Shown here: piece by piece, positions 1 through 64,000 of the stretch | Numbering within the stretch: the stretch's first letter is position 1 | Layout of the letters: every line of letters begins with the position of its first letter | Assembly (NCBI RefSeq): GCF_001683915.1 | Contig: NZ_LXTT01000076.1 | Location: 1 to 64,000, forward strand | Reading direction: 5' to 3' | Source: Allomuricauda sp. CP2A | GTDB lineage: Bacteria > Bacteroidota > Bacteroidia > Flavobacteriales > Flavobacteriaceae | DNA length: 64,000 nt | Notes under the pieces: generated by a model | What the model was told of the DNA's origin: nothing | Database searches by the model: none | Seen by the model: the letters and a program-made list of their open reading frames with translations, nothing else | Made by a program: the position numbers and the translations under genes

Positions 1-33
1 AATTAGTTCATTGGTTTTCAGAGGTAAAACATA

Positions 34-74
34 GCACCCCATGCGCGTACGCTACCAGACTGCGCCACATCCCG
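34..74 (-). pseudogene. 5' half of a tRNA-Pro(GGG)-like gene
   Basis: Read on the minus strand from 74, the sequence has the acceptor 5' strand CGGGATG, the spacer TG, a D arm (GCGC/GCGT around AGTCTGGTA), and an anticodon loop ATGGGGT with GGG in the anticodon position. This matches the 5' half of a bacterial tRNA-Pro. The anticodon stem then fails after two pairs, and no T arm (GTTC) or 3' acceptor strand follows before the window edge. It is therefore a tRNA fragment, or a tRNA interrupted just after the anticodon. The family assignment rests on memory of tRNA-Pro sequences. Confidence 0.5.
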
Positions 75-132
75 AAATCAGCTAAATGCTGATAAAAACT
101 CAAAAAAACAATACCCAAATTTCAATTCCGCC

Positions 133-222
133 TACTGCTAAGCAGTATGGGTACCAGACGGAGTCCCTTCCTACCGGCTGGCAGGTATCCCGACCCGAGC
201 GTGGCCGAAGGGCCACATCCCG
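133..222. repeat. Palindrome cluster with second tRNA-like fragment
   Basis: The gene-free stretch 75-314 holds several hairpins: TACTGCT-A-AGCAGTA at 133-147, CCTACC/GGCAGG at 170-185, and GTGGCC-GAAG-GGCCAC at 201-216. On the minus strand, CGGGATGTGG (222-213) and GTCTGGTA (159-152) repeat two blocks of the tRNA-Pro-like fragment at 34-74, but about 53 bp of palindromic sequence separates them here. It looks like a decayed or interrupted copy of the same 5' tRNA segment. No coding potential is visible between 1 and 314. Confidence 0.4.
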
Positions 223-314
223 AAAACGGACTGCAAAAATATAAATTTTAGCAAAACTATATCTCCATTTTCAATAAATATAAATGTTGGAGATAAAAAG
301 AGTGGTATACCTTT

Positions 315-611
315 CTAAGATCCCGAAAGGAACTCCCTGATTTCCATACAAAAAGCTTCTCTGGCCTCTGCGGAATCATTGGATGGATTCAATAAAAAAT
401 AACCTATGGTCTGATCTTGGCAAAATTCATCAATATCGCCACCATTCCATTGACGAAAACTCATCAACAATACATTATAATCAATCTTGTAAGGCTTTTG
501 ACCCTCACTGTATGCGTTGAGGAAGAGATTCAGTTGAAAAATGGAGTAATCAAGATTTTCAAATTCGGGTGCCAAAAATGATGAAGCGTTAGTAGGTTTT
601 AAGTTATCCAT
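315..611 (-). CDS. Small hypothetical protein, 98 aa
   Basis: I do not recognise this protein. It is acidic, has no signal peptide or membrane segment, and carries no motif I can name; aromatic and Asn/Asp residues are frequent. It is the only gene downstream of the giant adhesin on the same strand, and about 215 bp separate the two. An imperfect dyad at 682-700, of the Crp/Fnr type and similar to one upstream of the Dps gene, lies 70-90 bp upstream of its start. Regulation in common with Dps is therefore possible. The ORF has normal codon use, but a short orphan of this kind remains uncertain. Confidence 0.6.
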   Translation of the reverse strand: MDNLKPTNASSFLAPEFENLDYSIFQLNLFLNAYSEGQKPYKIDYNVLLMSFRQWNGGDIDEFCQDQTIGYFLLNPSNDSAEAREAFCMEIREFLSGS

Positions 612-681
612 TAAGGTAGTTTGTTTAAGATTTGGTGATTAATCCTTTCTATTTTCAGCCTTCGCAGGAATTGATTTCCAT

Positions 682-700
682 TGACTTTCACCTAAGTCAA
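682..700 (-). promoter_or_regulatory. Possible Crp/Fnr-type dyad
   Basis: On the minus strand the sequence reads TTGACTTAGGTGAAAGTCA. Its core TGACTTAGGTGA differs by one base from the perfect half-site arrangement TGACTTAGGTCA found upstream of dps at 62869-62882. It lies upstream of the gene at 315-611. No good -7 element was found between the dyad and the start codon. Confidence 0.35.
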
Positions 701-825
701 CTCAATTCCATCGTTACGTATTGGCTTATTATTTGAAACTCCATGGTGGGGGAAGAAGGTTGAATTTTCAAATAATGGTAACCCATACATCGTCCGAGTA
801 AATATAAACAAAAAGCCTTAAAATA

Positions 826-3800
826 CTATCTATACAATGTAAAATGACCTACATATCGCTGCTTCTCTCGGTCATTGGCGTTGACCACATACCAATAGTC
901 ACCAGTGGGCAAGGGACTTCCTTCGTAGGTTCCATCCCACTTTTTGACTTGGTCTAATCGTGCCACCACTCTTCCATATCGGTCATAGATGATCACATCT
1001 ATATCTGGGAAAAACTCACGGTTGTTAGGATACCAATAATCATTGAGGTTGTCCCCATCAGGGGTGAAGAAATCGGGCATTTCTGGCATTCCCTCAAAGT
1101 TAAAGGGCATGACCAAATTGGCCACACAGCCATTCTGATCTCGTACCATTATATTGACATTGGCATCTACATTGATGTTAAATGTATTGGTCTCTCCATA
1201 GGATTCCCCTTGAAAGAAGTATTCGTACCCTCCAAACCCTCCTGTAGCGACTGCAGTGACCTCGTTGGGTCCCGTTTTCATTGCCTCAAGGGTGAGTGGT
1301 TCATAGGCATCAATCTCAAATTCCACAAAGGTGACACAACCATTTTCATGATAAATGTATACGGTGTGTTCACCCGGAGGAAGATCGCCAAAGGTTCGCT
1401 GTTCTGTTGCCTGCTGAATGTCCTCAACATCCAATGCGAACAATAATTGTGGTATCAATGACTGGTCTGAAATGGAAACCGTAGCGGTACTATTCGGGAA
1501 TATGCCTTCACAACCGTACTGCACAATCGGCTCGGCCAAAAGTTCTATACCCACACCTATTTCGGCTACTACACTGGTTTGACATCCATTGGCATCCCTA
1601 ATAAAAATCACGTAGGTTTCACCACCCAACAGGTTATCAAAGAACATGGTGTCATTTTGAACAAAATCGGCATCATCAGCTGAGTTCACACTGGTGTAAT
1701 AGGGTGCCGTACCTCCTGAAACCTCCAAGGTAAGGGTACCGTCACCATCTCCCATACAAACTTCGGGAGTGGTAGATGCAATCCCAGCCACCAATTCCAT
1801 GGGCTGGGTAATTTCAACTGTTCTGGTTATGGTACATCCCAAATCATCCTGAATAATGATATCATAAGTTCTAGGGGACAAATCCGTAAATGTTTTTCTA
1901 TTGGGATTATTGGGGTCATCACCTTCAAAGAATTCGCTCAAGGTGTCCGAAATGGAATATCTGATAGCTCCAGTTCCACCACTGGCCTCGATAATAATTT
2001 GACCGTTGGTATCCCCAGCACACATTACAGGAACTGCTTCCAAGTAATCCAAGACCAATGGTGGCTTTGGTTCTATGACAATGGGGTCTGAAATGGCCTC
2101 ACATCCCCCACTCTGGGCATATACGTAGTAGGTGCCTGGGTTCAACTCCCTAAAAATCCCTGAGCCTTGTGCAGGACGAACAGTACTGGCCGGAGTTACG
2201 GGCAACATATCTGAATTCACCAAGGTGTACATATAACTTCCAATACCTCCAAAAGCTTCGGAGCGAATAATCCCTGTTGCTTCCCCAGCACAATTAATGG
2301 TAGCATTGGTCAAATCCAAAGCAATAACCAAAGGCGCTGCAGGATCCAATGAAATTTGGTTGGAACGCTCGTAGGGACATCCATTGGAATTTTGAACATC
2401 ATACTGGAACGGTCCGGGATCTAACGTTATATCAGCAGCAATTTCCACACTGGTCATTCCTGCTCCAAAAGATGTGAAAGGGTCCGAAGTTCCCGATCTA
2501 CGGTAGAAATAATCCACGCCCGGCTCAGGATTCGTCACAGAAAGTTCCATTCTACCCAAATCCCCACAACCCGGAGGTTGCAACTCTACCAGTTCGGCCA
2601 CTACAATTTCTGGATCCTGAACGGTAATAGGACTTGTGGTAAAACTACAGTTCCATCCATCAAAAATGGTGATGGTATAATCTCCCGCTGAAAGGTTGGC
2701 AAAGGTTGGTGTGGTCTGAAGTCCACTGTTGGTACCATCTGTAATTCGGTTCAATTGATACAGATAGTTGCCCGGGCCTTGTCCTCCAGCTACATTGTAC
2801 GCTTCAATAATGCCATTATTATCGTTGTTACACGCTAATTGTTGCACCACTTGTATATCTGCGGAAATTGGGACAGGCAATGGCAAATTGATGGTATTGC
2901 TGGCCTCACAACCTCTTATATCCCTTACATTAACGGTATAGGTTCCGGTGGAAAGGTCCTCAAAGATTGGGGTGGTATTGGGATAATCAACCAATACGGT
3001 GCTACCGTCAGGAGCAATCAATTGGTACTCATACGTGCCCCAACCACCATCTCCAGCTACTGTAATTTCACCATAACCCGGCACATTACAGGTTACTGGA
3101 GAGGTTTGGATGGCATCAATCGTCAATGGCCTATCTGGTGATCGTACTGTGGTAACGTTACTGACCACATCGCAGAAAGGCGAATCCAATGCTTCAATAT
3201 GCACCACAAGGTTACCCGCAGGTAGCCCTGTAATGATTTCAGGAGAATTTATCGGTGCGTTGGTATCAAAACTACCGGTTACCCCTGTTGATGTTTCAAC
3301 GCCGCTATTATCCCTTGAGAAAACCTCATAATTGTAGGTTCCACTGTAATTGTTGATTTCGAGACTGATCTCGCCATCATTGCCATTGAAACAAGTTACC
3401 GGTTGTACTTCTGCAATCAAGGCCTCAATGTTGTTATATTCGGGCATATTGATGGTGGTCGTTAAATACGAACAGCCTCCATTGCCTATATCGGTCACGG
3501 CAAAAATGTAGTCCCCAGGTGTGGCAATATCCCAGGTTACACGGTCTGTACCACCAGAATTTCGGGCTGGCTCCGATCCCAAAGGCAAAATCTCGACTTC
3601 ATAATTTCCAGGCCCTTCATTTACAATGATATCGATGGTTCCCGGGCTAACCCCTGTTCCTGATGCATCGCATGTGATTTGGTTCACAGCATAGCTGAAG
3701 GTGATATCCGTTGGGCTGTTGATGGTCACCGTTGAGGTTTCCTCGCATCCATTTTGATCGCGCGCCGTTAAGATAATGGTCTGATTGGTCCCATTATCAA

Positions 3801-6800
3801 TCACTTCAAAAGTATTACTGGTCTGGAAGTTGGTCCCATCAAATTGAGGGGTACCATCATTCATACTATAGGTGTAGGGTCCAGTTCCCGTAGCGGTTCC
3901 CGTACCGTCGCCATTATCATCCGTATAAATGGTAATGGTAGCCGTACTGAACTGATTGCTGGATGGATTACAACTGAATTCTGTATTCACTGCGTTAGCT
4001 TGCAGTACCGAAGGCTCCGCAATGACAATTCCTCCCACTTGGTCGGTACATCCCCTATCCGAAACCACCTCCACTTGATAGGTGTCTGGTGGCAAATCAT
4101 CAAATACGGGAGACCCTTGTGGCCCAGCAAAAATTGCAGAACTGCTATCATACAGAATATAGCTCAAAGGGGTATCCGTGTCCGTTCCGGGTTGAAGCTC
4201 CACAGAAATAGTTCCATTATCGGCACCATTACAGGTGACATCGCTGCTGGGTGTCGCCGTGATCACAGGCGTATTAACGGTAGATACATTCACAATGGCT
4301 TCGTCAGAACATAATGGAGTTGTATTTGAACTTAAATCTGTTACCAAAATATTATAATCTCCGGGCAACACATTGTTGAAGGTATTAGTACTCTGTGCTG
4401 GACCAATGTTTGCTAAAGTACCTGCATCCCGCAATTGATATTCAAAATTTCCACTACCTCCGGTGGTGTTTACGGTAATTGTTCCATCCCCAGCATTACA
4501 AGTTGGCAATGAGGTGGCATCTGCGGTTATGGCAAAGAAGTTGAACACATCGGCGGTGACCGTATTGGTACATCCGTTGCCATCACGAACGGTGATTACG
4601 TAACTGCCCGGATTGGGAACGATAAATGTTGTTCCTGTCTGAAAGCCACTTCCTATATCGTATTGGAAGGTTTCTTCGGGAAGTCCTGAGCCAGTAGATA
4701 AAGGCGAAACAATATCAATTTGATAACCACTGGTGGCTGTACACTGATTCACCACATCTATGACCGGATTGGGCACACCGGCTTCTTGGGTAACGGTCAA
4801 CGTGGTTAAAGCGGTACACCCATTGGCATCCTGAACGTAGAAATCGTAATCTGTTGGATAAGGCCCCGGTATTTCAAAAGTAGTTTCCGAAGCAAACACG
4901 GTTGGAGCTGGGTCACCAGTTGGGACATACGCATAGTTGAACGGCCCTGTTCCTCCAAAACCTCTTACTGTTACCAAAGCACCTGCATTACAGGTAGCCT
5001 CAACAAAGTTGTCGATGGTGATGGATGGGGAACTAAAGCTGATAAAGACCAACGTACTTGAGCTACACCCTGTGGAATCGTCCGCTACAATAATCTGATA
5101 ATTTCCAGGAGCCAACCCCGTGAACGTTCCACTATAAGGAATGGTTTGTCCGGTTAAGGTGGTTGGACCAGATTCGATAGCACCGGTATCCGTATTTTGA
5201 AGGGTAACCGTAAAGTTACCGGGGGCAGACACCCCAGAAATAGCATAATCAATACTTCCGCTACCTGAAACGTTACAGGATGCAGTGGTAGCCGTGGCTG
5301 TTACCGCAACTGGATTAAGGGGACCTATGGGGTCAATTTCTTCAACATAAATACATCCAAGAGCATCCCTGACCTCAACAAAGTAAGTCACTCCAGGTAC
5401 CACTTGACCCGTAAAGTCATAGGTATCTCCTCCTGAAGTTGCTGGATTGAACGTTGGGTCACCCACCAATCTAAACTCGTAAGGCGCTGTTCCTCCAGTG
5501 GCCCTGACCCGGTATGGGAATGAAGTATCTGAACACAACCCTGGGTCGGCATCCAAAGGAATCAAATCCAAAGTGTTCTGGTCGATAATCACCTCATCGC
5601 GATCCTCACAACCTGATGCATCTGTAGTGACCACTGTGTAATTTCCGGGAGGAAGGTTGGGAAAATTCACGGTAGTACTCGGAGTTCCTATTGAGTTGGA
5701 CACAAGATTTCCTGCCACATCCAAAAGGACATAATCAAAAGGAGCCACTCCGTTGTTGATGGTGGTTGAAATGGAACCGTTCACCGCTCCTGAGGAGCAA
5801 ACCGCATCGGTAGGTGTGGCCGTTGCATCCAATGGAGTGCTTGCGGCAATGGTAACATCATAGGCTGGGCTCACACATCCCCTGCTATCACGAATAACAA
5901 AGCCACCATGGGTGCCAGGACCGTATCCTGAGAAAATATTTTGGGAACTAAAAGTTGCTCCATTATCGTTACTAAACTCATACGGCGGAATACCTTGGGT
6001 GGTATCGGGAATCAATGTTACAATTCCGCTGGTATTGTCCCCACATTGGGTATCCGTGGCCACCGCTGAACCGGCAATGGTCTCCGGAGGAGAAATGGTC
6101 ACCACATTGGATTCTGTGGTACATCCTCTGCTATCAGTGATCAAAAACTGATAGGTGGTATCCGTAATAATGGAACCATCATTGGGGATGCTGTACACAA
6201 ATGAGTTTCCAGTGATATTGTTGTTGTCCGATGTATACGGCGCTCCATTGATACTGACTTCGTAAATATCGTAATTGCCACCAGAAGTGTAGCCATTGCT
6301 GATATTCACCTGAATCTGTCCGGGAGGGCCTGCACAATCCAATTCCTGAATGGTAGTGGCATTGGCCACCACCTGAGGTTCGATGGTAGCTGTAACCGTA
6401 TCCCTACAGTCATTGGCATCCACCACCTGAATGGTATAGGTTCCCGGGGTAAGCCCCGCAAAACTGTTGCTGGCACCCAGAGCACCCCCATTGATTCGGT
6501 ATTGGTATGGTGCCAAACCTCCGGAGGCATTCACCACCAAGGTAGCAGCTGTAAAATTGTCATAGCAAAAATCGGAAGCACCGTTGTCCAAAGTCAAGGT
6601 GGGCGCATCCAAGCTGGTCAAGGTAAAGCTATCTGTAACGGTACATCCATTGGCATCGGTAACACTTACTTGATAGGTTCCATCTTGGGACAGGTTGGAG
6701 AACGTACTGCCATTTTTAGGCCCTCTTGTGGAACCATCAGGCTGGGTCAAGGTATATCGGTTACCACCCCATCCTCCTACGGTATTGATACGAACCGCTC

Positions 6801-9135
6801 CAATATTTCCATTTTGACAGCTCATATCGGTAACATCCAAACCGGAAATTGCAAAAGCGGTAGAAGGCTCCTCAATCACCAAAGTGGCGTTATCGGTACA
6901 ATTGGTTTCCTCATCGGTCACGGAAATCACATAGCTTCCAGCAGTCAGTCCGGTCAATGGAATGATGCTTCCACTCTGTCCGGTTGAAACAGGACCTCCA
7001 TCAATACTATAGCTATAGGTAGTGTTGAAACCATCCACCAAAAAGCGTCCTTCTCCATCAGAATCGCCAACACAAGTGACCACTTTGGTCTGTTGGGCCT
7101 GCACTCCAATGGAACTGATATCGGTTATGGCGTAGTTTTCATCATAAGAACAGCCTTCATTGTCCGTAACTCTAAAGGTATAGGTTCCCAATCCCAATCC
7201 GCTGAAGGTATTATTGTTCCCATTGTTCACAGCACTGGCCGAAGGTGCAATAATTTCATAGGTATAAGGGCCAGTACCTCCGGTAACGGTCAACCCTACG
7301 GAAGCCGTTGTGGTAATACAATCCAAACTGGAAATGGCAAAATCCAGATTGGTCGGTTTGTTCAGCGAATTAAATACAATATCCGGAAGCGACTGAACAC
7401 ATCCATTGGCATCCCGAATCATGGGTGTGTAGGTTCCCACTCCCAAATTGGTGAAAACAGGATTGGAACTAAATCCGGCTCCTACACTGTATTCATACGG
7501 AGCAGTTCCTCCAGAAACCCCGGAAATGGTGATTTGCCCCCCATTTTCATTGGTACAGTTGGGCACAGTATCCGGTGTGGCCGTTGCTGTAATGGTTGAA
7601 GGCGTACCAATGGTCGCCGTTTGTGGTGTTGTGGTACAGGTGAAGGAATCCTGCTCATATCGCAATACCACATTATAGGTACCGGGCGCCAAGTTGGAAA
7701 AGGTATTGCTTATTTGGAAACTTGACCCATTGTTGATGCTGTATTCGATTTCATAACCAAATCCATTGGTTACATTGATAGTGATTCTACCATCATTGGC
7801 TCCTCCACAGTTGGCATCTTCTTCGGTAAAATTGAAAATGGGCGGCGGAATGTCCGGAACATCCACAGATGCACTGCGTTGGCATCCATTGGCATCTTCC
7901 ACCAAAATATTGTAGGTGCCCGCTGAAGTCACCGTAAAAGTGGTGGAACCCGTATACGTTGAGCCAAAAGGCCCTCCGTCCACGCTAAAGCGGTAAGGAG
8001 CGGTTCCACCCGAAGTGGTCAGGTTCACATCCACCGAAGTGGCCCCACATCCAAAACTAGCAGAAGCTGTTGCAGAAACCGCCAACGGGCTGATTCCGTT
8101 TCCAATGACTATAGGGTCGCCATCAATATCTGTGGTTATGGTTTCAGAGCAGTTGTTGGTCTCTACGCGAATACTATAAGTCCCGGGGCTTACATTGGCA
8201 AAAGTATAGGTATCGGCACCATTGGGCCCGAAGGTATCCACAGTAACCCCATTTTTTACCAATCGATACGTATAAAATCCGGGGACACCCGACACCTGAA
8301 CGTCGATACTCCCCAATTCACTGCTACAAAGAATATCATTTGCTGTTACATCCACATTGATGTCCAAATCATCTATGGTAACTTCATTGGATGGAAAAAC
8401 ACAGGCCGTAGCAGATACATTTTTCAATCGCACATAGACTCTGTAATCGCCAGAAGAGGTAATATCAAAGAAAGGAGCATCTTGGTAAGGTCCCGCAGCA
8501 CTGTTCAAGCTATACTCATATCCTGCAGGAACATTGGTCACCTCTACCCTACCCGGATTGCCACATACAATATCTTCCTTGATCAATTGGGGGTCCAATG
8601 GGTTCAAGGAGGATTTGAAATAGTAGTATTGTCCAGAATTCACACGTACCCTAAACTCTCCTGCTGTAGACAGATCATAGGTAGACCCTGTTCCAACCGT
8701 ATTCCAGGTACAGGCCCCATTGATTGTGGGGCAATCATCAACCACAGTGGGCGCACAGGTATTTGGGTCCAGCTTTTGCCACTGGTAACTACTGCCAGAT
8801 TGACTTAGGGATATAGTTCGGATATCGCTGGTACCACAGAGAAAGAACTTGGCAAGTGTGCTACCGTCGTTGGGGCAAACCACTTCTTCATTGGCCCCTT
8901 GTATAATGGTCATGAACATGCTGCTGCTTGCAGCAAAAGATGCATCCGCTTGAGTTGCTGAAGCTTTTTCGGAGGAAATCTCCGCCTTTTCATCAGCACT
9001 TGGTTCGGAAACGGAGGACACTATTTTGGTTAGTATCCGATTGACCTCTGTCTTTGCTAATACCGTGGAACAAAATATGGATATGAACACCATCAACACG
9101 GCATATAGCAAATGCCTTGTTTTTTGAGGGAGCAT
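826..9135 (-). CDS. Giant SprB-repeat adhesin with T9SS sorting domain
   Basis: This 2769-residue protein has a Sec signal peptide (about residues 1-27, ending STVLA). A cysteine-containing N-terminal region is followed, from about residue 230 to 2640, by a long series of SprB-type repeats. Each repeat has the pattern GG-x-PY-x-Y, then F-x-N-L-x-PGTY, then V-x-D-x-NGC. The last 90 residues form a CHU_C-type (type B) sorting domain with FTPDGDNLNDYW and later PTGDYWYVV. Proteins of this kind are exported by the type IX secretion system and carried on the cell surface, where SprB is the mobile gliding adhesin of Flavobacterium johnsoniae. No PorP/SprF partner gene lies next to it, although such a gene usually accompanies type B domains. 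Its substrate is unknown; gliding or surface attachment is inferred. Confidence 0.93.
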   Translation of the reverse strand: MLPQKTRHLLYAVLMVFISIFCSTVLAKTEVNRILTKIVSSVSEPSADEKAEISSEKASATQADASFAASSSMFMTIIQGANEEVVCPNDGSTLAKFFLCGTSDIRTISLSQSGSSYQWQKLDPNTCAPTVVDDCPTINGACTWNTVGTGSTYDLSTAGEFRVRVNSGQYYYFKSSLNPLDPQLIKEDIVCGNPGRVEVTNVPAGYEYSLNSAAGPYQDAPFFDITSSGDYRVYVRLKNVSATACVFPSNEVTIDDLDINVDVTANDILCSSELGSIDVQVSGVPGFYTYRLVKNGVTVDTFGPNGADTYTFANVSPGTYSIRVETNNCSETITTDIDGDPIVIGNGISPLAVSATASASFGCGATSVDVNLTTSGGTAPYRFSVDGGPFGSTYTGSTTFTVTSAGTYNILVEDANGCQRSASVDVPDIPPPIFNFTEEDANCGGANDGRITINVTNGFGYEIEYSINNGSSFQISNTFSNLAPGTYNVVLRYEQDSFTCTTTPQTATIGTPSTITATATPDTVPNCTNENGGQITISGVSGGTAPYEYSVGAGFSSNPVFTNLGVGTYTPMIRDANGCVQSLPDIVFNSLNKPTNLDFAISSLDCITTTASVGLTVTGGTGPYTYEIIAPSASAVNNGNNNTFSGLGLGTYTFRVTDNEGCSYDENYAITDISSIGVQAQQTKVVTCVGDSDGEGRFLVDGFNTTYSYSIDGGPVSTGQSGSIIPLTGLTAGSYVISVTDEETNCTDNATLVIEEPSTAFAISGLDVTDMSCQNGNIGAVRINTVGGWGGNRYTLTQPDGSTRGPKNGSTFSNLSQDGTYQVSVTDANGCTVTDSFTLTSLDAPTLTLDNGASDFCYDNFTAATLVVNASGGLAPYQYRINGGALGASNSFAGLTPGTYTIQVVDANDCRDTVTATIEPQVVANATTIQELDCAGPPGQIQVNISNGYTSGGNYDIYEVSINGAPYTSDNNNITGNSFVYSIPNDGSIITDTTYQFLITDSRGCTTESNVVTISPPETIAGSAVATDTQCGDNTSGIVTLIPDTTQGIPPYEFSNDNGATFSSQNIFSGYGPGTHGGFVIRDSRGCVSPAYDVTIAASTPLDATATPTDAVCSSGAVNGSISTTINNGVAPFDYVLLDVAGNLVSNSIGTPSTTVNFPNLPPGNYTVVTTDASGCEDRDEVIIDQNTLDLIPLDADPGLCSDTSFPYRVRATGGTAPYEFRLVGDPTFNPATSGGDTYDFTGQVVPGVTYFVEVRDALGCIYVEEIDPIGPLNPVAVTATATTASCNVSGSGSIDYAISGVSAPGNFTVTLQNTDTGAIESGPTTLTGQTIPYSGTFTGLAPGNYQIIVADDSTGCSSSTLVFISFSSPSITIDNFVEATCNAGALVTVRGFGGTGPFNYAYVPTGDPAPTVFASETTFEIPGPYPTDYDFYVQDANGCTALTTLTVTQEAGVPNPVIDVVNQCTATSGYQIDIVSPLSTGSGLPEETFQYDIGSGFQTGTTFIVPNPGSYVITVRDGNGCTNTVTADVFNFFAITADATSLPTCNAGDGTITVNTTGGSGNFEYQLRDAGTLANIGPAQSTNTFNNVLPGDYNILVTDLSSNTTPLCSDEAIVNVSTVNTPVITATPSSDVTCNGADNGTISVELQPGTDTDTPLSYILYDSSSAIFAGPQGSPVFDDLPPDTYQVEVVSDRGCTDQVGGIVIAEPSVLQANAVNTEFSCNPSSNQFSTATITIYTDDNGDGTGTATGTGPYTYSMNDGTPQFDGTNFQTSNTFEVIDNGTNQTIILTARDQNGCEETSTVTINSPTDITFSYAVNQITCDASGTGVSPGTIDIIVNEGPGNYEVEILPLGSEPARNSGGTDRVTWDIATPGDYIFAVTDIGNGGCSYLTTTINMPEYNNIEALIAEVQPVTCFNGNDGEISLEINNYSGTYNYEVFSRDNSGVETSTGVTGSFDTNAPINSPEIITGLPAGNLVVHIEALDSPFCDVVSNVTTVRSPDRPLTIDAIQTSPVTCNVPGYGEITVAGDGGWGTYEYQLIAPDGSTVLVDYPNTTPIFEDLSTGTYTVNVRDIRGCEASNTINLPLPVPISADIQVVQQLACNNDNNGIIEAYNVAGGQGPGNYLYQLNRITDGTNSGLQTTPTFANLSAGDYTITIFDGWNCSFTTSPITVQDPEIVVAELVELQPPGCGDLGRMELSVTNPEPGVDYFYRRSGTSDPFTSFGAGMTSVEIAADITLDPGPFQYDVQNSNGCPYERSNQISLDPAAPLVIALDLTNATINCAGEATGIIRSEAFGGIGSYMYTLVNSDMLPVTPASTVRPAQGSGIFRELNPGTYYVYAQSGGCEAISDPIVIEPKPPLVLDYLEAVPVMCAGDTNGQIIIEASGGTGAIRYSISDTLSEFFEGDDPNNPNRKTFTDLSPRTYDIIIQDDLGCTITRTVEITQPMELVAGIASTTPEVCMGDGDGTLTLEVSGGTAPYYTSVNSADDADFVQNDTMFFDNLLGGETYVIFIRDANGCQTSVVAEIGVGIELLAEPIVQYGCEGIFPNSTATVSISDQSLIPQLLFALDVEDIQQATEQRTFGDLPPGEHTVYIYHENGCVTFVEFEIDAYEPLTLEAMKTGPNEVTAVATGGFGGYEYFFQGESYGETNTFNINVDANVNIMVRDQNGCVANLVMPFNFEGMPEMPDFFTPDGDNLNDYWYPNNREFFPDIDVIIYDRYGRVVARLDQVKKWDGTYEGSPLPTGDYWYVVNANDREKQRYVGHFTLYR

Positions 9136-9291
9136 AGGTTAAGTCTTGTTAGGGCAGAATATTCAGATTTGGGACCTTAATATTCTTACATAGTAATTGT
9201 CTATACTTATAAAAATCTCTTTATCTTCAACACACTCAACTACCAAAAAGTAGCCGTTTATCTATAAAATATACTATTTCAACGTAAAATT

Positions 9292-10410
9292 ATGAAAAAA
9301 AGTGTGGTATCTCAGTATTTTTTCGTTGTACTGCTAAGTACATCCTGCGCCCAAACGCCCGATAAAAACATAAATCTTCCCAAAACCATTGATTTTACTG
9401 TGGAATCCGTTGTACCCGGTCTACAAAACCCTTGGGGCATGGCATTCCTTCCGGATGGCAGTATGCTGATAACGGAAAAATCAGGGGAACTCATACATTA
9501 CTCATCAGGAAAAACTTCTGAAATCAGTAATGTGCCCGAAATTTATGTGCGTGGCCAAGGCGGTTTGATGGACATTGAACTCCACCCCAACTACAAAGAG
9601 AATGGATGGCTCTACCTCTCCTACGCCTCCGAAGAAGGTGATGGAAAAGGCGGCAACACGGCCATTATGCGGGCTAAACTCTCCAATAACAGACTGGTGC
9701 AAAAACAATTGCTCTACAAGGCGGAGCCCAATTCAACCAGGGGGCAGCATTTTGGCTCCCGACTGGAATTTGACAATGACGGATACCTCTACTTTTCGGT
9801 TGGGGAACGTGGAAACAGGGACGTGAATCCACAGGATATTACTCGTGATGGCGGCAAAATATACCGAATCCATGATGATGGCCGCATTCCCAATGATAAT
9901 CCCTTTGTGGGCAAGTCTGGGTCAAAAACTGCCATTTACAGCTATGGCCATAGAAACCCACAAGGATTGGCCAAGCACCCCGAAACCGGAAAAATCTGGG
10001 AACACGAACACGGCCCAAGAGGTGGCGACGAAATCAATATTGTCCAAAAAGGAAAAAACTACGGCTGGCCCGTTATCACCTACGGCATCAATTACAGTGG
10101 CACCAAAATCACCGACGAAACTTCAAGACCGGGCATGGAGCAACCGCTCTATCAGTGGACACCTTCCATTGCGCCCTCGGGAATGACCTTTGTCACTTCG
10201 GATAAATATCCCAAATGGAAAGGGAATTTGCTGGTAGGGTCACTTTCATTTCAGTATCTGGAGCGATTGGAGCTAAAAAATAACAAAGTTACCTATCGGG
10301 AAAAACTACTGGATGGCATGGGACGGGTACGCAATGTTCGCCAAGGACCGGATGGCTTTATTTATGTGGGGATTGAAGGTAAGGGGATTTATAGACTGGT
10401 TCCGAAATAG
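9292..10410 (+). CDS. PQQ-dependent sugar dehydrogenase, exported
   Basis: The 372-residue protein belongs to the glucose/sorbosone dehydrogenase (GSDH) family of six-bladed beta-propellers, which oxidise aldose sugars with PQQ in the periplasm. Family signs are VPGLQNPWGMAFLPDG near the start, GGLMDIELHPNY, SVGERGN, YSYGHRNPQGL and HEHGPRGGDEIN. A signal peptide ends at STSC-A (Cys19), so it may be a lipoprotein, though the lipobox is not ideal. It is divergent from the giant adhesin gene and convergent with murQ, with only three bases between their ends. No PQQ synthesis gene is in the window. The true substrate cannot be told from sequence. Confidence 0.88.
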   Translation: MKKSVVSQYFFVVLLSTSCAQTPDKNINLPKTIDFTVESVVPGLQNPWGMAFLPDGSMLITEKSGELIHYSSGKTSEISNVPEIYVRGQGGLMDIELHPNYKENGWLYLSYASEEGDGKGGNTAIMRAKLSNNRLVQKQLLYKAEPNSTRGQHFGSRLEFDNDGYLYFSVGERGNRDVNPQDITRDGGKIYRIHDDGRIPNDNPFVGKSGSKTAIYSYGHRNPQGLAKHPETGKIWEHEHGPRGGDEINIVQKGKNYGWPVITYGINYSGTKITDETSRPGMEQPLYQWTPSIAPSGMTFVTSDKYPKWKGNLLVGSLSFQYLERLELKNNKVTYREKLLDGMGRVRNVRQGPDGFIYVGIEGKGIYRLVPK

Positions 10411-10413
10411 CAC

Positions 10414-11226
10414 CTACTTGAGGGCGTCAATGGCTTGTTTAACCGAACCATATTGTTTCAGGGCCTTTTCAGCTTCTTGGTAATTCAACCCCAATTCCTC
10501 CATAATATATCGGGTACCACGATCCACCAATTTGGTGTTGCTCAACTGCATGTTCACCATTTTGTTGCCTTTTACCCGGCCAACACGTATCATAAGGGCG
10601 GTGGAAATCATATTCAGCACCATTTTCTGACTGGTACCACTCTTCATTCGGGTGCTTCCCGTCAAAAATTCGGGACCCACATTGATTTCTATAGGAATAT
10701 CGGAACTCGTGGCTAAGGGCGACCCAGGGTTGTTGGTAATTCCTGCCGTCAAAATGCCTTGTTCTTTGGCTTTGGCTATGCCACCCAGAACATAGGGAGT
10801 GGTTCCTGAGGCAGCAATTCCAACCAGTACATCGTTGGGGTTGATGTCGAATTCCTGCAAATCTTTCCAAGCCTGATCCAAGTCATCCTCAGCGAACTCC
10901 ACTGCTTTTCGGATGGCCTTATCACCACCCGCTATTAATCCAATGACCCTGTCATGTGGCATTCCAAAGGTTGGTGGGATTTCCGAAGCATCTAAAATGC
11001 CCAAACGCCCGCTGGTGCCGGCACCTATATAAAATAAACGCCCTCCTTTTTCAAAGCGTTCCGTCATTTCATCCACCAAAGCTGCCACCTTGGGTAATAC
11101 CTTTTTTACAGCGTCCGCCACTTTTTTGTCTTCATTATTGATATTGCTTACAATATCCAAGCTTGACATTTGTTCCAACTGATTGTACAAGGAAGCTTCT
11201 TCTGTTATCTTGATGTGTTTTTTCAC
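10414..11226 (-). CDS. murQ: N-acetylmuramic acid 6-phosphate etherase
   Basis: MurQ cleaves the lactyl ether of MurNAc-6-P in the cytosol to give GlcNAc-6-P and D-lactate. The 270-residue protein has the SIS fold with YIGAGTSGRLGILDASE at about residues 66-82, including the catalytic Glu near 82, and a second acidic patch FAEDDLDQ near 111-118. GSTRMKSGTSQK is also typical of the family. It is a little shorter than the E. coli enzyme (298 residues). Five bases separate it from the upstream DeoR-type regulator, so the two form an operon divergent from nagB. With AnmK in the same island it completes conversion of anhydro-MurNAc to GlcNAc-6-P. Confidence 0.95.
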   Translation of the reverse strand: MKKHIKITEEASLYNQLEQMSSLDIVSNINNEDKKVADAVKKVLPKVAALVDEMTERFEKGGRLFYIGAGTSGRLGILDASEIPPTFGMPHDRVIGLIAGGDKAIRKAVEFAEDDLDQAWKDLQEFDINPNDVLVGIAASGTTPYVLGGIAKAKEQGILTAGITNNPGSPLATSSDIPIEINVGPEFLTGSTRMKSGTSQKMVLNMISTALMIRVGRVKGNKMVNMQLSNTKLVDRGTRYIMEELGLNYQEAEKALKQYGSVKQAIDALK

Positions 11227-11231
11227 TGGGG

Positions 11232-11993
11232 TTACAATAATTGTATGTTCATATTCTTGAATGCCTCGAGTTTTTCATCCCAAGGTTCCAATTCCGTGAC
11301 CATGGTATTGATCACATTCAAATCGCAAGTCTTAAACCGGTGTTGGGAATTCAATTTCTCAGAAATGCACAAAAGCACGGTTTTCTTCGAGGCATTTATG
11401 ACCGCTTTTTTGGTCTGCACCACATCCCAATCAAATTCCGTCAAACCAAATTCAGCATCCACATATCCTGTTCCGATGAAACTATAGTCCACTTTAATCT
11501 GCGACAATGCATGGATGGCACTGGATCCCATGGCAATTTGGGAATCCCGGGAAAGGGTTCCTCCTATAAATATGGTTTCAATATTGGGTTTGGTCAACAA
11601 TTCCATGGCAACGGGAAGGCTGAGCGTAAAACAAGTGAGTTTGAGGTTTGCTGGAAGCAAGCGGGCTAGTTCCAAACAGGTGGTTCCGCCATCGATCAGC
11701 ACAACACTGTTTTCCCTGATCAAGGACATGGCCTTTTTGCCTATGGCTATTTTCTTGTCCAGTGCATATACATTGTTGCGGCTTGGGCTATAGTTGGCAA
11801 AACCCAATGATACGGCACCGCCATGCACCTTTACCAACATGTCTTCCGCATCCAGTTCCTTTACATCGCGCCGAACGGTATCAATGGACACATCCAATTT
11901 CTCCGCCAAATCAGTCAATAAAACCCGATTATGGAGCTCCACTTCATTAAGGATGGCGTGTTGTCGTTCTTCTTTGAGCATCAAAGCTGTCAT
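11232..11993 (-). CDS. DeoR-family transcriptional regulator
   Basis: The 253-residue protein has a DeoR winged HTH at about residues 7-60 (LLTDLAEKLDVSIDTVRRD) and a C-terminal DeoRC sugar-phosphate sensing domain of the ISOCOT fold (VLIDGGTTCLELARLLP, FIGGTLSRDSQ, FIGTGYVDAEFGLTEFD). Members of this family are usually repressors released by a phosphosugar. It sits between murQ and the divergent nagB fusion gene. The likely targets are these two transcripts and the likely ligand is an amino-sugar phosphate; both points are inferred from position. An upstream intergenic region of about 160 bp holds inverted and direct repeats that could be its operator. Confidence 0.92.
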   Translation of the reverse strand: MTALMLKEERQHAILNEVELHNRVLLTDLAEKLDVSIDTVRRDVKELDAEDMLVKVHGGAVSLGFANYSPSRNNVYALDKKIAIGKKAMSLIRENSVVLIDGGTTCLELARLLPANLKLTCFTLSLPVAMELLTKPNIETIFIGGTLSRDSQIAMGSSAIHALSQIKVDYSFIGTGYVDAEFGLTEFDWDVVQTKKAVINASKKTVLLCISEKLNSQHRFKTCDLNVINTMVTELEPWDEKLEAFKNMNIQLL

Positions 11994-12006
11994 TATAATT
12001 CAAATT

Positions 12007-12014
12007 CAAAAGTA
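12007..12014 (-). promoter_or_regulatory. -7 element of the DeoR-murQ operon
   Basis: The minus strand reads TACTTTTG, an exact match to the Bacteroidota -7 consensus TAnnTTTG, 13 bp upstream of the regulator's start codon. No TTG -33 element was found at the expected distance. Confidence 0.45.
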
Positions 12015-12033
12015 GAAAACTATTCCAGATTAT

Positions 12034-12111
12034 GCCGTTTATAGGAGAACCATTGTTGTCCGTCGATTAAAAACGCATAAAACGGCAAATATATTGCAAA
12101 ATACTGCAAAA
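12034..12111. promoter_or_regulatory. Candidate DeoR operator repeats
   Basis: Two repeat pairs lie between the divergent promoters. GCCGTTTAT at 12034-12042 is matched in inverted form by ATAAAACGGC at 12077-12086. TGCAAAA occurs at 12095-12101 and again at 12105-12111, a direct repeat with a 10-bp step, that is one helical turn, and it overlaps the nagB -33 element. Either pair could bind the neighbouring regulator. Confidence 0.35.
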
Positions 12112-12125
12112 ATGAATTATATTTG
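12094..12125 (+). promoter_or_regulatory. Promoter of the nagB fusion gene
   Basis: TTG at 12094-12096, a 21-bp spacer and TATATTTG at 12118-12125 match the Bacteroidota -33/-7 pattern. Transcription should start near 12132, giving a leader of about 24 nt. Confidence 0.55.
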
Positions 12126-12155
12126 TGCTGTTTTAACTTTTAATCCTGACAAATC

Positions 12156-14102
12156 ATGCAAGAATTGGTCAAAAATCCGTTGAAACCAGAGGCCTTGGAT
12201 ACGGAAACTGTGAAGTTTGAAAAAATCAATACGCACATCTATCAAGATTCAGACAGCGCATCTTGGTATGTTGCCAACGAGATTGCAAGTCTTATCAAAC
12301 AAAAAGAAAAACAGGGGAAAAAAGCGGTCCTTGGTTTGGCCACCGGGTCCACTCCCACCAAAGTGTATGATTACTTGGTCCAATTCCATAAAGAAGGAAG
12401 GTTGAGCTTCAAGAACGTGGTCACCTTTAATTTGGATGAATACTTTCCCATGGAACCCGATTCCATCCATAGCTATGTTCGTTTTATGAACGAACACCTA
12501 TTTGATCATATCGACATTGAACCCTTCAACATTCATATTCCCGATGGAAGCTTGCCCAAAGACGACATCAGAAAATATTGCATGGATTATGAAGAGAAAA
12601 TTCAAAATGTGGGAGGCATTGATATACAGGTTTTGGGAATTGGTAGAACCGGACATATTGGTTTCAATGAACCTGGATCTTCCCTCAGCAGCAAAACCCG
12701 TTTGGTTCGTTTGGACCGTGTGACCCGACTTGATGCGGCCAGCGACTTTTTTGGTGAGGAAAATGTTCCGAGAAGGGCCATCACCATGGGAGTGGGCACC
12801 ATTATGAATGCCAGAAGGATCATTCTTATGGCTTGGGGCGAAGGAAAGGCACCGATTATCCAACAAGCGGTTGAAGGTGAAATCAAAGAGTCAGTACCGG
12901 CCACGTTCCTGCAACATCATGAAAATTGCGACTTTGTCCTCGATGATGCCGCTTCTTCCTTTTTGACCCGCGTAAAAACACCATGGTTGGTCACTGAATG
13001 CGAATGGGACGAAAAACTCATCAAAACAGCGGCCATCTGGTTGTCCGAAAAATTGGGGAAGGCCATATTGAAGCTCACCAATGAGGACTACAATGAATAT
13101 GGCATGGGAAACCTGATTGCCGAAGTAGGCTCCGCAGAGCAAATCAACCTATCGGTGTTCAACCAGTTGCAGCGTACCATCACAGGATGGCCGGGCGGAA
13201 AACCCAATGCAGATGACAGCCAACGCCCGGAAAGGGCACAACCCTACCCTAAAACATCCTTGATATTCAGTCCGCACCCTGATGATGATGTTATTTCCAT
13301 GGGAGGCACCTTGTTGCGATTGGTGGACCAAGGACACAATGTCCATGTGGCCTATCAAACTTCGGGAAATATTGCCGTTTTTGATGATGAGGTCATTCGC
13401 TTTTTGGATTTTGCCACCGATGTGCAAAAAGAAAACAAAGAGCTCAAAAAACAGTTCAAACAGGTTCGGGAGTTCCTCGCTTCAAAAAAACCTGGGGAAA
13501 TTGATAGCGAAGAGGTGCAACATTTTAAAGGACTGATCCGAAAAGGAGAGGCACTTTCTGCTTGCCGTTATTGCGGAGTTAAAGAGGAAAACGCCCACTT
13601 CTTGAACCTACCCTTTTACGAAACTGGGGCTGTGCGAAAGAAACCCATCTCCGAAGCAGACGTGGAGATTACATATAAGTTGCTCAACTCGATAAAGCCA
13701 CATCAAATTTTTGCCGCAGGTGACCTTTCGGACCCACACGGCACCCACAGGGTTTGCTTGGATGTGATTTTCAAGGCCATTCAACGCCTGCTGGACGAGG
13801 GATCCGACTGGATCAGGAATTGCTACGTATGGCTCTACCGTGGTGCTTGGCAAGAATGGGACATCGCTGATATGGAAATGGCAGTACCCATTGGCCCAAA
13901 GGATATGGCCCGAAAAATCAATGCCATATTCAAGCACCAATCCCAAAAAGACAGTGCCATGTTCCCCGGAAATGACGAAAGGGAGTTCTGGCAGCGTGCC
14001 GAGCAACGAAACAAGGATACCGCCAACCGATACAATGCTTTGGGCATGGCAGAATACGAGGCCATGGAAGGTTTTGTGCGTTATCGATTTGATTCAAAAT
14101 AA
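12156..14102 (+). CDS. nagB: Glucosamine-6-phosphate deaminase fused to PIG-L deacetylase
   Basis: The 648-residue protein joins two enzymes. Residues about 20-270 are a NagB isomerase/deaminase: GLATGSTPTKVYDYL, FNLDEYFPM and GIGRTGHIGFNEPGS hold the phosphate-binding and catalytic residues that turn glucosamine-6-P into fructose-6-P and ammonia. Residues about 370-640 are a PIG-L/LmbE-type zinc deacetylase with SPHPDDDVISMGG (near 372) and DPHGTHRV (near 525), so the metal ligands appear intact. Fusions of this kind are known in Bacteroidota, usually annotated simply as NagB. No nagA gene is present in the window, so the PIG-L half may deacetylate GlcNAc-6-P; this is inference. The gene opens the plus-strand arm of the recycling island and is divergent from the DeoR regulator. 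Confidence 0.93.
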   Translation: MQELVKNPLKPEALDTETVKFEKINTHIYQDSDSASWYVANEIASLIKQKEKQGKKAVLGLATGSTPTKVYDYLVQFHKEGRLSFKNVVTFNLDEYFPMEPDSIHSYVRFMNEHLFDHIDIEPFNIHIPDGSLPKDDIRKYCMDYEEKIQNVGGIDIQVLGIGRTGHIGFNEPGSSLSSKTRLVRLDRVTRLDAASDFFGEENVPRRAITMGVGTIMNARRIILMAWGEGKAPIIQQAVEGEIKESVPATFLQHHENCDFVLDDAASSFLTRVKTPWLVTECEWDEKLIKTAAIWLSEKLGKAILKLTNEDYNEYGMGNLIAEVGSAEQINLSVFNQLQRTITGWPGGKPNADDSQRPERAQPYPKTSLIFSPHPDDDVISMGGTLLRLVDQGHNVHVAYQTSGNIAVFDDEVIRFLDFATDVQKENKELKKQFKQVREFLASKKPGEIDSEEVQHFKGLIRKGEALSACRYCGVKEENAHFLNLPFYETGAVRKKPISEADVEITYKLLNSIKPHQIFAAGDLSDPHGTHRVCLDVIFKAIQRLLDEGSDWIRNCYVWLYRGAWQEWDIADMEMAVPIGPKDMARKINAIFKHQSQKDSAMFPGNDEREFWQRAEQRNKDTANRYNALGMAEYEAMEGFVRYRFDSK

Positions 14103-14136
14103 TAGGGCACAATGAAAATTTCCATTAAGTAGTTAA

Positions 14137-14168
14137 TTGTTCAATTCAATCAAAAAGGCCTACATTTA
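14137..14168 (+). promoter_or_regulatory. Possible promoter overlapping the hairpin before the DigH-like gene
   Basis: TTG at 14137-14139, a 21-bp spacer and TACATTTA at 14161-14168 (one mismatch to TAnnTTTG) would start transcription near 14175, 20 nt before the next ATG. The element lies within the terminator-like hairpin at 14153-14187. Confidence 0.3.
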
Positions 14169-14187
14169 ATCCAGAAGTAGGCCTTTT
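14153..14187 (+). terminator. Hairpin after the nagB fusion gene
   Basis: AAAAGGCCTAC at 14153-14163 pairs perfectly with GTAGGCCTTTT at 14177-14187 around a 13-nt loop, giving an 11-bp stem that ends in a T run. It lies 50 bp after the nagB stop codon and ends 8 bp before the next start codon. Confidence 0.7.
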
Positions 14188-14195
14188 CAGCTTAT

Positions 14196-15680
14196 ATGCG
14201 CAACGTTTTATTCTTTTCGATTTTCCTTGTTCTTTTATCCTCTTGTGCGGTCTCCAAAACACCTCACAAAGAATTTAGGGGCGTATGGATTGCCACAGTG
14301 GCCAATATTGACTGGCCCAAAAACCCAAATGATTCGCCTGAGAAAAAAAAGGAGGACTTTATTGCTATTCTGAACTTTTATCAAAAGTTGAACTTCAATG
14401 CGGCCATAGTACAGGTGCGAACCGCTGGTGATGCCTTCTACAAAACCGAATTGGCGCCTTGGTCCAAATATCTTTCTGGTAAAGAAGGTGCGGCACCCCA
14501 AGGATTTGATGACCCATTGCAATGGATGATTCAGGAAACCCATAAACGCGGTATGGAATTCCATGCTTGGCTCAATCCCTACCGAGCCACTTTTGATTTG
14601 GATACCCTGGCCCTCTCCAAAGAGCATGATTTTTACCAACATCCTGATTGGATGGTCAAATACGGTAAAAAATATTACTACAACCCCGGAATACCTGCGG
14701 TTCAGGAAAAATTTGCCAAAGTTGTGGAGGAATTGGTCACCCGCTATGAGCTGGATGCCATCCATTTTGATGATTATTTCTATCCCTATAAACTGGAAGG
14801 CGAAGCATTCAATGATTCCATAACCTTCCAAACCTACGGTTTGCCCAATCAATCCGTGGAGAATTGGCGACGTAGCAATGTAGACTCTTTGGTGAAAAAC
14901 GTACACCACACCATCAAGAAAAATAAGCCATGGGTGCAATTTGGCATCAGTCCGTTTGGGGTTTGGAAAAACAAAAGCACCGACCCCATGGGTTCCGATA
15001 CCCGTGCCGGCCAGACCACGTATGAAGATTTATATGCCGACCCCGTACTCTGGGTAAAAGAAGGCTGGTTGGACTATTTGGCACCCCAAGCCTATTGGAG
15101 CATGGACTATCCCCCAGCTTCCCACAAAGCCGTAGGCTCTTGGTGGAACAACGCCACGCCCAATACCAATCTATACCTTGGAAACGGAGCCTACAAGATT
15201 AAAAACAACAGTGACAAGGCTTGGGAGAGAAAGAATGAGATTCCTAAACAGTTGACTTTTGCTAGGGAACAGGGAAATATTGATGGCAATATCTTTTTCA
15301 GTGCCAAATCACTTATTGGTCAGCATGAAAACGTGACCAAAACCCTAAAGAAGAAGTTTTATCGGCTTCCAGCAGAAAATCCAACAACACTGAACAAAAA
15401 TCCAAGATCAATTCAACTGCCCGGTATTGAATCAATCGAAAAGAAAAACGAGATGTTAAACATCTGCATCTCACATACCGATTCCGTTCCCAGATTTCTG
15501 AATTACTATCAACTGAATGGCAACGGAAAACAACTCATTGGAAAGAATTATCTTTCCGAAAGCGAAAATTCTGGGTGTTTTCAACTCAAATTGACCAAAA
15601 AACAACAAAGAAGCGAGGTGGGCATTTCTATATCAGATGCATACGGTAATGAAACTGCAACACTACCTTTGAATTTTTAA
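14196..15680 (+). CDS. DigH-like GHL10 glycosyl hydrolase lipoprotein
   Basis: The 494-residue protein begins with a lipoprotein signal (LLSSC, Cys17). From about residue 25 it has a GHL10 domain (PF02638, formerly DUF187): EFRGVWIATVANIDWP, FNAAIVQVRTAGDAFY, WLNPYRA, LDAIHFDDYFYPY near 182-194, and DYLAPQAYWSMDYP. E. coli DigH (YddW), a lipoprotein with this domain, hydrolyses denuded peptidoglycan glycans at the division site. The location in front of ampG, nagZ and anmK supports a wall-degrading role that feeds recycling. The C-terminal 120 residues resemble a fibronectin-like beta domain. The start codon follows a hairpin by 8 bp and has no purine-rich leader. Specificity is inferred. Confidence 0.85.
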   Translation: MRNVLFFSIFLVLLSSCAVSKTPHKEFRGVWIATVANIDWPKNPNDSPEKKKEDFIAILNFYQKLNFNAAIVQVRTAGDAFYKTELAPWSKYLSGKEGAAPQGFDDPLQWMIQETHKRGMEFHAWLNPYRATFDLDTLALSKEHDFYQHPDWMVKYGKKYYYNPGIPAVQEKFAKVVEELVTRYELDAIHFDDYFYPYKLEGEAFNDSITFQTYGLPNQSVENWRRSNVDSLVKNVHHTIKKNKPWVQFGISPFGVWKNKSTDPMGSDTRAGQTTYEDLYADPVLWVKEGWLDYLAPQAYWSMDYPPASHKAVGSWWNNATPNTNLYLGNGAYKIKNNSDKAWERKNEIPKQLTFAREQGNIDGNIFFSAKSLIGQHENVTKTLKKKFYRLPAENPTTLNKNPRSIQLPGIESIEKKNEMLNICISHTDSVPRFLNYYQLNGNGKQLIGKNYLSESENSGCFQLKLTKKQQRSEVGISISDAYGNETATLPLNF

Positions 15681-15690
15681 AATCACGCAA

Positions 15691-16971
15691 ATGAGTGTCG
15701 CACCAAAAGACAAAAATGCCTGGCTATGGATTCCCTTCCTTTATTTCACCCAAGGAATTCCCTATATTTTGGTGGTCACTGTATCCGTAATCATGTACAA
15801 ACGACTTGGAATTGGCAATGCTGAAATAGGACTCTACACCAGCTGGCTATACCTTCCGTGGGTGCTAAAACCACTTTGGAGCCCCATTGTGGATTTGAAC
15901 GGCACCAAACGCAAATGGTTTTTGGCCATGCAATTGGTCATCGCATTGGCATTTTTGGGCATAGGCATTTTTGTTCCCTCCAACTCGTTTTTCATCATTA
16001 CCCTGGCCTTCTTTTGGATGGCTGCCTTTGCATCGGCCACCAATGATATTGCTTCGGATGGATATTATATGATTGGGCTTACCCAAAAAAAACAATCCTT
16101 TTTTATTGGGCTACGGAGTACTTTTTACCGACTGGCCATGGTGACCGGTCAAGGACTTTTGGTGATTTTTGCCGGATTTTTGGAAAACAAATATGGAGAC
16201 AATACCAAAGCATGGTCCTTAACCATGGTAAGCGCCGCCGCACTTATGCTCCTGTTGACCATTGCCAACTTTTTCAGTACGCCCAAATTTGAAACCGCTC
16301 AAAAGGAACTGACGGAAAAACCAGTCAGTTTTTTGGAAGTTTTTGCATCATTCTTCAAAAAAAACCAAATAGGAATTGCGCTGCTGTTCATCCTAACCTA
16401 TCGTTTGGGCGAATCACAACTGGTAAAAATGGCCTCTCCTTTTCTGTTGGACAAATTGGAAGTGGGCGGCCTGGCGTATTCCACCGAAGCAGTGGGTACA
16501 ATCTATGGAACCGTCGGCATAATTATGCTTTCCCTTGGAGGAATTGTCGGCGGCATCTTGATATCTCGGGACGGGCTAAAAAAATGGATGCTGCCCATGC
16601 TCCTCGCCCTTAATTTACCAAACGCATTGTACGCTCTATTGGCTGTGACACAAACCACCAGCATCTATGCCGTAACAGGGACAGTGGTATTGGAACAATT
16701 TGGTTATGGATTTGGGTTCACTGCCTTTATGATGTACCTTATCTATATTGCCGAAGGCATTTCAAAAACATCACATTATGCCATAGCCACTGGGTTTATG
16801 GCGCTGGGCATGATGCTACCTGGAATGGTCAGTGGATACATTCAAGAATGGTTGGGGTACGATGGTTTCTTTATCTGGGTGGTGATAGCTGCCCTACCTG
16901 CCTTTTTGGTGCTCAAATTCCTAAAGTATCCCGCCGACTTCGGCAAAAAGACAAATGAATCAAATGTCTAA
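15691..16971 (+). CDS. ampG: AmpG-type muropeptide permease (MFS)
   Basis: The 426-residue protein is a 12-helix major facilitator transporter of the AmpG/PAT type. AmpG proteins import GlcNAc-anhydro-MurNAc muropeptides through the inner membrane with protons. Visible family traits are FLYFTQGIPYILV at the start, GLYTSWLYLPWVLKPLWSPIVD, and ATNDIASDGYY in the fourth helix region. It starts 10 bp after the DigH-like gene and overlaps nagZ by 17 bp, which ties it to the recycling genes. The name rests on the family and on this neighbourhood; related transporters of the PAT group can carry other substrates. Confidence 0.85.
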   Translation: MSVAPKDKNAWLWIPFLYFTQGIPYILVVTVSVIMYKRLGIGNAEIGLYTSWLYLPWVLKPLWSPIVDLNGTKRKWFLAMQLVIALAFLGIGIFVPSNSFFIITLAFFWMAAFASATNDIASDGYYMIGLTQKKQSFFIGLRSTFYRLAMVTGQGLLVIFAGFLENKYGDNTKAWSLTMVSAAALMLLLTIANFFSTPKFETAQKELTEKPVSFLEVFASFFKKNQIGIALLFILTYRLGESQLVKMASPFLLDKLEVGGLAYSTEAVGTIYGTVGIIMLSLGGIVGGILISRDGLKKWMLPMLLALNLPNALYALLAVTQTTSIYAVTGTVVLEQFGYGFGFTAFMMYLIYIAEGISKTSHYAIATGFMALGMMLPGMVSGYIQEWLGYDGFFIWVVIAALPAFLVLKFLKYPADFGKKTNESNV

Positions 16972-18565
16972 AGAAATTGTTCCGTATTCCATATCACAAA
17001 AAGAACTGAGCCTCCAAGAAAAGGTTGGGCAATTGTTCATGCTGGCTGCTTTTATTAACGACACCGAAGCGGCAGTTCAAAAAACGGAACAATTGATTCG
17101 TGAACATCATATAGGAGCACTCTGCTTTTTTCACAGCAGAGCCAGTGCCGCCACCAATTTTGAGGGCAAAAAAGCGGTTGTTCACAATGAAAACAGCTAT
17201 GACCGCTTAAAACAGCTCATTGCACGTTATCAAAAAGCGGCTAAATATCCACTATTGATGGCGATGGATGCCGAGTGGGGCCTTGCCATGCGAATTGAAA
17301 ACACCCCACAATACCCCTATGCCATTACATTGGGAGCTCTCCAGAACAACAGTGATCTTATTTTTGAGGTGGGACAACGAATAGGATTGGATTGTAGGGA
17401 AGCGGGAATCCATTGGAACCTTGCCCCTGTGGTGGACATTAACAGTAACCCAGAAAATCCAGTGATCGGGTATCGTTCATTCGGTGACAACAAAAAAAGT
17501 GTGCTTTCCAAAGCGGAAGCCTATTTAAAAGGAATGGAAAGTTCGGGAACCTTAAATTCCATTAAACATTTTCCTGGGCATGGCGATACGGCCACTGATT
17601 CCCATTTGGGGCTTCCTGTTATCGATAAATCTATGGAGGAGCTAAGGCAAAATGAACTGTATCCTTTCCAAGAGTTGATCAAAAAAGGGGGCGATTCCGT
17701 CATGGTGGGGCATTTATTGTTGCCGCAATTGGATGATACGGAACCATCCACCACCTCATCAAAAATCATTACGGGCCTGCTTCGGAATGAAATGGGTTTT
17801 GAAGGTGTGATCATTTCCGATGCCCTGAACATGCACGCCGTTTCCAAAAAATATCTTGAAAAGGGAAAACTGGAAGCCGCAGCTTTTACTGCGGGAATGG
17901 ACATGCTCTGTTTTAGTGAGCATGTAGCCGAAGGCATTGAACGTATTTTGAACAGTGCCCCTGAAAACAGAATTGAGGAAAGTTTCAAACGAATATGGCA
18001 GCTTAAAGAAAAAGTTTTCATGAATAAAGCTCCCCGAGTGAATGAGGCTGAAAATCCCTCAGACTTGAACAGAACAATTGCTCAAAATACATTAACCGAG
18101 CTTTTTGGTAATCCTGAAAAAAAGGATGAAATCAAAAACGCTACTTTTTTGAACCTTTCTTTTGCCCCAAATAACAACAATATTTTTTCCAAAAAACTGG
18201 AAGATGATTATCAACAAAGAGCATGGGAATTGTCTTCCCAAATGGCAGAAATAAAACTTGGACTGGGCAAGCATCAAAATGTCGTGCTGGCCATTTTTCC
18301 ACCCACGATGAAGCCTAAAAATCAGTTTGGCCTTGATTCGGTTTTGTTGGATTTCATGCAAAAGCTGATAGCGGAAAAAAATGTGTTGGTCTACCTTTTT
18401 GGAAATCCCTATGTTTTGGATATTTTGGGATTGCAATCAAACTCAAATGCGGTAGTGGCCTATCAAGATTTTGTGGAATTTCAAGAAGAGGCCATTTGTC
18501 ATTTTAAAGGAGAAATGACTGCCACAGGGAAACTACCCATTACACTAAAAACCTTTCAGCCATGA
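16955..18565 (+). CDS. nagZ: GH3 beta-N-acetylglucosaminidase
   Basis: NagZ removes GlcNAc from GlcNAc-anhydro-MurNAc products. The 536-residue protein has a GH3 TIM barrel (about residues 15-350) with KHFPGHGDTATDSH, which carries the family's His/Asp acid-base loop, and the nucleophile Asp in GVIISDALNMHA. A C-terminal domain of about 170 residues is extra relative to the short cytosolic NagZ of E. coli (341 residues), as in Bacillus-type enzymes. No signal peptide is visible, which fits action in the cytosol after AmpG import. The ATG at 16955 overlaps ampG by 17 bp; Met4 (16964) is an alternative start. The gene overlaps anmK by 4 bp. Confidence 0.9.
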   Translation: MNQMSKEIVPYSISQKELSLQEKVGQLFMLAAFINDTEAAVQKTEQLIREHHIGALCFFHSRASAATNFEGKKAVVHNENSYDRLKQLIARYQKAAKYPLLMAMDAEWGLAMRIENTPQYPYAITLGALQNNSDLIFEVGQRIGLDCREAGIHWNLAPVVDINSNPENPVIGYRSFGDNKKSVLSKAEAYLKGMESSGTLNSIKHFPGHGDTATDSHLGLPVIDKSMEELRQNELYPFQELIKKGGDSVMVGHLLLPQLDDTEPSTTSSKIITGLLRNEMGFEGVIISDALNMHAVSKKYLEKGKLEAAAFTAGMDMLCFSEHVAEGIERILNSAPENRIEESFKRIWQLKEKVFMNKAPRVNEAENPSDLNRTIAQNTLTELFGNPEKKDEIKNATFLNLSFAPNNNNIFSKKLEDDYQQRAWELSSQMAEIKLGLGKHQNVVLAIFPPTMKPKNQFGLDSVLLDFMQKLIAEKNVLVYLFGNPYVLDILGLQSNSNAVVAYQDFVEFQEEAICHFKGEMTATGKLPITLKTFQP

Positions 18566-19650
18566 ACACAAGTGTTTATAAAGTATTGGGATTGATGTCC
18601 GGCACCTCCTTGGATGGACTGGATATGGCCTATTGCCATCTTTGGGAAGAAAAAGGCCGTTGGCAATTCTCCATTGAGCATACCAAGGAAATTCCCTATG
18701 CTGATGCGATGCGGAATTATCTGAAAAATGCCATTTATCTTTCGGAAAAGGACCATGCCCAACTCCACAAGGACTATGGCAAATGGTTGGGAGAACAAGC
18801 TAAGATTTTTATTGAAGAGAGTAGTATTGAAGTTGATTTTATCGCGAGCCATGGACATACTTCCCACCATCGACCCGAAGAGGGCATCACCTTTCAGTTG
18901 GGAGACGGACAACTTTTGTCCAACGCAAGTGGCAAACAGGTCGTGTGCGATTTTAGGACCAAAGATGTTGGCCTGGGGGGACAAGGTGCGCCTTTGGTCC
19001 CGATTGGAGACCGACTTTTGTTCCATGACTATGATTTCTGCCTGAATTTGGGGGGAATCAGTAATATTTCCTTTGAAAAAAATGGTGAACGGATTGCCTA
19101 TGATATTGGAATGGCCAACATGCCTTTGAATCATATCACCCACAAAATGGGATTGGATTATGATGAAAACGGAAAGCTGGCCCGAAGCGGGAAATTGGAC
19201 GATGACTTGTTGAAAAAACTCAACCAACTTGAATATTATCGACTACCCTATCCCAAATCCACAGGATATGAATGGTTTACTGGAAAAATTGTTCCATTGA
19301 TTGAAGCTTCCAACAGTTCAGAAATCGATTTGCTAAATACTTTTATCCACCATAACTGTGAACAGATTGCTTTGAGTATCCACAAGCACCAAAACAAATC
19401 AAAAAGCAAATTATTGGTCACGGGTGGTGGGGCTCTTAACCAATTCTTTATGGATGTGCTCCAAGAAAAACTAGGATTCGATACCGAAGTGGTTGTTCCC
19501 AACAAAACATTGATTGCCTATAAGGAAGCCTTGGTTTTTGCTTTAATGGGCGTGCTTCGGTTGAAGGGCATTACCAATGTTTTGAAATCTGTTACCGGAG
19601 CACGAGAGGATTCCTGTAGTGGCGAAGTCCATTTTCCGGAAACCGGTTAA
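18562..19650 (+). CDS. anmK: Anhydro-N-acetylmuramic acid kinase
   Basis: AnmK opens the 1,6-anhydro ring of anhydro-MurNAc and phosphorylates it to MurNAc-6-P, the substrate of MurQ. The 362-residue protein has the ASKHA-fold signatures GLMSGTSLDGLDMAY at the start, GQGAPLVPIGDRLLF and NLGGISNIS in the middle, and VTGGGALNQFF towards the end, as in the family. It overlaps nagZ by four bases (ATGA), so the two should be translationally coupled. Its stop codon overlaps that of the convergent exporter gene by four bases. Confidence 0.95.
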   Translation: MNTSVYKVLGLMSGTSLDGLDMAYCHLWEEKGRWQFSIEHTKEIPYADAMRNYLKNAIYLSEKDHAQLHKDYGKWLGEQAKIFIEESSIEVDFIASHGHTSHHRPEEGITFQLGDGQLLSNASGKQVVCDFRTKDVGLGGQGAPLVPIGDRLLFHDYDFCLNLGGISNISFEKNGERIAYDIGMANMPLNHITHKMGLDYDENGKLARSGKLDDDLLKKLNQLEYYRLPYPKSTGYEWFTGKIVPLIEASNSSEIDLLNTFIHHNCEQIALSIHKHQNKSKSKLLVTGGGALNQFFMDVLQEKLGFDTEVVVPNKTLIAYKEALVFALMGVLRLKGITNVLKSVTGAREDSCSGEVHFPETG

Positions 19651-20855
19651 GCTGTTGCCAATCGATTAGGTCTTTTCACCATCATCAAAATAATGAGGGA
19701 AAACAAGCCACAAATACCCAACCCAACAAAAAGGGGCCAAACACTGTGTTCCACAAATTCACCAATGAAGGTTGCAATGGGAATGGCAACTATCGTTGAA
19801 ACACATCCATTGATGGCTGCGCCTATTCCAGCAATATGACCGATGGGTTCCATAGCAATGGAACGGAAATTTCCCCACATAAAGCCCAAACAAAAGAACT
19901 GTGCCGAAAGAAATGGCACCAATACAAAAATGCTGGGATTTGGGGAGTTCAGGAACAAAATGGTATACATCAATCCAATGATGGTAAACGCCAAAGTGGC
20001 CATCCATGACAATTTTCGCATACCAAAACGCATCACCAAAGTCCCATTTAGGAATGTGGACAGGCCTATGGAAATGGCCAATCCCGCAAAAATGTATGGG
20101 AAGACCTCTTTCATGCTATAGATATCTTCAAAAATATGCTGGGCCGAACTTAGATAAACCAAAAAAGCCCCGGTCACCAAGCCCGAGACAATGGTAAAAG
20201 CAACCGTTTCCCTATACTTTATAAATTCCTTCAACCCATCGATGAAAACGTGACTTGAAAAGGGAATTTTATACTCAGGGTGCAAGGTTTCAGGCTGTCT
20301 TTTCCAAAACCATACCGCTATGATCAGTGCAAAAATGAGCTGTGCATAAAAAATAGCTTCCCATCCAAAGCCATCCAGAATGACTTTCCCGATAGCCGGT
20401 GCCACCACGGGCACCAAAATAAAAAAGGCTACCACAAAAGACATGATTTTGGCCATGTAATCACCCACATACGTGTCCCGAATAATGGAAATTGCCATGG
20501 TTCTCGGGGCGGAAAGTCCAATTCCCTGCAAGATCCTTCCAACAATCATTATCACTAATGATGGCGCAAACAAACAAATCAAACTTCCTATCAAGAAAAG
20601 GCCAAAACCTATATAAACAATGGGTTTTCTTCCATAACAATCGGAAAGAGGCCCAAAGAACAACTGCCCCAAACCAAGTCCTAAGAAAATCATGGTCACC
20701 AGCAGTTGGTTATCGGTAGAATCCAAGCTGTTTATGGCCACGCCAATATTGGAAATGGCGGGCAAAAGGGCATCAATGGCCAACGCTACGATGGACATCA
20801 AAGCGGCCATAAGCGCAATAAATTCGAAGTTGGGTTTCTGATTTTCTTTTTGCAT
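19647..20855 (-). CDS. Bcr/CflA-family MFS drug exporter
   Basis: The 402-residue protein has 12 predicted membrane helices and the DHA1 drug-exporter pattern. GPLSDCYGRKPIVYIG is the loop 2-3 motif A (about residues 68-83), and GIGLSAPRTMAISIIRD corresponds to motif C-like sequence in helices 4-5. Bcr/CflA proteins export bicyclomycin, chloramphenicol and other small molecules. It is convergent with anmK and probably unrelated to recycling, although export of wall or sugar metabolites cannot be excluded. A perfect -7 element lies just upstream of the start codon. Confidence 0.85.
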   Translation of the reverse strand: MQKENQKPNFEFIALMAALMSIVALAIDALLPAISNIGVAINSLDSTDNQLLVTMIFLGLGLGQLFFGPLSDCYGRKPIVYIGFGLFLIGSLICLFAPSLVIMIVGRILQGIGLSAPRTMAISIIRDTYVGDYMAKIMSFVVAFFILVPVVAPAIGKVILDGFGWEAIFYAQLIFALIIAVWFWKRQPETLHPEYKIPFSSHVFIDGLKEFIKYRETVAFTIVSGLVTGAFLVYLSSAQHIFEDIYSMKEVFPYIFAGLAISIGLSTFLNGTLVMRFGMRKLSWMATLAFTIIGLMYTILFLNSPNPSIFVLVPFLSAQFFCLGFMWGNFRSIAMEPIGHIAGIGAAINGCVSTIVAIPIATFIGEFVEHSVWPLFVGLGICGLFSLIILMMVKRPNRLATA

Positions 20856-20859
20856 GGCG

Positions 20860-20867
20860 CAAAATTA
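20860..20867 (-). promoter_or_regulatory. -7 element of the exporter gene
   Basis: The minus strand reads TAATTTTG, an exact TAnnTTTG match, ending 4 bp before the ATG. Transcription would begin at or next to the start codon, so the mRNA may be leaderless. No -33 TTG was found. Confidence 0.4.
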
Positions 20868-20957
20868 GGCATACCCTATAGATCGGTAAAGCTTTTAAGA
20901 AAGTATTAATGTTATGTTCAAATAGGTTTTCTTTATTGTTCTTTTTTTAGCTTGGAT

Positions 20958-21034
20958 GTCAGGTCGAGCGCAATCGAGACCTATACCACAACATCTTCAT
21001 TAAACATAGTGTCAGGTCGAGCGCAGTCGAGACC
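20958..21034 (+). repeat. Two direct copies of the 24-bp GGTCGAG repeat
   Basis: Copies at 20958-20981 and 21011-21034 begin GTCAGGTCGAGCGCA and end TCGAGACC; they differ at one base (AATCGAG versus AGTCGAG). The unit is an imperfect palindrome with TCGA in both arms. The second copy abuts the stop codon of the GIY-YIG gene. An inverted copy with an extra palindrome lies at the other end of that gene. Confidence 0.85.
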
Positions 21035-21355
21035 TCAATCTTGGTCAGGATTATACTTATAATGCGAAGCATTTCTGCATTCAGCCAAAATCTGCAATAA
21101 ATCAACATCTCCTTTTGACAATGCTATTTTCTTTTTGGCACTCCATTTCTTTATCTTCTTTTCAAAGGAAATAGCTTGAAGCACATCATTGAATTCTTGC
21201 TGGAATACAAGTTCAACTGGCCTTCTGCGATAGGTGAAAGCATTTTTGCTCAACCCATTTTGATGTTCATTGATTCTACGGGCAACATTGTCCGTGATTC
21301 CCGTATAGGTCAACCCATCGGAACATAATAAAATGTATACGTAGTATAATTTCAT
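21035..21355 (-). CDS. Single-domain GIY-YIG nuclease
   Basis: The 106-residue protein consists of one GIY-YIG nuclease domain of the short UvrC-like/UPF0213 type. The motif appears as YVYILLCSDGLTYTGIT at residues 4-20, followed by the catalytic Arg in RRINEHQNG and the metal-binding Glu in SFEKKIKKW. The tail LAECRNASHYKYNPDQD is outside the domain. The ORF fills almost all the space between inverted copies of a 24-bp palindromic repeat: its stop codon touches one copy and its start codon is 9 bp from the other. This suggests that the nuclease and repeats travel together. The target and role of such short nucleases are poorly known; DNA cleavage at the repeat is an inference. Confidence 0.85.
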   Translation of the reverse strand: MKLYYVYILLCSDGLTYTGITDNVARRINEHQNGLSKNAFTYRRRPVELVFQQEFNDVLQAISFEKKIKKWSAKKKIALSKGDVDLLQILAECRNASHYKYNPDQD

Positions 21356-21364
21356 GGTTAAAGA

Positions 21365-21409
21365 GGTCTCGACTGCCTGCCCGTCCAGCAGGCGGGCGCT
21401 CGACCTGAC
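21365..21409 (+). repeat. Inverted composite copy of the 24-bp repeat
   Basis: GGTCTCGACTGC (21365-21376) and GCGCTCGACCTGAC (21396-21409) are the two halves of the repeat seen at 20958-21034, in the opposite orientation. They are split by CTGCCCGTCCAGCAGGCGG, itself a hairpin (GCCCG.../CAGGCGGGC). The same composite design occurs inside the gene at 26039-27448. Confidence 0.85.
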
Positions 21410-21432
21410 AACTTCTGTAGCCTACAATAAAC

Positions 21433-22983
21433 TTACAACGGAATATTCCCATGCTTCCGTTTGGGAGGCTCCACATGCTTCTTCTCCAGCATGGCAAAGG
21501 CCTTGAGTAATTTTCGCCGGGTGTTCTTGGGCAAAATCACCTCATCAATAAAACCACGTTGGGCCGCACGATACGGATTGGCGAACTTTTCTGCGTACTC
21601 GGCTTCTTTTTCTTTCAATTTGGCCTCAGGGTCTTCCGCAGCGGCTATTTCCCGCCTGAAAATGATCTCACTGGCTCCTTTGGCGCCCATTACCGCAATT
21701 TCGCCAGATGGCCATGCAAAGTTGAAATCGGCACCAATGTGCTTGGAGTTCATCACATCATACGCACCTCCATAGGCTTTTCGGGTAATGACCGTTACGC
21801 GGGGTACTGTAGCTTCACTCAATGCATACAGCAATTTTGCACCATGCATAATGATACCACTCCACTCTTGATCGGTACCGGGCAAAAATCCGGGAACATC
21901 CACCAAGACCAACAACGGAATATTGAAAGCATCACAAAATCGGGTAAAACGAGCAGCCTTTCGGGAACTATTTACGTCTAAAACCCCGGCAAGGAACATA
22001 GGTTGATTGGCTATAATGCCAATGCTCCGCCCCCCCAATCGGGCGAAGCCCACAATGATGTTTTCAGCGTAGTCCTTGTGAATCTCATAGAACGAATCCG
22101 AATCAATAATCCCATTGATCACATCGTGCATGTCATAGGGCTTATTGGGGTTGTCGGGAACGACAGAGGACAATTCTTCCCGAAGTTCCTCTCCCAATTC
22201 ATAGTCTTGAATCGGAGGAAGTTCAGTGTTGTTTTGGGGTAGATATTCCATCAATTTTTTGATGTCGTCCAAACAAGCGGCATCATTTGACGAGGTTTTG
22301 TGGGCCACTCCAGATTTAACGGCATGTGCACTGGCACCCCCCAATTCTTCCGAAGTCACCTCCTCATTCGTCACGGTTTTTACCACATTGGGCCCAGTCA
22401 CGAACATATAGCTGGTCTCTTCCACCATAATGATAAAATCCGTCATGGCTGGGGAGTACACAGCCCCACCGGCACAGGGCCCCATCACCGCGGATATTTG
22501 CGGAATGACTCCAGAGGCCTGCACGTTCCTGTAAAAAATATCAGCATAACCGCCAAGGGATCTCACCCCTTCCTGAATCCGTGCACCACCGGAATCGTTC
22601 AACCCAATGATGGGTGCTCCGACCTTCATGGCCAAGTCCATCACCTTACAGATTTTCTCGGCATGGGTTTCGGATAAGGCTCCACCAAAAACCGTAAAAT
22701 CCTGCGCATACACATACACCAACCTGCCGTTGATGGTTCCGTAGCCAGTGACCACGCCATCCCCATAATAGATTTCCTTGTCCATACCAAAATCCGTGGT
22801 ACGGTGGGTCACCAAAATGCCCATTTCCTCAAACGAACCTTCATCCAAGAGATAGTGGATGCGTTCCCTTGCGGTAAGTTTTTTCTTTTGATGCTGTTTG
22901 TCTATCCGCTTTTCCCCACCACCCAAACGGGCCTGGGCCATTTTTTCTTCCAGTGCTTTTATTTTGGGGTCCATTGAACTCAA
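21433..22983 (-). CDS. pccB: Acyl-CoA carboxylase carboxyltransferase subunit
   Basis: The 516-residue protein is a biotin-dependent carboxyltransferase of the propionyl-CoA carboxylase beta/MmdA type, with N and C crotonase-like halves. Signs are [17 protein letters not shown] and [17 protein letters not shown] in the N half, and [13 protein letters not shown] and AYGGAYDVM in the C half. It takes carboxyl-biotin from the carrier and makes methylmalonyl-CoA from propionyl-CoA. It overlaps the biotin carboxylase gene by 4 bp and forms an operon with it and the carrier. Methylmalonyl-CoA mutase genes a few kb away support propionyl-CoA as substrate; acetyl-CoA cannot be excluded by sequence alone. 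Confidence 0.93.
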
Positions 22984-24422
22984 TTTATTGGGATTTGAAT
23001 TGTTTTCTTGTCTTCTAGGTATTGGTAAAGGGCAACCAAAGCCGCTATCTCTGCTTCCTTGGCATTGTTTTGATGGATTTTTTCCGGGGAATACTGATTC
23101 TTCACAAAATGCGTGTCAAAATTCCCGGACCTAAAGGCTTCGTGTGCAAAAACATAACTTCCAAAGGGCAAGGTGGTCTGCACGCCTTTCACCTTATAAT
23201 TTTGAATGGCCTCCAACATCAACGCTATAGCTTCCTCCCGGGTTTTACCGTAGGTAATCAATTTGGAAAGCATGGGGTCGTAATAAATGGGAATGTCCAT
23301 TCCCTCCCGAAAACCGTTATCGACCCGTATACCCTCTCCAACGGGTAATTGATAGGTTTCCAAAGTGCCCACACTGGGCAAAAAATCGTTCAAGGGGTCC
23401 TCTGCATAGACCCGAAGTTCCACAGCATGTCCTTGAATCTTTAAATCTTCCTGCCGCATGGGAAGTTCTTCTCCCCGTGCCACCCGTATCTGCAATTCTA
23501 CCAAATCGACTCCTGTAATCAGCTCGGTAACGGGATGTTCCACCTGCAAGCGGGTATTCATTTCCAGAAAATAAAAGTTATGGTCGGCATCCAATAAAAA
23601 TTCAACCGTACCGGCTCCCACATATTCACAAGCTTGGGCCACTTTAACGGCAGCAATACCCATTTCTTCCCGAAGCTCCGGGCTAAGAATGGATGAAGGT
23701 GCTTCTTCCACCACTTTTTGGTGGCGTCTTTGGATGCTACACTCCCGTTCAAAAAAATGGAGCACGTTGCCATGGGTGTCGGCCATGACCTGCACCTCGA
23801 TGTGTCGTGGTGAAGTCACATATTTTTCCACAAAAACAGAACCGTCGCCAAAGGCTGAAGTAGCCTCACTGATGGCGCGTTTCATGCCAGATTCCAAATC
23901 CTGTTCTTTTTCTACAATCCGCATACCCTTTCCACCACCACCTGCTGATGCCTTGATCAAAATGGGATAACCTACCTCCTTTGCAATTTCATGGGCCTTG
24001 GCTACATCGGTAATGGCCTCATCGATTCCGGGGACCATGGGAATGTTATACTTTTTAACCGCTTCCTTGGCGGCCAATTTGCTTCCCATAATACGAATGG
24101 CTTTGGATTTTGGCCCGATGAACGTCAATCCATTTTTTTCAACCGCTTCCGCAAAATCAGCATTTTCACTCAGGAAACCGTAGCCGGGATGGATGCCATC
24201 CACATTGAGCTTTTTGGCCACTTCAATGATTTTGTCCCCTTTTAAATAGGATTGATTGGAAGGTGCGGGGCCGATACAAACAGCTTCATCGGCAAATAGT
24301 ACGTGGGGTGCATTTCGGTCCACTTCAGAAAAAACAGCAACAGTACGGATACCCATTTTTTTGGCGGTTTTCATAACACGAACCGCAATTTCTCCCCGGT
24401 TGGCTATCAATATTTTTTTCAT
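22980..24422 (-). CDS. Biotin carboxylase subunit of acyl-CoA carboxylase
   Basis: This subunit carboxylates biotin with ATP and bicarbonate. It has the preATP-grasp start [20 protein letters not shown], the ATP-grasp glycine loop [23 protein letters not shown]-like [12 protein letters not shown], and [14 protein letters not shown] with the catalytic residues. The start used here is the ATG at 24422, because [15 protein letters not shown] is the normal beginning of the family. A start at 24443 would add seven odd residues and overlap the upstream carrier gene. The chosen start lies 7 bp after the carrier stop codon. The protein is about 480 residues, usual for an AccC-type subunit. Confidence 0.93.
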
Positions 24423-24429
24423 GGTGTTT

Positions 24430-24915
24430 TTATTGAAATTCAATCAAAAGCTGTTTTTTGTCCACTGCATCACCTTGGTTTACGGTAATTTTTTTGATGA
24501 CCCCATTTCTTGGCGAGGTAATGATATTTTCCATTTTCATGGCCTCCAAGACCAAAAGCTGCTCATCTTCCTTCACTTCTTGACCTTCTTCCACTGAAAT
24601 ATCCAGAATCAATCCCGGCATGGGAGCGGAAATGGAATCAATGTTCTTGGCCCCATTGGTGGCAAATCCCATTTTCTGGATAAGTTCATCCAAAGGGGTT
24701 TGAATGGAGACCTCATGTTCGTTCCCATTGATGCTTATCGTATACAATCCTTTGTTAAAATCCGAAGAAACAATCTGAACAAGATAGGACGTGCCCTCTT
24801 TCAACACATGAAAACTGTCCTTGCCGGATTTGATAACATCCAACGTGGAAATAGCATCTGTGGAGAGCGGAAAATCAAAGTTGCCATCAACCTTGACCGT
24901 ATATGAATTATCCAT
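24430..24915 (-). CDS. Biotin carboxyl carrier protein
   Basis: The 161-residue protein ends in a biotinyl domain (about residues 92-161) with the biotinylation site EAMKMEN, Lys127. The region APMPGLILDISVEEGQEV before it is typical of carriers from propionyl-CoA or pyruvate carboxylases. The first 85 residues are a low-similarity beta-rich segment that probably binds the partner subunits. It is first in the operon with the carboxylase and carboxyltransferase subunits. A perfect -7 element, TAGCTTTG, lies about 55 bp upstream on the minus strand. Confidence 0.92.
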   Translation of the reverse strand: MDNSYTVKVDGNFDFPLSTDAISTLDVIKSGKDSFHVLKEGTSYLVQIVSSDFNKGLYTISINGNEHEVSIQTPLDELIQKMGFATNGAKNIDSISAPMPGLILDISVEEGQEVKEDEQLLVLEAMKMENIITSPRNGVIKKITVNQGDAVDKKQLLIEFQ

Positions 24916-24969
24916 AAAAAGTTGCCATTGGTTAGCTAGATAAATATAAGGTTAATGATCAAACCTTCA

Positions 24970-24977
24970 CAAAGCTA
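24970..24977 (-). promoter_or_regulatory. -7 element of the carboxylase operon
   Basis: The minus strand reads TAGCTTTG, matching TAnnTTTG, with a predicted leader of nearly 50 nt to the carrier start codon. No -33 TTG was found at the right distance. Confidence 0.35.
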
Positions 24978-25052
24978 CTGCCATTAACTTTCAGGGTTTA
25001 TGATAAGTGCCATTCCTTTTGATTGGAATCAGTGCCAACTAAGCAAAAGCGA

Positions 25053-25085
25053 TTGATGGCAAATCTTCTCAAATGCTTACTTTTG
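25053..25085 (+). promoter_or_regulatory. Promoter of the udk operon
   Basis: TTG at 25053-25055 and TACTTTTG at 25078-25085 (exact TAnnTTTG) are separated by 22 bp. The -7 element overlaps the upstream in-frame ATG at 25073, which supports the later start at 25103. Confidence 0.5.
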
Positions 25086-25102
25086 GGATTAAATTAATCA
25101 GT

Positions 25103-25711
25103 ATGCTGATCCTAGGGATAGCGGGTGGCACAGGGTGTGGAAAAACCACGGTTGTCAACCAAATTGTGGACCAATTGCCGGAGAACGAAGTAGGTGTGAT
25201 CTCCCAAGATTCCTATTACAACGATCTTTCATATCTGCCCCGGGAAGAGCGGGGCAAAATCAATTTTGACCACCCCAACTCCATAGATTTTGACCTTTTG
25301 ATCTCGCATTTGGAACAATTAAGGAATGGAAAAACCGTGGATATACCCAAATATTCCTTTGTTGAAGAAACCCGTTTGGAAGAAACCATCCCCACACCAC
25401 CCAGAAAGGTCATGATCGTGGAAGGGATTTTGGTATTGGGCAATCCGCAGTTGCGGGATATGTTCGACATTAAAATATTTGTACATGCCGATTCGGACGA
25501 ACGATTGATCAGAAGGTTGCAACGCGACATTCGGGAGCGGGGCCACGATCTGGAAAAAGTATTGACCCGCTACCAAACTGCCGTTAAGCCCATGCACGAG
25601 CAGTTTATTGAGCCATCAAAGGAATTTGCCGACATCATCATCCCCAACAATCACTACAATACGGTTGCCGTGGATATTGTACGGACCATCATCAACAATA
25701 AATTGGTGTAG
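25103..25711 (+). CDS. udk: Uridine kinase
   Basis: The enzyme phosphorylates uridine and cytidine for pyrimidine salvage. It has the P-loop GIAGGTGCGKTT at about residues 5-16 and the family segments SQDSYYNDLSYLP, FDHPNSIDFDLL, PKYSFVEETR and RRLQRDIRERG. The start at 25103 gives 202 residues beginning MLILGIAGGTGCG, the usual length; a start at 25073 would lie upstream of the predicted transcription start. Two bases separate it from the divIC-like gene, which is followed by the mutase genes with overlaps, so these four genes form one operon. Confidence 0.95.
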   Translation: MLILGIAGGTGCGKTTVVNQIVDQLPENEVGVISQDSYYNDLSYLPREERGKINFDHPNSIDFDLLISHLEQLRNGKTVDIPKYSFVEETRLEETIPTPPRKVMIVEGILVLGNPQLRDMFDIKIFVHADSDERLIRRLQRDIRERGHDLEKVLTRYQTAVKPMHEQFIEPSKEFADIIIPNNHYNTVAVDIVRTIINNKLV

Positions 25712-25713
25712 GT

Positions 25714-26046
25714 ATGGGTCTGAAGGAATTGAGAAAGAAAAAGTGGTTCAAGATCATGACCAATACGTATATTTTGGTCCTGACCATTTTTGTCATTTGG
25801 ATGGCCTTTTTTGATACAAATTCACTACTGATCCATCTGGAACTCCGAAGAGAGATCAAAAAGCTTGAAGAACAGAAAGAATTTTTGAAAAGCGAGATTG
25901 AAAAGGACAAAAAAGTACTGGAAACCTTGTCCGATGAAGAAGAACTTGAAAAATTCGCCCGAGAAAGGTATTATATGAAAAAGGAGAATGAAGAGATTTT
26001 CCTCATTGAATATGAAGACAGTTTAAAAAACAAGGAAGATGAGTAA
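25714..26046 (+). CDS. DivIC/FtsB-type septum formation protein
   Basis: The 110-residue protein has a short cytoplasmic N terminus, one membrane helix (about residues 16-36) and a charged coiled coil (about 38-75, LRREIKKLEEQKEFLKSEIEK). It ends with the FtsB/DivIC-like motif FARERYYMKKENEEIFLIE. Such proteins join FtsL and FtsQ/DivIB in the divisome. It overlaps the next gene by 8 bp. The place between uridine kinase and methylmalonyl-CoA mutase appears to be a conserved flavobacterial arrangement rather than a functional link. Confidence 0.88.
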   Translation: MGLKELRKKKWFKIMTNTYILVLTIFVIWMAFFDTNSLLIHLELRREIKKLEEQKEFLKSEIEKDKKVLETLSDEEELEKFARERYYMKKENEEIFLIEYEDSLKNKEDE

Positions 26047-27448
26047 TATCGGTTTGTTTGACGAGTTTTCCCCAGTTACCGCAAAACAGTGGAAACAAAA
26101 GATTCAATTTGACCTAAAAGGTGCAGATTACAATGACACCTTGGTCTGGGAATCCTTGGAGGGCATCAAGACAAAGCCGTTTTACCATTCCGAGGATTTG
26201 GAAGGACTAAAAACCTCCCATCTTCCTAAAAACCATGGTTGGAACATTGCGCAGGGCATTTACGCTGCTGATGCGGGAAAAGCCAACATCAAAGCTCTGG
26301 ATGTCCTAAAAAAAGGGGTGGAAAGCTTGGTTTTTACCATTCCCAACGAGAAAACCGACTTCGCCAAGCTACTGAATGGGATTGATCTGGAAAACACCCC
26401 ACTTCACTTCAATTTTCAGTTTTTGGCTGTGGAACCCATCAAAAAACTGTTGGCTTATCTTGGTGATAAGACCTGTCAGGTTCACCTCAATATTGACCTA
26501 ATCGGAAATCTGGCCCGTAGTGGAAATTGGTTCCATACGTTGGAGAAAGACCATGCTGTTTTGGAAGAAATCAATGCGATTACTTCTCAAAAAACCAGTA
26601 TCGGCACCATTGGCGTGGACCTATCCCTCTACCAAAACGCTGGTGCCAATAAGGTGCAACAATTGGCCTATGGACTTGCCCAAGCCAACGAATACTTGAA
26701 TCATTTTGTCACTTCGAGCGCCCGCCTGCTGGACAGGCAGGCAGTCGAGAAGTTCCCAATCACCTTTAAAGTGGCCGTTGGAGGAAACTATTTCTTTGAA
26801 ATAGCCAAATTGAGGGCCTTACGTTGGCTTTGGAACAGTTTGGCACAAGAGTATGGCATTGAAAGTGACTGCCATATCCTTGCCATGCCTACTAAACGGA
26901 ACAAAACGGTGTATGATTACAACGTAAACTTGCTCCGAACCACTTCAGAATGTATGTCGGCCATTTTGGGAGGAGCGGACACCGTTTGCAATCTTCCGTA
27001 TGATGCCATCTACCACAAAGACAATGAATTTGGGGAGCGTATTGCACGAAATCAATTGTTGCTGTTGAAGGAGGAAAGCTATTTTAAGGAGGCTTCCCAA
27101 ATTTCCGAAGGAACCTATTGCATCGAATCACTCACGGAGCAATTGGCGGAAAAGGCACTGAACCTTTTCAAACAAGTGGAAAAATCGGGAGGATTTTTGG
27201 ATGCCCTGAAAAAGGGAACCATCCAACAAAAAATCAAGGAAAGTGCAGCAAAAGAGCAGCAACTTTTTGATGAGGGCAAAATGGTGCTGTTGGGCACCAA
27301 CAAGTATCAGAATCCGCAGGACAGAATGAAAGATGATCTGGAACTCTATCCTTTTGTAAAGACCCAGCCCAGAAAAACTTTGCTAGAACCCATTATCGAA
27401 AAGAGATTGGCTGAAACATTGGAACAAAAAAGACTGAACGATGAGTAG
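26039..27448 (+). CDS. mutA: Methylmalonyl-CoA mutase small subunit
   Basis: The 469-residue protein is the catalytically inactive small subunit of the B12-dependent mutase that interconverts methylmalonyl-CoA and succinyl-CoA. It keeps the barrel domain ([44 protein letters not shown]) but lacks the large subunit's full B12-binding region. Residues about 225-239 ([13 protein letters not shown]) are encoded by a 43-bp palindromic repeat at 26711-26753 that has kept the reading frame. The segment falls between NEYLNHFV and the conserved [10 protein letters not shown], probably in a surface loop. The gene overlaps divIC upstream and mutB downstream by 8 bp each. Confidence 0.93.
26711..26753 (+). 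repeat. Composite palindromic repeat inside the mutA gene
   Basis: ACTTC at 26711 and GAAGT at 26753 close a near-perfect palindrome. The inner part is TCGAGCG, then CCCGCCTGCTGGACAGGCAGG, then CAGTCGAG, which is the same composite layout as the repeat at 21365-21409. The insert keeps the frame and encodes about 14 residues. Confidence 0.9.
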
Positions 27449-29549
27449 AAAAGACCTTCAACAAATGGAATTGAGTTCAGAGTTCAGAGTTCAGAGTTCA
27501 GAGTCCAAAAATACTGATTACTCATCACTCATAACTCATAACTTTCGCTACGCCAATTTTGCCGCAGGTATTCCTCCCTTTCTCCGGGGCCCCTACTCCA
27601 CCATGTACGTCCGCAGACCTTGGACCATTCGCCAATACGCCGGATTCTCCACTGCCGAGGAAAGTAATGCCTTTTACCGAAGAAATCTGGAAGCGGGACA
27701 AAAAGGGCTTTCCGTGGCTTTTGACCTTCCCACCCACCGGGGTTATGATTCTGACAATGAACGTGTTGTGGGCGATGTGGGCAAGGCCGGGGTCGCCATA
27801 GATTCTGTAGAGGACATGAAAATTTTGTTCGATGGTATTCCATTGGACCACATGTCCGTTTCCATGACCATGAACGGAGCGGTTATTCCCATTATGGCTT
27901 TTTATATTGTGGCTGCCGAAGAGCAAGGGGTTTCCATGGAACAACTCTCGGGCACCATTCAGAATGATATTTTAAAGGAATTTATGGTGCGGAACACCTA
28001 TATCTATCCGCCTAGCCCTTCCATGCAAATCGTTGCCGACATTTTTGAGTTTGCCAGCCAACACATGCCCCGATTCAACAGCATCAGTATTTCGGGGTAC
28101 CACATGCACGAAGCAGGCGCCCCTGCTGCCATGGAATTGGCCTATACCTTGGCCGATGGCATTGAATATATTCGAACCGGAATCAAAGCTGGGTTAAAAA
28201 TCGATGAATTTGCCCCACGGCTATCCTTTTTCTGGGGTATTGGGATGAACCATTTTACCGAAATTGCCAAAATGCGTGCCGGACGGATGCTTTGGGCCAA
28301 GTTGGTGAAGCAGTTCAACCCAAAAAATGAAAAATCATTGATGCTCCGTACCCACAGCCAGACCAGCGGTTGGAGTTTAACGGAGCAAGACCCCTTCAAC
28401 AATGTCGCTCGGACCACCATTGAAGCTATGGCTGCAGTTTTTGGTGGAACCCAAAGTTTGCATACCAATGCTTTGGATGAAGCCATTGCACTGCCCACGG
28501 ATTTTTCAGCTCGAATTGCCCGGAACACCCAAATTTATCTACAGCAAGAAACCCATATCACCAAAACGGTGGATCCTTGGGCTGGAAGCCACGTAGTGGA
28601 AAAACTCACCCAAGAAATTGCCGAAGAAGCTTGGAAATTGATTGAAGAAGTGGAAAAACTCGGCGGAATGACCAAGGCCATCGAGAAAGGCATTCCCAAA
28701 ATGCGGATTGAGGAAGCCGCCGCCAAAAAACAGGCTCGCATTGATAGCAGTCAAGATGTAATTGTTGGCGTGAACAAATATCGATTGGACCATGAGGACG
28801 ACCTTCAGATTTTGGAGGTGGACAATGCGAAAGTCCGTCAGCAACAAATGGCTCGTCTTGACCAAATCCGAAGCAGCAGGGATTCCAAAGCTGTGGAAAA
28901 AGCACTTGAAGAAATCCGCATCGCTGCCAAAAAAGCCATTCAGAATGAAACCAACCGTGGAAATTTGTTAGCTTTAGCGGTACAAGCAGCCAAAGCACGT
29001 GCTACTTTAGGTGAAATCAGCGATGCCATGGAAAGTGCCTTTGGTCGTTATAAAGCCAAAATCCAATCCTTTACCGGAGTGTATTCCAAAGAGATCAAAA
29101 ACGACGAAAGTTTTAAAAGGGCCCAAAAAATGGCCGATGAATTTGCCCTGCAAGAAGGTCGAAGGCCCCGAATCATGGTCGCCAAAATGGGACAGGATGG
29201 GCATGATCGTGGTGCCAAAGTTGTGGCCACGGGCTATGCCGACCTTGGTTTTGATGTGGACATAGGCCCCTTGTTCCAAACCCCTGCCGAAGTGGCCAAA
29301 CAAGCCGTGGAAAACGATGTGCACATCCTGGGCATTTCATCTTTGGCCGGAGGGCATAAAACCTTGGTTCCTGAAGTAATTCAAGAATTGAAAAAACAGG
29401 GCCGTGAAGACATTATGATCATTGTGGGAGGCGTTATCCCAAAACAGGACTACAAACACCTTTTGGAACATGGTGCGGTGGCTGTTTTTGGGCCCGGTAG
29501 CAAGATCAGTGATGCCGCCATTGAAATCTTAAAGATTTTGATGGATTGA
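27441..29549 (+). CDS. mutB: Methylmalonyl-CoA mutase large subunit
   Basis: The 702-residue catalytic subunit has the substrate-binding barrel ([34 protein letters not shown]) with active-site residues, a linker, and a C-terminal cobalamin domain from about residue 565. That domain carries DGHDRGAK (His ligand of cobalt), [12 protein letters not shown] and VVGGVIP-like IIVGGVIP. Between the first ten residues and the conserved [14 protein letters not shown] lies a segment of about 26 residues translated from heptamer repeats. The ATG at 27441 overlaps mutA by 8 bp. It would also work with a later start, but none gives a better leader. Confidence 0.95.
27473..27547 (+). repeat. Heptamer array translated in the mutB N terminus
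   Basis: Five copies of GAGTTCA (the last GAGTCCA) run from 27473 to 27507. A second array with a 7-bp step follows at 27513-27547: ACTGATT, ACTCATC, ACTCATA, ACTCATA, ACTTTCG. Both are read through in frame by the large subunit gene. Confidence 0.9.
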
Positions 29550-29684
29550 ACACCCATAACGATCTAATAAATATAACTTTAACTTTCTTTAACGCAGATT
29601 GCCCCAGTTATTCACCCCCTGTTAACAAAATACATTTTTTGGCATCCTAAATAATCGTATTTTTAGCACCTAACTTACTATGAA

Positions 29685-30458
29685 ATGGGCAAGATTATTG
29701 CTATTGCAAACCAAAAGGGCGGTGTTGGTAAAACAACCACTACGGTAAACCTTGCAGCCTCCCTTGGTGTTTTGGAAAAGAAAGTGTTGCTGATTGATGC
29801 CGACCCCCAGGCCAATGCCACTTCCGGTTTAGGAATTGATGTGGATTCTGTGGAACAGGGCACCTACCAGCTTTTGGAACACACCATGCGTGTGGAAGAT
29901 GTTATCATCCAGACCGATTCCCCCAATGTGGATTTGGTCCCGGCGCACATTGACCTTGTGGCCATCGAGATTGAATTGGTGGACAAGGACAACAGGGAAT
30001 ATATGATGAAAGAAGCCCTTAAGGGCTTAGGGGATCGGTACGATTTTGTACTGATTGATTGCGCCCCATCTTTGGGATTGCTTACCCTGAACGCACTTAC
30101 CGCAGCAGATTCAGTGATGATTCCCATTCAATGTGAATACTTTGCGCTTGAAGGTCTCGGCAAATTGTTGAACACCGTAAAAAGCGTACAGAAAATACAC
30201 AACAACGATTTGGATATTGAAGGCATGTTGCTGACGATGTACGATTCAAGATTGCGACTTTCCAACCAAGTCGTGGAAGAAGTGAAGAAACACTTTGCCG
30301 ATATGGTGTTCGACACCATCATCCAAAGAAATGTTAGGCTGAGTGAGGCACCAAGTTATGGAGAGAGCATCATTAAGTACGATGCCAGCAGTAAAGGAGC
30401 CTCCAATTACCTTAACTTGGCCAATGAAATTTTAAAGAAAAACAAGGAGAAAGTTTAG
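29685..30458 (+). CDS. parA: ParA-family chromosome partition ATPase
   Basis: The 257-residue protein is a Soj/ParA-type ATPase with the deviant Walker A motif KGGVGKTTTTVNLA at about residues 10-23, DADPQANATSGLG, and DCAPSLGLLTLNA. It binds DNA and ATP and moves ParB-parS complexes during chromosome segregation. One base pair step separates it from parB (stop and start are adjacent), so they are cotranscribed. The 135 bp upstream are gene-free and AT-rich, with TATTTTTA (29658-29665) as a weak -7 candidate. No parS-like site was seen nearby. Confidence 0.95.
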   Translation: MGKIIAIANQKGGVGKTTTTVNLAASLGVLEKKVLLIDADPQANATSGLGIDVDSVEQGTYQLLEHTMRVEDVIIQTDSPNVDLVPAHIDLVAIEIELVDKDNREYMMKEALKGLGDRYDFVLIDCAPSLGLLTLNALTAADSVMIPIQCEYFALEGLGKLLNTVKSVQKIHNNDLDIEGMLLTMYDSRLRLSNQVVEEVKKHFADMVFDTIIQRNVRLSEAPSYGESIIKYDASSKGASNYLNLANEILKKNKEKV

Positions 30459-31364
30459 ATGGCGAAAGCAACCAAAAAACAGGCTTTGGGAAGAGGCCTG
30501 TCCGCTCTATTAAAAGACCCCGAGAACGATATTCAATCCGTTTCGGACAAAAATGCGGACCAGGTCATTGGGAATGTGGTGGAACTGGATATTGATTCCA
30601 TTGAAACCAATCCTTTTCAGCCGCGTTCCAATTTCAATGATGAGGCCCTCGAAGAATTGGCCAGTTCCATCCGGGAATTGGGCATCATTCAGCCCATAAC
30701 CGTTCGTAAACTCGATTTCAACAAGTTTCAACTGGTGTCTGGGGAACGAAGGTTCCGTGCTTCCAAATTGGTGGGCCTGGAAACCATTCCTGCCTACATT
30801 CGAATCGCCAACGACCAAGAATCCTTGGAAATGGCTTTGGTGGAGAATATTCAACGCCAAGATTTGGATCCCATTGAAATAGCGCTTTCCTACCAGCGAC
30901 TTATTGATGAAATCCAGATTACCCAAGAAAAACTGAGTGACCGGGTGGGGAAAAAACGCTCCACCATCACCAATTATCTCCGATTGTTGAAATTGGACCC
31001 CATCATCCAAACCGGAATGCGGGATGGCTTTATCAGCATGGGACACGGACGGGCCCTTATCAATATCGATAAGAAGAAAGAACAGATCTCCGTTTACGAA
31101 AAGGTCGTTTCAGATGGTCTTTCCGTGAGGGAAACAGAACAATTGGTTAAAGCCTTAAAAGAGCCAAAAAGTGAATCTGGTTCTGGAAAAAAGGAGGCCA
31201 AAAAAGTCCCAAGCTTTGTCACAAAAGGGGTCGATGCCCTGAAAGAACATCTTTCCGCAAAAGTGGACATTACCGCTTCCCCAAACGGAAAAGGCAAAAT
31301 TGTGATTCCTTTTCACTCCGAAGAGGAATTCCAGCGTATCAAAAAAATAGTGACAGGTGAATAA
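30459..31364 (+). CDS. parB: ParB-family chromosome partition protein
   Basis: The 301-residue protein has a short N-terminal segment with KKQALGRGLSALL (ParA-stimulating type), a ParB/Srx CTPase domain (about residues 42-135: TNPFQPRSNF, SGERRFRASK, ALVENIQRQDLDPIEIA), and an HTH domain with SDRVGKKRSTITNYLRLLKL and ISMGHGRALI. The C terminus should mediate dimer formation. It directly follows parA and overlaps the next gene by 8 bp. Confidence 0.95.
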   Translation: MAKATKKQALGRGLSALLKDPENDIQSVSDKNADQVIGNVVELDIDSIETNPFQPRSNFNDEALEELASSIRELGIIQPITVRKLDFNKFQLVSGERRFRASKLVGLETIPAYIRIANDQESLEMALVENIQRQDLDPIEIALSYQRLIDEIQITQEKLSDRVGKKRSTITNYLRLLKLDPIIQTGMRDGFISMGHGRALINIDKKKEQISVYEKVVSDGLSVRETEQLVKALKEPKSESGSGKKEAKKVPSFVTKGVDALKEHLSAKVDITASPNGKGKIVIPFHSEEEFQRIKKIVTGE

Positions 31365-32013
31365 AAACCTTTTCTTGTTGTTCTTTTTTTTGCTGTTTCT
31401 TCAGGTTGGCCTTTCCCAAGAGGATGACGAAAAAGAAGAAGAGGCACAACCCCAACCCACAGCAGTGGATTCCTTGGCGCAAAATCTGGAAGGTGAAGGT
31501 ATCACCGTTCAGGAGGTCACCTTTGAAAAGAAAAGAATCAACCCATTGGCTCCCAGTAAGGCCGCTTTCTACTCTGCAATACTTCCCGGGTTGGGTCAAA
31601 TCTACAATAAACGCTATTGGAAAGTTCCCATTGTTTATGGTGCAATAGGAACCGGAATCTATGTATATTCCTATAACAACACCCAATATAAGAGTGCCCG
31701 AAATGCCTTTAAAAGAAGGCTTGCCGGCTTTGAAGATGATGATTTTTTTGACATTAATGGGGACGGACAAGGCCCGGATGTATCTGATGAGGCCTTGCAA
31801 GACGCCCAAGAAAGAACGCAGCGGGACAGGGATTTGGCCTTGGTCATTACCATTGCCATGTACGCTTTAAATATTATTGATGCCAATGTGGATGCGCATC
31901 TAAAACAATACAATGTGGACGATAATCTATCGGTTGATTTTAAACCGTATCTGGATTTGAACCCGCTGACCAACCGGCCCAATTACGGAATGGCCCTGGT
32001 CGTAAAATTTTAG
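31357..32013 (+). CDS. DUF5683 membrane protein
   Basis: The 218-residue protein starts with GTG inside the end of parB, has a signal peptide (LFFLLFLQVGLSQ), an acidic linker and the DUF5683 core: KAAFYSAILPGLGQIYNKRYWK, which resembles the glycine-rich TM2-like turn, then a second hydrophobic stretch and DRDLALVITIAMYALNIIDANVDAHL. An acidic segment DDDFFDINGDGQGPD looks like an EF-hand-type calcium loop, although this may be chance. The gene lies between parB and dapB, a common flavobacterial order. No function is known. Confidence 0.85.
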   Translation: MNKNLFLLFFFLLFLQVGLSQEDDEKEEEAQPQPTAVDSLAQNLEGEGITVQEVTFEKKRINPLAPSKAAFYSAILPGLGQIYNKRYWKVPIVYGAIGTGIYVYSYNNTQYKSARNAFKRRLAGFEDDDFFDINGDGQGPDVSDEALQDAQERTQRDRDLALVITIAMYALNIIDANVDAHLKQYNVDDNLSVDFKPYLDLNPLTNRPNYGMALVVKF

Positions 32014-32016
32014 CAT

Positions 32017-32718
32017 ATGAGGATAGGTTTGTTTGGTTATGGCAAAATGGGCAGGATGATTGCGGAAATTGCCCAAAAAAGAGGCCATGACATTGTTGCA
32101 AAAGTGGATGTGGATACTTCGGAAATCGATTATGCCTCCATGGATGTTGCCATCGATTTTAGCACACCCGATGCCGCTTTTGACAACATCACCGGTTGTT
32201 TTAAGAATGGAGTACCCGTGATTTGTGGTACAACGGGTTGGTTGTCCCAATACAGCGAAGTCGTGGACCTGTGCAACAAAGAAAACAGTGCCTTTATCTA
32301 TGCTTCCAACTTTAGTTTGGGCGTCAATATTTTTTTCCAATTAAATGCTTATTTGGCCAAAATGATGTCCAGCTTGGAACAGTACAAGGTGTCGATGGAA
32401 GAAATCCACCATACCCAAAAATTGGATGCCCCCAGCGGAACCGCCATTACCTTGGCCGAAGGGATCATCAAAAACACGGCGTATACCGAATGGAAATTGG
32501 AGGAATCTGGCGATAAAATCATACCCATTACATCAAAACGGGAGGGAATGGTCCCGGGAACGCATAGCATTTTTTATGAAAGTGATGTGGACAGTATTGA
32601 AATAAAACACACAGCGCACAATCGGGAAGGCTTTGCCTTGGGAGCAGTCATTGCCGCAGAATGGATTCAAGGAAAAACAGGGGTTTACTCCATGAAAGAT
32701 GTGTTAAACCTAAGCTAA
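32017..32718 (+). CDS. dapB: 4-hydroxy-tetrahydrodipicolinate reductase
   Basis: DapB reduces hydroxy-tetrahydrodipicolinate with NAD(P)H in lysine and meso-diaminopimelate synthesis. The 233-residue protein has the Rossmann start RIGLFGYGKMGRMI, AIDFSTPDA, CGTTGW, ASNFSLGVN, and the substrate motif EIHHTQKLDAPSGTAI with its catalytic His-His and Lys. It starts 3 bp after the DUF5683 gene. The product supplies peptidoglycan cross-links. It is slightly shorter than the E. coli enzyme (273 residues), as is usual in Bacteroidota. Confidence 0.96.
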   Translation: MRIGLFGYGKMGRMIAEIAQKRGHDIVAKVDVDTSEIDYASMDVAIDFSTPDAAFDNITGCFKNGVPVICGTTGWLSQYSEVVDLCNKENSAFIYASNFSLGVNIFFQLNAYLAKMMSSLEQYKVSMEEIHHTQKLDAPSGTAITLAEGIIKNTAYTEWKLEESGDKIIPITSKREGMVPGTHSIFYESDVDSIEIKHTAHNREGFALGAVIAAEWIQGKTGVYSMKDVLNLS

Positions 32719-32766
32719 AAAACGTAACAACAATTTAGACGAACAGTCTAACCAAGAAACTTTCAC

Positions 32767-34509
32767 ATGAACGGTACACAGTGGATCATTTTTATCTTGA
32801 TCATCCAGGTCATCCATTTTCTGGGAACTTGGAAGCTTTATATAAAAGCAGGACGAAAAGCATGGGAGGCTGCAATTCCAATTTACAATGGCGTTGTTTT
32901 AATGAAGATCATCAACCGCCCATGGTGGTGGGTGCTATTGCTATTCATTCCCATCATCAATTTATTGATGATTCCCGTAGTATGGGTAGAGACCATCCGA
33001 AGCTTTGGAAAAAACACCCTTCTGGACACATGGCTGGTGATTTTGACCCTTGGCCTTTATACATACTATATAAATTACGCCGAGGATGTAACCTATATTG
33101 AAGACCGAAGCCTAAAGCCCCAAACAGGATTGGGCGAATGGGTAAGCTCCATTGTCTTTGCCATTGTGGCGGCAACATTGGTACACACTTATTTTATTCA
33201 ACCGTATGTGATTCCCACGGGTTCCTTGGAGCGCACGCTAAGGGTTGGGGATTTTCTCTTTGTGAGCAAATTTCATTATGGAGCGCGTGTTCCCATGACC
33301 ACCTTGGCCGCTCCCATGGTGCATGATACGCTTCCCATCTTCAAAACAAGATCCTATTTGGCCGATGTAGACCCAGAAACCTACAAAACCTCTTGGATCA
33401 ATAAATTGCAGTTACCCTATATGCGATTACCGGGCTTTGAAAGGGTCAAGAAAAACGATATTGTGGTGTTCAGCCTTCCTTCCGATACGCTATACCAGTT
33501 CTTCAAGGCGCAAAAGGCGGTGATAAAGCCCATTGATAAAAAATCCAACTACGTTAAACGTTGCGTGGGCACTCCTGGCGATTCCCTTGCGGTGATTGAT
33601 GGTTACGTTCACATTAATGGAACACGATTGAAATTATCAGATCGGGCCAAACCCATGTATGACTATGAGATTTATGCCAAAAATGGGGTGTCCAGCCGAT
33701 TGTTGGAAGAGGTAGACGCTTCGGATTATTTGAGAACCTACATTTCAGGAGCTCTAAATCAAAGTCAGTATAATGCCCTTGCTCCTTATGTGCTCGGTGC
33801 CAATAGGACCCCAGATGGCAAAATAGAACTTTTGGCTGATGAAGATGGCATCCCCATTGATGTCATACGACAATTACGACTTTCCCTCACCGAAGAAAAA
33901 CCACGTTCCAGAATTGCAAACATGACGGATGAAATGGTGGCAAAACTTCGGGAAAACTCCACCATAGATTCTGTGGTCAAAACCGAAGAGCCCAAAGGCA
34001 TGTATGCTGGGGCGTTCCCGCAAAAACCGAACCTCTACCCTTGGAACAATGATAATTTTGGGCCCATTTATATTCCCGAAGCAGGTGCTACGGTTGACAT
34101 CAATTACAAGACCATTCCACTTTACAAGAAAATCATTAGGGATTATGAGCACAATGATGTAAAGGTAAGCGGGCAAAAAGTATTTATCAACGGGAAAGAA
34201 GCCAACTCCTACACCTTTAAACAGGACTATTATTGGATGATGGGCGACAATCGCGACCATTCGGAAGACAGTAGAACCTGGGGGTATGTGCCTGCGGACC
34301 ATATTGTGGGCAAGCCAGTTTTCCTTTGGATGAGCTTTGACAACTTTAATAAAGGGATTACCAATTGGAGACCCCGTTGGGAGCGTGTTTTCACCACTGT
34401 TGGCGGAAGCGGGGAGCCAGTGTCCTACCGATGGTACTTTGTTGCTTTAATTGTTGGCTGGTTTGTGTTTGATTTTATCCGAAAACGTAGAAAGAAAAAA
34501 GCTGAATAA
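32767..34509 (+). CDS. lepB: Signal peptidase I, long Bacteroidota type
   Basis: The 580-residue protein has N-terminal hydrophobic helices (about residues 1-120), then an S26 peptidase region. Box B is VIPTGSLERTLRVGDFLFV with the catalytic Ser; the catalytic Lys is in NYVKRCVGTPGD; box E is MMGDNRDHSEDSRTWGYVP. An insertion of about 180 residues separates the Lys and the last box, which explains the size compared with about 320 residues in E. coli. A final membrane helix lies near residues 555-575. It cleaves Sec signal peptides at the outer face of the inner membrane. It follows dapB by 48 bp. Confidence 0.95.
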   Translation: MNGTQWIIFILIIQVIHFLGTWKLYIKAGRKAWEAAIPIYNGVVLMKIINRPWWWVLLLFIPIINLLMIPVVWVETIRSFGKNTLLDTWLVILTLGLYTYYINYAEDVTYIEDRSLKPQTGLGEWVSSIVFAIVAATLVHTYFIQPYVIPTGSLERTLRVGDFLFVSKFHYGARVPMTTLAAPMVHDTLPIFKTRSYLADVDPETYKTSWINKLQLPYMRLPGFERVKKNDIVVFSLPSDTLYQFFKAQKAVIKPIDKKSNYVKRCVGTPGDSLAVIDGYVHINGTRLKLSDRAKPMYDYEIYAKNGVSSRLLEEVDASDYLRTYISGALNQSQYNALAPYVLGANRTPDGKIELLADEDGIPIDVIRQLRLSLTEEKPRSRIANMTDEMVAKLRENSTIDSVVKTEEPKGMYAGAFPQKPNLYPWNNDNFGPIYIPEAGATVDINYKTIPLYKKIIRDYEHNDVKVSGQKVFINGKEANSYTFKQDYYWMMGDNRDHSEDSRTWGYVPADHIVGKPVFLWMSFDNFNKGITNWRPRWERVFTTVGGSGEPVSYRWYFVALIVGWFVFDFIRKRRKKKAE

Positions 34510-34530
34510 GAATCCCTAAAGTTTTGTTCA

Positions 34531-35163
34531 TTGAAAATATTGGTTCATCCTACCTATTTTCCAAGTATAGCCACTTTTACCACTTTAGTGCAAAATGATG
34601 TTGTTTGGGAGGCCCATGACAATTTTCAAAAGCAAACCTATCGCAATCGGTGCTATATCTGTACGGACAAGGGAAAACACATGCTCAATATCCCCATAAA
34701 ACATGTTGGTGGGAATGAAGGACGTCAAAAATACAGCGATGTTGAAATTGAAAATGAATACAATTGGAAAAAAGTACATTGGCGCACCTTGGAAACTGCC
34801 TATAGAACATCCCCCTTTTTTGAATTTTATGAAGACGATATAAGACCGTTGTATGAGGGGAATGAAGCATCATTGTATGAGTTCAATATGAGGACAGTAC
34901 AAACCGTTGCAGATATCATTGGGGTTGAAATTCCTGTGGAAAAGACTTCAACGTATGAGCTTCAACCAGAGAAACATTCCGATGCCCGGTTTTTGGTGGA
35001 AGCCAAAAGGGAGCTTCCCATAAAAATGGAACCCTACACCCAGGTTTTTGGGGAGCGCCATGGCTTTATCCCCAATCTAAGTGTTTTGGATTTACTCTTC
35101 AATGAAGGGACCAATACACTTTCCTATTTGAAAAATCAACCTTTGGAATTTTTGGATGTATAG
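34531..35163 (+). CDS. WbqC-family protein
   Basis: The 210-residue protein belongs to the WbqC family (PF08889), named from O-antigen clusters but common in flavobacteria outside them. It starts KILVHPTYFPSI and contains FQKQTYRNRCYI and the central SDVEIENEYNWKKVHWRTLETAYR. The start is a TTG at 34531: no ATG or GTG exists between the stop codon of lepB and this point, and the next Met falls well inside the conserved region. Its enzymatic role is not established. It overlaps the next gene by 8 bp. Confidence 0.85.
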   Translation: MKILVHPTYFPSIATFTTLVQNDVVWEAHDNFQKQTYRNRCYICTDKGKHMLNIPIKHVGGNEGRQKYSDVEIENEYNWKKVHWRTLETAYRTSPFFEFYEDDIRPLYEGNEASLYEFNMRTVQTVADIIGVEIPVEKTSTYELQPEKHSDARFLVEAKRELPIKMEPYTQVFGERHGFIPNLSVLDLLFNEGTNTLSYLKNQPLEFLDV

Positions 35164-35464
35164 GCATATCCTACATTACGGCATCCATTTTTTGGTGCCC
35201 ATTCTCATTGCCATTTTCTTTTTTAAGGAGAATAAAATCAAAATAGCACTTATTCTTTTAGCTGGGATTATGATTGATGTAGATCATTTGTGGGCGGAGC
35301 CCCTGTTTGATCCCAGTCGTTGCAGCATTGGTTTTCACCCCCTGCATTCGTACTGGGCCATATTGGTGTATAGTGTTCTACCCTTCTTTAAAGTAACCCG
35401 GGTTATTGGTTTGGCCCTTATTATCCATATCGTTGCCGATATGGTGGATTGTTTATTGCTCTGA
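35156..35464 (+). CDS. DUF6122 small membrane protein
   Basis: The 102-residue protein is strongly hydrophobic, with about four membrane segments and conserved HYGIHFLVP, DVDHLWAEPLFDPSRCS and HPLHSY. The His and Asp residues at membrane edges recall small membrane hydrolases, but no activity is known. It overlaps wbqC by 8 bp at its start, and its last 12 bp overlap the end of the convergent phosphatase-family gene. Confidence 0.8.
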   Translation: MYRHILHYGIHFLVPILIAIFFFKENKIKIALILLAGIMIDVDHLWAEPLFDPSRCSIGFHPLHSYWAILVYSVLPFFKVTRVIGLALIIHIVADMVDCLLL

Positions 35465-36490
35465 TGTAAGCCGTAAAGTGGCCATAACAGGGTAGTGATC
35501 GGACAATTTTTCGTCGAAATTTGTATGGGAGACCACTTCAAAAGCAGGGTCAGTTAAGATATAATCGATTCTCAATGGAATTTTCCATAATTTGTATGTT
35601 CTGCCAAAGCCAGTTCCTTTTTCCAAAAAAGTATCATTTAAATTGCCCTTTACGATTTTATAGACATTGGAAAATTGGGTATTATTGAAATCACCACAAA
35701 CAATATTGGTATGGGTGCTTTGTCTCAGGTGCGCATCAAAAATTTTTGCCTGCTCCAACTGTTTCTCAAAGGTACTGACCAATCGTCTGTAGTTTTTCTC
35801 TGATTCCTTACCATCTGAAAATGTCCTTGTGGACGGGATTATCCGAAAAGATTGTAAATGTATATTGTAAACCCTTATCGTATCCCCATTGTAGAGCATA
35901 TCGGCATACACAATATTATTGGCCGTATTGGGAAGGTCCAACGAACCATGACCTACTATGGGATATTTTGAAAGTATGGTCTGAACAGATTTACCCGCAG
36001 TGGAATATCGAATTTCCCTTCCATATGGATATTGATTCAATTGTTTGTAGCGCCTACTATCATGCTCTTGAATACAGATAATATCGGGGCTTTCTTTTTT
36101 TATGAACTCTATGATTCGTTCTCCTGTATTCAATTCCTTACTCCAACCATATTTATCAAATCCCCGCACATTGTAAGTCATAATTTTCAAATCTGATGGC
36201 TTTGCCTCCCCAGCTTCGTTTCCCATTCCATAAAAAGAACCAAAAACAAAATATCCAATAATCAAAGTGACCAAGGACAACAAGAATTTCTTTTTCCTTT
36301 TATAGATCCAGTATCCCGCAAACAAAAGATTAAGGGCAAAGAGCAGGGGTACAAATAAGTTCAACACAGAAAACATTGGGATTACCTGAAAGGTCAAATA
36401 TGAGGACACACAGGTAATAAATAAGAAAAAGGCAATCAATATATTGATTGCAAAAATGATTCCGTCAACTATTGAGGCTGTTTTTCCCAC
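35453..36490 (-). CDS. Endonuclease/exonuclease/phosphatase family protein, membrane-anchored
   Basis: The 345-residue protein has about three N-terminal membrane helices (residues 1-95), then an EEP-fold domain: MTYNVRGFDK, IICIQEHDS (metal-binding Glu), YNIHLQS, CGDFNNTQFSN (catalytic Asp/Asn), RIDYILTD and SDHYPVMATL (catalytic Asp-His). Residues for Mg-dependent phosphodiester cleavage look complete. The active domain is probably outside the cytosol. It is the last gene of the operon with mutL and two rhomboids, three bases after the second-last gene. Substrate (nucleic acid, lipid or sugar phosphate) is unknown. Confidence 0.88.
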   Translation of the reverse strand: MGKTASIVDGIIFAINILIAFFLFITCVSSYLTFQVIPMFSVLNLFVPLLFALNLLFAGYWIYKRKKKFLLSLVTLIIGYFVFGSFYGMGNEAGEAKPSDLKIMTYNVRGFDKYGWSKELNTGERIIEFIKKESPDIICIQEHDSRRYKQLNQYPYGREIRYSTAGKSVQTILSKYPIVGHGSLDLPNTANNIVYADMLYNGDTIRVYNIHLQSFRIIPSTRTFSDGKESEKNYRRLVSTFEKQLEQAKIFDAHLRQSTHTNIVCGDFNNTQFSNVYKIVKGNLNDTFLEKGTGFGRTYKLWKIPLRIDYILTDPAFEVVSHTNFDEKLSDHYPVMATLRLTSEQ

Positions 36491-36493
36491 AAA

Positions 36494-37363
36494 TCAATCT
36501 TCCTTACCTGCTTTGAACAAAAAATCCTTTTCTGCTTTGGACAGACTTTCGTAACCAGATTTACTGATCTTATCCAAAATGGTATCTATTTTACGCTGAC
36601 GGGCTTCCTTGTCATACTCCGCCGCACTCTTTTTTGATGTATTTTTCCGATATACCGTTTTTAGAGGTGCTTTTTTTTCTTTGGGCTTAAAGAATTGCGC
36701 GATGGCATCCCTGAATTTGGTAAAACCGGAACCGATATCCCTTCCGTTCAACAACTGTCTAGCATACATATAGCCTAAAAAAGCACCGCCCAAATGGGCC
36801 AATCTGCCTCCAATATTTCCGCCGTAGGGAATCTGAATTAAATCCACCAACACAAAAAATGCCCCTACGTACCAAAGTTTTACATTAAAAAAGATGATTC
36901 TCACCTCTTGGTTGGGGATATAGGCGCAAATAAAGATAAGTACGGCCGTAACCCCGGCCGATGCCCCTATCAGAGCGGTATTGGCATTTAAAAGAGTGGG
37001 AAATACATTATAACTGAGGAGAAATACCAATCCACCAACAATGACCCCTAAAAAATATACATTGATAAATCGCTGACTATCAAATAGGTTTAGAAAAATT
37101 CTTCCGGTAAAATACAGCATCAGCATATTCCAAAAGATATGGCCCAACCCTCCATGAAAAAAGGAATAGGTCACCAGGGACCATGGCTGACCAAAAAAAT
37201 CCATAAAATCCTTGGGCAAATGGAACCATTGGGATACAGAATATCCCAAAAGTGCCTTGGATAGGCCATCCAAAATAAAAATCAGCACATTGATGGCTAT
37301 CAGCTTTTCAGCGACATTCATCCGTGCCATATAGTATCGTATCCCTCCGCTCGCCATAGCCAT
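36494..37363 (-). CDS. Rhomboid intramembrane serine protease
   Basis: The 289-residue protein has six or more membrane helices with the rhomboid residues: HGGLGHIFWNMLML, GASAGVTAVLIF with the catalytic Ser (about residue 134), and LAHLGGAFLGYMYAR with the catalytic His. A charged cytosolic tail of about 80 residues follows (KKSAAEYDKEARQRKIDTI), resembling a short helical domain. It lies directly behind another rhomboid gene, with three bases between them. Both appear active. Confidence 0.92.
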   Translation of the reverse strand: MAMASGGIRYYMARMNVAEKLIAINVLIFILDGLSKALLGYSVSQWFHLPKDFMDFFGQPWSLVTYSFFHGGLGHIFWNMLMLYFTGRIFLNLFDSQRFINVYFLGVIVGGLVFLLSYNVFPTLLNANTALIGASAGVTAVLIFICAYIPNQEVRIIFFNVKLWYVGAFFVLVDLIQIPYGGNIGGRLAHLGGAFLGYMYARQLLNGRDIGSGFTKFRDAIAQFFKPKEKKAPLKTVYRKNTSKKSAAEYDKEARQRKIDTILDKISKSGYESLSKAEKDFLFKAGKED

Positions 37364-37366
37364 AGA

Positions 37367-38101
37367 TTAATCCCAACGCTTATTGTTAAACTGGTTCTTT
37401 TTCCAATACCACATCATAATAAATCCAATCAATGCGCCACCGATATGGGCAAAGTGGGCCACGCCTGTGTTCACATTGCTGATGCCAAAAATCAAATCCC
37501 CTGCAATCAATAAGGGCACAAAATATTTGGCCTTAATGGGGACAGGGAGAAAGATGAGCATCAGTTTCGCTTCGGAATATACAAAAGCGAAAGCTACCAA
37601 CACCCCATAAATTGCCCCTGACGCTCCAACTGCCGGGGTATTGAAAGCCGTTAGCATGGTGTCAACAGTACTTTTTGGCACCACATTGTACCAATCCGGG
37701 CTATATTGTCCGTTAGAGATGATGTCCAATACTTGGGCCTTGGCCACACCAGCACTCTCCAAAGCATTCAAACCTTCGTTAAAAAAGTAATAATTAACCC
37801 CCGTATGAAGCAAAGCCGAGCCCAATCCCGCAGAGAAATAAAAGAAGAGGAACTTATTTTTGCCCCACATCCGCTCCAGAGGGGTCCCAAAGGCCCACAA
37901 CGCATACATATTGAACAAAATGTGCATAAGTCCACCATGCATGAACATATGGCTCACTACCTGCCACCATTCAAAGTTGCCATTTTTTGGGAACCAAAGC
38001 GCCAGCCATTGGAACATTTGCTCTCCGTACAATTGTGTGGCAAAAAACAGGATCACATTAATGATCAATAGATGCTTTACTGCCTCGGTCATTCTACCCA
38101 T
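37367..38101 (-). CDS. Rhomboid intramembrane serine protease
   Basis: The 244-residue protein has rhomboid motifs MFMHGGLMHILFNMYALW, GASGAIYGVLVAFA with the catalytic Ser, and FAHIGGALIGFIMMW with the catalytic His. An insertion of about 45 residues (after LLHTGVNYYF, up to DTMLTAFNTP) lies between the second and the catalytic helix. The gene begins immediately after mutL ends, with no spacer. It is a paralogue of the next gene but differs in length and tail. Confidence 0.92.
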   Translation of the reverse strand: MGRMTEAVKHLLIINVILFFATQLYGEQMFQWLALWFPKNGNFEWWQVVSHMFMHGGLMHILFNMYALWAFGTPLERMWGKNKFLFFYFSAGLGSALLHTGVNYYFFNEGLNALESAGVAKAQVLDIISNGQYSPDWYNVVPKSTVDTMLTAFNTPAVGASGAIYGVLVAFAFVYSEAKLMLIFLPVPIKAKYFVPLLIAGDLIFGISNVNTGVAHFAHIGGALIGFIMMWYWKKNQFNNKRWD

Positions 38102-39952
38102 CTAGCTAAATTTTTTATCGATATCCCCTTCGGAGATAATGGTATATGTCAATTTTTGGAATGGGCTCAAGGTAGGCTCCTTACAGGCGAACAAATTGTT
38201 CACCAAAGCCTGCTGCGATTCCTGATCAAGAATTTCACCGGTCCGTACCGCCAAGTTTTTGGACAAAACCTTGGCCAAAACTTCGGCCTGTGAAATGCTC
38301 CCATCTTCAAACCCTTCTTTATAATCCGCTATCAGGCGATCCAATACCGTGCCAATACCACTTTCAGGAACCACCAACGGCACACCTGTCACTTTTACAG
38401 TTTCTTCCTCCAAACTTTCAAAGGCAAAACCAATGTTTGTCAGGCTATCCTTAATTTCCTTCAAGATGGCCAATTCCTGTTTGCTGAAGGAAAGTTCCAA
38501 AGGAAACAAAAGTTGTTGACTCACGCCTTCTTTTACGGTTATTTCTCCCAAGAATTTTTCAAAAAGGATACGCTCATGAGCCCTTTTTTGATGAATCACC
38601 AACATTCCGGATTTAACCGTGCTCACTACATATTTTCGCCGCAATTGAAAAGTCGTGGCCAGGTGGTCTTCCAACTGGTCATCATCAGAATAAAAAGTTC
38701 CCTGCACCGCTCCTTCCGATTCAATGGCCAGACTGCTGAACTCCTCCATGTCCACATCTTTTTCAAGACCTTCATACAGCCCTTCCCACCCTTTGCTACT
38801 CTTTTTTTGAAAATTGCCTCCCCCACTTCTTCCCGAAGGAACCTCCTGAAATGGATTAAAGGTCGGATCCACCGTAACTTTGGGCAAGGTCGCCCCTTTT
38901 TCCTTGTACGCATAGGGGGTGTCCAGATTGGGGTCGTGGTCAAAATCCAACACCGGAGCCACATTAAATTGCCCCAGACTGTGCTTTATGGTCGACCGAA
39001 GAATGGCATACAGCGTATTCTCATCATCAAATTTTACTTCGGTCTTTGTAGGGTGAATGTTGATATCGATGGATGACGGGTCCACATCCAAATACAGGAA
39101 ATAGCCCGGGTACATATCCTGTTTAATGAGTCCCTCAAAAGCAGCTACCACCGCATGATGCAAATACGGACTTTTTATGAATCGGTTATTGGCAAAGAAA
39201 AACTGCTCTCCCCTACTCTTTTTGGCGTATTCCGGTTTGCAGATGAACCCAGATATTTTCACTACTTCGGTTTCCTCGTTAACGGGAACCAAACGCCCTT
39301 CCATGCGACTTCCAAAAATATGGGCGATACGTTGTCGGTGTTTGGTCTTGGGCAAATTGAAAATCTCCGAGCCATTATTATAAAAATGAAACTCAATATT
39401 GGGATGCACCAAGGCCACCCGATGGAATTCATCCGTAATATGCCGTAACTCAACCTGATTGGATTTCAGAAAATTACGCCGTGCCGGAATATTAAAAAAG
39501 AGGTTCTTGACTGATATGGAAGTTCCAACTGGCGTTGCCACCACATCTTGGGAGACAATCTTGCTGCCCTCAATCTTAATATGGGTCCCTACCTCTTTGG
39601 ATTTGGGTCGGGTCTGCATATCCACATGGGCAATGGCCGCGATGGAGGCCAACGCCTCGCCCCGAAACCCCTTGGTCTGCAAATTGAACAAATCCTGTGC
39701 AGAGGCAATTTTTGAGGTGGCATGTCGCTCAAAGGACAATCGGGCATCCGTTTCACTCATCCCAATACCATCATCCACCACTTGAATCAGTGCCTTCCCC
39801 CCATCCTTCACAATCAATTTAATGGCAGTGGACCCTGCATCAATGGCATTCTCCAACAATTCCTTCACCACGGAGGCTGGCCGTTGAACCACCTCCCCTG
39901 CTGCAATTTGATTGGCAACATGGTCCGGTAAAAGTTTAATGATGTCGGCCAT
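38102..39952 (-). CDS. mutL: DNA mismatch repair protein MutL
   Basis: The 616-residue protein has the GHKL ATPase motifs ENAIDAGS, DDGIGM and TKGFRGEALASIA at residues about 30-100, and a C-terminal dimerisation domain. In the endonuclease motif position, where many MutL proteins have DQHA-x2-E, this one has HQKRAHERILFE, lacking the first Asp and the His. The final CPHGRP-type motif is replaced by ACKEPTLSPF. It may therefore lack nicking activity, or use other ligands, as seems common in this lineage. It follows a small membrane protein gene with a one-base overlap. Confidence 0.93.
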   Translation of the reverse strand: MADIIKLLPDHVANQIAAGEVVQRPASVVKELLENAIDAGSTAIKLIVKDGGKALIQVVDDGIGMSETDARLSFERHATSKIASAQDLFNLQTKGFRGEALASIAAIAHVDMQTRPKSKEVGTHIKIEGSKIVSQDVVATPVGTSISVKNLFFNIPARRNFLKSNQVELRHITDEFHRVALVHPNIEFHFYNNGSEIFNLPKTKHRQRIAHIFGSRMEGRLVPVNEETEVVKISGFICKPEYAKKSRGEQFFFANNRFIKSPYLHHAVVAAFEGLIKQDMYPGYFLYLDVDPSSIDINIHPTKTEVKFDDENTLYAILRSTIKHSLGQFNVAPVLDFDHDPNLDTPYAYKEKGATLPKVTVDPTFNPFQEVPSGRSGGGNFQKKSSKGWEGLYEGLEKDVDMEEFSSLAIESEGAVQGTFYSDDDQLEDHLATTFQLRRKYVVSTVKSGMLVIHQKRAHERILFEKFLGEITVKEGVSQQLLFPLELSFSKQELAILKEIKDSLTNIGFAFESLEEETVKVTGVPLVVPESGIGTVLDRLIADYKEGFEDGSISQAEVLAKVLSKNLAVRTGEILDQESQQALVNNLFACKEPTLSPFQKLTYTIISEGDIDKKFS

Positions 39953-40236
39953 TAGGGATTCAGGAATATCGATAAATCAAAGTCAATCACAAAAAGGAAC
40001 AACAAGACCAAAATGGCCACGATGATGACAAAACGAAGTTTTAGGTTCCTGTCCCCTTCCACTTTTAGATCATCCATGGCTGAGCTAAACTTGTTTTTGA
40101 TTCCTTTATTTGTATTTGCAGTACTTCTGAATTTATCTAGTTTGTGTTCTATTTTAAAAGGATTGCCCTCACCCTTGTAATAGCGTGGCGAATAATTGAA
40201 CGACTTATTTTTCCTGAGCTTTAAAGGGTTTCGCAT
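39952..40236 (-). CDS. Small tail-anchored membrane protein, 94 aa
   Basis: The protein has a basic N-terminal part (SFNYSPRYYKGEGNPFKIEHKLDKFR), a polar middle and one C-terminal membrane helix (about residues 68-90, VIIVAILVLLFLFVIDF). I recall flavobacterial homologues being labelled riboflavin synthase subunit beta, which must be a neighbour-based error, since ribH is the next gene upstream. No function can be given. It is the first gene of the mutL-rhomboid operon and overlaps mutL by one base. Confidence 0.75.
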   Translation of the reverse strand: MRNPLKLRKNKSFNYSPRYYKGEGNPFKIEHKLDKFRSTANTNKGIKNKFSSAMDDLKVEGDRNLKLRFVIIVAILVLLFLFVIDFDLSIFLNP

Positions 40237-40258
40237 GGTATCCTCTTCCGTATAGCTT

Positions 40259-40266
40259 CAAAGGTA
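40259..40266 (-). promoter_or_regulatory. -7 element of the mutL-rhomboid operon
   Basis: The minus strand reads TACCTTTG, an exact TAnnTTTG match 22 bp upstream of the first start codon. No -33 TTG was found. Confidence 0.4.
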
Positions 40267-40327
40267 CTTAAAATAGAAAAAAGGGATAAAGGGCTACTCC
40301 CAAAAAATGTTAACAGGGGAAACAGGG

Positions 40328-40440
40328 ACAGGTGCAAGTACAAGTTTCAAGTTCAGAAAAACCAACTGCCCAAAAGTAAGAGGTAGCCCAATATCTGTTC
40401 TTGTTTCTTGTTTCTTGTTTCTTGTTTCTTGGCTCTTGAA
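40328..40440 (+). repeat. Intergenic heptamer tracts
   Basis: TCTTGTT is repeated four times from 40399 to 40426, followed by the variants TCTTGGC and TCTTGAA up to 40440. A second stretch with a 7-bp step, of the AAGTTTC/AAGTTCA kind, lies at 40331-40352. Both fill most of the 217-bp gap between ribH and the small membrane protein gene. Confidence 0.85.
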
Positions 40441-40453
40441 CTTGAGCTTCAGA

Positions 40454-40936
40454 TTACTTGCCCAACACCGCCATTTGTATCGCGGCAATAGCTGCTTCCG
40501 TTCCCTTATTGCCATGCTTCCCACCACTGCGGTCTTTGGCTTGTTGCATGGTGTCATCCGTCAATACACAGAAAATCACCGGAACATCATGGACCACGTT
40601 CAAATCTTTGATGCCCTGCGCCGTGGCACTGCACACAAAATCAAAATGACTGGTTTCCCCACGGATTACACTTCCAATGGCGATGACCGCATCCACTTTT
40701 TGGGTCTTGATCATTTTTTTGCACCCAAAAGTGAGCTCAAAACTACCGGGCACATCCCATTTCAGGATATTTTCTGCCTTGGCACCACAATCCAAGAGCG
40801 CATCAAAAGCGCCTTGGGAAAGTGCAGAAGTAATCTCTGCGTTCCATTCAGAAACAACAATCCCAAACCGAAGGTCCTTCGCATTTGGGATTTTGGTCTT
40901 ATCGTAAGTGGATAAATTCTTGTTCTCTGTGGCCAT
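40454..40936 (-). CDS. ribH: 6,7-dimethyl-8-ribityllumazine synthase
   Basis: RibH condenses the ribityl-aminouracil with dihydroxybutanone phosphate in riboflavin synthesis. The 160-residue protein has FGIVVSEWNAEIT, DVPGSFELTFGCKKM, AIGSVIRGETSHFDFVCSA with its catalytic His, and PVIFCVLTDDTMQQA. Length and motifs are normal. It lies three bases after the TPR protein gene, and the two share a promoter. The 3' flank holds heptamer repeats. Confidence 0.96.
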   Translation of the reverse strand: MATENKNLSTYDKTKIPNAKDLRFGIVVSEWNAEITSALSQGAFDALLDCGAKAENILKWDVPGSFELTFGCKKMIKTQKVDAVIAIGSVIRGETSHFDFVCSATAQGIKDLNVVHDVPVIFCVLTDDTMQQAKDRSGGKHGNKGTEAAIAAIQMAVLGK

Positions 40937-40939
40937 AGT

Positions 40940-41701
40940 TTAATTTTGGGCCAATCCAATAAGTGCATCTATTCCAATGCCCTCAGGGGATTTTGAATAG
41001 TCTTCCTTGATACGTTCAAAATATCCCAAAGCCTTTTCCTTTTGTTCCATTTCCAGGGCAACAACCCCAGCTTTGTACAAAAATCGTGGCGTTGTGAATT
41101 CATTATCGCTATGGGCAACCGCTTTTTCATAATACTCCAAAGCATCTTCAGGTTGGTTCAATTGCGAAAACGCATCACCGATACCGCCTTTTGCCATGGC
41201 GCCCATAATGGCATCATCCGAGGAGAAATTTTCCAAATGGGAAATGGCCTCGTCATATTGTTGGAGGTTCAAATAGGTCATTCCTGCAGAATATTCGGCC
41301 AAATTGGCTGCCTTTGTACCGCTATATTCCTCAATAATGTCCAAAAATCCATATTTTCCTTCAGCTCCGTTCAAAGCCAACGTAAATAGGGAATCCTTGG
41401 CAGTTTCACTGGCCAAGGCTTGGTCAAAATATTGCTGTGGATAAAAAAGTTCATTGGCTGCTGAAGCCTCTTTGGGCTTTTGAATGAATTGATGGTAAGC
41501 CAAGAAGGCCAAAACCCCAATGGCTACAGCTCCAATAACCCCTAGAATATAGTTCTGGTTCTTCTGAACCCATGCTTCAGTCTTGGAAGCACTCTGATCC
41601 AAGGTATTGAAAACCTCCGCCGTTGTGCTGTCGTGTTCTTCCTGTTGAGCTTCTTCTGCCTTATTCTTTGGCTTAAAGCCTCTCTTCTTGTATGTTGCCA
41701 T
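40940..41701 (-). CDS. Membrane-anchored TPR protein
   Basis: The 253-residue protein has a cytosolic N terminus of about 50 residues, one membrane helix (about 51-70, YILGVIGAVAIGVLAFLAY) and four or more TPR-like repeats (AEYSAGMTYLNLQQYDEAISHLE, GGIGDAFSQLNQPEDALEYYEKA, RFLYKAGVVALEMEQKEKALGYF). The layout recalls YfgM, a periplasmic chaperone partner of the Sec translocon, but the link is only by architecture. It is upstream of ribH in the same transcript and divergent from recF. Confidence 0.85.
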   Translation of the reverse strand: MATYKKRGFKPKNKAEEAQQEEHDSTTAEVFNTLDQSASKTEAWVQKNQNYILGVIGAVAIGVLAFLAYHQFIQKPKEASAANELFYPQQYFDQALASETAKDSLFTLALNGAEGKYGFLDIIEEYSGTKAANLAEYSAGMTYLNLQQYDEAISHLENFSSDDAIMGAMAKGGIGDAFSQLNQPEDALEYYEKAVAHSDNEFTTPRFLYKAGVVALEMEQKEKALGYFERIKEDYSKSPEGIGIDALIGLAQN

Positions 41702-41721
41702 CCGTCATTTAATTGGTCGCG

Positions 41722-41729
41722 CAAAAATA
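41722..41729 (-). promoter_or_regulatory. -7 element of the TPR-ribH operon
   Basis: The minus strand reads TATTTTTG (exact consensus), 20 bp upstream of the TPR protein's start codon. No -33 TTG was found at the usual distance. Confidence 0.4.
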
Positions 41730-41765
41730 AAGTTTTTATCCAAAACCAAAAGGCAATTTATTCGT

Positions 41766-41773
41766 TATTTTTG
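41766..41773 (+). promoter_or_regulatory. -7 element of the recF operon
   Basis: TATTTTTG matches TAnnTTTG exactly and lies 54 bp before the recF start codon; it is divergent from the element at 41722-41729. Confidence 0.4.
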
Positions 41774-41827
41774 GAAACTTTAATCGGTTCCCAAACCACA
41801 AAAAACCCTTTGTCCCACTAAGTTTTT

Positions 41828-42907
41828 ATGTTTTTAAAGCATTTATCTTTAGTCAATTACAAAAATTTTGACTCCAAAACTTTGGATTTTGACCCCGTTA
41901 TCAACTGTCTTGTGGGCGATAACGGCGTGGGAAAGACCAACATTTTGGACGCCATTTACCACCTTTGTTTTGGTAAAAGCTATTTTAATCCGGTTTCCAC
42001 GCAAAATATTAAGCATGATACCGATTTTTTTGTGGTAGAAGGTGAGTTTGAGAAGGAAAATCGTACCGAAAAAATACTTTGCAGCTTTAAAAAGGGTACC
42101 AAAAAGGTCATCAAACGCAACGGGAAGGCCTATGAAAAGTTCTCCGAACACATTGGATTTTTGCCTTTGGTGATCATCTCGCCTTCGGACCGTGATCTTA
42201 TCCTTGAGGGCAGCGACACCCGCAGAAAATTTATGGACGGGGTTATATCACAGTCTGACAAAGCCTATCTACAGGCCCTCATCAAATACAACAAAGTGCT
42301 GGTGCAGCGCAATTCGCTTTTGAAATATTTTGTGGCCAACCACACCTTCGACCCGAATACGTTGGCCATTTACAACGAGCAGTTGCACCTTCTGGGCACA
42401 GAAATCCATAAAAAGCGAACTGCGTTTATTGCCTCTTTTGTTCCGATTTTTCAAGAGCAGTATGCCCATATTTCGGATAAGGATGAGGAGATTATGCTTT
42501 CCTATGACAGTCAACTTTCCGAAGGAAACCTTTTAAATCTTTTGAAAAGTAATATCGATAAGGACAGGGCTCTGCAATATACTTCCGTGGGCATCCACAA
42601 AGACGATTTGAATTTTACCATCGCTGGCCATCCCATTAAAAAATTTGGAAGTCAAGGGCAACAAAAATCATTTTTGATTGCGCTGAAACTGGCCCAGTTT
42701 CATTTCATCAAGGAACTCTCCAGTACTACGCCCATTTTGCTGTTGGATGATATTTTTGACAAGCTGGATGAAAACCGTGTCTCCCATATTGTGGGATTGG
42801 TAAAGAACGACAACTTTGGACAGATTTTTATCAGCGACACCCATGCCGAGCGCACGGAAAATGTTGTTAAAACCATTCACCAGAGTTATAAAATCTTTAC
42901 CTTGTAG
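41828..42907 (+). CDS. recF: DNA replication and repair protein RecF
   Basis: RecF is an SMC-like ATPase that helps load RecA at gaps. The 359-residue protein has Walker [18 protein letters not shown] near residues 30-46, the ABC signature region [20 protein letters not shown] and Walker [18 protein letters not shown]. It starts [14 protein letters not shown], the usual beginning. It forms an operon with a small lipoprotein gene one base downstream and then dciA. Confidence 0.96.
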
Positions 42908-42908
42908 C

Positions 42909-43331
42909 ATGTCTCGAATTCTTCCTTTTTTCATTTTTTTGATGGTGTTGGGCTGCAAAAAAACCGCTGTGGCCGAAGCAGACCTCCATTACCTGAACGG
43001 CTATTGGGAAATTGACGAAGTGGAATTCCCCGATGGCAGTATCAAGGAATATGGGATGAATCCCAGTATTGATTTTATTCACTTGCAGGAAAATGAAGGG
43101 TATCGCAAAAAGATGCAGCCCAAATTTGATGGGACCTATTCCACATCAAATGACCTTGAAACGTTCTCCATTAGTGAAGTGACCGATGGTTTTACCCTAC
43201 AATACCAAAACGATTTCAGTGAGTGGGAGGAAAAATTGGTGCAGTTGGATTCCACTTCGTTCGCTGTCATCAATCAAGAAGGGGTTACGTATTCGTACAA
43301 ACGATTTGAACCCATTAAAATCCCAAAATAA
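42909..43331 (+). CDS. Lipocalin-like lipoprotein, 140 aa
   Basis: The start at 42909 gives a lipoprotein signal MSRILPFFIFLMVLGC, with Cys16 after VLG. An upstream extension to 42816 would run inside recF and bury the signal, so it is rejected. The mature part (NGYWEIDEVEFPDGS, GTYSTSNDLETFSI, SYKRFEPIK) looks like a lipocalin-type small beta barrel of unknown ligand. The start is one base after the recF stop, and the stop codon overlaps the dciA start codon (TAATG). Confidence 0.8.
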   Translation: MSRILPFFIFLMVLGCKKTAVAEADLHYLNGYWEIDEVEFPDGSIKEYGMNPSIDFIHLQENEGYRKKMQPKFDGTYSTSNDLETFSISEVTDGFTLQYQNDFSEWEEKLVQLDSTSFAVINQEGVTYSYKRFEPIKIPK

Positions 43332-43627
43332 TGGCCAAGCGACACAATTCCCATTTGCCCTTAAGTGAAGCACTGAACGAGTTTATCAAAGAAAATAAAC
43401 TCCAAAAGGGCATGGACAAGGTGGATACCCGGCAGGCATGGGTCAACTTAATGGGCAATGGGGTGAACAATTACACCACTGGTGTTGAACTAAAAAACGA
43501 GACTCTTTTTGTCTCACTGTCATCTTCGGTACTTCGCGAAGAATTAAGTTTAGGCAAGACCAAGATCATTGCCATGATCAATGAGGAATTGGGAAGGGAA
43601 TTGGTCAAGAAATTGGTGTTACGGTAA
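43331..43627 (+). CDS. DciA-like DUF721 protein
   Basis: The 98-residue protein is a DUF721 member with RQAWVNLMGNGVNNYT in the middle and the C-terminal VSLSSSVLREELSLGKTKIIAMINEELG, typical of the DciA KH-like domain. DciA proteins load the replicative helicase DnaB in bacteria lacking DnaC. It ends the recF operon, a frequent setting for this family. The name dciA is not applied, since short Bacteroidota members have not all been tested. Confidence 0.85.
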   Translation: MAKRHNSHLPLSEALNEFIKENKLQKGMDKVDTRQAWVNLMGNGVNNYTTGVELKNETLFVSLSSSVLREELSLGKTKIIAMINEELGRELVKKLVLR

Positions 43628-43633
43628 ATAAAA

Positions 43634-43658
43634 AAAGCCACTCAAATTGAGCGGCTTT
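43634..43658 (-). terminator. Hairpin between dciA and ndk ends
   Basis: AAAGCC-A-CTCAA pairs with TTGAG-C-GGCTTT. On the minus strand it is followed by a run of seven T, so it should end ndk transcription best; it may also work for the convergent recF operon. Confidence 0.65.
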
Positions 43659-43680
43659 CCCCTATAATCTTCATTTTCAA

Positions 43681-44100
43681 TTAAAATACTTCCCTTCCTG
43701 AAAAATGGAAAGCACTTTCAATGGCTGCATTGTCATCGCTATCTGATCCGTGAACGGCGTTCTCAGCAATGTCGTTTGCGTATAATTTACGGATGGTACC
43801 TTCGGCAGCCTCGGCTGGGTTGGTAGCACCGATCAATGCACGAAAATCGTCAACGGCATTGTCCTTTTCCAAAATGGCGGCCACAATGGGACCTCGGGTC
43901 ATAAACTCAACCAACTCCCCAAAAAATGGACGCTCCTTGTGGATGGCATAGAATTCCTCGGCATCCCTTTTGCTCAACTGCGTGTACTTCATGGCCACAA
44001 TCTTGAATCCAGCAGCCGTTATTTTTTCCAAAATCGCACCAATGTATCCATTCTCAACGGCATCGGGCTTGATCATGGTAAACGTTCTATTTCCAGTCAT
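43681..44100 (-). CDS. ndk: Nucleoside diphosphate kinase
   Basis: Ndk balances nucleoside triphosphate pools through a phospho-His intermediate. The 139-residue protein has [15 protein letters not shown], the catalytic His in NAVHGSDSD (about residue 116) and [12 protein letters not shown]. Size and motifs are normal. A well-formed promoter lies directly upstream, and a hairpin at 43634-43658 follows. Confidence 0.97.
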
Positions 44101-44117
44101 TTACTTTAAATTTTGCG

Positions 44118-44147
44118 CAAAAGTACGTTTTTTCAAATAACGGGCAA
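44118..44147 (-). promoter_or_regulatory. Promoter of ndk
   Basis: On the minus strand TTG (44147-44145), a 19-bp spacer and TACTTTTG (44125-44118) match the Bacteroidota consensus in sequence and spacing. This is the cleanest promoter in the window. Confidence 0.65.
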
Positions 44148-44150
44148 GGC

Positions 44151-45164
44151 TTAATAGGTCTGTTTTAATTCCTGTAGCACCTCTCCATCGTCGCCCATTA
44201 TCTTGAAATCAACTTCTTTATTTTTAAGATTCAAGCTTATGGTTCCGTAACTTTTGCTGGAAACCACTTCTCCCACCCGATATTTGTTAGGTTCTCCACT
44301 ATAACTAAAATAGGAATGGGTAAGCCCACTGCTCGTGAAATCCACCAATGGATAGGACATACCGGGAAGTTGTTTTTTGGAAAATTCTGAAATATGCCGA
44401 TCTCCTGACAGAATCATAACCCCTTTTGCATTGGAATCCACAATCATTTTTTCAAGTTTTTCCACCTCTTTGGGAAAATTGCCCCATGTTTCAAATCCAT
44501 GCTCACCGGATAAAAATTGGATACTGGACACAATAAGGTTAAACTCGGCATCGGAATGGTCCAATTCGTTTTGCAGCCATTCCCACTGGGCAGCACCCAG
44601 AACCGTGGCATCTTCGGTGGTGTTGGGCTGGTAACGTCGGTTAGGATCTTCATCCTTCACCAATTCACTCCTAAAATAACGGGTGTCCAAAATCAGAATC
44701 TTCACTTTCCCATTTGGAGTTTCATAGTCGTGGGAGGTGTACACGCCTTCCTGATTCCTTCGTTCACTGTCTTTGGGAACCCCCATAAAATCCAAAAAAA
44801 CCTGTTGACTTTCCGCCTTCACGGCAAACTCGGAACCGCCATCGTTCACGCCAAAGTCATGATCATCCCATGTGCCGATGATGGGTACCTCCGCCTTCAA
44901 CTCGGCATACCCCTTCACCGTATCCTGCTGGGCATAAATGGTCCTTAATCTATCAATATCGTCTGTATCAGCATAGACGATATCGCCGCCCCAAATCCAA
45001 ACATCAGGGTTTTCCGCCAGAATATCATCCCAAAACGGATTGGGCTCCTGTGACATATTGCAAGAACCAAAAGCCACCACAAAAGTGGAATCCTTGGGTT
45101 CCTCTTTCTTTTTGCACCCCAAAAGGAGTAGCATCAAGCACATTAAAAATGAAAAAAGTCGCAT
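44151..45164 (-). CDS. PhoD-like alkaline phosphatase lipoprotein
   Basis: The protein (337 residues from the ATG at 45164) has a lipoprotein signal MRLFSFLMCLMLLLLGC and a PhoD-type metallophosphatase domain: FGSCNM, WIWGGDIVYADTDD, WDDHDFGVNDGG, LILDTRYFRS, ILSGDRHISEF. These hold the metal-binding Asp and His residues of phosphodiesterase/alkaline phosphatase D. An upstream start at 45203 would add 13 residues before the signal peptide and is less likely. Its substrate is unknown; phosphate scavenging at the cell surface is plausible. Confidence 0.88.
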   Translation of the reverse strand: MRLFSFLMCLMLLLLGCKKKEEPKDSTFVVAFGSCNMSQEPNPFWDDILAENPDVWIWGGDIVYADTDDIDRLRTIYAQQDTVKGYAELKAEVPIIGTWDDHDFGVNDGGSEFAVKAESQQVFLDFMGVPKDSERRNQEGVYTSHDYETPNGKVKILILDTRYFRSELVKDEDPNRRYQPNTTEDATVLGAAQWEWLQNELDHSDAEFNLIVSSIQFLSGEHGFETWGNFPKEVEKLEKMIVDSNAKGVMILSGDRHISEFSKKQLPGMSYPLVDFTSSGLTHSYFSYSGEPNKYRVGEVVSSKSYGTISLNLKNKEVDFKIMGDDGEVLQELKQTY

Positions 45165-45184
45165 TAAATTGATTTCACAAAAAA

Positions 45185-45192
45185 CAAAAATA
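45185..45192 (-). promoter_or_regulatory. -7 element of the PhoD-like gene
   Basis: The minus strand reads TATTTTTG (exact), 20 bp before the start codon chosen at 45164, which supports that start over 45203. Confidence 0.4.
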
Positions 45193-45226
45193 GGGCATGA
45201 CAAGTTACCTCTATATTATATTATTG

Positions 45227-45234
45227 TATATTTG
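45227..45234 (+). promoter_or_regulatory. -7 element of the DHH phosphoesterase gene
   Basis: TATATTTG (exact) ends 5 bp before the ATG at 45240, so the transcript should begin at or near the start codon and may be leaderless. Confidence 0.4.
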
Positions 45235-45239
45235 GCCGC

Positions 45240-46256
45240 ATGAATTTAGCGGATATCACGACAGTTAAGTCGATTCTTTCCCAGCCTCAAAAAATCGTAA
45301 TCGTCCCCCACAAAAACCCCGATGGTGATGCCATGGGAGCTTGTTTGGGACTTTGTCTTTTTTTGAAGGAAATGGGGCAGACGGCCCATGTGATTTCACC
45401 CAATGATTATCCCAAATTCTTAAAATGGATGCCCGGAAACGATGAGGTCATCAATTTTGAATGGGAGAATCAAGAGGCTAAAAAGCTTCTGGACGAAGCT
45501 ACCGTAATTTTTACCCTTGATTTCAATGAACTCTCCCGAACCGGACAGATGGAATCTGTTCTTAAGGAGAGGGAAGTGGATTTCATCATGATCGACCATC
45601 ATCAGCAGCCCGGCGATTATGCCAAGGTGACCTATTCTGATGTTTCCATGAGTTCCACCTGCGAAATGGTCTATAATTTTATTGGATATTTGGGATATGT
45701 CGATAGTATCACTTCGGATATTGCGACCAATCTTTACACCGGCATCATGACGGATACGGGCTCCTTTAAATATAGATCTACCTCTAGCAATACCCATCGA
45801 GTGGTTGCCGACCTTATTGACAAGGGAGCGGACAACATGGAAATCCACCAACAGGTTTTTGACACCAATTCCCCATCGCGACTACATTTATTGGGCGTGG
45901 CCCTGAGCAATATGGTCATTCTACCGGAATACAAAACTGCATACATTACGCTGACGCAAGCGGAATTGGACCAGCACGATTTTAAAAAAGGGGACACGGA
46001 GGGGTTCGTAAACTATGGTTTAACGCTGGAAGGGATTATTTTTGCCTTGATTTTTATTGAAAACAAGGACGAAGGCATCATCAAGATTTCGTTACGTTCC
46101 GTTGGAGATTTCTCAGTGAACCAGTTTGCCCGTGAACATTTTAGTGGTGGTGGACATGACAACGCTGCCGGAGGAAAAAGTGATTTGCCTATGAAGGAAA
46201 CCATTGAACGCTTCAATGAAATCCTGAAAACCTATAAAAGTGAATTGAATCCATGA
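45240..46256 (+). CDS. DHH-family phosphoesterase (NrnA-like)
   Basis: The 338-residue protein has an N-terminal DHH domain (KNPDGDAMGACLGL, LDFNELSRTG, IDHHQQPGDY, DTGSFKYRS) and a C-terminal DHHA1 domain (GGGHDNAAGG). These are the metal and substrate motifs of bifunctional oligoribonuclease/pAp phosphatase NrnA, which degrades 2-5 nt RNA and 3'-phosphoadenosine phosphate. It overlaps gldI by 4 bp; a nrnA-gldI pair appears common in flavobacteria. Activity on cyclic dinucleotide breakdown products is also possible. Confidence 0.9.
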   Translation: MNLADITTVKSILSQPQKIVIVPHKNPDGDAMGACLGLCLFLKEMGQTAHVISPNDYPKFLKWMPGNDEVINFEWENQEAKKLLDEATVIFTLDFNELSRTGQMESVLKEREVDFIMIDHHQQPGDYAKVTYSDVSMSSTCEMVYNFIGYLGYVDSITSDIATNLYTGIMTDTGSFKYRSTSSNTHRVVADLIDKGADNMEIHQQVFDTNSPSRLHLLGVALSNMVILPEYKTAYITLTQAELDQHDFKKGDTEGFVNYGLTLEGIIFALIFIENKDEGIIKISLRSVGDFSVNQFAREHFSGGGHDNAAGGKSDLPMKETIERFNEILKTYKSELNP

Positions 46257-46801
46257 GACCAGCTTTGATTCTTTTAGTCGCATTGCTATACGTGAGCTGT
46301 GGAGGACCTGAGCCGCGAAGACCCGTGGAGGTGAAATCCGGAAGTTTTTTTAAGGAATCCGTGGAACGGAACAAAGCATTGTTGGCCAAAGAGGAAAAAT
46401 TGATACAAGAACTGATTTCAAAGGATACCATCCATGAATATCAGACCAGCTCCAATGGATTTTGGTACTATTATGAGACCAAAAACGATACGGCCACATA
46501 CCTACCACAAACCGGTGACCAAATATTGTTCTCGTACAACGTAATGTCTTTGAACAACGACACCATTTACAGTGCCGAGGAGATTGGACCAACATCCTAT
46601 GTGGTGGACAAACAACAATTGTTCCCTGGGTTGCAGAATGCTGTAAAACTGCTCAAAATCAGTGAAAAGGCCACTTTTGTGTTTCCTTCATTGCAAGCGT
46701 ATGGGTATCAAGGGGACAACAATGCCATTGCGCCACAGACCCCTATAAAATCGTCAGTGGAACTGCATACCATCATCATAAATAAAGACAGTATAAATTA
46801 A
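46253..46801 (+). CDS. gldI: Gliding motility lipoprotein GldI (FKBP-like)
   Basis: The 182-residue protein has a lipoprotein signal (LLYVSCGG, Cys16) and an FKBP-type peptidyl-prolyl isomerase domain with YLPQTGDQILFSYNV, QLFPGLQNAVKLL and FPSLQAYGYQG. In F. johnsoniae GldI is needed for gliding and is thought to fold exported motility or type IX secretion components. It overlaps the DHH gene by 4 bp and is followed by another isomerase gene 14 bp on. Its presence fits the giant SprB-like adhesin at the left end of the window. Confidence 0.9.
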   Translation: MRPALILLVALLYVSCGGPEPRRPVEVKSGSFFKESVERNKALLAKEEKLIQELISKDTIHEYQTSSNGFWYYYETKNDTATYLPQTGDQILFSYNVMSLNNDTIYSAEEIGPTSYVVDKQQLFPGLQNAVKLLKISEKATFVFPSLQAYGYQGDNNAIAPQTPIKSSVELHTIIINKDSIN

Positions 46802-46815
46802 AATCGTATAGAAAA

Positions 46816-47922
46816 ATGAAACAATCCCTATTGATAATCACTTTGTTTTCCATGGTTCTTTTTGGGTGCAAATCCAGCAAGTATGCCGAATTGGGAGATG
46901 GTATCTTTGCTGATATCCAAACCACCAAAGGAGACATCATTGTAAAATTGGAGTTTGAAAAAACTCCGGTTACCGTTGCTAATTTTGTATCCCTTGCTGA
47001 AGGCAACAGTCCTTTTGTAAGCGAAGAATTTAAAGAAAAGAAATTTTATGACGGTGTTGCCTTTCACCGAATCATTAAAGATTTCATGATTCAAGGTGGC
47101 GATCCCTCCGGAACAGGAAGTGGCAGTATTGGGTATACCTTTAAGGATGAATTCAACGATTCGTTGTTGCATTCCAAAAAAGGAATCCTTTCCATGGCCA
47201 ATCGTGGTCCAAAGACCAACACCAGTCAGTTTTTCATCACCCATAAAGCAACGCCTTGGCTCGACGGTAAGCATACAGTTTTTGGAGAAGTGGTCCAAGG
47301 CATGGACGTGGTCGATTCCATAGCCAATGTGGAAACTGGTCAAGGGGACAAACCCAAAGTGGATGTGGTCATGAACAAGGTTGAAATTGTACGCAATGGA
47401 AAAGAGGCCAGAAAATTTGATGCCGTACAGGTCATGAGTGCCTATTTTGAAGAGGCAAAAGCAGAAGAAGCCGCCTTCAAGAAAATGAAGGAAGATCTTG
47501 TGGCGGAATTTGCCCAACAAAAAGAAGAAGCCGAAGAAACGCCAACCGGGTTGAAAATATTTACCTTGGTTAATGGAGAAGGAGAACAACCCGCTGAAGG
47601 GCAGCAAGTATTGGTCAACTATGCCGGTTATCTGCCCAGTGGTGAGCTGTTTGACAGTAATATTCAAGAAATTGCCGAGAAATTCAATCAATTGAATCCA
47701 GCCCGGAGAGATCAAGGAGGGTACACTCCGTTCCCTATGGAGTACGGCCCGGAAGCACGGTTGATCCCCGGCTTCAAAGAAGGACTCCAAACCATGAAAG
47801 TGGGAGACAAAGTGCGTTTGTTCATCCCTTCACATTTGGGATATGGAGCACAAGGTGGTGGGCCGATTCCACCAAACTCCGACCTTATTTTTGATTTGGA
47901 AATCACAGGAATCCAAGAATAG
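46816..47922 (+). CDS. Cyclophilin-FKBP fusion peptidyl-prolyl isomerase, lipoprotein
   Basis: The 368-residue protein has a lipoprotein signal (MVLFGCKSS, Cys17) and two isomerase domains. Residues about 30-195 are a cyclophilin (FHRIIKDFMIQGGDP, NTSQFFITHKATPWLDGKHTVFG). Residues about 250-366 are an FKBP domain (VNYAGYLPSGELFDS, LIPGFKEGLQTMKVGDKVRLFIP). A charged helical linker joins them. It should catalyse prolyl isomerisation in the periplasm or at the outer membrane. The place directly after gldI suggests that it assists folding of exported surface proteins. A strong terminator follows. Confidence 0.92.
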   Translation: MKQSLLIITLFSMVLFGCKSSKYAELGDGIFADIQTTKGDIIVKLEFEKTPVTVANFVSLAEGNSPFVSEEFKEKKFYDGVAFHRIIKDFMIQGGDPSGTGSGSIGYTFKDEFNDSLLHSKKGILSMANRGPKTNTSQFFITHKATPWLDGKHTVFGEVVQGMDVVDSIANVETGQGDKPKVDVVMNKVEIVRNGKEARKFDAVQVMSAYFEEAKAEEAAFKKMKEDLVAEFAQQKEEAEETPTGLKIFTLVNGEGEQPAEGQQVLVNYAGYLPSGELFDSNIQEIAEKFNQLNPARRDQGGYTPFPMEYGPEARLIPGFKEGLQTMKVGDKVRLFIPSHLGYGAQGGGPIPPNSDLIFDLEITGIQE

Positions 47923-47944
47923 GCTAAATTGAGAAAACATAGAA

Positions 47945-47977
47945 AAAGCCGTACTTTTCCGTGCGGCTTTTTTTTTT
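47945..47977 (+). terminator. Terminator after the PPIase fusion gene
   Basis: AAAGCCGTAC (47945-47954) pairs with GTGCGGCTTT (47961-47970) around TTTTCC, followed by seven more T. It is a canonical intrinsic terminator, 22 bp after the stop codon. Confidence 0.88.
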
Positions 47978-47996
47978 ATGGCCCAACCGTGAACGA

Positions 47997-49061
47997 ATGG
48001 GACAAAGAACCAAAACTAGCATTGCCCTTGCACTCCCCCTGCAAATCATATTGGTGAAATGGATAGGGAGTTATCCCAATTTTGTGGAGGAATACTACAG
48101 TAATGGTCTATACTTGCTTATTTCAAAGACACTTCGACTTCTTTTGGGTTGGATTCCTTTTTCATTTGGAGACCTACTCTATACTGTCTTGGTCTTTCTT
48201 GCTATACGCTATATGTACAAGCATTGGAAATCCATTAAAACAAAACCATTGTTTTTCCTAAAGGACATTGTTGTGGTACTATCCATCGCTTATTTTGCCT
48301 TTCATTTGTTGTGGGGCATGAACTATTACCGCCAGCCCATCACCTGGAAATTGGGCATTGAAAAAGAGTATACCCTGGAGGAGTTGATTGACTTCACCCA
48401 ATACCTTGCCGAAAAGACCAATTCCTATCAAATGCGGATTACCGGAGATAGTATGTCCGCTGTTGAAGTACCTTATAAACGAGGCGAAATTTTTCAAAAA
48501 ACAGAGAAAGGCTATATCAAACTACAAAAAATTTATCCCGATTTTGAATACCGAAATCGTAGCCTGAAATCATCAATCTATAGTATTCCTCTGACCTATA
48601 TGGGATATGGGGGCTACCTGAATCCGTTTACCAATGAGGCCCAAGTGAACGGCATCATGCCATTTTTTAGATTACCTGCGGTAAGTGGGCACGAAGTGGG
48701 ACATCAACTGGGCTATTCTGCCGAAGATGCCACCAATTTTATTGGATTCTTGGTGACCTCCAACAGTGATGATGTCTATTTTAAGTATTCTGCCTACAAT
48801 CATGCTTTGGGGTATTGTCTTGCAGATTTGGCCCGGAAGGATGAAGAAAAATCAAAGGAAATCATTGCCCAATTGAATCCCGGGGTCAAAAAGAACTATC
48901 AAGAGCTGCGGAGTTTTTGGGAGAGCTATCAAAATCCGATGGAACCCGTGTTCAAGTCCATCTTCAACACTTTTTTAAAGATTAACAATCAAAAAGACGG
49001 CATTTTAAGCTATCACTCCGTGGTTGGGCTCATGATCAATCACCACAAAAAAAGCAGTTGA
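47997..49061 (+). CDS. DUF3810 membrane protein with HExxH motif
   Basis: The start is the ATG at 47997 (MGQRTKTSIALALP); the GTG at 47961 lies in the terminator stem and is rejected. The 354-residue protein has three N-terminal membrane segments (about residues 8-110) and a soluble part with SGHEVGHQLGYSAEDATNFIGF near residues 229-250. HEVGH matches the zinc-peptidase pattern HExxH, and a downstream acidic residue (ED) could be the third ligand. DUF3810 proteins have no established activity; a membrane-linked metallopeptidase is a reasonable inference. Confidence 0.82.
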   Translation: MGQRTKTSIALALPLQIILVKWIGSYPNFVEEYYSNGLYLLISKTLRLLLGWIPFSFGDLLYTVLVFLAIRYMYKHWKSIKTKPLFFLKDIVVVLSIAYFAFHLLWGMNYYRQPITWKLGIEKEYTLEELIDFTQYLAEKTNSYQMRITGDSMSAVEVPYKRGEIFQKTEKGYIKLQKIYPDFEYRNRSLKSSIYSIPLTYMGYGGYLNPFTNEAQVNGIMPFFRLPAVSGHEVGHQLGYSAEDATNFIGFLVTSNSDDVYFKYSAYNHALGYCLADLARKDEEKSKEIIAQLNPGVKKNYQELRSFWESYQNPMEPVFKSIFNTFLKINNQKDGILSYHSVVGLMINHHKKSS

Positions 49062-49068
49062 ATCCAAC

Positions 49069-49099
49069 TTGTGCAAAACCCCTGCTTCCGTTACCTTTA
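49069..49099 (+). promoter_or_regulatory. Likely promoter of the large amidohydrolase gene
   Basis: TTG at 49069-49071, a 20-bp spacer and TACCTTTA at 49092-49099 (one mismatch to TAnnTTTG) predict a start near 49106, 19 nt before the ATG. Confidence 0.45.
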
Positions 49100-49124
49100 G
49101 TCCGACTAATTCAATACTGGATAT

Positions 49125-52064
49125 ATGAAACTTAAACTAACGGCTCTAATCCTATTTTTAGGGAGTGCTTCCCTGTTCGCCCAGGAGTATTTTCCAAAGA
49201 ATGACGGTGTCAAAGCCAAAAACAACAACTACAGGGCGTTCACCAATGCCAAAATTTATGTGACCCCTTCGGAGGTGATCCAAAACGGAACCCTTCTCAT
49301 TCAAGATGGAAAAGTGGTTCAAGCAGGAAAATCGGTCAATATTCCCAAGAATGCCATTGTTGAAGACCTACAGGGCAAGTCCATCTACCCTTCTTTCATT
49401 GATATTTTTTCCGATTTTGGGGTAAAGAAGCCCGAAAAAGCTGATTCACAGGGTAGATCGGCCCAATATAAACCAACTCGTGAAGGATTTTATTGGAACG
49501 ACCACATCATGCCTGAAAACAATGCCCTCAACCGTTTTTCTTATGATAGCAAAAAAGCTGAGGAGCTTAGAAAGGCTGGTTTTGGTGTCATCAATGCCCA
49601 CATTCAGGATGGGATAGCCCGGGGAACCGGGGTCTTGGTCGCCCTAAATGATGAAGGGAGTGAGGCAAAACGAATTCTCGAAGATAAATCCGCACAGTAC
49701 TTTTCATTTGATAAGAGCATTGCAAAAACCCAATCCTATCCCACTTCAATTATGGGTGCCATCGCCTTGATGCGCCAATTGTATTACGATATGGATTGGT
49801 ATAGCAAGGGCAATGTGGAGACCAAGGACCTTTCTTTGGAAGCCTTGATCAATAATAAGGGACTTACCCAGATTTTTGCGGCTGGTGACAATGGAAATGT
49901 ACTCCGGGCCGACAAAATAGGCGACCAATTTGGAATACAATACGCTATTTTGGCCGGAGGCGACGAATATGAGCGCATTCAGGATATTAAGGCCACCAAT
50001 GCCAAATTGATCGTTCCCCTAAATTTTCCAGATGCCTATGATGTGTCCAACCCTTATGAAGCACAATATGTGTCTTTGAAGGATATGCGACATTGGAATT
50101 TGGCCCCATCCAATCCAAAAACTTTGGAAGACAATGGTATTCAATTTTCATTCACTTTGCATGAATTGAAATCGCCCTCGGACCTTAAATCCAAAGTACA
50201 GAAGGCCATTTCGTATGGACTTTCCAAGACCAAGGCTTTGGAGGCACTTACCACTGTTCCAGCTTCAATTTTGGGGAAATCAGGGGAAATTGGTTCTTTA
50301 CAACCCGGCAGTCAGGCCAATTTCTTGATTGCTTCTGGAGATATTTTTGACAAAGAGACCATACTCTATGAAAACTGGGTGCAAGGTTCCAAAAACGTTA
50401 TCCAATCCAAAGACCAAAAAGACATCCGTGGCGATTACAATCTTTCCGTAAATGGTCAAACCTATTCCGTTTCCATTACGGGCGAGGTGGGCAAACCAAA
50501 GGTTGAGGTAAAAAAGGGTACGGAGAAATTGGAGTCAAAAATCGATTACAGCTCAGATTGGTTGAATTTGGCCTTTTCAGAGAACGATACTAATTCCTAT
50601 CGTTTAATCGCCCAAGTTCTTCCATCTTCGGATACTATAACAGCCAAGGCAGTACTTTCCAATGGAACTGAAACCACCGCAAATCTGACCAAAACAGCTC
50701 CGTTTGAAGAAAAATCGAAACAAACCCCTTCCGAAAAACCAAATTTGATGGCAGTCTCCTACCCAAATGTGGGATACGGTTATAAAACCAAACCCAAGCA
50801 GGAGAACATCCTCTTTACAAATGCCACGGTCTGGACCGGAAACAGCATTTTGGAAAACACCGATGTTTTGGTGAAAAATGGGAAAATCGCCAAAGTGGGG
50901 AAAGGACTCAACGCTGGTGGAGCTACCACCGTGGATGCCACTGGAAAACACCTTACTGCCGGAATCATTGATGAACACTCGCACATTGCAGCGGTCACGA
51001 TCAACGAAGCTGGCCATAACTCTTCAGCTGAAGTGCGAATGAAGGATGCCATCGACCCAGAGGATATGGATATCTACAGAAACCTGGCGGGTGGTGTCAC
51101 TACCATTCAACTCTTGCACGGTTCAGCCAATCCCATTGGGGGGCGTTCTGCCATCATGAGATTGAAATGGGGTGAAAATTCGGATGGCTTGGTTTTCCCC
51201 GATGCACCCAAGTTCATAAAATTTGCCTTGGGTGAGAATGTAAAGCAGTCCAATTGGGGCAGTTTTTCCCGTTTCCCACAGACGCGTATGGGTGTGGAGC
51301 AGGTCTACACAGATTATTTTCAGCGCGCCAAGGAATATGAGGCCAAAAAGAAAAGTGGACAATCCTATCGCTATGATGAGGAAATGGAGGTTTTGGTTGA
51401 AATTCTCAATGGTGAACGCTTCATTAGCTGTCACTCCTACGTGCAAAGTGAAATCAACATGATGATGAAGGTGGCGGAGAAATTCAATTTTAGGGTGAAC
51501 ACCTTCACCCACATTTTGGAGGGATACAAAGTGGCCGATAAAATGGCGGAGCATGGTGTGGGCGGTTCCACCTTCAGTGATTGGTGGGCCTACAAGTTTG
51601 AAGTAAACGATGCCATTCCCTACAATGCCGCCATCATGGCCAGTCAAGGCGTTACGGTTGCCATTAACAGTGATGACGCCGAAATGTCCCGAAGGTTGAA
51701 CCAAGAGGCTGGAAAAATTGTTAAATATGGAGGTATGTCCGAACTGGAAGCTTGGAAGATGGTTACCCTTAATCCCGCCAAATTGTTGCATATTGATGAC
51801 CGTGTTGGCAGTGTGGAAGAAGGCAAGGATGCCGATTTGGTGCTGTGGAGCAACCATCCCCTTTCCGTGTATGCCAAAGCAGAGAAGACCCTGATTGAAG
51901 GTGCTGTCTATTTCGATTTGGAAAAGGACAAAATGCTTCGCGAATCGGTTCAGCAAGAGCGAAATCAACTCATTGACATGATGTTGAATGAGAAGGAAAA
52001 AGGGGAAAAGACCCAAACCCCTGTCCAGAATAAAAAAGAACGATTTGAATGTGAAACCCTTTAA
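49125..52064 (+). CDS. Tandem-domain exported amidohydrolase, 979 aa
   Basis: A signal peptide (ILFLGSASLFAQ) is followed by two amidohydrolase units. The first (about residues 35-435) keeps the edge beta-sandwich (FTNAKIYVTPSEVIQNGTLL, GSLQPGSQANFLI) but has PSFIDIFSDFG where metal-binding HxH should be. The second (about 560-950) has GIIDEHSHIAA with HxH, NTFTHILEGYKVAD, and INSDDAEMSRRL with the catalytic Asp, so it should be active. The enzyme is probably periplasmic and hydrolyses a cyclic amide, peptide or related bond; the substrate is unknown. The gene is 6 bp from another amidohydrolase gene, and they are probably cotranscribed. Confidence 0.9.
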   Translation: MKLKLTALILFLGSASLFAQEYFPKNDGVKAKNNNYRAFTNAKIYVTPSEVIQNGTLLIQDGKVVQAGKSVNIPKNAIVEDLQGKSIYPSFIDIFSDFGVKKPEKADSQGRSAQYKPTREGFYWNDHIMPENNALNRFSYDSKKAEELRKAGFGVINAHIQDGIARGTGVLVALNDEGSEAKRILEDKSAQYFSFDKSIAKTQSYPTSIMGAIALMRQLYYDMDWYSKGNVETKDLSLEALINNKGLTQIFAAGDNGNVLRADKIGDQFGIQYAILAGGDEYERIQDIKATNAKLIVPLNFPDAYDVSNPYEAQYVSLKDMRHWNLAPSNPKTLEDNGIQFSFTLHELKSPSDLKSKVQKAISYGLSKTKALEALTTVPASILGKSGEIGSLQPGSQANFLIASGDIFDKETILYENWVQGSKNVIQSKDQKDIRGDYNLSVNGQTYSVSITGEVGKPKVEVKKGTEKLESKIDYSSDWLNLAFSENDTNSYRLIAQVLPSSDTITAKAVLSNGTETTANLTKTAPFEEKSKQTPSEKPNLMAVSYPNVGYGYKTKPKQENILFTNATVWTGNSILENTDVLVKNGKIAKVGKGLNAGGATTVDATGKHLTAGIIDEHSHIAAVTINEAGHNSSAEVRMKDAIDPEDMDIYRNLAGGVTTIQLLHGSANPIGGRSAIMRLKWGENSDGLVFPDAPKFIKFALGENVKQSNWGSFSRFPQTRMGVEQVYTDYFQRAKEYEAKKKSGQSYRYDEEMEVLVEILNGERFISCHSYVQSEINMMMKVAEKFNFRVNTFTHILEGYKVADKMAEHGVGGSTFSDWWAYKFEVNDAIPYNAAIMASQGVTVAINSDDAEMSRRLNQEAGKIVKYGGMSELEAWKMVTLNPAKLLHIDDRVGSVEEGKDADLVLWSNHPLSVYAKAEKTLIEGAVYFDLEKDKMLRESVQQERNQLIDMMLNEKEKGEKTQTPVQNKKERFECETL

Positions 52065-52070
52065 TGTAAG

Positions 52071-53429
52071 ATGATGAAATTTTTATATATAAATTCAAAC
52101 AATCATTGTCCCCTTGAGGGGACTTTAGGGGTGTTGTTGAGGCACCTCACCTTCATGGTTTCAGTAGTGTTTAGTTTTACAACTTTCGCACAACAGACCC
52201 CTGCTCCACCCCAAACCGAACAAGTTGCCATTTTTGGGGCAACGGCGCATATTGGAAATGGAGAGGTCATTGAAAATTGCACCATCATTTTTGTGGACGG
52301 AAAAATCACCGCGATTGGAGCAGACCTTATGGCCCCAACCATTGGAACCATGATTAATGCCGAAGGGAAACATGTCTATCCTGGTTTTATAGCCCCTGTA
52401 AAATCATTGGGATTGGTAGAAGTTGACGCGGTACGAGCTAGTAAGGACGAAGATGAAATTGGAGATTTTATCCCACATATACGTAGTATTATTGCATATA
52501 ATGCCGAATCCAAAGTAGTGGAAAGCATGCGGCCCAATGGGGTATTGTTGGGACAGGCCACGCCACAGGGCGGAAGAATCTCAGGAACCTCATCCATAGT
52601 TCAGTTTGATGCATGGAACTGGGAAGACGCCGCGGTTAAAACCGATGATGGTGTCCACATGAACTGGCCCGCGCTCTTCAGAAAGGGAAATACCTATCAA
52701 GGTGAACCCGATGCTTTCATTCCAAATAAAAAATATGGGGAGCAGGTAGGTGAAATCAAAACCTTTGTTGAAAATGCCAAGGCTTATGGCAAGGCAGCTT
52801 CAAAAGAAATCAATCTGCCTTTTGCAGCCATGCAAGGCCTTTTTGATGGGACTCAACGCTTATACATCCACACCAATGGCGAAAAGGAAATGATTGATGC
52901 GGTTACCTTGGCAGAAAAAGCAGGAATCCAGCATATTGTGATTGTCGGCGGATACCGTGCCCATAAAATCACGAACTTCCTAAAAGAGCACAACATTCCT
53001 GTTTTGGTCAGCGAAACCCATGCGTTGCCCAAATTTGATGATGATGACTATGACTTCCCGTATAAATTGCCCAAGCTGCTGGTGGATGCCGGCTTATTGG
53101 TAGGCTTGCAAAACGAATCCATGGCGAATTTTCAAACCCGAAATCTGGCTTTTTATGCCGGACAGGTTGTAGGTCAGGGATTGGATAAAGAGAAAGCCTT
53201 GCAGTTGATAACAGGCAACACGGCCAAAATTTTGGGTATCGATTCCGATTATGGCACCTTGGAAGTAGGTAAAAGTGCCACCTTGTTCATTTCGGAGGGT
53301 GATGCACTGGATATGCGTACCAACCAACTTTCCAAAGCCTTTATTGACGGACGGGATATTTCCTTGGAAACCCATCAAACCAAATTATGGAAACGGTATA
53401 TGGGCAAATACGAAAGAGAAGGTAAATAA
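52071..53429 (+). CDS. Degenerate amidohydrolase-family protein, exported
   Basis: The 452-residue protein resembles the first, inactive unit of the preceding protein. It has VAIFGATAHIGNGEVIENC, then YPGFIAPVKSLGLVEVDA in place of an HxH motif, and ends with TAKILGIDSDYGTLEVGKSATLFIS. Catalysis is doubtful and a binding partner role for the upstream enzyme is possible. The first 28 residues are odd: NNHCPLEGTLGVLLRHLTF comes from a palindromic repeat at 52108-52134 lying in front of the hydrophobic MVSVVFSFTTFAQQ. Export with this long, repeat-derived n-region is uncertain; an alternative start at the later ATG (52155) would give a very short signal peptide. Confidence 0.85.
   Translation: MMKFLYINSNNHCPLEGTLGVLLRHLTFMVSVVFSFTTFAQQTPAPPQTEQVAIFGATAHIGNGEVIENCTIIFVDGKITAIGADLMAPTIGTMINAEGKHVYPGFIAPVKSLGLVEVDAVRASKDEDEIGDFIPHIRSIIAYNAESKVVESMRPNGVLLGQATPQGGRISGTSSIVQFDAWNWEDAAVKTDDGVHMNWPALFRKGNTYQGEPDAFIPNKKYGEQVGEIKTFVENAKAYGKAASKEINLPFAAMQGLFDGTQRLYIHTNGEKEMIDAVTLAEKAGIQHIVIVGGYRAHKITNFLKEHNIPVLVSETHALPKFDDDDYDFPYKLPKLLVDAGLLVGLQNESMANFQTRNLAFYAGQVVGQGLDKEKALQLITGNTAKILGIDSDYGTLEVGKSATLFISEGDALDMRTNQLSKAFIDGRDISLETHQTKLWKRYMGKYEREGK
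52108..52134 (+). repeat. GTCCCC/GGGGAC palindrome within a signal sequence
   Basis: GTCCCCTTGAGGGGAC (52108-52123) is a perfect palindrome with 8-bp arms, followed by TTTAGGGGTGT. I recall similar CCCC/GGGG elements in spacers of many Bacteroidota. Here it is translated in frame near the N terminus of the gene at 52071-53429. Confidence 0.7.
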
Positions 53430-53440
53430 AATAAAAAACA

Positions 53441-53466
53441 GAGCGGCGTTCCTTGGAACGCCGCTC
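53441..53466 (-). terminator. Perfect 12-bp hairpin between convergent genes
   Basis: GAGCGGCGTTCC pairs with GGAACGCCGCTC around a TT loop. On the minus strand it is followed by a T-rich stretch (the complement of 53422-53440), so it should terminate the gene at 53489-54292; on the plus strand the T run is weaker. Confidence 0.8.
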
Positions 53467-53488
53467 ATCATATAACTCCCTTTTTCAA

Positions 53489-54292
53489 TTAATTTATTTT
53501 CGGTTCCACAACCATTGCATCTTCTGGTTTGGCATAAAACCCATCAGGTTTTGGTGTGGTGCTTACAGCGACATCCCCAAAAGTAACGGTACTCCTTGCA
53601 TCCAAAATTGTACTGCCTTCATAATTGTACCATGTAATTGACTTTGGCAATACAACCCCATTTAAGGTTTGCCAGTCGTCATATCGAATCCATTTTACAT
53701 TATCTGATTTTTCGCCAGTTCTATAGGTCACCGTATACCCCAACCAAGCCATTTGATGGGTCTCGGGGTCATAATGGATATAGTATTCATCCTCCGAAGA
53801 AACTCCAACCCCAGAATTATAGCTTATATGGATTCCAGGGTAGCTTTTGCCTTCAAAAATTAAATCGTCTGTTTCACCGTACACAATGCCATCATCAGCA
53901 AGCAAAAAGGGCATTCCGTAAAAATAGAACATCAGGTTGTGGTAAAAGGCGGCATCACCTTCGTAATTTTCATTTGAGTCTTGTAGCCAAATTTCATTGC
54001 CATCATACCCCATTGAAAACTGCTCCGTATCCACTCTATCCTTTCTGGACCAAAGGTCAACGGTATGGTTTTCAGGATTCTCGGGATTGGGCAGCACAAA
54101 ACTCAAGGTACGCTGTTCTTTCCATTGCTGTAATCCGCCATGGGCATCAAAAACTTTGTCCAACGCTTCTGGATATTCCGATTGCGATTCCGCAGTTTTT
54201 TGTGGCTCAGCTTCTTTGGTTTCTTCTTTTTTGGCGTTAGGTTTACAGGCCCCAATGGCCAAGGTGAGTAAAATGATGGTTATTTTTTTCAT
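53489..54292 (-). CDS. DUF6503-type lipoprotein
   Basis: The 267-residue protein has a lipoprotein signal (LLTLAIGACKP, Cys16), a charged linker, and a beta-rich domain that matches what I recall of the flavobacterial DUF6503 family (FDAHGGLQQWKEQRTLSFVL, DGFYAKPEDA at the end). Such proteins resemble outer-membrane lipoprotein carrier folds of the LolA type, but this is a structural guess. No enzyme motif is visible. It is convergent with the amidohydrolase gene and divergent from the methyltransferase gene. Confidence 0.8.
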   Translation of the reverse strand: MKKITIILLTLAIGACKPNAKKEETKEAEPQKTAESQSEYPEALDKVFDAHGGLQQWKEQRTLSFVLPNPENPENHTVDLWSRKDRVDTEQFSMGYDGNEIWLQDSNENYEGDAAFYHNLMFYFYGMPFLLADDGIVYGETDDLIFEGKSYPGIHISYNSGVGVSSEDEYYIHYDPETHQMAWLGYTVTYRTGEKSDNVKWIRYDDWQTLNGVVLPKSITWYNYEGSTILDARSTVTFGDVAVSTTPKPDGFYAKPEDAMVVEPKIN

Positions 54293-54346
54293 GGTATGTT
54301 GTTTGTCACTTGGTCGAAAACCTCTTTTTTAAATTACAGGAATCTC

Positions 54347-54354
54347 TATTTTTG
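54347..54354 (+). promoter_or_regulatory. -7 element of the methyltransferase gene
   Basis: TATTTTTG (exact) ends 6 bp before the ATG at 54361. It supports this start over the in-frame codon at 54310 and predicts a leaderless or nearly leaderless mRNA. Confidence 0.4.
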
Positions 54355-54360
54355 ATTTGT

Positions 54361-55161
54361 ATGGAAGCCAAAATCATCAGCAGTATCCAAAATCCTTTGG
54401 TCAAAAAAATACTGCTCCTTAAAGAAAAGTCCAGGGAGCGAAAGAAAACCGGGCTCTTTGTTTTGGAAGGACAGCGTGAGTTGGAACTGGCACAAAAAGG
54501 GGGGTATGTCTTTGAGACGTTGCTGTATTGTCCTGATATTTTGGCTGATTCGGAATTCAAACTAATTTCAAAAAGTATAGGTGCCGAAATCATACAAATT
54601 TCCAAACAAGTGTATGAAAAAGTGGCCTACCGGGAAACTACTGAAGGTGTGTTGGCCATCGCAAAAGCAAAAAGGCACGCCTTGGAGGAAATTCAGTTTA
54701 AAAACAGAAATCCTCTTGTTTTGGTTGCAGAAGCTCCTGAAAAGCCCGGTAATGTTGGTGCTCTGCTAAGAACTGCTGATGCCGCTGCCGTGGATGCCGT
54801 ACTAATTGCCAACCCAAAATCGGACCTATACAATCCCAATATCATCCGGTCCAGTGTGGGCTGCGTCTTCACCAACCAGATTGGTATGGGGAGTTCTGAG
54901 GAGATTATCAATTTTCTAAAAGAAAACCATATAAAAATCAACTGTGCGGCCCTTACCGCTTCAAAAAATTATGTGGAGTGTGATTTTACAGGCCCCATGG
55001 CCTTAGTTGTGGGCACCGAAGCAACCGGACTTACAGCGGATTGGCTCCAAAATTCCGACCAGAACCTGATTATACCGATGCAGGGCGAAATCGACTCCAT
55101 GAACGTTTCCGTATCGGCGGCAATACTTATATTTGAAGCGAAGCGGCAACGCGGATTTTAA
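54361..55161 (+). CDS. TrmH/SpoU-type RNA 2'-O-methyltransferase
   Basis: The protein (266 residues from 54361) has an N-terminal substrate-binding domain (SIQNPLVKKILLLKEKSRER, GLFVLEGQRELELA) and a C-terminal knotted SPOUT domain with the three motifs: KPGNVGALLRTADAAAVDAV, GTEATGLTADWL and MNVSVSAAILIFEA. It methylates ribose in rRNA or tRNA using SAM. The exact target (for example 23S rRNA, as with RlmB or TsnR relatives) cannot be told. The start agrees with a -7 element at 54347-54354. Confidence 0.92.
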   Translation: MEAKIISSIQNPLVKKILLLKEKSRERKKTGLFVLEGQRELELAQKGGYVFETLLYCPDILADSEFKLISKSIGAEIIQISKQVYEKVAYRETTEGVLAIAKAKRHALEEIQFKNRNPLVLVAEAPEKPGNVGALLRTADAAAVDAVLIANPKSDLYNPNIIRSSVGCVFTNQIGMGSSEEIINFLKENHIKINCAALTASKNYVECDFTGPMALVVGTEATGLTADWLQNSDQNLIIPMQGEIDSMNVSVSAAILIFEAKRQRGF

Positions 55162-55164
55162 GCT

Positions 55165-56397
55165 ATGGAAAAAACTTCCCTATTTTATGTCATCCTCATA
55201 ATTTTGGTGGTTCAATATTTGATTCATCAGATATTGGAATATTTGAATGCCAAACGGTTCAAATCTACGGTTCCCGCTGAACTTACCGATGTATTTGATG
55301 ATGTCGAGTACCGAAAATCCCAAAAATACAAGTTGACGAACTATCGATTTGGATTGGTTTCAGATGGTTTTTCGTTGATTCTCACCATTGGTTTTTTGTG
55401 GTTTGGCGGCTTTGAATGGGTTGACCAAATTACCCGTTCCATATCCACTGACACCATCCCCATGGCATTGCTGTTTTTCGGTCTCATAACACTGGGCAGT
55501 GCAGTGTTGGGCATTCCTTTCTCCTACTACAAAACTTTTGTAATCGAAGAACAGTATGGGTTCAACAAGACCACAAAGAAATTGTTCTTTTTGGACAAGA
55601 TCAAATCAGGGATTCTTACAGCCGTTTTGGCCGGAAGCCTATTATCCCTGTTTATCCTGTTTTATGAGTGGGCTGGCCCCCAGTTTTGGATCTACACCTG
55701 GATTTTGGTAGGGGTGTTTATTCTTTTCACCAATCTGTTTTACAGCCGACTCATTGTTCCGCTGTTCAACAAACAGACTCCCTTGGATGATGGCAGCTTA
55801 AAAAAGGCCATTGAAAATTACGCCCAAAAAGTGGGTTTTGAGTTGAAGAATATATTTGTAATCGATGGTTCCAAACGTTCCACCAAGGCCAATGCCTATT
55901 TTTCAGGATTGGGCAAAGAAAAACGAATCACGCTGTACGACACCTTGATCCATGATTTGAGTGAAGAGGAAATTGTGGCGGTTTTGGCTCATGAGGTAGG
56001 GCATTACAAACGAAAGCACATCATTTTTAACCTTACCGTCTCCCTTGCCTTGACCGGTTTTACCCTCTACATCCTTTCTTTGTTCATTAACCATCCCGAT
56101 ATTTCATTGGCCATTGGTGTTTCCACACCTAGTTTCCACGCGGGCTTGGTAGGGTTTGCCCTCTTGTACAGCCCCATTTCCGAAATAACTGGGCTCGCCA
56201 TGAATTATTTGTCCAGAAAATTTGAGTTTCAAGCAGACAACTATGCCAAAACCACCTTTGCGGCCGCACCTTTGGTGAATTCGCTGAAAAAGCTGTCAAA
56301 GAACAGTTTGAGCAACCTTACCCCACATCCAGCTTACGTATTTGTACATTACTCCCATCCTCCCCTTGTGGAACGGATAAGAAACTTAAAGGCATAA
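55165..56397 (+). CDS. M48 family zinc metallopeptidase (Ste24-like)
   Basis: The 410-residue protein has an N-terminal CAAX protease 1-type membrane region, several helices, and the zinc motif AHEVGHYKRKH near residues 275-285, with the third ligand Glu in KFEFQADNYAK. Ste24-like members of bacteria clear or process membrane proteins at the inner membrane. The gene begins 3 bp after the methyltransferase stop, so they are cotranscribed. It should be an active protease; its substrates are unknown. Confidence 0.92.
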   Translation: MEKTSLFYVILIILVVQYLIHQILEYLNAKRFKSTVPAELTDVFDDVEYRKSQKYKLTNYRFGLVSDGFSLILTIGFLWFGGFEWVDQITRSISTDTIPMALLFFGLITLGSAVLGIPFSYYKTFVIEEQYGFNKTTKKLFFLDKIKSGILTAVLAGSLLSLFILFYEWAGPQFWIYTWILVGVFILFTNLFYSRLIVPLFNKQTPLDDGSLKKAIENYAQKVGFELKNIFVIDGSKRSTKANAYFSGLGKEKRITLYDTLIHDLSEEEIVAVLAHEVGHYKRKHIIFNLTVSLALTGFTLYILSLFINHPDISLAIGVSTPSFHAGLVGFALLYSPISEITGLAMNYLSRKFEFQADNYAKTTFAAAPLVNSLKKLSKNSLSNLTPHPAYVFVHYSHPPLVERIRNLKA

Positions 56398-56403
56398 TTT
56401 TTG

Positions 56404-56434
56404 TTGTTTACCAATAAAGATTGTGGTAAATTTA
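56404..56434 (+). promoter_or_regulatory. Likely promoter of rsh
   Basis: TTG at 56404-56406, a 20-bp spacer and TAAATTTA at 56427-56434 (one mismatch to TAnnTTTG) predict initiation within a few bases of the start codon at 56442. Confidence 0.4.
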
Positions 56435-56441
56435 ATATGCT

Positions 56442-58646
56442 ATGACAGAGGCTGCCATTGAAAAAGAGAACAAGGAGATTGCAAAGCAGTACAAGGAATT
56501 GCTTCGCATCAGCTATCAAACCTTGACCGATGAGGACAAGAAGTTGATACGCTCTGCCTTTGATGTGGCCGTAGATGCCCATAAAGATCAAAGGCGGAAA
56601 TCAGGGGAAGCTTACATTTTCCATCCCATTGCCGTGGCCAAGATTGTGGCGTCCAAAATTGGGCTGGATGCCGTTTCCATTGCCTCCGCCCTACTCCATG
56701 ATGTAGTTGAGGACACCCCTTACACCTTGGATGACATTGAACGTATGTTCGGGGAAACCGTTGCCCGGATTGTGGATGGCCTTACCAAGATTGCCCACTT
56801 GAAAAAGGATAAGGACATCAGTCAACAAGCGGAAAATTTCCGAAAAATGCTGTTGACCCTCCATGATGATGTGCGGGTGATCATCATTAAAATTGCGGAT
56901 CGCTACCACAATATGCTCACCATGGATTCCATGCCAGAGCACAAACAGGTCAAAATCGCTTCGGAAACGCTTTATATCTATGCACCCCTGGCCCACAGGA
57001 TTGGCCTCTACAACATAAAAACGCATCTAGAGGATCTCGCCCTAAAATACACCGAGCCTGATGTCTATTACGATATTCAGGCCAAAATTGAGGATACCGA
57101 AGAGGAAAACCTCGCTTACATTGAAGCCTTTTCCGATGTCATCCGGAATTCGTTGGACAAGGAAGGGCTCAATTACCACATTAAAGGACGCATGAAGTCC
57201 ATTTTTTCCATCCGAAGGAAAATGAAGTCCCAAAATGTGCCCTTTGATGAGGTCTATGACAAATTTGCGATTCGGATCATCTACAAATCGGACAGGAAAA
57301 ACGAAAAATTTCTCGCCTGGAAAATCTATTCCATCGTAACGGACCACTTCACCCCAAACCCCATTCGCCTTCGGGATTGGATCACTTCTCCCAAATCCAC
57401 TGGGTATGAAGCATTGCACATCACCGTTATGGGCCCCAAAGGAAAATGGGTAGAGGTACAGATTAGAAGTGAGCGGATGCATGAAATTGCCGAAAAAGGT
57501 TATGCGGCTCACTTCAAATACAAGCATGGTGACCAAAAAGAACAGGGTATTGAGGAATGGCTGAACCGACTTCAAGAGGCGTTGGAAGGTGCCAATGGGA
57601 ATGCTGTGGATTTTGTGGAGGAGTTCAAACTCAACCTCTATTCCAAAGAAATTTTTGTCTTTACGCCCAAGGGCGAGCTAAAGTCCATGCCCAAAGGAGC
57701 AACAGCACTGGATTTTGCCTTCCATATCCATACCGAAATAGGCATGAAGACACGAGGGGCCAAGGTGAACGGCAAATTGGTGCCTCTGGGTTCCGAACTG
57801 CAAAGTGGAGATCAGGTGGAGATCATTACCTCGGAAACCGCAAAACCCACCCAAAGCTGGTTGGATTATGCGCAGACCGCGCGGGCAAGGTCTAAAATTA
57901 AATCCTCTTTAAAAGAAGAGAAAAAGAGCGTTGCCGAGGAAGGGAAGGAAATTCTCCGCAGAAAATTGAAATCCCAAAAAATCAACCTCAACGAGGATAC
58001 GGTCAACAAATTGGTCACGTATTTTAAACTAAAAACCAGTTTGGACCTGTTCTATCGGGTGGGCATTGGGGTCATCGACAATGAAAAACTGAAGGATTTT
58101 GCGTCCTCCTACCATAATGCGTTCCTCAATTTCTTCAAAAACCGCATCCGACGGACACCAGCTCCCAAGGATGTCGATAAGGATGAAATCACCACCAAGT
58201 ACGACATGCTTGTATTTGGTAAGGAGGAAGAAAAATTGAACTACAAGCTTTCACAATGCTGCAATCCCATTCCCGGGGATGACGTTTTTGGTTTTGTGAG
58301 TGTGACCGATGGTATAAAAGTGCACAAAAAGAACTGCCCGAATGCCATTTCCCTCCAATCCAACTATGCCTATCGAATCATCAGTGCCAAATGGATAGAT
58401 TCCACACAGGAAGAGTTTTCCGTGGACATTCAACTTACGGGAATCGATAACTTGGGATTGGTCAATGATATTACCAATATCATCTCGGACAACATGCACG
58501 TAAACATGAGAAACCTTAATTTCTCCTCCGATGGCGGCACCTTCAAGGGAAAGATCACCCTTGTGGTAAAAAACAATAACATCATTAAAAAGTTGATGGA
58601 CAACTTAAAGCAGGTAGAGGGAATCGACAAAGTGACCAGAATTTAA
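56442..58646 (+). CDS. RelA/SpoT-type (p)ppGpp synthetase/hydrolase
   Basis: The 734-residue Rsh protein has an HD hydrolase domain (HPIAVAKIVA, ALLHDVVEDT, KIADRYHNMLT) at about residues 45-200, a synthetase domain at about 240-370 (GRMKSIFSIRRKM, DKFAIRIIY, STGYEALHITV, EVQIRSERMHEIAEKG), a TGS domain near 400-460 (IFVFTPKGELKSMPKGATALDFAF), a zinc-finger-like region with CCNPIPGDDV, and a C-terminal ACT domain. Both catalytic domains look intact, so it should make and degrade (p)ppGpp. It lies 40 bp before the Fur-family gene. Confidence 0.95.
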   Translation: MTEAAIEKENKEIAKQYKELLRISYQTLTDEDKKLIRSAFDVAVDAHKDQRRKSGEAYIFHPIAVAKIVASKIGLDAVSIASALLHDVVEDTPYTLDDIERMFGETVARIVDGLTKIAHLKKDKDISQQAENFRKMLLTLHDDVRVIIIKIADRYHNMLTMDSMPEHKQVKIASETLYIYAPLAHRIGLYNIKTHLEDLALKYTEPDVYYDIQAKIEDTEEENLAYIEAFSDVIRNSLDKEGLNYHIKGRMKSIFSIRRKMKSQNVPFDEVYDKFAIRIIYKSDRKNEKFLAWKIYSIVTDHFTPNPIRLRDWITSPKSTGYEALHITVMGPKGKWVEVQIRSERMHEIAEKGYAAHFKYKHGDQKEQGIEEWLNRLQEALEGANGNAVDFVEEFKLNLYSKEIFVFTPKGELKSMPKGATALDFAFHIHTEIGMKTRGAKVNGKLVPLGSELQSGDQVEIITSETAKPTQSWLDYAQTARARSKIKSSLKEEKKSVAEEGKEILRRKLKSQKINLNEDTVNKLVTYFKLKTSLDLFYRVGIGVIDNEKLKDFASSYHNAFLNFFKNRIRRTPAPKDVDKDEITTKYDMLVFGKEEEKLNYKLSQCCNPIPGDDVFGFVSVTDGIKVHKKNCPNAISLQSNYAYRIISAKWIDSTQEEFSVDIQLTGIDNLGLVNDITNIISDNMHVNMRNLNFSSDGGTFKGKITLVVKNNNIIKKLMDNLKQVEGIDKVTRI

Positions 58647-58656
58647 TTTTTAGCTG

Positions 58657-58664
58657 TACCTTTG
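58657..58664 (+). promoter_or_regulatory. -7 element of the Fur-family gene
   Basis: TACCTTTG (exact TAnnTTTG) lies 22 bp before the start codon; a start near 58670 would give a leader of about 16 nt. No -33 TTG was found. Confidence 0.45.
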
Positions 58665-58686
58665 TGCATTAGCATAGGTAAAAGCC

Positions 58687-59142
58687 ATGGGAAACAACAA
58701 AAATCAGGAAATAGTAAAAAACGTGTTCACCGCTTTTCTTGAGGAAAAAGGACACCGCAAAACCCCTGAACGCTACGCCATTTTACAGGAGATTTATAAT
58801 AGTGACGATCATTTTGACGTGGAATCCCTCTACATCAAAATGAAAACCAAGAATTATCGTGTAAGCCGGGCTACCTTGTACAATACCATTGAGCTTTTAC
58901 TGGAAAGCAAACTCGTTCGGAAGCACCAATTTGGCAAAAATCAGGCGCAATACGAAAAATCTTATTTTGATCGCCAACACGACCATGTCATTTTGACCGA
59001 CACTGGTGAAGTTGTTGAATTTTGCGATCCCCGTATCCAATCCATAAAGAAGACCATTGAAGAGGTTTTTGACATTAAGATCAATAACCACTCACTGTAT
59101 TTCTACGGGACCCGAAACAAAGAAGAAAACCTAACTGAATAA
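58687..59142 (+). CDS. Fur-family metalloregulator without the CxxC motif
   Basis: The 151-residue protein has the Fur winged HTH ([46 protein letters not shown]) and the metal-binding His-rich segment [19 protein letters not shown]. At the place where most Fur proteins have CxxC for structural zinc it has LTDTG, keeping only the later Cys in EFCDP. Regulatory-site His, Asp and Glu appear present. It may sense iron, zinc, manganese or peroxide. It is 12 bp upstream of purA, and the pair is probably cotranscribed. Confidence 0.92.
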
Positions 59143-59154
59143 CCAAAACATTTC

Positions 59155-60423
59155 ATGGTAGATTTATTGCTTGGACTCCAATGGGGGGACGAAGGAAAAG
59201 GAAAAATTGTTGATGTATTAACCAAGGAATACGACATCATAGCCCGATTTCAAGGAGGTCCCAACGCTGGGCACACCTTGGAGTTTGATGGCATTAAACA
59301 CGTTCTGCATACCATTCCATCAGGGATTTTCCATGAAAATGCCATTAATATTGTGGGCAACGGGGTGGTCATAGACCCTGTAATCTTTAAAAAGGAATTG
59401 GAAAACCTTGAAAAGTTCAACATCGATATTGTATCCAAACTGCTCATTTCCAGAAAAGCCCACCTAATCCTTCCCACACACCGCTTATTGGATGCTGCAT
59501 CCGAAGCCTCCAAGGGAAAGGCAAAAATAGGTTCTACCCTTAAGGGTATTGGCCCAACTTATATGGACAAGACCGGCCGTAATGGAATGCGTGTCGGGGA
59601 TTTGGAATTTGACGACTGGAAGTCAAAATACCGTGCCCTTGCCGATAAACATGAAGCCATGATTGATTTCTACAACGTGGAGATCGAATACAATCTGGCC
59701 GAATTGGAAGCCGAGTTCTGCGAAGGTGTGGAAGCCCTCAAAAAGTTGACCTTTATTGATAGCGAGGAATATATCTTTAAGGCGCAGGCCGAAGGAAAAA
59801 AAATACTCGCCGAAGGCGCCCAAGGTTCCTTGTTGGATATTGATTTTGGGACGTACCCCTATGTGACTTCCTCCAACACCACCGCGGCAGGTGCTTGTAC
59901 CGGGCTGGGAGTGGCTCCCAATAAAATTAAACGGGTTTTGGGAATTTTCAAAGCATACACCACCCGTGTGGGTAGTGGTCCCTTCCCTACCGAATTGTTT
60001 GATAAGGACGGGGAGACCATGGGACGTGTAGGCAACGAATTTGGTGCCACCACGGGCAGACCTAGACGATGCGGTTGGTTGGATTTGGTAGCCCTAAAAT
60101 ATGCAGTCCAAATCAATGGGGTAACCGAACTTATGATGATGAAAGCCGATGTCTTGAGCGGATTTAAGACCATCAAGGTCTGTACGGCTTACAAGTACAA
60201 AGGTCAAGAAATACAACACCTCCCCTACAATATTGAAAGCAAGCATGTAACTCCGGTCTACACAGCGTTGAAAGGCTGGGCCAAAGACCTCACCCAAATG
60301 ACCCAGGCTGAGGAATTACCGCAGGCTCTCAATGATTATATCGCCTTTTTGGAGGAACAGCTTAATGTGCCCATCAAAATAGTCTCCGTGGGGCCAGACC
60401 GGTTGCAGACCATTCATAGGTAA
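59155..60423 (+). CDS. purA: Adenylosuccinate synthase
   Basis: PurA joins IMP and aspartate with GTP in AMP synthesis. The 422-residue protein has the start VDLLLGLQWGDEGKGKIVD with the catalytic Asp and P-loop, GGPNAGHTLEF with the catalytic His, GSTLKGIGPTYMDKTGRNG, and TTGRPRRCGWLDLVAL. Length is normal. It follows the Fur-family gene after 12 bp. The 107 bp to the next gene include no clear terminator. Confidence 0.97.
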   Translation: MVDLLLGLQWGDEGKGKIVDVLTKEYDIIARFQGGPNAGHTLEFDGIKHVLHTIPSGIFHENAINIVGNGVVIDPVIFKKELENLEKFNIDIVSKLLISRKAHLILPTHRLLDAASEASKGKAKIGSTLKGIGPTYMDKTGRNGMRVGDLEFDDWKSKYRALADKHEAMIDFYNVEIEYNLAELEAEFCEGVEALKKLTFIDSEEYIFKAQAEGKKILAEGAQGSLLDIDFGTYPYVTSSNTTAAGACTGLGVAPNKIKRVLGIFKAYTTRVGSGPFPTELFDKDGETMGRVGNEFGATTGRPRRCGWLDLVALKYAVQINGVTELMMMKADVLSGFKTIKVCTAYKYKGQEIQHLPYNIESKHVTPVYTALKGWAKDLTQMTQAEELPQALNDYIAFLEEQLNVPIKIVSVGPDRLQTIHR

Positions 60424-60530
60424 CCACTCAGGGGGCATTGTTTCTTTTTTAGTATTTTTAGATAGGGGAAAGTCACTCAGCACTGCTGTTGTGATGCTTC
60501 TTCTGCACTAACTAACTAAACAATGCTAAC

Positions 60531-62642
60531 ATGAACAAACTACTAGCTCTCGCTTGTATTGTAGGGTTTCTTATATCCTGTAGTCAAGAAACCGTAACGC
60601 TTTCCGTAACATCGCCCGGTAAAATCAATACTATTGATTTTCATCTTTCAGCGGATGGAGAACCCACTTATCTTGTGAGTCACAATGAGAAAGTCATCAT
60701 TGATGCTTCTTCAATGGGCTTTGATTTTAAAGACCAAAAAGCGCTAAAGGATAATCTCAAAATCCTAAGTTCAGAAAAAAAAGCGGTTTATAAAACCTGG
60801 GAAATGCCTTGGGGCGAACAAAAAGAAGTTGTAAACAATTACAACGAATTGATGATTGCATTGGAAGAAAACTCAGCACCCCATCGCAAAATCAACCTGT
60901 ATTTTAGAGCCTATGATGATGGAATAGGGTTTCGTTATGAATTTCTGCCACAACAAGGGGTGGACAGTCTGGTGATCATGGATGAGAACACCGAATTTCA
61001 ACTCACTGAGGACTACACAACATGGTGGATTCCGGGAGATTGGGATATTTATGAGCATCTGTACAACACCACAAAACTCTCAGAAATTGATGCCACCACG
61101 AAAAGGAACAACCCCAATTTGGCACAGACCTACATTCCTGAAAATGCCGTGAACACTCCTGTTACCATGCGAGGTAGTGATGGCATCCACCTGAGCTTTC
61201 ACGAGGCCAACCTTACCGATTATGCCGGAATGACCTTAAAAGTTGATACTACATCGCTTAAATTGACCAGCGAACTGGTGGGTTCGGACAGATTGGGGCA
61301 CAAAGTAAAACGGGCACTCCCTTTTAAAACGCCCTGGCGTACCATTCAAATAGCCGAAAAAGCAACTGAGTTGATAGACTCCAAACTCATTGTCAACCTA
61401 AATGAGCCCAACAAAATTGGGGATGTAAGTTGGTTCAAACCAAAAAAGTATGTAGGTATTTGGTGGGAAATGCATATTGGAAAGTCCACTTGGGACTATG
61501 CGGGTTCCCAAGACATGAATTCGTTCACCACAGATGCAAAACCACATGGAAAACATGGAGCCACTACAGAAAACACCAAAAAATATATTGACTTTGCCGC
61601 AGAGAATAATATAACCGGAGTTTTGGTAGAGGGATGGAACACTGGATGGGAACATTGGATTGGGTTTGAGGACCGTGAAGGGGTCTTTGATTTTGTGACC
61701 CCCTACCCTGATTACGATTTGGAGGAACTCAACCAATATGCAAAGGATAAGGGCGTGGAAATTATAATGCACCACGAAACCTCTGCGGCTCCGCGTACTT
61801 ATGAGCAACAATTGGACACCGCTTATCAACTCATGCACAAGTTGGGCATCCATTCCGTAAAAACCGGTTATGTGGGCAAGATCATTCCCAAAGGCGAATA
61901 CCACCATGGCCAATGGATGGTGAACCATTACCGAAAAGTTTTGGAGACAGGCGCCAAATACCAAGTGGCCATCAATGCACATGAGCCCATTAAGGCAACC
62001 GGAATCAGAAGAACATACCCCAATGCCATTGCCCGGGAAGGTTTGCGAGGTCAAGAGTTCAATGCGTGGGCCGCAGACGGTGGCAATCCTCCAGAACACT
62101 TGCCCATTGTGGCATTCACAAGGATGCTGGCCGGGCCCATAGATTTTACTCCCGGGGTTTTTGACATTGGCCTTCCTTCCAAGGAAGACAACCACATCAG
62201 TACAACCCTTGCGCAGCAATTGGCCCTATACGTGGTCGTTTACAGCCCCGTACAAATGGCCTGTGACCTTCCTGAAAATTATGAAGGTCAACCCGCTTTT
62301 CAATTTATTAGGGATGTTGGGGTGGATTGGGACCAAACCGTGGTCTTGAATGGCGAAGTGGGCGACTTTGTCACCATTGCACGAAAAGAAAGGGAAACAG
62401 GCAATTGGTTTGTGGGTGGAATCACCGATGAAAACAAAAGGGAAATCAGTCTTGATTTTGACTTTTTGGACGAGGGTATCACCTATGACGCCATTATTTA
62501 CAAAGATGCTGAAGATGCCCATTTCAAGACAAATCCAACGGCCATTGCTATTGAAAACATGGAAATCAACAAGGAAACATCACTTTCCATACCCATGGTA
62601 GAAGGGGGCGGTTTTGCCATTAGCTTGATTCAGAAAAACTAA
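60531..62642 (+). CDS. GH97 alpha-glucosidase-like lipoprotein
   Basis: The 703-residue protein has a lipoprotein signal (GFLISCSQ, Cys17), an N-terminal beta-sandwich, a TIM barrel at about residues 300-570 and a C-terminal beta domain, as in the GH97 family. Barrel motifs include VEGWNTGWEHW, IIMHHETSAAPRTYEQQL, VNAHEPIK-like INAHEPIKATG and EGLRGQEFNAW. The conserved Glu residues match what I recall of SusB (inverting enzymes) rather than the Asp nucleophile of retaining members. An alpha-glucan oligosaccharide substrate is likely. No SusC/SusD pair is adjacent. Confidence 0.92.
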   Translation: MNKLLALACIVGFLISCSQETVTLSVTSPGKINTIDFHLSADGEPTYLVSHNEKVIIDASSMGFDFKDQKALKDNLKILSSEKKAVYKTWEMPWGEQKEVVNNYNELMIALEENSAPHRKINLYFRAYDDGIGFRYEFLPQQGVDSLVIMDENTEFQLTEDYTTWWIPGDWDIYEHLYNTTKLSEIDATTKRNNPNLAQTYIPENAVNTPVTMRGSDGIHLSFHEANLTDYAGMTLKVDTTSLKLTSELVGSDRLGHKVKRALPFKTPWRTIQIAEKATELIDSKLIVNLNEPNKIGDVSWFKPKKYVGIWWEMHIGKSTWDYAGSQDMNSFTTDAKPHGKHGATTENTKKYIDFAAENNITGVLVEGWNTGWEHWIGFEDREGVFDFVTPYPDYDLEELNQYAKDKGVEIIMHHETSAAPRTYEQQLDTAYQLMHKLGIHSVKTGYVGKIIPKGEYHHGQWMVNHYRKVLETGAKYQVAINAHEPIKATGIRRTYPNAIAREGLRGQEFNAWAADGGNPPEHLPIVAFTRMLAGPIDFTPGVFDIGLPSKEDNHISTTLAQQLALYVVVYSPVQMACDLPENYEGQPAFQFIRDVGVDWDQTVVLNGEVGDFVTIARKERETGNWFVGGITDENKREISLDFDFLDEGITYDAIIYKDAEDAHFKTNPTAIAIENMEINKETSLSIPMVEGGGFAISLIQKN

Positions 62643-62867
62643 AACACTCTGGACTTGAAGTCCAGAGATTTAGAAGGGCAATGAAATTGTCATGGTTATT
62701 AGGTTATTGAGTTATTCAATAATCACATGGTAACTCAGTAACCCAATAACTCATGGATACACAAAAATTTATAGAAACTAAAATAACTGCAATTAAACCT
62801 GACTGCCGTCAGGCAAGTTTGCAGGGTTTTAATCTTTAACTGGATAATAAAAAGGTTTTTCGGTTTG
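62643..62867. repeat. Repeat-rich spacer before dps
   Basis: The 333-bp gap between the GH97 gene and dps contains the hairpin at 62647-62667, a TTATT/AATAA-rich stretch at 62691-62755 with roughly 7-bp steps and inverted halves (CATGGTTATTAGGTTATTGAG against CAATAACTCATGG), and a palindrome at 62801-62816 (CCTGACTGCCGTCAGG). The dps control region follows. No ORF is supported here. Confidence 0.7.
62647..62667 (+). terminator. Hairpin after the GH97 gene
   Basis: CTCTGGACT (62647-62655) pairs perfectly with AGTCCAGAG (62659-62667), but the T run after it is poor, so it may be a weak or factor-dependent terminator, or another palindromic repeat. Confidence 0.4.
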
Positions 62868-62912
62868 TGTGACTTAGGTCACTTCAAGAGCACCTCACAT
62901 TCCATATCTTTC
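62868..62912 (+). promoter_or_regulatory. Crp/Fnr-type dyad and -7 element of dps
   Basis: TGTGACTTAGGTCAC at 62868-62882 contains perfect 5-bp arms (GTGAC/GTCAC) of the Crp/Fnr type. TATCTTTC at 62905-62912 is one base off the -7 consensus. The dyad centre lies about 43 bp upstream of the predicted start, close to the -41.5 position used by activators of this family. Confidence 0.45.
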
Positions 62913-62975
62913 GGATTGAAAATATGCTGTGTCAGCGACCAATTTTTTGGTCTTCAACCTTAAAAATTATCACTT

Positions 62976-63452
62976 ATGGCAAGTACCTTAAATCAAATCG
63001 GACTGGATAAAAAAGCCTCCGGTTCTTTAGCGGACAAATTAAATGAGCTACTGGCGAACTATCAATTGTTCTATATGAACGCCAGGGGTTTTCATTGGAA
63101 CATAAAGGGCAATAAGTTTTTTGAACTGCACCTTAAATTTGAAGAATTGTACAACGATTCACTGGTAAAAATCGATGAAATCGCCGAAAGGATATTGACC
63201 CTTGGCTTTACACCGCTCCACACTTATGCGGACTATTCTGGGATTTCCAAGATCAAAGCGGCCAAAAATGTTTCCAGTGGCATTGAGGCCATCAAGGAAA
63301 TTTTAAACGGGTATGAGGTACTGTTACCTTTGGAACGGGAATTATTGGAATTGTCCGGGGAGTCCAATGATGAAGGAACCAACGCCTTGATGAGCGATTA
63401 CATCCGCGAGCAGGAAAAATTGATTTGGATGTATTCGGCCTATTTGGGGTAA
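62976..63452 (+). CDS. dps: Dps-type ferritin-like DNA-binding protein
   Basis: Dps dodecamers store iron with hydrogen peroxide as oxidant and protect DNA. The 158-residue protein has the ferroxidase residues in FHWNIKGNKFFELHLKFEELYND and DEIAERIL, which match the Dps inter-subunit site. The N terminus is short and only weakly basic, so DNA binding is uncertain. A Crp/Fnr-like dyad upstream suggests redox or starvation control. Confidence 0.93.
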   Translation: MASTLNQIGLDKKASGSLADKLNELLANYQLFYMNARGFHWNIKGNKFFELHLKFEELYNDSLVKIDEIAERILTLGFTPLHTYADYSGISKIKAAKNVSSGIEAIKEILNGYEVLLPLERELLELSGESNDEGTNALMSDYIREQEKLIWMYSAYLG

Positions 63453-63503
63453 GCAGACCAAGAGAAATCCTATTCGCAATTCCCAAAGCTTTCTAAAGGC
63501 TAT

Positions 63504-64000
63504 ATGCCACTTTCCCTAAAAACCCTACTTTTGGGCAAAATTCCATGGATTTTGAAAAGGATTTCTTTTTTCATTCTGTTCCTCACCTTTTTTATGGCCA
63601 CTGCCCAAGAAGAAACCCAGGGTAGACAAATAAACATTGTTTATGGGGCCAACTTCACCAAAGATGAGGCCAAATTTCCAGGTGCATCCATCTTTAGCAA
63701 GGATGATGAACGCCAGGTACAGTTTGAACACCAGGGCGCAGACCTATGGTGCGATATCGCCATTTTTTACAATCAAGAAAATAGATTGAGGGCCATTGGT
63801 AATGTGCGACTTCAACAAGGGGATTCCATTGAGATGAACAGTGCAAAATTAGATTGGAACGGTAACACCAGTCTGGCCAAAGCTTGGGAAAATGTGGATT
63901 TATCCGATGGCAAAATGACCTTGACTACCGACACCCTTTATTTTGATCGCGAAAAACAGATTTCCTATTACAATTCAGGAGGCAAGGTAGTGGATTCTGC
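63504..64000 (+). CDS. OstA/LptA-like protein, 3' end beyond the window
   Basis: An open frame runs from an ATG at 63504 to the right edge without a stop codon (about 165 codons). It begins MPLSLKTLLLGKIPWILKR and then a signal-peptide core FFILFLTFFMATAQ. The mature part has INIVYGANFTKDEAKFPGAS and repeated beta-strands of the OstA/LptA type (RLRAIGNVRLQQGDSIEMNS, TTDTLYFDREKQISYYNSGG). Flavobacterial OstA-like proteins of this kind are taken to bridge lipopolysaccharide transport across the periplasm. The ATG at 63504 is the first start in frame; shorter starts at TTG codons are possible. Confidence 0.8.
   Translation, partial: MPLSLKTLLLGKIPWILKRISFFILFLTFFMATAQEETQGRQINIVYGANFTKDEAKFPGASIFSKDDERQVQFEHQGADLWCDIAIFYNQENRLRAIGNVRLQQGDSIEMNSAKLDWNGNTSLAKAWENVDLSDGKMTLTTDTLYFDREKQISYYNSGGKVVDS

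Follow-up and report, generated by a model that had tools for sequence, protein, structure and literature searches.

The closest precedent for the locus described here is the Ssn family. These enzymes, reportedly described by Chenal et al. in 2025, are said to be site-specific single-strand GIY-YIG nucleases of the Neisseria NTS repeats, to consist of a single GIY-YIG domain with a cognate dispersed repeat, and to have many homologues of differing specificity. Like the Ssn enzymes, the present system has a cognate repeat that is dispersed in the host genome. A second comparison is offered by the RAYTs, tyrosine transposases related to IS200/IS605 with the repeat tag GTAG (Bertels and Rainey, 2011, PMC3116915). 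In the passages of that paper on RAYTs and REPINs the enzyme gene is single-copy, largely congruent with the species and accompanied by a repeat beside it, and the repeats are mostly inverted doublets with one repeat type per enzyme (PMC3116915), in all of which they resemble the present system. Unlike RAYTs, the enzyme studied here is a GIY-YIG protein that matches PF01541 only, and the tag is GTC(A), not GTAG. A third comparison is with the CGTC-tagged REPs, a class that takes in Neisseria dRS3, two Rickettsia repeats and repeats of Bacteroidetes; the passages on this class report no associated transposase gene, describe the heterodimer preference of most families as unexplained, and make no mention of GIY-YIG nucleases (Di Nocera et al., 2013, PMC3733652). 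No paper linking GIY-YIG nucleases to REPs was found among the matches listed in a search of the open-licence literature, which says little about what is in print overall.

The locus lies in a stretch of 64,000 nucleotides, hereafter the window, from the 4.27 Mb genome of Allomuricauda sp. CP2A. This genome belongs to the Flagellimonas/Allomuricauda/Muricauda group, to which it is assigned through named loci identical, in protein and in upstream DNA, to loci of congeners. The locus comprises the following features, given with the two flanking genes and a related repeat at some distance:

19647–20855, minus strand: MFS transporter gene, outside the cassette, serving as syntenic anchor on one flank
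20957–20982, plus strand: repeat copy 1, the far-side direct copy, with TGTC tag and stem arms GGTC/GACC
21010–21035, plus strand: repeat copy 2, direct copy, tag directed away from the nuclease gene
21035–21355, minus strand: GIY-YIG nuclease of 106 aa, clade A, with a PF01541 match
21363–21410, minus strand: repeat copy 3, inverted, tag directed away from the nuclease gene
21375–21396, no strand: nested palindrome in the loop of copy 3
21433–22983, minus strand: carboxyltransferase gene, outside the cassette, serving as syntenic anchor on the other flank
26708–26752, plus strand: related repeat with arms CTTC/GAAG, in frame within ORF 26039–27448

We take ORF 21433–22983 to encode a carboxyltransferase and ORF 19647–20855 an MFS transporter. 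Among the listed ORFs of 60 aa or more, the nuclease ORF alone lies wholly between the repeats, and it is boxed by inverted palindromic repeats as a preliminary description of this DNA had proposed, with two direct copies on the left and an inverted copy on the right. Copies 1 and 2, of 26 nt each and 96% identical, both lie 3' of the nuclease stop codon, which had been said to touch the repeat and does so, since its position at 21035–21037 overlaps the last base of copy 2. Copy 3 lies 5' of the start codon, at a measured distance of 7 nt where 9 bp had been given, and its two halves, which are 15 and 14 nt long and complement the left copies at 100%, are separated by a nested palindrome that had also been noticed correctly. 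The chance expectation of the repeat 22-mer is 0.00 (100 shuffles). All three copies have a TGTCA end, here called the tag, directed outward from the nuclease gene, and thus carry the TGTC by which one end of CGTC-tagged REPs is recognized. The window repeats share with that class the CGTC/TGTC tag and the occurrence as dimers, with heterodimers in some families (PMC3733652). They differ from it in the stem, described for the class as 8–9 bp with an AT start and a CCA tail (PMC3733652), whereas that of the window repeat has 4–5 pairs, begins with GG or AGG and has no CCA tail. The window repeat therefore agrees with only part of the definition of CGTC-tagged REPs.

The window protein is a lone GIY-YIG domain, matching Pfam PF01541 over residues 4–76 (E 1.5e-17, 64.1 bits, cut-off 22.6) as its only Pfam match at E 0.001, and none of the NCBIfam models matched it. 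Residues Y7, Y17, G19, R27, and E65 are invariant among seven aligned clade A and B proteins, and are presumably the residues that include the GIY and YIG tyrosines and the catalytic Arg and Glu. The closest solved sequences are the UPF0213 proteins PDB 1zg2 and 1ywl (E 7e-10 and 1e-9), deposited as hypothetical proteins with no substrate named; the same two head the fold comparison of the predicted model (mean pLDDT 80.8), followed by Slx1. A defence or phage origin was considered and rejected, with no match in a PADLOC search for a defence origin and one weak PHROG match (E 0.005). The gene looks to be under selection, judging from a median dN/dS of 0.08. This median was taken over the 49 pairs, out of 105, in which dS is below 3, and is rough because the median dS is 1.8.

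To the repeat we ascribe the structure of a hairpin under selection, as indicated by covariation among all copies, at the loci then assembled, with the loop core GAGCG-N-AGTCGA, arms and tag being left free (134 distinct 25-mers). Watson-Crick pairs occur at the four stem positions in 102, 113, 121, and 126 of the 134 distinct copies, against maxima of 61, 62, 80, and 90 in 2000 shuffles per position; these counts are inflated by related copies, although many arm types nonetheless occur. A fifth, outer pair is weaker (59 of 134 against up to 52 in shuffles). The claim of a hairpin rests on covariation; the predicted DNA folding energies are no better than those of shuffles in four of the five repeat types tried, the window type among them. 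The commonest head is GTCA (62 of the 134 distinct copies), while the clade C type starts with GGTG. Nested palindromes or inserts were seen in the loops of repeats or of doublet partners at 21375–21396, at 26724–26742, and at the loci L021, L022, L024, L030, and L033, and since they recur at several sites the loop looks like an insertion hot spot.

The pairing of nuclease and repeat was quantified across the genus by a boxing score, i.e., the best local alignment of the 200 nt upstream of a gene with the reverse complement of the 200 nt downstream, a score of at least 14 being counted as strong. The scored ORFs came from 60 genomes of the genus, the window genome included. They comprised the 13 GIY-YIG places of the window genome, 30 loci for the best relatives of the ORF, and 80 further matches, the next in the list for which there was no locus yet (rows from the window genome and one partial row were passed over). 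The sample and the clades within it thus stand for the matches listed, ranked by similarity to the window protein. Left out beforehand were the multi-domain loci L007 and L010; L012 and L013 gave no match, and one of the 121 ORFs lay too close to a contig end, so that 120 were scored, with the split genes L011, L149, and L180 counted twice. The 335 control genes were taken from 20 stretches, each of 20 kb, whose coordinates were chosen arbitrarily but not at random; with a median of 265 aa they are longer than the nucleases.

A score of at least 14 was reached by 59 of the 120 GIY-YIG ORFs among the matches listed in the 60 genomes, and by one of the 335 control genes. The preliminary description had named a repeat spread genome-wide with no association to GIY-YIG ORFs as evidence against its proposal; this is not what was found. 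None of 82 size-matched controls (80–150 aa, same stretches) was boxed. Of 49 gap-matched controls from these stretches, with 100 nt or more of intergenic DNA on either side, one was boxed, by an unrelated AT-rich match. Apart from the nuclease, one ORF of the window, 56442–58646 (734 aa), has a score of 14.5, which is due to an unrelated AT-rich match. Mismatched pairs of GIY-YIG flanks scored at least 14 in 20 of 300 cases, as expected because two loci may share one repeat type. Among the named loci, 65 of the best 80 of 108 were boxed at this threshold, the misparsed L287 counting as not boxed. In the wider phylum 15 of 31 ORFs were boxed (the 30 best loci of another clade's search, own genome included), in a sample that had no control genes of its own, and several of these loci are boxed by TGTCATTCCCGCG-type repeats. 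The association of nuclease and repeat is beyond chance, and the boxed counts do not represent independent events because loci of one clade share ancestry. In one genome of the phylum (L312, G125 contig C86, 45033–54752) four GIY-YIG matches with 68–70% likeness to the query lie within about 10 kb, possibly as a local amplification.

Boxing is uneven among clades, the borders of which were set by hand along the order of a midpoint-rooted tree, and not every GIY-YIG clade is boxed. At the threshold of 14 it was found in 15 of 16 loci in clade A, 3 of 4 in B, 15 of 17 in C and 11 of 17 in D, as well as in 2 of 2 in E, 4 of 11 in F, the single locus of G0 and 3 of 7 in I. Clades G (2 of 14), J (2 of 12), and M (1 of 7) are weakly boxed, and no locus reached the threshold in clades H (0 of 4), E2 (0 of 3), and K (0 of 5). 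Several loci of low-scoring clades (e.g., L004 and L200) are flanked on either side by GTC-tagged palindromes whose arms differ.

The repeat type changes with the nuclease clade, so that the boxed clades each have repeats of their own. Clades A and B were compared over 86 distinct loci (31 A and 55 B, after 13 duplicate loci had been dropped), counting only repeats with the core pattern GTC-n5-GAGC-n2to5-GTCGA. The inner stem is TC/GA in all 69 tag-outward repeats at the 31 clade A loci, and CT/AG in 99 of the 106 tag-outward repeats at the 55 clade B loci, where TC/GA occurs in one; the two types thus differ by two swapped base pairs. Of the 72 repeats at clade A loci, 69 have the tag outward and 3 inward; at clade B loci the figures are 106 and 23 of 129. 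A tag-outward repeat is present on both sides at 26 of 31 clade A and 33 of 55 clade B loci. The match of clade and repeat holds across genera. For the clade C repeat the 60 genomes contain 28 exact copies; 22 of these adjoin a clade C gene, and one more adjoins an unplaced GIY-YIG gene that lies at the end of a contig in G006. In clade D (L084, L086, L087, L123, L127, and L128) each gene has two repeat forms, CGTCACTTCGAGTG... upstream and CGTCAGTTCGAGTG... downstream, and these two forms are the same in several species. Clade J repeats are of the form TTGTCATTCCTGCG...AGGAATCCA, several with an AT stem start and a CCA tail. They fit the class of CGTC-tagged REPs closely, tail included, as it is defined in the passages on this class (PMC3733652).

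Outside the cassette the repeat family occupies other sites, as had been suggested. The degenerate repeat pattern matches 20 places in the window genome, and a reversed control pattern none. All but one of the 20 are outside any ORF of 100 aa or more; 2 belong to the cassette, and 18 are dispersed. For 12 of the dispersed copies an inverted partner is recognized no more than 110 nt away by the strict pattern of the partner's tag half, which was preferred to a looser doublet pattern that gave 10 of 18 and missed visible partners. Five more (L021, L022, L024, L032, and L033) have a partner that is seen by eye, with a nested insert or a point change, leaving L025, which lies inside an ORF, as the only dispersed copy without a doublet partner. 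The doublets measure about 55–105 bp and have their tags outward as in the cassette. In the 10 doublets scored automatically the outer arm is never common to the two partners, and the first arm base is complementary in all 10. At L014–L033 the outer arms of partners were GG with CC or CT, and CA with GT. With differing outer arms each repeat can pair with itself and less well with its partner. This preserves local hairpins at the expense of a single long one and could explain the heterodimer preference described for CGTC-tagged REPs (PMC3733652).

Type A copies away from the locus number a median of 4 in 16 genomes with a clade A gene against 1 in 42 without (p 0.008, two remnant genomes dropped, kinship of genomes ignored). 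The repeats also persist without a clade A nuclease, with 9 copies in G005 and 7 in G022, a genome in which nothing matches the window protein at E 0.001. Among the dispersed copies examined in G027 (four, in a genome that is 88% complete) and G039 (three), one in each lies at a repeat site of the window genome, the same site in both cases. The L021 site is occupied in G000, and G039 can be aligned right through the repeat; G059 and G031 apparently keep its right half, and G027, G046, G057, G047, G011, and G032 have no repeat; the joints were examined by eye here and their exact positions are hidden by intergenic divergence, and at a second dispersed site the flanks are too diverged for the joints to be read. 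The dispersed repeats thus turn over.

The composite palindrome that had been placed inside mutA is real, though its stem arms (CTTC/GAAG) differ from those of the cassette (GGTC/GACC). It contains the same kind of nested palindrome at 26724–26742 and encodes, in frame, 15 residues in a loop after EYLNHF of ORF 26039–27448, which we take to be the methylmalonyl-CoA mutase small subunit. This loop was located in 47 of the 60 genomes, and the repeat core is present in 14 of them (own included), 12 with at least three of four stem pairs and with several arm types, while G027, G059, G040, and G056 have a short loop free of the repeat. The in-frame repeat resembles the Rickettsia elements inserted in proteins.

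The history of the locus bears on whether the cassette moves. In 59 genomes the place downstream of the carboxyltransferase gene could be identified: a full-length nuclease ORF is present there in 15 and a remnant in 2 (G027 and G012), 40 lack the nuclease ORF within the 1.5–2.4 kb read, and 2 are unreadable since their contigs end too soon (G002 and G038). When loci were grouped by flank similarity (single linkage, which can merge loci), the 16 of clade A formed a single group, and the 4 entries of clade B and the 17 of clade C likewise one group per clade; clades D and J have four groups each, and in these two clades the cassette may have moved. No second site for the clade A cassette was found among the 60 genus genomes searched, and DNA distances of the nuclease track those of the carboxyltransferase gene in 15 genomes (Mantel r 0.756, none of 5000 permutations as high). 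Present mobility of the clade A cassette was rejected because of this single syntenic site and the divergence in step with the neighbour gene. The window locus is inverted relative to all 14 comparable clade A orthologues. The remaining 101 pairs within clade A are collinear, and the G027 remnant is oriented as in the window; there is one further inverted pair in clade J, and 16 pairs of clade C are mixed.

The preliminary description had likened the layout to a minimal transposable or homing unit. Inverted ends and dispersed relatives speak for the former, whereas the lack of a second site among the 60 genomes and the fixed, syntenic position of the gene do not. It had also held that a fixed syntenic gene in relatives without repeats would count against the proposal, and of this only half applies, the gene being fixed and syntenic but accompanied by repeats. 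The comparison of loci with and without the cassette that it called for yielded the 40 genomes that lack the ORF, but by eye no target duplication was noticed in alignments at the cassette, a weak test with such diverged flanks. Homing is not supported either, as the nuclease ORF stands free in the intergenic gap between two uninterrupted ORFs.

The pairing of nuclease and repeat proposed at the outset is thus correct, and for clade A the present mobility of the cassette is not. The partnership itself is real and well supported. In our reading, to which we give a probability of about 0.75, a fixed, selected single-domain GIY-YIG nuclease probably has the flanking palindrome family as its substrate, and the dispersed doublets would be its satellites. 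When the repeat is in single-stranded DNA, as at replication forks or in DNA that has been taken up, it would form a short hairpin whose 5' GTC tag stays unpaired, and the nuclease would read the inner stem pairs and the loop and nick near the tag. The cassette would be the long form of the inverted repeat doublet with the gene as spacer, and the dispersed doublets would descend from cassette ends and be spread or kept by the activity of the nuclease, much as REPINs depend on RAYTs, although the enzyme is a different one. The cassette would by now have ceased to move, its inverted ends having allowed one flip in the lineage of the window. The analogy to RAYT/REP pairs with a different enzyme family, drawn already in the preliminary description, fits well, given the inverted doublets common to both and the single repeat type per enzyme.

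Three other explanations have to be weighed against this reading. It is conceivable, although unlikely, that the nuclease regulates itself by binding hairpins in the flanks of its own gene, in DNA or in mRNA, the dispersed copies then being strays or decoys. The repeats do abut its start and stop codons, and 22 of the 28 clade C copies lie at the clade C gene with one more at the unplaced GIY-YIG gene, but dispersed type A copies of the window genome mostly occur as doublets whose tags likewise point outward, 19 of 20 repeat places are outside ORFs of 100 aa or more, and a regulatory site would not be needed at both ends. More doubtful still is an active miniature transposon, i.e., a repeat-bounded cassette that still moves as a unit. 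The inverted ends, the short dispersed relatives with the same ends, the flip in orientation and the presence or absence of the cassette between species would all suit such an element; the single flank-similarity group of all 16 clade A loci and distances that track the neighbour gene do not, nor does the lack of a target duplication noticed in the alignments, although with diverged flanks this last point is weak. The least probable explanation, to which we give very little credence, is that repeats gathered passively in intergenic DNA and that the match of clade and repeat type reflects no more than shared ancestry of the locus. Vertical inheritance does make loci of one clade non-independent and the repeats are mostly intergenic, but passive gathering fits poorly with a single boxed gene among 335 controls (one of 49 where the gaps are wide on both sides), with a match of repeat type and clade that holds across genera, and with tags directed outward in 69 of 72 repeats at clade A and 106 of 129 at clade B.

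It is tempting to go one step further than the reading of a fixed nuclease with satellite doublets, and to speculate, at somewhat less than even odds, that GIY-YIG nucleases are the missing dedicated enzymes of the superfamily of GTC-tagged (CGTC/TGTC) REPs, i.e., a second, independently evolved system of enzyme and REPIN. The cassette would then be the autonomous form of the doublet, its nuclease nicking the folded repeat in single-stranded DNA and spreading doublets, and one genome could hold several mutually independent pairs of nuclease and repeat. As type A and type B repeats differ at two stem base pairs, the specificity of the enzymes is directly testable with a few oligonucleotides. 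The matched evolution of GIY-YIG clades and repeat types provides a candidate enzyme for the GTC-tagged REPs and, if this is true, the way of life known from RAYTs and REPINs would have arisen also with an unrelated enzyme.
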